IMG/VR virus record: IMGVR_UViG_3300035698_027903
Coordinates: 1 to 21,492 of that record
Direction: 5' to 3' (one strand)
Source of the DNA: a virus
DNA length: 21,492 bases
Shown: piece by piece, positions 1 through 21,492 of the stretch
Layout: each line of letters starts with the position of its first letter
How positions within the stretch are numbered: position 1 is the stretch's first letter
Notes under the pieces: model-generated
Databases searched by the model: none
Seen by the model: the letters and a program-made list of their open reading frames with translations, nothing else
What the model was told of the DNA's origin: nothing
Translations under genes and position numbers: made by a program

Positions 1-127
1 ATTTACTCATTTTCTTTTTTTAAGGATCTTATCCTTTAAATTTAATTCTCTCATGATGATCTCATCATAAGTTTCTCTCTTATATTTTCTCCTCATCTTT
101 AAGGCCTCTCTCACTTCTTTCTCAATA
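1..127. repeat. Terminal direct repeat, left copy (circular overlap)
   Basis: These 127 bases are identical to 21366-21492. An exact overlap of this size at the two ends of a contig is what an assembler leaves when it walks round a circular molecule, so the genome is about 21,365 bp. Genes continue across the junction in the same frame: the 55-aa gene ending at 21208 starts at 21375, which is the same base as position 10. A genuine terminally redundant linear genome is possible but less likely. Confidence 0.93.
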
Positions 128-150
128 TTGATTGTTGTACGATCACTCAT
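7..150 (-). CDS. Short ribbon-helix-helix (RHH) DNA-binding protein, 47 aa
   Basis: The protein begins MSDRTTINIEKEVREALK. That is a beta strand (RTTINI) followed by two basic helices and a YDEIIMREL segment, the layout of short archaeal RHH or VapB-like repressors (beta1, residues 4-9; helix A, 10-20; helix B, 26-37). It probably dimerises and binds DNA as a transcription regulator. Its TGA stop overlaps the ATG of the next gene (ATGA), and it lies just downstream of the 44-aa zinc-ribbon gene in a leaderless operon. No toxin gene with PIN, RelE or MazF features is adjacent, so an antitoxin role is unlikely. The family call is from pattern only. Confidence 0.75.
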   Translation of the reverse strand: MSDRTTINIEKEVREALKMRRKYKRETYDEIIMRELNLKDKILKKRK

Positions 151-151
151 T

Positions 152-286
152 TTAATAATCCCACTTTTTTCCTTTTCCTTTTAGATAATCACTTTTGCAT
201 TGCTCACATGTACCACCTGCAACACTCTCTGCAAAATCATCTGTTTGCTTAATTGTCTTTTTGCAAAAATCACATTTAACTATCAT
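152..286 (-). CDS. 44-aa zinc-ribbon protein, first gene of a leaderless operon
   Basis: The product starts MIVKCDFCKKTIKQ and contains CDFC (residues 5-8) and CEQC (28-31), two CxxC knuckles about 20 residues apart that should bind one zinc ion. It ends in a lysine-rich tail. Proteins of this size and form are common in archaeal viruses and usually bind nucleic acid or protein; no specific role can be given. The ATG lies about 26 nt downstream of a TATA element with no Shine-Dalgarno site, so the transcript is probably leaderless. It leads an operon that continues through the RHH gene and across the circular junction to 20756. Confidence 0.75.
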   Translation of the reverse strand: MIVKCDFCKKTIKQTDDFAESVAGGTCEQCKSDYLKGKGKKWDY

Positions 287-316
287 GTATAATTGATGTA
301 TAAAGATTATATAAAT
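284..316 (-). promoter_or_regulatory. Leaderless TATA promoter, copy 1 of a twin pair
   Basis: On the minus strand a TATA element (TTTATATAA) sits about 26 nt before the ATG at 286, as expected for an archaeal promoter whose transcript starts at or near the start codon. The 33 bases 284-316 match 12196-12228, in front of the 1345-aa gene, at 32 of 33 positions, including the spacer between TATA and ATG. The two operons are therefore probably controlled together. Confidence 0.8.
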
Positions 317-393
317 GTTTGGATATTAAAATATACCCTAAATCTCATAAGGGTTTATATCAAAAAATTAAAAAAAGTGTCTTAAAATGGCTT

Positions 394-410
394 AAAACAA
401 GAATTGTTTT
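394..410 (+). terminator. A/T hairpin followed by T tract, possible terminator
   Basis: AAAACAA and TTGTTTT form a 7-bp stem with a 3-nt loop (GAA), followed on the plus strand by more T residues up to 413. No plus-strand gene ends here, so it may instead insulate transcription or be a chance AT-rich hairpin. Confidence 0.35.
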
Positions 411-445
411 TTTACCGACGACGATTTAACAAAAAAAAGGGAAAA

Positions 446-463
446 GAGGCAATTTCTTGCCTC
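446..463 (-). terminator. Hairpin plus T-tract terminator after the capsid-like genes
   Basis: GAGGCAA and TTGCCTC form a perfect 7-bp stem with a 4-nt loop. On the minus strand it is followed by CTTTTCCCTTTTTTTT. It lies about 30 nt beyond the stop codon of the 190-aa gene, at the end of the long structural gene run, and is the clearest terminator in the window. Confidence 0.8.
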
Positions 464-494
464 CTCTCCACTAAAATAATAATTTACTCAATAT

Positions 495-1067
495 TCATGC
501 AGATCCCCCTGTCATTAATCCTGATCCTCTGATTGCAGTTATGATTATTACTGTAAGTAATATCAAAACAACCATTGCACCAATAACAACAAAGATGGCA
601 AACCAATCTGTAACTCCTGCAATGCCAATTGTAGTATCATTCATAACATCTGTTGCACCATTTGTTGCATCATAAGTGTATGAATAAGTAACCAATAAGG
701 CAGATGCCCATGTTGTAGTTACAGAGGCATTATGCAATACACAATTATCTCCACGAGTTGTAAAGTCCGATTGTGTAAAATTACCCAATCCTAACAATGC
801 ACCTCCTGTACCATTATAAACTGCTGTTACATCACCACAAATACTATTTGTGTATGATAAACCATCCAATCCATGTGGGAAAGCACTTATCAAAGTACTC
901 TCATTTGCAGATGTAACTGTTGTACTGTCATAAGTTGAATTAATCAACTCACCACCCATAAGGGAAAAGATCATCACTAAAAGTCCAATAACAAATAAAA
1001 ATGTAACAAGGGATAACAGAATTGTTAAACCTGCAACACCTTTATCAGTACTTGCTGTTGTTTTCAT
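495..1067 (-). CDS. Capsid-like two-helix membrane protein, long paralog (190 aa)
   Basis: The N-terminus MKTTASTDKG is followed by a 27-residue hydrophobic helix (VAGLTILLSLV...), then a polar, Asn/Thr-rich middle with several N-glycosylation sequons (NST, NES, NGT, NFT, NAS, NDT), then a second hydrophobic helix near the C-terminus and a GGSA end. The ends are almost identical to those of the 101-aa protein just upstream; the difference is about 90 extra residues in the loop, with two or three cysteines. Two-helix proteins in tandem are typical of coat proteins of spindle-shaped archaeal viruses (SSV VP1/VP3). The DKG/VAGL junction also fits a class III prepilin signal. There is no clear Shine-Dalgarno site, so translation may be coupled to the upstream gene. 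It is probably a virion surface variant, or else a pilin-like protein. Confidence 0.7.
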   Translation of the reverse strand: MKTTASTDKGVAGLTILLSLVTFLFVIGLLVMIFSLMGGELINSTYDSTTVTSANESTLISAFPHGLDGLSYTNSICGDVTAVYNGTGGALLGLGNFTQSDFTTRGDNCVLHNASVTTTWASALLVTYSYTYDATNGATDVMNDTTIGIAGVTDWFAIFVVIGAMVVLILLTVIIITAIRGSGLMTGGSA

Positions 1068-1096
1068 TTTTATTGAAATTAACTTTTAATGAAATC

Positions 1097-1402
1097 TCAT
1101 GCAGATCCTCCTGCCATTAGTCCTGATCCTCTAATTGCAGTTATAATTATAACTGTCAATAAGATTAACACAACCATAGCACCGATCACGATAAATATTG
1201 GAAACCAATCCGTTACGGATGATATACTTGTTGTGGTGTCATTTATTACACCAATTGCAGTAGTATCAGTTGTACTTGATTGTAATTCTCCACCCATTAA
1301 TGAGAAGATCATTACTAAAAGTCCGATAACGAAAAGCATTGTTACAAGGGATAACAGAATTGTTAAACCTGCAACTCCTCTATCTTTCTGTGCGAATTTC
1401 AC
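1097..1402 (-). CDS. Capsid-like two-helix membrane protein, short paralog (101 aa)
   Basis: The protein has a charged start (MKFAQKDRG), a hydrophobic helix at about residues 10-36, a short polar loop with one NDT sequon, a second hydrophobic helix at about 67-92, and a small Gly/Ser tail. This size and topology match major coat proteins of spindle-like archaeal viruses. The K-D-R-G/V-A-G-L junction also resembles an archaeal prepilin cleavage site, and the element encodes an A24 peptidase. I chose the GTG at 1402 because AAAGGAGGT lies 11 nt upstream. A dedicated TATA promoter lies about 60 nt further upstream, which fits high expression. The gene has more CpG than its neighbours. Major capsid protein is my best guess; a pilin-like filament protein is the alternative. 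Confidence 0.7.
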   Translation of the reverse strand: MKFAQKDRGVAGLTILLSLVTMLFVIGLLVMIFSLMGGELQSSTTDTTAIGVINDTTTSISSVTDWFPIFIVIGAMVVLILLTVIIITAIRGSGLMAGGSA

Positions 1403-1515
1403 TTTAAATTTAAACCTCCTTTCATTTGTATGTGGTTAAGAGTTTTATTTCACACTCTCATGTATAATTAAGTGTGTGTATTAATATTTAAAGTGATGGA
1501 TACTATGTATCCAAA
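1403..1515. other. Intergenic leader of the capsid-like genes
   Basis: This 113-bp gap lies between the 104-aa gene and the capsid-like pair. It holds a TATA promoter and a leader of about 60 nt that ends in the strong ribosome-binding site AAAGGAGGT (about 1414-1422) for the GTG start at 1402. The ATG at 1461, which sits where a leaderless start would be, opens only a three-codon reading frame, so I do not call a gene there. Confidence 0.7.
1461..1492 (-). promoter_or_regulatory. TATA promoter with ACACACAC element for the capsid-like genes
   Basis: On the minus strand TTTAAATATTA (1482-1492) is followed by ACACACACT (1471-1479) and AATTATACATG, the same initiator-like end found in the promoters at 286 and 12198. 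Transcription probably begins near 1461. The ACACAC tract between TATA and start recurs in other promoters of this element and may be an operator. Confidence 0.7.
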
Positions 1516-1830
1516 TTAATAATCTTTCTTTTGTGTTAATAACAATACAGATGATATAACTGTGATCCCAATTATGATCCCAAAATCTAATCCTGATACA
1601 AGGCCAACCACCCAAAAGATCAGGCCAATTACAAAAGTAATATAAGATGATACTGCCAATGCACCAATAAAATCATCATCCTTTGCTCTCAAATATCCAA
1701 ATATAAAGATTACAAATACTGCAATCATTAACATTCTCCCAAACCAAAAGTTTGTTACTGTACTTAAATAAGGCAAAAAACTGTCCATTCCTGCACTTGC
1801 ATTTATTGTTGTTGGTGATAAATATGCCAT
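1516..1830 (-). CDS. 104-aa membrane protein with three predicted TM helices
   Basis: Hydrophobic segments lie at about residues 28-47, 54-80 and 83-99, separated by very short loops that include an RAKDDD stretch, with a charged QKKDY end. No enzyme motif is seen and I do not recognise the family. It starts one base after the stop of the 139-aa membrane protein and shares its transcript, so it is probably a minor virion membrane component or assembly factor. The ATG at 1830 has only a weak upstream purine tract (AGGATC). Confidence 0.6.
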   Translation of the reverse strand: MAYLSPTTINASAGMDSFLPYLSTVTNFWFGRMLMIAVFVIFIFGYLRAKDDDFIGALAVSSYITFVIGLIFWVVGLVSGLDFGIIIGITVISSVLLLTQKKDY

Positions 1831-1831
1831 T

Positions 1832-2251
1832 TTATGATCCTGCTCTCAACAACCTCCATATTCCTAATATTAAACTGATTGCCAATAATCCCAAAATCAC
1901 ATTGATCACCAATGATGGCACATGAAATATATTAATCAAAATACTTGATAACAATGTAAATGGTGCAACAATTAAGTTTATCATATCTGTTGCAACTGAA
2001 AAGATCCCACTTGCATCATCAATATTATCAACATCTCCACTCTCAAATCTTGATCTATAAGATGAGGCATTTCCCTCAATTGTGTTTGCTGTATTTTGAA
2101 AATTAATAACACTCAATGATCCATCTCCAATCTCTTGTGCATCTCTGCCATACTCTGCACCAAAATCAACTGCAACTGATAAGATCAACCAACTGAATGT
2201 TACAAATAAAACCAATGCAATCAAGATCCCTTTGAAACTATCTTCTGCCAT
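1832..2251 (-). CDS. 139-aa membrane protein with terminal TM helices
   Basis: The protein starts MAEDSFKG followed by a hydrophobic helix (about residues 9-28), a polar middle with GAEYGRDAQE and a YRSRFESGD segment, and a second hydrophobic region at about 85-135, probably two helices. The FKG/ILIALVLF boundary is loosely like a prepilin signal. Similar short N-TM/C-TM proteins occur in DPANN archaea and archaeal virus-like elements, but I cannot name a family. GGGAG lies at a proper distance before the ATG, and the gene follows the spike gene directly, suggesting a structural or anchoring role beside the spike. Confidence 0.6.
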   Translation of the reverse strand: MAEDSFKGILIALVLFVTFSWLILSVAVDFGAEYGRDAQEIGDGSLSVINFQNTANTIEGNASSYRSRFESGDVDNIDDASGIFSVATDMINLIVAPFTLLSSILINIFHVPSLVINVILGLLAISLILGIWRLLRAGS

Positions 2252-5200
2252 TTATGATCTCCCTTTTGTTAATTTCCATAACAAAATACCTCCTGCAATT
2301 ATTAAATAAATAACAATGTTTAATCCTGTTGATAATTCTGTTGCGATCAATCCCAATGCACCTGAAATTACAACACCCAACATTACAAAGATCAAAGTAC
2401 CAACTCCCTCTGATACTGCCATCAATCCCAAAGTTAAGATCAATAATCCTGCAAGGAATAATGATAATGTTGATCCAAAGAAATCTCCTGATTTTTGTGA
2501 GAAATCAACCCACTCTGAATTTTTAAACTCATCATCTGCATAAACTGTTGCAAAAAAACTCACATTACCTGCACTTTGTGGTACTGTCATTGCAATTGAT
2601 CCTGATGTACCTGTTGTTGATGTGGTATTAATTGGAGAGTATGATCCATCTGCATTATATTTGAAAACAGTTAAATTCATTTTTGTTGCAGTATCAGTTT
2701 GATAAGTTAAATTAACAACTCTTGTTGATGCACTTGATGAGATTGAGTATGCACCATTACTCAAAAGATCCCAATCTGTTGGAAATGTTGCACCTGTTGA
2801 TGAGGCCTCAATTTGAATTGTACAAGGAGTTGCTTGGCATAATGCTGTATAACTTGATGATGTATGCAGGATTGTACCATATTGTGAGATCACAAAATAA
2901 TAAATAACATCCTCCTCAACAAGATGCACAATTGTATCCCCATTTTGATCTGCTTTTCCTCTTTCAACCTCTCTGAATGTACCTGATCCAATATATTTCC
3001 TAAACACATGCACAATTGCATCCTCAACAGGCAACCCATCTGTATCAAAGTAATTGAATAAAAAGGATGTACTATCTGCTGTTTTAAGATCATAAAGATT
3101 TAATGGAGTTTTTGTTAATGAATTAAATATTTTACTGCTGTTTAAAGTACCATCATCAATATAAAAAAACTCCCAAACATGATCTGTACTATCAAACCCA
3201 ATTGTAAAATCAATCCACCATTGAGTACTATTCAAAACATTTGCAGGGATACAAACCAAAGGGTTATTTTCATTTGTCCATGTGTTATAATAATCCAAAG
3301 TAATTGAGGAGTTTGTTTTTGATGTTAATGTTAAATCAATCTCAAAGTTTGCACCTGCACTCTCATTGATTGCTGTTGTTAATTCTTCATCCAATAAACT
3401 CATGTTAAGGATCACATCTGTGTATGCACTACAATCACCAATACCCAACTCATAAACTGTGATGTTTGCAGTTGAGGAGTTTTGATTTGTTGTGATCCCT
3501 GTAATTGTATAATTCCAATAATAATCTTGTAAATATCCTGTTGTATTTCCCCATGTACTCGGTACATTCAAAACAACATCAAAGGAGTATGCATTTGTAC
3601 CTGCTGTTGTAGTTGTTGGATTATAAACAGATCCATTGATATTAAGTTGTGCAGTTGTAACACCAATACCTGACATATTCACATCAAGATGGAATGTTGT
3701 ATCAAATCCCTCAACTGTTGGATCAGGAGTATCACTTGTTGCTGTTGTTATTTGATAAACTGAAATTGTATCACTATCACATGTTTCAAATCCAAAAGTA
3801 TCATTTGCACAGAATTGAATTGTTTTAACTCCATCTGTTGCCCATGTTGTATTTGTAGTTGCATTGCAGGTGATCACAGTATAAGTTGCATTATCAGTTG
3901 TGTTAAAATAACAACTATCAAGATGCACATCATTTGCAGTATAATTCCATGTTGAATTTATTGGCATTGTTAATGTAATAATATTATCAAGGCCTGTTGC
4001 AGTTGAGATCACAGGATCAGTACTATCAACTGTTAAGTATCTTGTTGATGTGTTTGTTGTCTCTGTATCATCATTCCCTGTGCAATACCATTCCCAATAT
4101 CCATCTGCAAGAGTTTCAGTTGAGGCCAAACTTAAATTTGTTGTCAAATCTCCTGTTACAGTTTCATAAACAGATCCATTAATTGTTAAGTTTAAACTTA
4201 ATCCTCCTGTTTCATCTGTAAGGTTACAATTAAAAGCAACACTTTGAGATGTAGAGTTATAATAATCAATTGGAGAGTTTGCATTTACTGAAAAAGAATT
4301 TGTGTTAATTTCTAATCCAAATATGTATGTTGGTTCTGAACTTGAATAACCCCTTATTAAAACATAATCCAATCTTGTTGTACCTACAATTGCTTGGTTA
4401 TTATTTCCAAAACTTGCTTTTAATGAATTTGTATAACCCAAAGTAGTTGTATCAAATTGTGTTTCATCTAATTTTCCAATAGTATTAGTACCATCTAAAA
4501 TAATTTCTTTAACATACCATGTTGCATCTGTTTCTGATGGCCTTGAACCTGATGCAGTATTATAAGCATCTGTTTCTACCCACATTTGATCCGAACCATA
4601 GTCAGTTGTAATCATTGAGACAGGAGATCCAAAATAACCCCATTTCCCTGATGCATCATACCCTGTACTCCCACCAAAAGCATAAATCCATCCTGTACCC
4701 CCTGTTTTATAGGTTTTTCCCTCTATCCTCATAGTTTGATTAACAAAGTTTTTTGCAAAAATTCCATCTCCTGCACTATTAATTTCTAAATAACCCCCTG
4801 TTTCTGATGGTGTGTTTTGCACATCCCATTTAGTTGTATTTATTGATGCATCATTAAAATCATCATAAAATAAAAAGGCATTGTTTCCATTAGAATTTGA
4901 ACTCACAACACCATTCCCATAATAAACATAGATTGAGGTATCACTTGATGCTGTTAATGTTGGGATTTTAACCCAAATCCATGCAAAATCACTATCTGTT
5001 TTGTTTTCAATAATATATCCCAACTCTGTATCCTCTGCCAAATTTGTAAATCTTATATCTGCAAAATCTGTTTCCATATTTGCAGTATAATTTATGTAAA
5101 TTAAAGTTGAATAATTATTTAATGTATCCCCACTTGTTTCTGTTACATTAATTTGTTTTTTAAAACCCCAATCAGTATCCCACCATGCCCATTCATCAAA

Positions 5201-5767
5201 GGTTTTACCATGTGCCTCCAAAACAAAATCAACCTTTTTGTTTGGTTTTCTCTTGGCCTCCATTCTCCACTTACCCTCACTTTCAATTAACTCTGCATTT
5301 TTTACATAAGGTATCCAACCACTAATATCTTTTTGAGTACTCTCATTTGATATTAAAACTTGATCACAAATATTTGTACCATTTTTTGAAATTGAATAAT
5401 CAACCTTACAATTTTGCCAATCATAAATAGGATGATATATTGTTTCAGTTGCATCATTCCAAATAAAGAATTTCACATCATTAAGATCTCCTCTATTACC
5501 TGCAACATCCTTATAAAATACTCCTGTAAATAAATGAGTTTTCTTGTAAAGTTTATACTCTCCCTCTGCCCAAACATCAATAACTGATGCACCATAATCC
5601 ATCAATCTATAATCTGCTTTACTTGTTGCACCTAACCACTCATTAATTTGTACCTCTCCATGATTTAAGGCATTTGGATCAAAGGATTTTGTTTCCAAAA
5701 AGGCACTTGCCATTGAGATCATAAATATTCCCATCAGGAGAAATACAAAGATTTTTTTAGTATCCAT
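2252..5767 (-). CDS. Large surface spike/adhesin with DUF2341-type domain (1171 aa)
   Basis: A signal peptide (MDTKKIFVFLLMGIFMIS...ASA) is followed by an N-terminal beta-rich domain. A DUF2341-type lectin-like jelly-roll at about residues 195-482 is marked by WWDTDWGFKKQINVT, IYVYYGN and YDDFND. Two Ig-like domains with paired cysteines lie at about 487-670, and further beta domains follow. A carboxypeptidase-regulatory-like domain at about 905-995 contains DGLPVEDAIVHVF and a DQNGDT turn. About three TM helices lie at 1096-1168. N-x-S/T sequons are very frequent. This is the architecture of an exported, glycosylated, membrane-anchored attachment protein, probably the receptor-binding spike. 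AAGGAGG precedes the ATG, and the start overlaps the upstream 4-TM gene by 11 nt. Confidence 0.8.
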   Translation of the reverse strand: MDTKKIFVFLLMGIFMISMASAFLETKSFDPNALNHGEVQINEWLGATSKADYRLMDYGASVIDVWAEGEYKLYKKTHLFTGVFYKDVAGNRGDLNDVKFFIWNDATETIYHPIYDWQNCKVDYSISKNGTNICDQVLISNESTQKDISGWIPYVKNAELIESEGKWRMEAKRKPNKKVDFVLEAHGKTFDEWAWWDTDWGFKKQINVTETSGDTLNNYSTLIYINYTANMETDFADIRFTNLAEDTELGYIIENKTDSDFAWIWVKIPTLTASSDTSIYVYYGNGVVSSNSNGNNAFLFYDDFNDASINTTKWDVQNTPSETGGYLEINSAGDGIFAKNFVNQTMRIEGKTYKTGGTGWIYAFGGSTGYDASGKWGYFGSPVSMITTDYGSDQMWVETDAYNTASGSRPSETDATWYVKEIILDGTNTIGKLDETQFDTTTLGYTNSLKASFGNNNQAIVGTTRLDYVLIRGYSSSEPTYIFGLEINTNSFSVNANSPIDYYNSTSQSVAFNCNLTDETGGLSLNLTINGSVYETVTGDLTTNLSLASTETLADGYWEWYCTGNDDTETTNTSTRYLTVDSTDPVISTATGLDNIITLTMPINSTWNYTANDVHLDSCYFNTTDNATYTVITCNATTNTTWATDGVKTIQFCANDTFGFETCDSDTISVYQITTATSDTPDPTVEGFDTTFHLDVNMSGIGVTTAQLNINGSVYNPTTTTAGTNAYSFDVVLNVPSTWGNTTGYLQDYYWNYTITGITTNQNSSTANITVYELGIGDCSAYTDVILNMSLLDEELTTAINESAGANFEIDLTLTSKTNSSITLDYYNTWTNENNPLVCIPANVLNSTQWWIDFTIGFDSTDHVWEFFYIDDGTLNSSKIFNSLTKTPLNLYDLKTADSTSFLFNYFDTDGLPVEDAIVHVFRKYIGSGTFREVERGKADQNGDTIVHLVEEDVIYYFVISQYGTILHTSSSYTALCQATPCTIQIEASSTGATFPTDWDLLSNGAYSISSSASTRVVNLTYQTDTATKMNLTVFKYNADGSYSPINTTSTTGTSGSIAMTVPQSAGNVSFFATVYADDEFKNSEWVDFSQKSGDFFGSTLSLFLAGLLILTLGLMAVSEGVGTLIFVMLGVVISGALGLIATELSTGLNIVIYLIIAGGILLWKLTKGRS

Positions 5768-6329
5768 TATATTGATCCTCCTTTTTCCCCATACGAGAAA
5801 ACATTATAATTCCACCTGTGATCCCAATGATTGTGATCCACATTGGCAGGTTTAACATAATCCAACTTGCACCTGTAAATCCAATAAAGGATGAGGCAAG
5901 AGTAGGATCAGTCATTAAAGTTTCATAACTGTTACTCATTGGTACAGATACAATGATTGCAATTATCACTATGAATAAATAAGGTATAAAGAATATTGGC
6001 TTTGTTGTTACAAGATAAGATCCAATAAAGATGGATAAGATCATCCCCACAATTAAAAATATTGAGATCCAATGTAATGCTTGGATTGATCCATTAAATC
6101 CTCCTCCACCCATTGTATTATCAATTACTTGTGAGGCATTATTCCCAACTGTATCACTCAAATCCATATCATCCATTGATACATGCAGTTGATCAACAAC
6201 CTTATTCCCCATAAAGATCCATAAAACACTTATGAAAACAATTACCATTGCAAAGATCATAAACAAAAATAGATCTGTAAATGCACCTTTCTTGTTTTTC
6301 ATTAAAGGTGATGGATTAATTAATCTCAT
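5757..6329 (-). CDS. Prepilin-like four-TM membrane protein (190 aa)
   Basis: The N-terminus ends in MKNKKG followed by AFTDLFLFMIFAMVIVF: a basic leader, a K-K-G/A junction and an uninterrupted hydrophobic helix with an acidic residue (Asp) four places after the presumed cut. This closely fits a class III prepilin signal. A polar segment with MDDMDLSD follows, then three more TM helices (about 95-115, 120-140 and 155-178). The start at 6329 has a perfect GGAGGAG site and an ATGA overlap with the upstream RHH gene, giving a 15-residue leader. It is a likely substrate of the A24 peptidase encoded at 18852-19274 and probably part of the virion membrane or fusion apparatus. Confidence 0.68.
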   Translation of the reverse strand: MRLINPSPLMKNKKGAFTDLFLFMIFAMVIVFISVLWIFMGNKVVDQLHVSMDDMDLSDTVGNNASQVIDNTMGGGGFNGSIQALHWISIFLIVGMILSIFIGSYLVTTKPIFFIPYLFIVIIAIIVSVPMSNSYETLMTDPTLASSFIGFTGASWIMLNLPMWITIIGITGGIIMFSRMGKKEDQYNGY

Positions 6330-6550
6330 TTCTTACTCCTCCGATCAAGGCCAATATTAATATCAAAGTTTGCCATATTTAAGATTGATTTTTCAAGATC
6401 ATCAAAGGATGTACTTTTAACAACTTTCTCTGTGAGATCTCTCATGCTTATTTTCTCACCATCTTTTTTCATGATCTCCTTTTGTAACTTCTTAATCCTT
6501 GCCTCAAATTCAGGAGATACTTGCATTGGCACTCTTGATTTACCTGCCAC
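6326..6550 (-). CDS. Small RHH-like protein inside the structural operon (74 aa)
   Basis: I use the GTG at 6550, because GGAGGG lies 8 nt upstream inside the end of the preceding gene, giving MAGKSRVPMQVSPEFEARIKK. The RVPMQVSPEF strand, a basic helix (EARIKKLQKEIMKKDG) and a second helix (SMRDLTEKVVKS) follow the RHH plan; the C-terminal 35 residues are a short polar tail. It overlaps the upstream membrane-protein gene by 11 nt and the downstream gene by 4 nt, so it is translated with virion proteins. It may be a DNA-binding regulator or a small nucleoid/packaging protein. The longer reading frame from 6628 has no ribosome-binding site. Confidence 0.6.
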   Translation of the reverse strand: MAGKSRVPMQVSPEFEARIKKLQKEIMKKDGEKISMRDLTEKVVKSTSFDDLEKSILNMANFDINIGLDRRSKK

Positions 6551-7382
6551 GAGATTGCCCTCCAAACCATCCACCTGATTTCTTATTGGCCATCTTAAAT
6601 GCTGTTTCTGTATCATTTCCTTTATCAACTAACTTTTGAAAATGCTCATTAAATGCATGGATGTAAAATACCCATGCCATTGATAAGAGGATCATTGGCA
6701 ATACTGCACCGATACCAACATAAAACATTATTTTCCAAACTCCTGCAAGGCCAACAAAAGAAATGGCATAACCTGATGTAAATTGCCAAACACTAAATGT
6801 ACTAATTATAAACAATACATGAGTTACCCAATACAATGCAAACTTTCCAATATAATTATCAGTAATAAATAATCCGATCAAGGCCAAAACAAAAAAGATC
6901 ATTAAAAAAACCATACTAAAATTAAACATTGAGGAGTTTGCCTCTGTTAATTCCTCACCATAATCATTTACAACAAAAAAGATCTCACTTGCACCACCCT
7001 CCACAGAATTATTACATTGAAATTTTGCTTGGTACTCTCCCCTTGATGTAAAGTTTGTACCATTAAGATCAAAAGAATAATCAAAAATAGGATTTGCTGT
7101 TGCATCCTCTCCCTCAAACACATGATCTCCATCCTCATGATAAAGATGCATATAACATGTAATCCCTGTGATCACAGGATGCCCATTGGATGCATTAAAC
7201 ACATGGATCTCAAACTCATGATCCCCACTTGTTTTAAGATAATCTTTAATTGTTGGCTCAATAATTAATCCTGTATCACCCAAATTAATATTTGAGATTG
7301 GTTTAACTGCACTAACAAAAGACATCATCACGAATAAGAAAAGAAAACTTACAACTAATAAATTATATTTCTTATTATACAT
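6540..7382 (-). CDS. Signal-peptide ectodomain plus four-TM protein (280 aa)
   Basis: From the ATG at 7382 the protein has a signal peptide (MYNKKYNLLVVSFLFLF...VSA). An extracellular beta-sandwich of about 130 residues follows, with two cysteines (CYMHLY and KFQC) and a few sequons. Four hydrophobic helices come next (from about residue 155 to 245), then a basic cytoplasmic end (GGWFGGQSRGR). The ectodomain layout, with one strand-paired disulphide and a YQAKFQC strand near its end, is that of small Ig-like surface domains. It probably sits in the virion or host membrane as a structural or entry protein. The upstream ATG at 7397 has its GAGGT site directly abutting, so the internal start is preferred, though not certain. 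Confidence 0.65.
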   Translation of the reverse strand: MYNKKYNLLVVSFLFLFVMMSFVSAVKPISNINLGDTGLIIEPTIKDYLKTSGDHEFEIHVFNASNGHPVITGITCYMHLYHEDGDHVFEGEDATANPIFDYSFDLNGTNFTSRGEYQAKFQCNNSVEGGASEIFFVVNDYGEELTEANSSMFNFSMVFLMIFFVLALIGLFITDNYIGKFALYWVTHVLFIISTFSVWQFTSGYAISFVGLAGVWKIMFYVGIGAVLPMILLSMAWVFYIHAFNEHFQKLVDKGNDTETAFKMANKKSGGWFGGQSRGR

Positions 7383-8097
7383 ATTTCCCTGCAACATACC
7401 TCATTGGATTTAATACCCCTCTTGTTTTTTGAGATCCATTACTATTCATCTGTTGGCCTTGTCCATTTCCCATTGATTGATGTGATTGTTGGATACTGAT
7501 CATCTCTCTTAATGATCTCCTCTCTCCTCCATCTTTTGCTCTTGAATAGGATGCATAAACTAAATTAACAATATTCATCACAAGGGATGCATACTCTTGC
7601 CTTTTCTCCTCTGTGTCCATCCCCATCTCCTCATACTTCATAAAAATAAAATCATTAACTTTCTTACCATAATCTTTCATGATCCGATTAATATCCTCCT
7701 CATCATAATCTCCCAAAATAACATGCCTGTTGATATAATTTTGTAGATCTAACATAACCTTTCTGATCCCCTCCTCATTCAAAGGGTTTAATTCAGGATG
7801 AGGATTTGCTCTCCATATTTTCATACCATTATCCCAAACAACAACATCTCCTTTTAAGATGTGTTCTGTTTGCTCTAAAAGATCATTTAACTCCAATTGG
7901 TATCTTGCAATATCATCCATATTCCTTGATGAGAATGCAGATGTTTGAGAGTTGTTTCTTGGATCATTTCCTTGTGGTGATGCAGATCCTTGCATCTGCT
8001 CTTTTTCAATTTCACCAACTGCTTTTGAAATTTCATCATCAGAATATCCTTGCTTTTTAAGATCAACAACATCCTGTTGAGATAACTTAACTGCCAT
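7375..8097 (-). CDS. Conserved-looking 240-aa soluble protein at the head of the virion operon
   Basis: The N-terminus (QDVVDLKKQGYSDDEISKAV) is a small UBA/CUE-like helical segment with a G-Y-S-D-D-E-I motif. A Gln/Ser-rich linker follows at about residues 33-60, then a helical core (YQLELNDLLEQTEHILKGD, then WDNGMKIWRANPHPELNPLN, then YINRHVILGDYDEEDINRIM) and a disordered Gln/Asn/Gly-rich tail. No membrane segment or catalytic motif is seen. I believe related proteins occur in archaeal proviruses, but I cannot name the family. As the first gene before the membrane proteins it could be a scaffold or matrix protein. GGGGTGAT before the ATG serves as ribosome-binding site. Confidence 0.62.
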   Translation of the reverse strand: MAVKLSQQDVVDLKKQGYSDDEISKAVGEIEKEQMQGSASPQGNDPRNNSQTSAFSSRNMDDIARYQLELNDLLEQTEHILKGDVVVWDNGMKIWRANPHPELNPLNEEGIRKVMLDLQNYINRHVILGDYDEEDINRIMKDYGKKVNDFIFMKYEEMGMDTEEKRQEYASLVMNIVNLVYASYSRAKDGGERRSLREMISIQQSHQSMGNGQGQQMNSNGSQKTRGVLNPMRYVAGKYV

Positions 8098-8110
8098 TGT
8101 ATATCACCCC

Positions 8111-8128
8111 TGTATCCATTGTATCCAT
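8111..8128. repeat. Tandem 9-bp repeat in the leader of the virion operon
   Basis: TGTATCCAT occurs twice head-to-tail (8111-8119 and 8120-8128), between the TATA element and the start codon at 8097. Its position at or just after the expected transcription start makes it a candidate operator. Confidence 0.5.
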
Positions 8129-8141
8129 AACAAGATTATAA

Positions 8142-8153
8142 CATTTAAATATC
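8142..8153 (-). promoter_or_regulatory. TATA promoter of the virion operon
   Basis: On the minus strand the AT-rich element GATATTTAAATG lies about 50 nt upstream of the ATG at 8097. Transcription should start near 8120, leaving a leader of roughly 22 nt that contains GGGGTGAT. Unlike most promoters here, this one gives a leadered message. Confidence 0.6.
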
Positions 8154-8160
8154 TTTGTAA

Positions 8161-11100
8161 TTACCATTTGATTTTTATTGGCCTCCTAACTTCAAGGCCT
8201 GTTTGTACCTTATTGATCTTTGCCATTAACTTTTTAACATTAACACTCTCTGCTGTTAATCCCAAAGATCTTGATGTAAAATCAGGCATGTATGCCTTTT
8301 CAAACTGTGCCATTCCTTTTCCTTTTCCTGATCCTTTTGGTTTCTTTCCATCAAACCACAACACAAAAGGTTTTGGAATGGGAGGTTTTGGAGTTGGAGT
8401 TTTTGGAGGCCTAAATGTTGGAGTATTTATTGTTGGAGAAAAGGTATCAAAATCTAATAATGATTTTAATTGTGTTTTCAAAACTGTATCTGTTTTCAAT
8501 GCAGTATCAATCTTAACATCTGATTTTATAACATAATCTGTTTTCATAAGATTATCAATTTTAAGATTTGATTTAAGTTGTTGTTTTAATGTAAGATCAT
8601 TTTTAACTCCAACCCTTGATCCAACTGCCAAAAGAGATCCAATTTTCATATCTGTTAATAATCCCTCTTTAATTAAGATTGAGTTTTTGATCCCTGCAAT
8701 TCTTAATGTTTGAGGATCAACAACAGTTTTTAATAAATTTTGATGTTGCAATGTTTGGCTTGGAGATAAACCACCAATTGATTGCTCATATTGTCCTGTA
8801 CCCCAATACTTACTTTGTGCCTTTGCACCTGCACCACCTGTTGAGAAATCATCAACCTTATCAATCTTATTCATGATTTGTTTTACTGTGTCGGATGATC
8901 CTGATCCCTCTTTTGTAAATGTAAATGATGGATTGTTTGCCTCTGCACCAAAAGTTTTACTAAAAGGAGTTTTCTTAACATTTGCAGGTTTAACCCAAAC
9001 ATTCTTATTTTTATCAAGATCAATAATCTTTTGATACAATCTTTGATTTGAGGTTTGCAACTTAACTGTGTTTGGAGTATAATCAAAATTAATATTTATG
9101 TTTCCTTTTTGTGTCTTTCCAATTTTAAGTTTTAATGCATTCTCTTTTGAGATTGAAAACATATCCCTGTACAATGCATCTGTTTTGTATGTATTAACTC
9201 CCTTAACATTGCCCAAATATTCATAACCTTTTTGTATATCACTTGCCTTTACAAAGGTTTTACCTGATGTAAATTCCATCTCTTTCCAATTTTTAAATAA
9301 CCCATCCTTTCCAACATAACCTGATCCTCTGATACTATTATATTGTGCATAAGTTTTCCCTGATACTGCATCTTTAACCAATTGCCTCTCAACCCTTGTG
9401 ATGTCTTTAAGAGTTGCACCTCCTCTTGTTTTGATCCCCAAATTACTATCAACATTTATCACAGGCCTCTTTGTTAAATATTCAAAAGATGCAGTTGCTT
9501 TTTGGCCTTGCACATTGATCACTCCTGAATTTAAATAAGTTTCATAAACTCTTGGTGCTTGGTATCTCAACAATGCTTGTGCTTGTGATGTGGAATATTT
9601 ATTAAATTTTAACATCCTTGAAAACATTTTTTGATATGCACTTGGATCTCTTATTGTATAAGATCCCCTGATCCCTGTATAAGTTGTAACCTTGCCCAAC
9701 TGTGCTGTTGGCACTCCTTGATACAGATCTTTAAAGTTTGTACCTAAATACTTATTTGATAAAAATCTCCCTTTGGATGTCCATATTGTCCTTGATCCAT
9801 CAACTCCAATCTGTGAGAGTTTTTGAGTTTCATAAACAACCTTATTGATCACCTTTCCATCTTTTATGATCTTAATGTCCTTTCCAATTGTACCTGTTGA
9901 TTTTAAATTTTGTTTTGGTGCTTTGATTTCAACTGTACCAACTTTCTGTGCTTGGTTTAAATAATTGTAACTCATGTACCCCAATGTACCAAAGGAGATC
10001 CCTGCTGTAACCAATCCTGATCCTGCCTCCAAATAAGTACTTTCAGGATCAAGAAATTTTATTGTACCATAAGTACCCAATCCTGCCAATCCAACTGCTT
10101 GTACTCCTGTTGGGATTGCACCCAAAACTGCTGTACCTGTATAAACTGCACCTGCTGTTACTCCTAAATTTAAAGGAGTTTTAATTGCTGTGATCCCTAA
10201 ATCTGCAATGCCCAATCCAAACTGTGCAACTCCACCCACAATATCTCCCTTTGCCCAATTAACAACTCCATCCTCTTTGATGCTTAATTTTTGTAATTCT
10301 TCATACTCTTTTCCATATTCTTTACCATAATCCTCTTGGATCTTTTTTGCCTCTTTTGATCCTGCAAATTCCTCTGATGCTGTGTCAAAATCTGTTTCAT
10401 TATAAATAAGATCTTTCATATATTTTTGCTCAAATTCTGCTTGATATTTTCCTTGATATTTTGTTTCAAGGTTTTTATCTAATGCCTCAATATTTTCTTT
10501 TCCAATTACCCACTCATCAACAGATGTTTTTGTTTTTCCAACTCCAACTGATGCCTCATCAAAAAAGGCCTCTGGCTTTGTGTCTTTTTTTCCAAAAGAG
10601 ATAATACTTACTTTTGGCATATTTGGTGATCCTGTTAAACTAAAATCCCAATTAACTCTTTCATTTGCCCAATTATAACCTGTCTTAACTCCACCCCAAA
10701 GATCCTTTAAAGGAGTTGATGGATTATTTTTTATTTCAAGATACTTATCATATTTCATTATTTGAGTTGCAGGGAGGATGTTTCCTTGCATATCAAACTG
10801 TGCAGTTTGTTGGCCACCTGTACCATAAGGCAACTCCTTTCCCTCTGTTAAAACTTTAAATTGTGGTGCAGGTTTGCTATTTTTAAAAATTGATTGCATT
10901 GGATCAACAGATTGAAAACCACCACTTTTAAAATCATAAACTGTTGTTGTTGGCTTTGGTGCAGGAGGATTTTTCTTTTGCCATTGATCATAAATATAAT
11001 CAGGAGAATTTACTTTTTGATAATTATCAAAACTCATTGATTGTTGTAATGCACCACTCTCAACTCCAATTGGATCAATGCCTTTAAAAATCAATTTTTC

Positions 11101-12198
11101 ATCAGGATTTTTTGTTTGCCAATCAACCAAAGATGGATTAAGGATCTTTTGTGCTTGTGGAGAGATCTTATCAAATCCAACCTTATCTGCCCATTTAACC
11201 AAACCTTGTTTGTATGCAATATCTTTGTTATAATCCTTAACTGTACTTGCATATTTTGAGTATCCTGCATTTTCTTTTAATCCTAATTTCTTAAATGCCT
11301 CATCAAGATCACCACTTGCTTTTAATTGATTAAATTTATTTATTGCATCATTACTTGCCTCCTCTTTTCTTTGCTCATAGTTTCCAACATCCCATGCATA
11401 ATTTTCAATATCAGAAAAGGCAACATCTTTATTCTGATCCAATTGTTGAGTACCTTTTGATAATCCTGTTTTGTAACCTCTCAACTCTGCAATGTCCTCC
11501 TCATAATCATCCTCATAATCATTTTCTCTCTTATTTATCCAATCCCTGTTTTTTTGATCTGATCTGTACTTGCTTGATTTTTTACTCCACCAATCTTGCA
11601 GATCTTGTTTTTTTTGCTCATACTTTGCTGTCCTCTCTGCAATCTTTTGATCTGCCTCTTTCAATTTATCCTGTACTGTTTGTTTTGTTGTTGCAATGCT
11701 TGTTGCTTTATTTTTTAAAACAACATCAGGAGTATCAAAAAATTGTTTTAGATCAGGAGATAAACCCTCATAAACATCTTTGTAAGAATAATCATCATCT
11801 CCTGTATCCTCCAATGTAAAAGGGATCACTTTTGTTGCTTTTCTTGTTGCAGTTGAATGTACAACAAGATAACCTTTTGATGCATAATAATCTTGGCCTC
11901 TGCCTTTTGAATATTGCCTCATCTCATTCTCTTTTTGTTTTGCACTCATACGATCCCATGATCTTGCAGATATACTCTTTGGCCTGTAAATATTATATGA
12001 TTGATCGTACTCAACTGTTTTATCTTTAAACTTTGTATCTTGGATCTCTTGTGCTTGTTTCTTTAATGCATCAAATCTTTGTTGCTCTAACACTTGCCTT
12101 TTAACTGATTGTTGTTGTGCAACTCTTTGTGTCCTCGTCGGAGATGATTGTTGATTTTCAAGAGATCTTTGTTTGATCTGCTCACCTAACTTTGCCAT
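8161..12198 (-). CDS. Giant 1345-aa multi-domain protein, putative virion or packaging component
   Basis: The first 330 residues are strongly charged, Gln/Lys-rich and helical, likely coiled coil (for example AERTAKYEQKKQDLQDWWSK). A Pro/Asn-rich middle follows. A glycine/alanine-rich hydrophobic block at about 653-750 could hold several membrane or amphipathic helices (GVAQFGLGIADLGIT, AVGLAGLGTYGTI). Then come beta-rich sequence, a short K-x-D repeat region (YVIKSDVKIDTALKTDTVLK), a proline hinge (PPKTPTPKPPIPKP), a glycine/lysine patch and a conserved-looking end with YMPDFTSRSLGL. There is no signal peptide, so it enters the cytoplasm first. I do not recognise the whole protein. Size and layout suggest an internal virion, tape-measure-like or DNA-delivery protein. 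It is leaderless and divergent from the ATPase operon. Confidence 0.6.
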   Translation of the reverse strand: MAKLGEQIKQRSLENQQSSPTRTQRVAQQQSVKRQVLEQQRFDALKKQAQEIQDTKFKDKTVEYDQSYNIYRPKSISARSWDRMSAKQKENEMRQYSKGRGQDYYASKGYLVVHSTATRKATKVIPFTLEDTGDDDYSYKDVYEGLSPDLKQFFDTPDVVLKNKATSIATTKQTVQDKLKEADQKIAERTAKYEQKKQDLQDWWSKKSSKYRSDQKNRDWINKRENDYEDDYEEDIAELRGYKTGLSKGTQQLDQNKDVAFSDIENYAWDVGNYEQRKEEASNDAINKFNQLKASGDLDEAFKKLGLKENAGYSKYASTVKDYNKDIAYKQGLVKWADKVGFDKISPQAQKILNPSLVDWQTKNPDEKLIFKGIDPIGVESGALQQSMSFDNYQKVNSPDYIYDQWQKKNPPAPKPTTTVYDFKSGGFQSVDPMQSIFKNSKPAPQFKVLTEGKELPYGTGGQQTAQFDMQGNILPATQIMKYDKYLEIKNNPSTPLKDLWGGVKTGYNWANERVNWDFSLTGSPNMPKVSIISFGKKDTKPEAFFDEASVGVGKTKTSVDEWVIGKENIEALDKNLETKYQGKYQAEFEQKYMKDLIYNETDFDTASEEFAGSKEAKKIQEDYGKEYGKEYEELQKLSIKEDGVVNWAKGDIVGGVAQFGLGIADLGITAIKTPLNLGVTAGAVYTGTAVLGAIPTGVQAVGLAGLGTYGTIKFLDPESTYLEAGSGLVTAGISFGTLGYMSYNYLNQAQKVGTVEIKAPKQNLKSTGTIGKDIKIIKDGKVINKVVYETQKLSQIGVDGSRTIWTSKGRFLSNKYLGTNFKDLYQGVPTAQLGKVTTYTGIRGSYTIRDPSAYQKMFSRMLKFNKYSTSQAQALLRYQAPRVYETYLNSGVINVQGQKATASFEYLTKRPVINVDSNLGIKTRGGATLKDITRVERQLVKDAVSGKTYAQYNSIRGSGYVGKDGLFKNWKEMEFTSGKTFVKASDIQKGYEYLGNVKGVNTYKTDALYRDMFSISKENALKLKIGKTQKGNININFDYTPNTVKLQTSNQRLYQKIIDLDKNKNVWVKPANVKKTPFSKTFGAEANNPSFTFTKEGSGSSDTVKQIMNKIDKVDDFSTGGAGAKAQSKYWGTGQYEQSIGGLSPSQTLQHQNLLKTVVDPQTLRIAGIKNSILIKEGLLTDMKIGSLLAVGSRVGVKNDLTLKQQLKSNLKIDNLMKTDYVIKSDVKIDTALKTDTVLKTQLKSLLDFDTFSPTINTPTFRPPKTPTPKPPIPKPFVLWFDGKKPKGSGKGKGMAQFEKAYMPDFTSRSLGLTAESVNVKKLMAKINKVQTGLEVRRPIKIKW

Positions 12199-12228
12199 GT
12201 ATAATTGACGTATAAAGATTATATAAAT
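12196..12228 (-). promoter_or_regulatory. Leaderless TATA promoter, copy 2 of a twin pair
   Basis: TTTATATAA on the minus strand lies about 26 nt before the ATG at 12198, and no Shine-Dalgarno site is present. The block is identical to 284-316 except for one base, so the giant protein and the zinc-ribbon/RHH operon probably share control. Confidence 0.8.
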
Positions 12229-12245
12229 TTATGGTTAATGAAAAG

Positions 12246-12269
12246 ATTTAAATATCTTACACACTATTT
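12246..12269 (+). promoter_or_regulatory. Leaderless TATA promoter with TTACACAC element
   Basis: ATTTAAATAT (12246-12255) lies about 25 nt before the ATG at 12276. Between them is ATCTTACACACTATTT (12254-12269), identical to 20574-20589 in the promoter of the RHH operon. It is back-to-back with the 12196-12228 promoter, so a regulator bound here could affect both directions. Confidence 0.75.
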
Positions 12270-12275
12270 TTATAC

Positions 12276-12818
12276 ATGGCTAAACAAGGAGGTGATCAGA
12301 GTTTTGGAGGTGATGTATCAGTTGGATCTGATAGTTGGAATGTTGCACAAGGATATACACAATTAAAGATCTTACAACCACTTTATATGCTTGATCGTTT
12401 TGATACAATTGCACAGTTTGGTACAATGGAAATTGATGAAGATAATTATTATAATGATAACACGATCAAGAAAAGGAGAGTTGAGGCATTGCAAAGGTTT
12501 CATTCAACAATAAAACAGTTACTTGGAAATGTTAAATTTGCAATGAAAAAGGCAGATCATCCTGTTGTTGATAAGTTGATTGAGAGGATTGCAAATACAG
12601 AGGAGTTTTTGAGTACGAGTTTTAAAGTAAAAGAGGATGGTTTCTCACATGAGGAGATCTTTGAAATTAATGAGGATCTTTTCAAAAATATTCTTGATAT
12701 TTTACAGGCAGTAAAAGATGAATTAAACACCCCACTAAACAATGCAGGTTTGATTTTCAGGCCAACAGAGGAGATTGATTTGGATAAGATCATGAATGAT
12801 ATTGTTGAGGGAGGATAA
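12276..12818 (+). CDS. 180-aa protein partnered with the packaging-type ATPase
   Basis: A Gly/Ser-rich N-terminus (MAKQGGDQSFGGDVSVGSDS) precedes a mostly helical body: YTQLKILQPLYMLDRFDTIA, then FGTMEIDEDNYYNDNTIKKR, then RFHSTIKQLLGNVKFAMKKA. The C-terminal part is acidic. No TM segment or catalytic motif is seen. The gene is leaderless, heads the only plus-strand operon and is followed 2 nt later by the P-loop ATPase, which starts at its own GAGGGAGG site. That coupling suggests a partner of the ATPase, such as an adaptor for DNA or for a portal-like complex. I do not recognise a named family. Confidence 0.62.
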   Translation: MAKQGGDQSFGGDVSVGSDSWNVAQGYTQLKILQPLYMLDRFDTIAQFGTMEIDEDNYYNDNTIKKRRVEALQRFHSTIKQLLGNVKFAMKKADHPVVDKLIERIANTEEFLSTSFKVKEDGFSHEEIFEINEDLFKNILDILQAVKDELNTPLNNAGLIFRPTEEIDLDKIMNDIVEGG

Positions 12819-12820
12819 AA

Positions 12821-13750
12821 ATGGCAAGGATGATTATTGCATGGAATATGCAAAAGATGGTTTCTATGATTGCAAGAATTTTAAAAAATCAATTTGATTG
12901 TGTGATTGTTATTGAGGGAAATCGTGGTTTGGGAAAATCAACTTTGGCCATCCATCTTGCAAGAGGAGTTGCAAGAGAATTTAAAAAAATGGGCTTGGAT
13001 AATTATAAATTTAATTGGATGCACAGTTTAATTTATACAAAAAAGCAAACAAAAGAATTTTGGCATAAGTGGAGAATATCAGGGATTGCAGATGAGATGA
13101 TCAATGTTACTTTTAACAGGGATTTTTATAATGAGGATCAAAAGGATATTATTAAGATGATGAATATGAATAGGGATCATTGTAACTTTTTTCAGGCCTG
13201 TGTGCCACAGTTTCAAACCCTTGATAATCAGATCAAAAACTTGGCAAAGATCAGGATCACAGTTGTGAGGAGAGGAGTTGCAATCATCCAAACACCAAAC
13301 AAATCCATTTACTCAAAGGATCGTTGGGATCAGGCAATCAATGAAAAGATTGAGAGATCATGGATTTCAAAGGGAATTAAAAACCCTCACTATGCACGAC
13401 TAACAACATTCAGAGGCATCCTGCGATTTCCAAAGTTGAGGGAGGCATCAGAGATTAAATATCAAAGGGTTAAAGATATTAAAAGGAATGCAGTTGCAAA
13501 GGAGGAGATGGGTATTAATACAGAGGAGGATAAGCAACTTGATCCCATTGCCAATGTTGTAAAACTCCTCAAAGATGGCAAGATCAGAAATGGAGTACAA
13601 TTGGAGGGTTATGCAATAGGACATGGCCTAACATCTCCACAACTACAAAATAAGATCAAGGCAATATTAAGGAAAGATGGAGGAGATCACAGAGTATCAT
13701 CTTACTATTGGGAAAAGAAAGCAAAGAATAAACAGGAGGGATCAATATAA
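12821..13750 (+). CDS. P-loop ATPase of the Zot/virus-packaging type (309 aa)
   Basis: Walker A is GNRGLGKST (Gly33 to Thr41) after a hydrophobic strand (CVIVIE). Walker B is ISGIADEM (Asp91-Glu92). NMNRDHCNFFQACVPQFQTL and LAKIRITVVRRG follow in the places where FtsK/HerA-like, Zot-like and A32-like ATPases carry a conserved R-H/Q motif and the last core strands. The C-terminal third is basic and helical (a possible DNA-binding domain, residues 210-309). It is short for HerA and has no TM helix. The family moves DNA into virions or across membranes, so genome packaging is the likely role here. The start is fixed by GAGGGAGGATAAAA before the ATG. Confidence 0.72.
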   Translation: MARMIIAWNMQKMVSMIARILKNQFDCVIVIEGNRGLGKSTLAIHLARGVAREFKKMGLDNYKFNWMHSLIYTKKQTKEFWHKWRISGIADEMINVTFNRDFYNEDQKDIIKMMNMNRDHCNFFQACVPQFQTLDNQIKNLAKIRITVVRRGVAIIQTPNKSIYSKDRWDQAINEKIERSWISKGIKNPHYARLTTFRGILRFPKLREASEIKYQRVKDIKRNAVAKEEMGINTEEDKQLDPIANVVKLLKDGKIRNGVQLEGYAIGHGLTSPQLQNKIKAILRKDGGDHRVSSYYWEKKAKNKQEGSI

Positions 13751-13754
13751 AATT

Positions 13755-13778
13755 AGTTATTCGGTTAACCGAATAACT
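13755..13778. repeat. Perfect 24-bp palindrome
   Basis: AGTTATTCGG and CCGAATAACT flank a TTAA centre, so the whole 24 bases equal their reverse complement. It contains two CpGs in a CpG-depleted molecule. It lies 5 nt after the ATPase stop and upstream of a tyrosine recombinase. It could be a terminator stem (only a weak T tract follows), a regulator site, or a Xer/attachment-type site. Confidence 0.75.
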
Positions 13779-13853
13779 CTACTTGGCAGACATACCTTAA
13801 CATATTATTAGTATTAAGGATAAGAGATGATAAAATTGAGAGAGGGCTTATTA

Positions 13854-13875
13854 TCCTCTAATATGCATTAGAGGA
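13854..13875. repeat. Inverted repeat just upstream of the recombinase promoter
   Basis: TCCTCTAAT and ATTAGAGGA are perfect 9-bp arms around ATGC. The repeat ends 6 bases before the TATA element of the recombinase gene, overlapping the place where TFB would bind. This suits an operator for a dimeric repressor such as an RHH or winged-helix protein. Confidence 0.65.
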
Positions 13876-13912
13876 CACCCCTTTAAATTTTCCCCATACA
13901 CAAAAATTAAAA

Positions 13913-14770
13913 ATGGAAAACCAAACAACAGGGTACATTGAGTACCTGAAAAAGATAAAAGGATTGAGTGAGAGATCCATATATCATTACCTAACTTATC
14001 ACAGACACTTTATGGATCAAGATCTCACACAAAAGAATATAACCAAATTCATCACATCCAAAAATAACAATAGTGTGTGCAGAGGTTATATGATTTCTTA
14101 CTTGGAGTATCTGAAAAGGGATAAGGAGTTTGAGATCCCAAAGGCCAAAACAGGCACAAAGAAAAGGAGATTAATAAGATCCATATCTCATAAAGAGATG
14201 GAGAAAATTATTACTTATGCATACTCACAAAGGAAAAGAAATGGCCTGATCCTTGATCTTATTTATTATGGTGCATTAAGGAGATTTGAAATAAACACCA
14301 TTAGAGTTAATCAGATAAACTTTGAGAAATGGTTTGAGAATGGATGTGAGGGCTTGTGTGAGATCTCTGTGATTGGAAAAGGAGATAAGGAGAGGATTGT
14401 TTTTATGCATCCTCGTGCAGTTAATTTGATCTTGGAGATCTATCTCAAAAGAGGCCTGATCACTCATTTAATGAATAAGGATGATATTATTGAGAAATTG
14501 AAATCAATGGAGGATCAGTTATTTAATAGAGTTAATGAGAGGATAATTTATAAGATTGCAAGGCAGAGTGCAGAGAGATCAATTGGCAGGGCAATCCGAA
14601 CACATGAGATCAGACATGCAAGGGCAACATACTTGGAGGATCATGGTGCATCTGTGAGGGATATTCAAAAGTATCTTGGACATGGTGATCTTAAAACAAC
14701 AGAGATTTATTTGCATTCTGATGAGGGCAGATCATTGGATCGTATAAAAGAGATTTCAAAAGGTTTATAA
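13913..14770 (+). CDS. Tyrosine recombinase / integrase (285 aa)
   Basis: An N-terminal SAM-like core-binding domain (about residues 1-85; SERSIYHYLTYHRHFM) is followed by a complete catalytic domain. The residues are Arg123 in GALRRFEI, the beta-hairpin Lys156 in GKGDKER, His231 and Arg234 in HEIRHARAT, His257 in YLGHGDLKTTEIYLH and the nucleophile Tyr266. The length is normal for archaeal XerA-like recombinases. The enzyme could integrate the element, resolve multimers, or both. It is not split into N- and C-parts as in SSV-type integrases, so integration would not need to break the gene. It appears leaderless, with TATA about 28 nt upstream and palindromes beyond it. Confidence 0.88.
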   Translation: MENQTTGYIEYLKKIKGLSERSIYHYLTYHRHFMDQDLTQKNITKFITSKNNNSVCRGYMISYLEYLKRDKEFEIPKAKTGTKKRRLIRSISHKEMEKIITYAYSQRKRNGLILDLIYYGALRRFEINTIRVNQINFEKWFENGCEGLCEISVIGKGDKERIVFMHPRAVNLILEIYLKRGLITHLMNKDDIIEKLKSMEDQLFNRVNERIIYKIARQSAERSIGRAIRTHEIRHARATYLEDHGASVRDIQKYLGHGDLKTTEIYLHSDEGRSLDRIKEISKGL

Positions 14771-14807
14771 AACATTTCTGATTAAATTTTAAATCACCTC
14801 TTTTTAC

Positions 14808-14825
14808 CCTAAATATTAATTTAGG
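14808..14825. terminator. Short AT-rich inverted repeat
   Basis: CCTAAAT and ATTTAGG are perfect 7-bp arms around ATTA, preceded by TTTTTAC. It lies about 40 nt after the recombinase stop, so it could end transcription from either side. Confidence 0.4.
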
Positions 14826-14834
14826 TTAAGGCCG

Positions 14835-14893
14835 AAAAGATGATCACATGCCTGTGCCTCACAATATAGGGAGGAGTGTATGTGATCACTTTT
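14835..14893. repeat. Long bulged hairpin, possible terminator, small RNA or attachment site
   Basis: Left arm AAAAG-A-TGATCACAT (14835-14849) pairs with right arm ATGTGATCA-CTTTT (14880-14893): 14 bp with one bulged A. The 30-nt apical part contains GCCTC and GGGAGGAG segments that can pair further. The stem is much longer than the other hairpins here and contains TGATCA palindromes. The T-rich right flank could terminate the recombinase message. Confidence 0.55.
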
Positions 14894-14942
14894 CTTTGCT
14901 CTAATAATAAAAATAAACTTAATAAACTAATGGATACAAGAT

Positions 14943-15281
14943 TTACTCAATCTTTGCAATCCTTAATGTTGGTACATCTTTTTTTGCAGATGGAGAGAAT
15001 GCCATTGATTTTCTAAAAAATACTTTCTTTCCAATAAGATCCTTTGGAGATTTAACTCCTTGATCCTTAACAAAATTTGCATTTGTTACATTTAAAGAAA
15101 TTTTATACTCAATCTCACTCTTTTCCAAAACTAACATTGGCCTTGTGTTTTCTGCATCCAATTCAACTTTTATACAAATAAAAGCATCTGTTTCTGATTT
15201 AACATCATCAACACTTAACCAATTAGATCCCAAAAAACCATCCCAATTATCAAGATTTCCTGTCTTTTCATTTCCTGTCAT
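14943..15281 (-). CDS. OB-fold-like phage-type protein with its own promoter (112 aa)
   Basis: The sequence is soluble and mostly beta: DAFICIKVELDAENTRPMLV, then EYKISLNVTNANFVKDQGVK, then DLIGKKVFFRKSMAFSPSAK, ending in TLRIAKIE. The run of asparagine-helix-'lIGKkV' strand-final strand resembles a family of small phage proteins with an 'N...WIGK.V' pattern, often encoded near recombination or ssDNA-binding functions. I infer an OB-like fold and possible nucleic-acid binding. It starts after AAAGGAGGT with an 11-nt spacer, like the capsid-like gene, so it may be made in quantity. The leader carries repeats that extend into the first codons. Confidence 0.6.
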   Translation of the reverse strand: MTGNEKTGNLDNWDGFLGSNWLSVDDVKSETDAFICIKVELDAENTRPMLVLEKSEIEYKISLNVTNANFVKDQGVKSPKDLIGKKVFFRKSMAFSPSAKKDVPTLRIAKIE

Positions 15282-15391
15282 TTTTATTTTTTACCTCCTT
15301 TCATTGTTTCATTTCCTGTCTTTGCCTTATGGCTTGACTATAAAACAAGGGATAAATCCCCTGCCACCGATTTTGCAAAAGGTTAATATTA
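15282..15391 (-). promoter_or_regulatory. Structured leader of the OB-fold-like gene
   Basis: About 100 nt separate the expected transcription start (near 15384) from the ATG. The RNA could form GGGGATTTATCCC, CTTG/CAAG (9-nt loop) and GCC-ATAA-GGC stems, and it ends in AAAGGAGGT. GACAGGAAAT occurs once in the leader (15311-15320) and twice in the first codons (15270-15279 and 15255-15264). Such a leader is unusual here, where most messages are leaderless, and suggests translational control. No known riboswitch was recognised. Confidence 0.5.
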
Positions 15392-15419
15392 TTACACACT
15401 ATTTCTTTAAATACTTTTC
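15392..15419 (-). promoter_or_regulatory. TATA promoter identical to that of the RHH operon
   Basis: On the minus strand TATTTAAAG (15405-15413) is followed by AAATAGTGTGTAA. All 28 bases are identical to 20577-20604, the promoter of the RHH operon, while the flanks differ. It overlaps the last base of the 71-aa gene and drives the 112-aa gene. Confidence 0.75.
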
Positions 15420-15634
15420 TATCCTCTTGGATTTAACCAACCCATGCCATCATTACAATAACACATTTGGCCTGTTTTGTTTGAAAAATATTGGATTGGA
15501 TCTTGCAAACATGCAGTACCATTACCTTGTAAATAAAATACTAAAAATATGCATGTTGCAATCACAGATGCGATCATCACAACATAAAGGAATGTAAATA
15601 AAGTTTTCTTTTCCATTTTAATATTTAAAGGCAT
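15419..15634 (-). CDS. 71-aa single-TM protein with cysteine-containing tail
   Basis: A short basic start precedes a hydrophobic helix (TFLYVVMIASVIATCIFLVF, about residues 13-32). A tail of about 40 residues follows with CLQDP, YFSNKTGQMCYCNDGMGW and a sequon (NKT). The tail probably lies outside the cell or in the virion exterior and could form a disulphide. I choose the ATG at 15634 because GAGGAGG lies 6 nt upstream; the internal ATG at 15616 lacks such a site. It overlaps the upstream coiled-coil gene by 17 nt. No family is recognised; a bitopic lysis, membrane or virion protein is possible. Confidence 0.55.
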   Translation of the reverse strand: MPLNIKMEKKTLFTFLYVVMIASVIATCIFLVFYLQGNGTACLQDPIQYFSNKTGQMCYCNDGMGWLNPRG

Positions 15635-15836
15635 CTTGCCTCCTCATTTGAGTTTTCCTGATTTCTGCACTTTTGATCCTTTGCCTTTCCATATCTTTCT
15701 CATGCCTCATATTATCACTCTCTCTTTGATATTTCAACTCCTCCATCTTGTACTCGTGCCTTTCAAGATCATGCTTTGATTGGAGATCCATTATCTCCTT
15801 TTTTTGATCAAACTCACTTGTTTGTTTTTTTGCCAT
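15618..15836 (-). CDS. 72-aa highly charged coiled-coil protein
   Basis: Almost the whole protein is one charged helix (QSKHDLERHEYKMEELKYQR and on), rich in Glu, Lys, Arg and Met, with heptad-like spacing. No TM or cysteine is present. The ATG at 15836 has GGAGG five bases upstream; a GTG two codons earlier lies inside the site and is rejected. It overlaps the end of the acidic-protein gene by 23 nt. A small scaffold or adaptor is plausible, but no family is recognised. Confidence 0.55.
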   Translation of the reverse strand: MAKKQTSEFDQKKEIMDLQSKHDLERHEYKMEELKYQRESDNMRHEKDMERQRIKSAEIRKTQMRRQDAFKY

Positions 15837-16266
15837 TAACACCTCCTAAAAGATCTTTAAGATCCAATAAGGCCTGTGTATTTACCTTATGCACATCAAC
15901 AAACTCCTTTAAGGTTATGATTAACTCTCTCCTAAAAATTCCATTATTTTGCAATAATGCAACCTCATGCTCAACAGGAGATGATTTTAACCCCTCTGTT
16001 TCCTGTGGAGTTACCTCATCATTGGCCTCATCATCCACTCCCAAATCCACATCATCAGATCCATCATCCAAATCCTCATCATCTTCATCTTCATCTTCAT
16101 CAGGATCATAAGTTTCCAATTTTAGATTATCAAGATCTTTATTTGTTACTTGATCCAATGGTTTTGATTTTATTTGTGCCTCTTGTTTTGGTACAGGTTT
16201 AACCTCCTCAACTTTAACATCCTTATTTGTTTTTAATTTTTCCATTAATTTATTAAGATCACTCAT
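15814..16266 (-). CDS. 150-aa protein with a long acidic run
   Basis: A Lys/Glu N-terminus precedes a very acidic stretch at about residues 54-83 (DPDEDEDEDDEDLDDGSDD), then a helical C-terminus (IFRRELIITLKEFVDVHKVN). The acidic middle is likely disordered and could mimic DNA or bind basic proteins. AAGGAGGTAA precedes the ATG, which overlaps the upstream stop (ATGA). It lies between a membrane-protein pair and the coiled-coil protein in one transcript. The function is unknown. Confidence 0.55.
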   Translation of the reverse strand: MSDLNKLMEKLKTNKDVKVEEVKPVPKQEAQIKSKPLDQVTNKDLDNLKLETYDPDEDEDEDDEDLDDGSDDVDLGVDDEANDEVTPQETEGLKSSPVEHEVALLQNNGIFRRELIITLKEFVDVHKVNTQALLDLKDLLGGVNGKKTNK

Positions 16267-16592
16267 TTTACATTACCTCCTTTCAATTTCTTTAATTCTC
16301 TGAAAATGTACATTAATTCTTTTGCTTTATCAGGAGTTGTTTTATTACTTAAAATTAAAGATCTCTCCAACTCTAATGGATCAATATTATTCTCAACATC
16401 CTCCAATAACCCTGCAACCTCATCCTCATTATATTTTTTTCTCATTACTTTATATTTAAACCACCATTTGAAATCAGGTTTTGATTTTTTAATGAGTGTG
16501 ATCATCCAATAACCTATACCACCCAAAAAACAAATTATTAAAAAATCAACTCCCAATGCTTTTGAGAATGTTGCAGGATCAGGCAAACTCAT
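16263..16592 (-). CDS. 109-aa protein with one TM and a cytoplasmic helical domain
   Basis: A hydrophobic helix (VDFLIICFLGGIGYWMITLI, about residues 14-33) is followed by basic and aromatic residues (KPDFKWWFKYKVMRKKYNED), then a helical domain ending in ELKKLKGGNVK. The W-W-F-K-Y-K segment next to the membrane is distinctive. GGAGAGG precedes the ATG, and the start overlaps the end of the 236-aa membrane protein (ATGA), so the two are probably partners in one membrane complex. The family is not recognised. Confidence 0.58.
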   Translation of the reverse strand: MSLPDPATFSKALGVDFLIICFLGGIGYWMITLIKKSKPDFKWWFKYKVMRKKYNEDEVAGLLEDVENNIDPLELERSLILSNKTTPDKAKELMYIFRELKKLKGGNVK

Positions 16593-17299
16593 TTTTTCTT
16601 TCCTCTCCTGAATGGTTTAATTAAAAATAAGGCCAATGCAGGTACAACCCCTTGTGTTGATGGGCATTTGAGATCCTCATATCCAATTATTTTATCCAAA
16701 AGTACTGATGTACGATCAACAATATCACTCCATTGCCAAAAGATAACAACCATACAGATACAAACAACCATGTAAAAGATCACCATTGTAATTAAATGGC
16801 CATATTTTTCCCAAAAAGATTTTTTAGTTGCAAACCTTAAATCCAATAAATTTGAGATCGCAATCCTGTTTGATCTCATATCAGTTTGAATATATTTAAC
16901 CCCTGCCTCTTTCATTATCTCATCAACATCAGGGTATGATATGTTGATCCATTCTCCATCCTCTCTCTCAAAATGAGTATATTCATTTGGTGCAGTTTGT
17001 AATGTACCTGCACTTATGTATTTTTTCAACTTTGGAATGTACCAAAGTTTATCTCCTGCCATTCCGATCTTAAAATCTTGTGCCTTATACACCCCAATTG
17101 TGATCACCTTATTTCCAATCTTTTTTTGTAATGGAATTGTATATTTTAATCTCTTTTTTTGTACATAAAACCAAACTCCAAAACCAATCATCCCAACAAC
17201 TATTAAGGCCAAAAAGAAAATTAATAAGGATACTCCGATCCCTCCCAAACTCATTGATCCAACAGGATTTACACTTGCCAAACTCACAGGATCTGCCAT
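16589..17299 (-). CDS. 236-aa two-TM protein with an EDGEWIN motif
   Basis: TM1 lies at about residues 20-47. A cytoplasmic domain of about 110 residues follows (KYTIPLQKKIGNKVITIGVY, then DKLWYIPKLKKYISAG, then HFEREDGEWINISYPDVDEI). TM2 lies at about 168-192 and the end is basic (KPFRRGKKK). The beta-rich cytoplasmic domain with conserved-looking W-Y-I-P and E-D-G-E-W-I-N strings looks like a real family, and I suspect homologues in other archaeal virus-like elements. No catalytic residues are evident. A GGAGGATC site lies before the ATG, inside the upstream zinc-ribbon gene. It could be part of a membrane-associated assembly or DNA-transfer apparatus. Confidence 0.6.
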   Translation of the reverse strand: MADPVSLASVNPVGSMSLGGIGVSLLIFFLALIVVGMIGFGVWFYVQKKRLKYTIPLQKKIGNKVITIGVYKAQDFKIGMAGDKLWYIPKLKKYISAGTLQTAPNEYTHFEREDGEWINISYPDVDEIMKEAGVKYIQTDMRSNRIAISNLLDLRFATKKSFWEKYGHLITMVIFYMVVCICMVVIFWQWSDIVDRTSVLLDKIIGYEDLKCPSTQGVVPALALFLIKPFRRGKKK

Positions 17300-17476
17300 T
17301 TATTCTTGATCCTCCAACTTTTCAACATATCCACAGTTTCTGCAAACTCTTTCATTTGTTTTTAATCTGATATAATTAAACTTTGATCCACATTTTTCAC
17401 ATCTCTCATTTTCTCTTTCAGAAATCTCTTGATCCAATTGTTTCTCATGTTGTTTTTCCATCTCTTTTCTTTCCAT
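17300..17476 (-). CDS. 58-aa C-terminal zinc-ribbon protein
   Basis: An N-terminal charged helix (MERKEMEKQHEKQLDQEISE) leads to a zinc ribbon with CEKCGS and CRNCGY, two CxxCG knuckles about 16 residues apart (Cys26, 29, 45, 48). This TFIIB/TFS-like ribbon type often contacts nucleic acids or the transcription machinery. The gene overlaps neither neighbour: it starts one base after the stop of the upstream zinc protein, and its own stop is one base before the next ATG. No clear Shine-Dalgarno site is present, so translation is probably coupled. Confidence 0.68.
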   Translation of the reverse strand: MERKEMEKQHEKQLDQEISERENERCEKCGSKFNYIRLKTNERVCRNCGYVEKLEDQE

Positions 17477-17477
17477 T

Positions 17478-17765
17478 TTAATTTAAGTTATAATTCACAA
17501 TCCCACCATTATCATCATCTTGGCCAATTGCTTTTTTTAATTTTTCAGTAAGTTGTTTTGCAATAGGCATCATTTTCTCCTGCATAGCATTTGTAATCAC
17601 CTGTGCCTTTTCTCTTGTCTTATCCTCAAAATATTTCCTCCAACAAACCATGTGGAAATAACACTCATCAACAGTACGATTACCCTCGTAAGTACCTAAT
17701 AAACAGAATAAATCTTTTTTACAATCAATCTCTTTCTCACACTTATAACACACTCTTTTAACCAT
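17478..17765 (-). CDS. 95-aa zinc-binding protein, treble-clef/LIM-like
   Basis: The N-terminal half has CYKC (Cys6, Cys9), CKKDLFC and then CYFHMVCW, an arrangement of Cys and His like a LIM or treble-clef finger (C-x-F-H-x-x-C-W). The C-terminal half is helical and ends in an acidic, disordered tail. The ATG at 17765 is leaderless, about 24 nt from a TATA element; upstream GTG extension is unlikely. It leads the operon that continues into the membrane module. It may bind DNA, RNA or protein; no specific function can be assigned. Confidence 0.65.
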   Translation of the reverse strand: MVKRVCYKCEKEIDCKKDLFCLLGTYEGNRTVDECYFHMVCWRKYFEDKTREKAQVITNAMQEKMMPIAKQLTEKLKKAIGQDDDNGGIVNYNLN

Positions 17766-17782
17766 AAATATTACACACACTC

Positions 17783-17794
17783 TTTATTTATAAA
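17783..17794 (-). promoter_or_regulatory. Leaderless TATA promoter for the zinc-protein operon
   Basis: The minus-strand element TTTATAAATAAA lies about 24 nt before the ATG at 17765. GTGTGTGTAA lies between TATA and start (17769-17778), the same element as at 15392 and 20577. Confidence 0.72.
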
Positions 17795-17806
17795 CTTTAC
17801 CATGAT

Positions 17807-18079
17807 CTAAAAAAACCCAACGATTTTCCACATACCCAATGCACATAAAACCACCAAAATTATCTTTTCATACCATTTTTCAAAGTACCATGCCAACTTT
17901 AACTGATCTCCAATATTTTCTCCAATTCCTTTTTTTTGCATTTCTGCAATGCTCTTGATCCCCAAAAGTTGATTTGTTGATTGATTTTCAGGTTTCTTAA
18001 ATTTATTCTCCATCCTTTGAGATCTTTTCCTTTGCTCTCTTTCCAACATCTTTTTTGCTTTTCTTGTACTACTACTCAT
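17807..18079 (-). CDS. 90-aa tail-anchored membrane protein
   Basis: A very basic, helical N-terminal part (RKAKKMLEREQRKRSQRMEN) and an amphipathic middle precede a single C-terminal hydrophobic helix (KIILVVLCALGMWKIVGFF). The topology is tail-anchored with the basic part in the cytoplasm, where it could bind DNA or the nuclease encoded just upstream. The start has GGGAG upstream and overlaps the nuclease gene by 8 nt. No family is recognised. Confidence 0.58.
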   Translation of the reverse strand: MSSSTRKAKKMLEREQRKRSQRMENKFKKPENQSTNQLLGIKSIAEMQKKGIGENIGDQLKLAWYFEKWYEKIILVVLCALGMWKIVGFF

Positions 18080-18593
18080 TTTTTTTCTCCCATTTTTTTA
18101 AGATCTCTTGCTCAATCAATTCTTTAATTGGTTTTAATCTTGTATGATTAATTGCCAAACTTGGATCAAATCCAAAATTTGCAGGAGTAACTTTTTTTAA
18201 ATCATCCCTTGTTGCATATCCTTTGATCTCTCCAACTCCATCAAGGATCTTAATTGCAACATAAAAATCCCTATGATGTTTTAAAAATTGATCACAAGGC
18301 ATCATCAGTTTTATATGAAAAGATTTACTTGCAGTTTTAATATCAATGATCTTGCCACCAAAGAAAAAATCCCCTTTATCTGCCTCACCATTTGCATCTC
18401 TACTCCATTTTACTTTATCTTTTAAGTTACAGGTTTCAAGAAATTCATTAAACACCCACTCACCCAAATATCCAATGTAATTACTTTCAGGATTATAATC
18501 TCTCTGATCTTGGATGCCCAATGATAATATTTTATTTTTATATTCCAATGCATCTTGTTTTGCCTTATCTGTTATTTTAATTACTGTTTGCAT
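18072..18593 (-). CDS. PD-(D/E)XK-type nuclease (173 aa)
   Basis: The motifs lie in the order of this fold: GYLGEWVFNEF with Glu45 on the first helix, then KGDFFFGGKIIDIKTAS with Asp75, Asp84 and Lys86 (D...D-I-K). The latter matches the D-(D/E)-x-K metal site on a beta hairpin, and helices follow. The length suits a stand-alone small nuclease of the resolvase, Cas4-like or virus-recombination kind. The likely role is DNA processing in replication, recombination or packaging, or attack on other DNA. It is soluble, and its start has GAGGAG upstream inside the preceding coiled-coil gene. Confidence 0.7.
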   Translation of the reverse strand: MQTVIKITDKAKQDALEYKNKILSLGIQDQRDYNPESNYIGYLGEWVFNEFLETCNLKDKVKWSRDANGEADKGDFFFGGKIIDIKTASKSFHIKLMMPCDQFLKHHRDFYVAIKILDGVGEIKGYATRDDLKKVTPANFGFDPSLAINHTRLKPIKELIEQEILKKWEKKNE

Positions 18594-18852
18594 TTTTATT
18601 CAACTCCTCTTTTAATTTCTTAAATTTATTATTTTCTAACCTTTGGATTTCTTTTGATAACATTTTGCAATCATCACATCTCTCATCATATTTCTTTTTC
18701 CATTTATCCCTGCCCTCTGTAATATCTCTGATGTTTTGGAGTACCTTATCAACTTGTTGCATTAGATCATCAATATCTCCAATTGAGATCATTGGTTTAT
18801 CCAACATCTTTTTGTACTTTTCCCTTAACATTAACTCTCTTGTTGTTGCCAT
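18577..18852 (-). CDS. 91-aa coiled-coil protein with CxxC
   Basis: I use the ATG at 18852 (MATTRELMLREKYKKM) because CGGAGGA precedes it; the longer frame runs into the peptidase gene. The protein is helical and charged with a CDDC pair and heptad-like leucines (IQRLENNKFKKLKEEL). It begins at the stop of the prepilin peptidase (TAATG) and overlaps the nuclease start by 17 nt. An oligomeric adaptor is possible; the function is unknown. Confidence 0.55.
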   Translation of the reverse strand: MATTRELMLREKYKKMLDKPMISIGDIDDLMQQVDKVLQNIRDITEGRDKWKKKYDERCDDCKMLSKEIQRLENNKFKKLKEELNKNANSN

Positions 18853-19274
18853 TATGCAAATCCTCCGATCAACATCAAGGCAACAAATACTGCCAATAAG
18901 CAAGGGATAAAAGGCCTCTCTGTATCTCCACCAACAAACTTGATCCATGCAAAAGTATAAACCAATTGGAAAATTGCAAAAATCCCAATGAATATTAAAA
19001 AGAAATTCATTGTTGGGATCAACAAACCAATCACTCCCATGATCTTAATATCTGCCATACCAAAATCCATACCTGAAAAATCTGCAATAAGATCCTTTAT
19101 GATCCATGCAAACAATACTGCCAAAACTCCAAACTCTAAATTTTCAATTCTCATTACTGCAACAATAAATAAAAGGCCTGTTAATGCCACAGATGGAATT
19201 GCTTTATATTTAATATCAATAATTGATGCAAGGATAAATGCACCCAAAACAAACCAAATTAACCAATCAATCAT
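18852..19274 (-). CDS. Type IV prepilin peptidase (A24 family, FlaK/PibD/TadV-like), 140 aa
   Basis: This is a hydrophobic protein with about five TM segments and both aspartates of A24 aspartic peptidases. Asp20 lies in ASIIDIKYKAIPS (the D...IP signature) and Asp75 in FGMADIKIMG, matching the G-x-(A/G)-D-x-K signature that archaeal members carry as GxAD. The length of 140 aa fits the minimal archaeal and TadV types without the bacterial N-methylase domain. It cleaves class III signal peptides just before the hydrophobic helix of prepilins, at the inner face of the membrane. No pilus ATPase or platform gene is present, so its likely substrates are the element's own prepilin-like membrane proteins (495-1402 and 5757-6329). 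It is in the RHH-led operon. Confidence 0.8.
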   Translation of the reverse strand: MIDWLIWFVLGAFILASIIDIKYKAIPSVALTGLLFIVAVMRIENLEFGVLAVLFAWIIKDLIADFSGMDFGMADIKIMGVIGLLIPTMNFFLIFIGIFAIFQLVYTFAWIKFVGGDTERPFIPCLLAVFVALMLIGGFA

Positions 19275-19417
19275 GCTATTGTTACCCCAATTATAAAAAA
19301 GATCACCATTAAAGCAAAAAAACTTATCACACTAATAACAATACTTGTAAAAAAATTACATTTAAGAAAACTCCAAAAATCAACCTCTGCATACTCTCCA
19401 TTAATTTTTAATTTCAT
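19271..19417 (-). CDS. 48-aa single-TM protein
   Basis: A short polar start (MKLKINGEYAEVDFWSFLKC) is followed by one hydrophobic helix (about residues 25-47). Both ends overlap neighbours by ATGA, and it lies directly before the prepilin peptidase. It is probably translated by coupling and could be a small membrane partner of the peptidase. It is too short for a family call. Confidence 0.5.
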   Translation of the reverse strand: MKLKINGEYAEVDFWSFLKCNFFTSIVISVISFFALMVIFFIIGVTIA

Positions 19418-19584
19418 TTCAAAACCACATCCCCTTTATTATCATAAATTTCAATTGCAATTGTACCTGCCCATCCAATAATGGCATGGATTAATCCAAA
19501 AGTAAGATTATTAACCATTGCATAATGTACAGGTGATAAAACAACAAAGTAACCTATCAAAAAACCAACTGTTTCACCTTTCAT
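19414..19584 (-). CDS. 56-aa two-TM protein
   Basis: Two hydrophobic stretches (TVGFLIGYFVVLSPVHYAMV and LTFGLIHAIIGWAGTIAIEI) make a hairpin in the membrane, with a short charged end. AAGGAG lies 7 nt before the ATG, which overlaps the preceding stop (ATGA). It is one of three consecutive tiny membrane proteins before the peptidase; holin-like or structural roles are possible but unproven. Confidence 0.52.
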   Translation of the reverse strand: MKGETVGFLIGYFVVLSPVHYAMVNNLTFGLIHAIIGWAGTIAIEIYDNKGDVVLK

Positions 19585-19838
19585 CTCTTTCTCCTTGTTG
19601 ATTTCTTTTCAGATCTCTTATGATTTTCCATAATCTCATGTAAGATCTCATGTATGATCTCCATTCTCATGATCATTCTTTTTTTATTTTTTATTTCAAG
19701 ATACTCCTGCATCAAATAATTAAACATCCAAAAAACTCCAATAAAGCAAAGCAATCCCCACTCAATATAATTATCAACTATGAATGCACCAACCAAAAAC
19801 ATATTTGCAATAATCAAACTCACATATTTATCATTCAT
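19581..19838 (-). CDS. 85-aa two-TM protein with basic C-terminus
   Basis: Hydrophobic helices lie at about residues 5-22 and 26-44. A charged helix with paired Met/Ile/His follows (MRMEIIHEILHEIMENHKRS), then a strongly basic end (KKSTRRKR). It overlaps the second RHH gene by 8 nt upstream and the 56-aa gene by 4 nt downstream. It is probably a membrane-bound adaptor in the same operon as the peptidase. The family is not recognised. Confidence 0.55.
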   Translation of the reverse strand: MNDKYVSLIIANMFLVGAFIVDNYIEWGLLCFIGVFWMFNYLMQEYLEIKNKKRMIMRMEIIHEILHEIMENHKRSEKKSTRRKR

Positions 19839-20211
19839 TTTTTATATCCTCTGTTGATTTATAAATTATAGGATCATATTTTGATGTTAATCCAAAAAGC
19901 ATCCCAACAGATGATTTGATCTCTGCTTGTAATGTCTTGATCCTTTCCATATCTGCCTCCATCTCTTTAAATCTTTCATCCTGTGCAATCTTTTTCAAAA
20001 ACTCATGCATATACTTTGATCTTTCCTCATTCTTTTGTGATTGATACATCCCAACACCTAAATCACAAAGAGTTACTGCAATCCCTCTCCTAAAACATTC
20101 CGTTGGAGATAAATTATATTGTGCAATTAGTTTTTGAAATTCCTCACTAACAGATACAGATGTTATTTTTGTTTGGCCTGATCTCTTTGAGGTACTTTCA
20201 TCACTTGCCAT
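19831..20211 (-). CDS. RHH regulator with a C-terminal coiled coil (126 aa)
   Basis: From the ATG at 20211 (MASDESTSKRSGQTK), the sequence ITSVSVSEEFQKLIAQYN and LSPTECFRRGIAVTLCDLG give the beta strand, helix A, turn and helix B of an RHH fold (about residues 13-52). A coiled-coil part with RFKEMEADMERIKTLQAEIK follows. It should act as a DNA-binding oligomer, repressing or activating the element's promoters. GAGGATAAAA precedes this ATG, and the upstream extension in frame is rejected. It overlaps the first RHH gene by 11 nt; the two may work together. Confidence 0.7.
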   Translation of the reverse strand: MASDESTSKRSGQTKITSVSVSEEFQKLIAQYNLSPTECFRRGIAVTLCDLGVGMYQSQKNEERSKYMHEFLKKIAQDERFKEMEADMERIKTLQAEIKSSVGMLFGLTSKYDPIIYKSTEDIKNE

Positions 20212-20569
20212 TTTTATCCTCCTCAAAATTAAAAACATCATCAATCTCCTTATCAAGATCCTCATCTTTTTCTGTAACTTGTAATTTTATTTGCTCTCTT
20301 AATGCACTTACTTCTTGTAATAAAGAATTTCTATGTTGGATAATTTTATGCATCTTATCTCTTAATTTGCAAAAAGGATAATCAAAACCATCTTTATCTG
20401 CATACAAAAAATTAATTCCAAACTCCAATGCCTCACTCCATGCAATCTTATTCCTCTTTCCTTTTTCCCAAATTTGATCATCAACACTTGTTGTTACATT
20501 GATCCTCTTTGGTTTTCTTATCCAACCTTTTGGTTTATTAATTTGGCCATTTGTTTCCTCTTTTTCCAT
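20201..20569 (-). CDS. RHH regulator, first gene of the peptidase operon (122 aa)
   Basis: After a Lys/Gly-rich start, RINVTTSVDDQIWEKGKRNK and IAWSEALEFGINFLYA form the strand and two helices of an RHH DNA-binding domain (about residues 22-58). A coiled coil (KIIQHRNSLLQEVSALREQI) and an acidic tail follow. The ATG at 20569 is leaderless, about 25 nt from its TATA element. Its promoter carries the TTACACAC motif found in other promoters here, so autoregulation is plausible. The operon continues through the second RHH protein, three small membrane proteins, the prepilin peptidase and the nuclease. Confidence 0.72.
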   Translation of the reverse strand: MEKEETNGQINKPKGWIRKPKRINVTTSVDDQIWEKGKRNKIAWSEALEFGINFLYADKDGFDYPFCKLRDKMHKIIQHRNSLLQEVSALREQIKLQVTEKDEDLDKEIDDVFNFEEDKNGK

Positions 20570-20573
20570 ACTT

Positions 20574-20604
20574 ATCTTACACACTATTTCTTTAAATACT
20601 TTTC
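20574..20604 (-). promoter_or_regulatory. Leaderless TATA promoter of the RHH/peptidase operon
   Basis: TATTTAAAG on the minus strand (20590-20598) lies about 25 nt before the ATG at 20569, with AAATAGTGTGTAAGAT between them. Bases 20577-20604 recur exactly at 15392-15419, and 20574-20589 recur at 12254-12269. Confidence 0.78.
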
Positions 20605-20605
20605 G

Positions 20606-20755
20606 GTTTTATATGTATGTACATGCTTATAATAATAATAATAATAATAAACAATTGTATTACATATATATATATATATATAAGATGTATGTACTACAAA
20701 GTACAAGGTATCCTCTCCAAAAATGTTACATGTATGTATGTATAAGAATTAATTT
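20606..20755. other. Low-complexity AT region with short repeats, origin candidate
   Basis: No gene is visible. The region contains an (AAT)n-type run at about 20628-20651, an (AT)n run at 20664-20682, and three copies of ATGTATGTAC/T (20613-20622, 20685-20694, 20730-20739). Simple AT repeats plus short iterated sequences between two operons fit a DNA-unwinding element and replication origin, but no initiator gene is known here. A terminator for the upstream operon may also lie at its left edge as read on the minus strand. Confidence 0.45.
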
Positions 20756-21208
20756 TTAAGAATTATAAAGGAGATCGTGTAATGGATCTCTTGGTTTTTC
20801 AATATATTTTGTGATTGTCCTTGTTTTTGTTAATCCTTTTTTCTTTTTCTTTGGTTTGGATCTTGATTTTTGGATATTACTTGCAACTTGATGTTTTACA
20901 GGTGATTGTGTTGGAGATCCCCATCCTCCACAATAAATTAATGATCTTGCCTCTGCTGTCATTCCACCTGATGCTTGTTGAGATGGTGATGGATTAAATT
21001 TCCTTTGTGCATCAATCTTTGCCCTGATCCTTGCTTGTTTTTGTGCCTCTGTATGAAATGCCTCTCTCCTTGCAGTTAAAACAGATTGTTGCACCTTTTT
21101 CTCATACTCTCTCCTCTCTGCTCTTGCTTTTGCATTAACTTTCCCAACCTCTTGTTGATTTTTAACAAATTTCTTACCTGATTTCTTTAAATTATCCCAA
21201 ACTCCCAT
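20756..21208 (-). CDS. 150-aa lysine/arginine-rich protein
   Basis: A basic amphipathic start (MGVWDNLKKSGKKFVKNQQE), a long charged helix (ARAERREYEKKVQQSVLTAR), a Gln/Ser/Gly linker with LIYCGGWGSP, and a lysine-rich patch (KSRSKPKKKKKGLTKTRT) precede a short acidic end. No TM is present. It is suited to binding DNA or the inner membrane face, for example as a genome-condensing or internal virion protein, but no family is recognised. AGAGGAG lies 11 nt before the ATG. It is the last gene of the operon that begins at 286 across the junction. Confidence 0.55.
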   Translation of the reverse strand: MGVWDNLKKSGKKFVKNQQEVGKVNAKARAERREYEKKVQQSVLTARREAFHTEAQKQARIRAKIDAQRKFNPSPSQQASGGMTAEARSLIYCGGWGSPTQSPVKHQVASNIQKSRSKPKKKKKGLTKTRTITKYIEKPRDPLHDLLYNS

Positions 21209-21375
21209 TATAATGTACTCCTCTTATGTTTGCCTTTAATTACATCAGAAATATTTTGATCAACTTGTCTTTGCATCTTTTTCTTATCCAATGCATCATT
21301 GATCTCTTTTGTTAATCTTTTCATTGTGCCTGTGTCCTCATAGTTTTCAATGAGTTGATCTGAATATTTACTCAT
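21208..21375 (-). CDS. 55-aa charged helical protein at the circular junction
   Basis: The product (MSKYSDQLIENYEDTGTMKR, then LTKEINDALDKKKMQRQVDQ, ending KHKRSTL) is hydrophilic and helical with no cysteine or TM. Its start at 21375 equals position 10 on the circle, where it overlaps the stop of the short RHH gene (ATGA); its stop overlaps the next ATG (TAATG). It is co-transcribed from the promoter at 284-316. The function is unknown. Confidence 0.52.
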   Translation of the reverse strand: MSKYSDQLIENYEDTGTMKRLTKEINDALDKKKMQRQVDQNISDVIKGKHKRSTL

Positions 21376-21492
21376 TTTCTTTTTTTAAGGATCTTATCCT
21401 TTAAATTTAATTCTCTCATGATGATCTCATCATAAGTTTCTCTCTTATATTTTCTCCTCATCTTTAAGGCCTCTCTCACTTCTTTCTCAATA
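21366..21492. repeat. Terminal direct repeat, right copy (circular overlap)
   Basis: This is identical to bases 1-127 and should be counted once on the circular molecule. Confidence 0.93.
21372..21492 (-). CDS. Partial second copy of the short RHH gene (window artefact)
   Basis: The 3' part of the RHH gene at 7-150 appears again here because of the terminal overlap; its 5' part lies beyond the window edge. It is the same gene, not a duplication. Confidence 0.85.
   Translation of the reverse strand, partial: IEKEVREALKMRRKYKRETYDEIIMRELNLKDKILKKRK

Follow-up and report, generated by a model that had tools for sequence, protein, structure and literature searches.

A compact A24 prepilin peptidase homologue and capsid-type proteins with putative class III processing sites in a virus probably infecting DPANN archaea

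Background

The question raised by this locus is whether a virus may carry its own prepilin peptidase and, if so, which proteins would be processed by it. The window, that is the whole stretch of DNA that was analyzed, corresponds to an entire virus record of IMG/VR, 21,492 bp in length. Here we surveyed its genes, its relatives and the N-termini of its membrane proteins, and we also discuss how the sites found in them compare with the maturation site of a fusellovirus capsid protein.

Genome closure and relatives

The first 127 bp of the window are identical to its last 127 bp, and the genome therefore closes into a circle 21,365 bp long. The relatives G001 (25.8 kb, terminal overlap of 82 bp), G002 (31.3 kb, 127 bp) and G004 (20.8 kb, 127 bp) are also closed. 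A biological terminal repeat was considered for these ends and rejected, since a length of exactly 127 bp in three of the four genomes indicates the assembly overlap of a circle. As all four genomes are closed, genes missing from them can be read as really absent.

Some genes of the relatives lie outside the shared set. HNH-type homing-endonuclease-like genes (judged by eye, without a profile) are placed between conserved genes at L002:4751-5197, 5510-5956 and 7060-7386, at L005:7670-8092, 8407-8838 and 9437-9883, and at L006:5659-6165 and 9298-9810, and they explain part of the size gap between the larger relatives and the window. A protein consisting mostly of GLIxGLI repeats, with a long glycine/isoleucine-rich membrane segment (L005:2369-3034), was seen only in G002 among the genomes read.

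The 140-aa peptidase homologue

18852..19274, minus strand: putative compact A24 (type IV prepilin/class III signal) peptidase, 140 aa (PF01478, hhalign, AlphaFold2)

The plus strand of this interval is full of stops and the reading frame lies on the minus strand. Its product carries the A24 signatures DIKYKAIP (D20) and GMADIK (D75), by which the catalytic pattern of the family is met, the first Asp standing in D-x-K...P and the second in G-x-Hy-D, the GxHyD motif described for the second catalytic Asp (PMC4371748). The window copy matches PF01478 (Peptidase_A24) with E=6e-4 and 20.7 bits, under the gathering score of 26.5; the match stands because PF01478 is the sole Pfam family matched by all five viral homologues, the window included (best E 1.8e-5), and because the G004 copy passes the cut-off with 27.8 bits. 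The relatives of the enzyme, from IMG/VR and one Woesearchaeota bin, are about 80, 66, 39 and 39% identical to the window copy (37-81% by tblastn for the four viral homologues), and D20, K22, P27, G72, D75 and K77 are invariant in an alignment of five viral enzymes and one host enzyme. The comparison of the viral profile with 14 archaeal host A24s by hhalign gave P=5.7e-6, against P >=0.086 for reversed and shuffled decoys. Omega is 0.31 between the window and G001, and the gene is therefore maintained by selection. No A24 relatives were found in phages and plasmids.

The AlphaFold2 model has six helices (pLDDT 76.5, from an alignment of only four sequences). The search of this model by Foldseek returned no A24 match in PDB or BFVD, which is a weak test with a four-sequence alignment, and no solved A24 structure was matched by sequence in a PDB profile search. 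The match of that search to algal antenna proteins (E=0.002, residues 36-110) was rejected as a chance match of membrane helices. The comparisons show A24 homology, and with the fold not confirmed by a structure match the gene is rated as very likely an A24 homologue, its activity being inferred. At about 140 aa, the viral enzyme also offers a minimal A24 for biochemistry.

Candidate substrates and their sites

The slash in the following lines marks the predicted cut.

1097..1402, minus strand: MCP1, candidate major capsid protein of 101 aa with two hydrophobic helices, site KDRG/VAGL (homologues, model)
495..1067, minus strand: MCP2, 190-aa paralogue of MCP1, tandem duplicate, site TDKG/VAGL
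5757..6329, minus strand: P190, 190-aa multi-helix membrane protein, site NKKG/AFTD
1832..2251, minus strand: P139, membrane protein encoded in the structural block, SFKG/ILIA, KG not kept in near relatives

MCP1 has a GTG start and a 9-aa leader ahead of its site, which is retained in 6 homologues; its omega is 0.085 and its structure model is all-helical, with no significant match by Foldseek. MCP1 and MCP2 are tandem paralogues having the same two hydrophobic helices, with an extracellular-type insert between them in MCP2, whose site is retained in 4/5 homologues and reads NNG in the fifth (L013). None of the 15 P190 homologues that were read has lost the site, even those with an E of about 1e-8, and some of these sites are off the usual pattern, as with K at +1 in L087. 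In the near relatives the length and sequence of the leaders vary and D[KR]G/[VIM]AGLT and K[KR]G/xxTDLF are constant. The features of a class III substrate, a short leader ending in [KR][GA] at -2/-1 and an adjoining hydrophobic domain, are present in 31/33 homologues of MCP1, MCP2 and P190, with [KR][GA] immediately ahead of the hydrophobic domain; the two exceptions are the MCP2 of L013 and one MCP of L085 (KSA). Leaders are 5-15 aa long in the site-bearing homologues, even where the remaining protein is barely alignable, and the N-termini of distant members read NKKG/SAID, SKKG/DVSD, NKKA/GIGI, NKRG/SISD, TKKA/QTSG, NKKG/QALN and others. The comparison of the distant MCPs with archaeal pilins gave merely Pilin_N at E=0.44.

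The window was also scanned by a simple class III rule over 26 greedily chosen genes, a set in which 1097-1402 is masked by a longer antisense ORF. The rule was passed by 4 of the 26 genes, compared with a mean of 0.19 and a maximum of 3 in 2000 shuffles. The conservation of the sites is thus shown, and their cleavage is inferred.

P139 was dropped as a substrate, its SFKG reading SFKT, NFKN, QFKT and AFKN in four near relatives. Its distant homologues in L089 and L091 have NKKG/M and NKRG/M, and it is possible that P139 descends from a site-bearing protein. The membrane proteins of the structural block taken as controls (P104 and the near P139 homologues) are without a [KR][GA] site.

A third MCP-like paralogue is present in G002 (L005:5437-5712, SSMSDWSGIIMVVGVATVLLLIITII). 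It is encoded near the A24 gene, outside the MCP pair, and its N-terminus is NKKY, not KG.

Structural block and absence of pilus machinery

1516..1830, minus strand: P104, small membrane protein with several helices in the structural block, position conserved in relatives
2252..5767, minus strand: spike/adhesin-like surface protein, 1171 aa (PF10102, E=1e-21)
6540..7397, minus strand: p285 membrane protein, conserved structural block (block conservation)
7375..8097, minus strand: p240 conserved protein, structural block (block conservation)
12821..13750, plus strand: P-loop ATPase with a weak resemblance to DnaA, as in SSV/His1 (phrog_5484, E=2e-5)
13913..14770, plus strand: tyrosine recombinase/integrase (PF00589, E=1e-21)
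16589..17299, minus strand: p236 membrane protein, same strand block as the A24 gene (relatives)

The structural block is conserved. The order p240-p285-P190-spike-P139-P104-MCP, whole or partial, surrounds the P190 homologues in distant members, and in the distant member L085 the p236 gene directly follows the MCP genes. The A24 gene and the three site-bearing proteins are kept together in the window, G001, G002 and G004, which are closed, and in the bin G003. The pilus ATPase (T2SSE) and the platform protein (T2SSF) are absent from the window, G001, G002 and G004, all of them closed, and are found in the host bin G003. The element, having neither an assembly ATPase nor a platform protein, does not qualify as a type IV pilus or archaellum system.

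The surface protein combines an N-terminus resembling a signal peptide with a DUF2341 head and helices at the C-terminal end; in place of DUF2341, G001 carries a ConA/LamG lectin head (Laminin_G_3, E=4e-22). The head is swapped between close relatives (window 2252-5767 versus L002:735-4358) and the C-terminal part is conserved, an exchange which may possibly represent receptor-domain swapping.

The claims of the first-pass annotation, which had been made from sequence alone, can be judged here. It had proposed an A24 peptidase at 18852-19274, and this held on PF01478 (the window copy under the cut-off, the G004 copy above it) and on profile evidence, with the gene on the minus strand and no structural match by Foldseek. 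Its prepilin-like N-termini at 495-1067, 1097-1402 and 5757-6329 also held, all on the minus strand and with conserved sites, as did the absence of pilus ATPase and platform genes in a closed genome. The fourth candidate, which it had named only as a perhaps (1832-2251), failed, its KG not being conserved in four near relatives.

Probable spindle-virus identity

The group shares several traits of spindle-shaped viruses: a pair of two-helix hydrophobic MCPs, a ConA/LamG surface protein, a DnaA-like ATPase and an integrase. The trait of a small MCP with two hydrophobic helices is met by the sequence and model of MCP1. On the strength of these small MCPs, the lectin-type surface proteins, the ATPase and the integrase, the window virus is probably spindle-shaped and similar in architecture to the PAV1/TPV1/SSV type; the shape is inferred and no particle is known.

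Sequence homology between MCP1 and fusellovirus VP1 gained no support from hhalign (P=0.089, no better than shuffles), and the role of MCP1 as MCP therefore rests on architecture. One of six MCP members matches His1_capsid weakly, at E=0.11. A prepilin-type maturation universal to spindle-shaped viruses was rejected, as His1 VP21 is without a site. For both reasons the claim made here is one of a shared mechanism, not of membership in Fuselloviridae nor of a general rule.

Host and distribution

Relatives of the MCPs (90 and 80%) were found within the GTDB genome 'Candidatus Woesearchaeota archaeon isolate M55A3', which contains pieces of several such viruses. A P190 profile search over 371 genomes of the phylum of this bin gave homologues in six, several of them multi-copy, and distant members lie in five further bins of the Woesearchaeota phylum. 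The host is thus likely to be a DPANN (Woesearchaeota-type) archaeon, a conclusion resting on binning, which is supportive and not proof. The elements L084-L095 (G003, G163, G191, G206, G346, G363) are diverse and related, with <=3 per bin and a conserved structural block. No tblastn match to MCP1, P190 or A24 of the window was found in the phage collection, and the elements of this phylum form an apparently undescribed virus group, to which the A24 find has pointed.

An A24 of their own is encoded by 37/40 relatives of G003, the bin with the nearest virus, mostly of about 290 aa, and the host bins of the distant members each have a cellular A24 of ~290 aa. The virus would therefore duplicate an activity of the host and not supply a missing one. 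The viral-type A24 was not detected in the distant members, whose elements are fragments, or in their host bins; it appears confined to the clade of the window, and the prepilin-like virion proteins appear to have been in the group before the viral enzyme, an order which is inferred from fragmentary distant elements.

The fusellovirus VP1 site

The VP1 protein of SSV1 begins in virions at Glu66, inside the encoded protein, the protease being termed unknown, and deletion of the five residues preceding the site abolished infectivity (PMC5748691, 2017). The maturation site reads NPKLTKG/EATNIGVLLGLFIFILIGIVLL. VP1 was taken from 14 fusellovirus records (L024:12567-13001, L025-L037), of which 13 were readable before the conserved Glu, inside the annotated frame or immediately ahead of it, and all 13 sites are of the type [KR][GA]/E. 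They read LTKG, KKA, LRRA, LRKG, KKA, LTKG, LAKA, LRRA, LTRG, ITKG, LRKG, LAKA and LRRA, in each case with E next and then the same helix; in MK054227 the site LRRA/E lies upstream of the annotated start. Fusellovirus VP3 mostly starts directly with ME, without a site.

The archaeal prepilin peptidase PibD has little stringency at +1 (PMC4371748), and the VP1 site has the arrangement which PibD cuts. In S. islandicus without pibD, SSV9 was adsorbed and no virus was produced, which the authors attribute to pilins (PMC7217056). No proposal of PibD as the VP1 protease was found in the open-access literature searched, subscription journals being outside the scope. The same type of site at SSV1 VP1 is shown, and it is likely that prepilin-peptidase chemistry of the host is already at work in VP1 maturation, with cleavage by PibD inferred. 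The conserved [KR][GA]/E site thus gives a specific and testable proposal, that the unknown protease of SSV1 VP1 is a prepilin peptidase.

A bolder reading is that prepilin peptidases are the common maturation proteases of several lineages of spindle-shaped archaeal viruses, the host PibD cutting fusellovirus VP1 at [KR][GA]/E and one clade of DPANN viruses having taken over the function with a minimal A24 in its own genome. We lean towards this reading without holding it firmly; if true, virion assembly and type IV pilus biogenesis would have a common first step.

Proposed mechanism and alternative explanations

The best explanation of the whole is probably that prepilin peptidases mature the site-bearing capsid proteins, with the host supplying the enzyme in other lineages and the virus encoding it here; cleavage is inferred in the absence of proteomics. 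In this view a complete, integrase-bearing DNA virus would make its capsid proteins as prepilin-like precursors, each starting with a short leader of polar or basic character, which is followed by [K/R]G and a hydrophobic helix. After insertion into the host membrane the leader would hold the N-terminus at the cytoplasmic face, and the virus-encoded A24, an intramembrane aspartic peptidase, would cut after Gly (Gly/Ala) and release the mature N-terminus. MCP1 and MCP2 would then pack side by side via the hydrophobic helix and P190 would join during budding; a pilus ATPase would not be needed, because assembly in this model is by budding and not by pilus extrusion. That the viral A24 cuts the site-bearing proteins is likely, and that these are virion proteins is likewise an inference.

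It may be argued that the viral A24 acts instead on pilins or archaellins of the host, for example by altering or stripping receptor pili so that other viruses are excluded. Archaeal viruses do need pili, deletion of pilins having protected S. islandicus against SSV9 and SIRVs (PMC7217056), and genes for a pilus ATPase and a platform protein are present in the probable host bin. Against this, the virus encodes three proteins with matching sites, kept with the A24 in all closed genomes seen, and the host already produces a prepilin peptidase, so that we hold this explanation very unlikely. Equally improbable is that the leaders stay uncleaved in ordinary N-in membrane proteins, [K/R]G reflecting the positive-inside rule and the A24-like protein being an inactive relative. 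Positive residues are common before uncleaved signal anchors, and there are no cleavage data and no fold match for A24; however, the positive-inside rule needs no fixed Gly/Ala, the [KR][GA] pair is exact in nearly all of the divergent homologues, the number of such genes exceeds that of the shuffles, the control proteins of the block lack the site, and both catalytic Asp are invariant.

A less remote alternative, although still unlikely, is that the prepilin peptidase of the host matures the virion proteins and the viral A24 is redundant or regulatory, for instance by raising the enzyme dose late. It is favored by the distant members, which have sites and no detected viral-type A24 in host bins each with the ~290-aa enzyme, and by SSV1, which has no annotated A24 and whose VP1 is yet cut at the same type of site. 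On the other side, the A24 of the window's clade has persisted, with both Asp intact, down to 37-39% identity and at an omega of 0.31, and is therefore not dispensable there; as to dose, this alternative is partly compatible with processing by the viral enzyme, which remains the preferred reading.

The first-pass annotation had further inferred that the element brings its own enzyme to mature its membrane virion proteins. This is supported by homology and sites, with cleavage inferred, and needs the correction that the likely hosts have a ~290-aa A24 of their own, so that the activity is duplicated. Its statement that no well-described virus is known to do this held for the gene, as no paper on a virus-encoded prepilin peptidase of this kind was found in the open-access literature searched; the maturation chemistry is probably already present in SSV1 with a host enzyme. 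No case would link virion assembly to pilin processing more clearly than a virus whose own A24 is accompanied by capsid-type proteins with sites to match.

Comparison with known systems

Like the archaeal prepilin/preflagellin peptidases PibD and FlaK (MEROPS A24, PF01478), the window enzyme has two catalytic Asp, the second in G-x-hydrophobic-D (GMAD/GIAD/GIGD), six predicted helices, no methylase domain and candidate substrates with [KR][GA] ahead of a hydrophobic helix. Unlike them it is virus-encoded and far from pilus genes, and it differs from the A24s of the likely hosts in its length (about 140 aa versus ~290 aa), with 26-29% identity to them. The thaumarchaeal integrative-conjugative elements (PMC6563490) are likewise mobile elements carrying an A24; these also carry pilins, and their A24 is accompanied by FlaI/PilT ATPases and TadC, which serve a conjugation apparatus, whereas the window has no ATPase or platform of this kind and its putative substrates are capsid-like.

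Among viruses, those of the PAV1/TPV1 type (proposed Osirisviridae and Sethviridae) share the hydrophobic helical-hairpin MCPs and the membrane-anchored ConA-like lectin proteins (PMC12934983), a paper in which a prepilin peptidase, present in the window, is unmentioned. Fuselloviridae differ from the window in having no annotated A24, an invariant Glu at +1 and a leader of about 10-70 aa; their VP1 has no detectable sequence homology to MCP1, and their partner protein VP3 is siteless, whereas both MCP paralogues of the window bear the site. The likeness to SSV1 VP1 lies in a capsid-type protein, small and hydrophobic with two helices, whose leader is variable and whose [KR][GA] site sits just ahead of the first helix.
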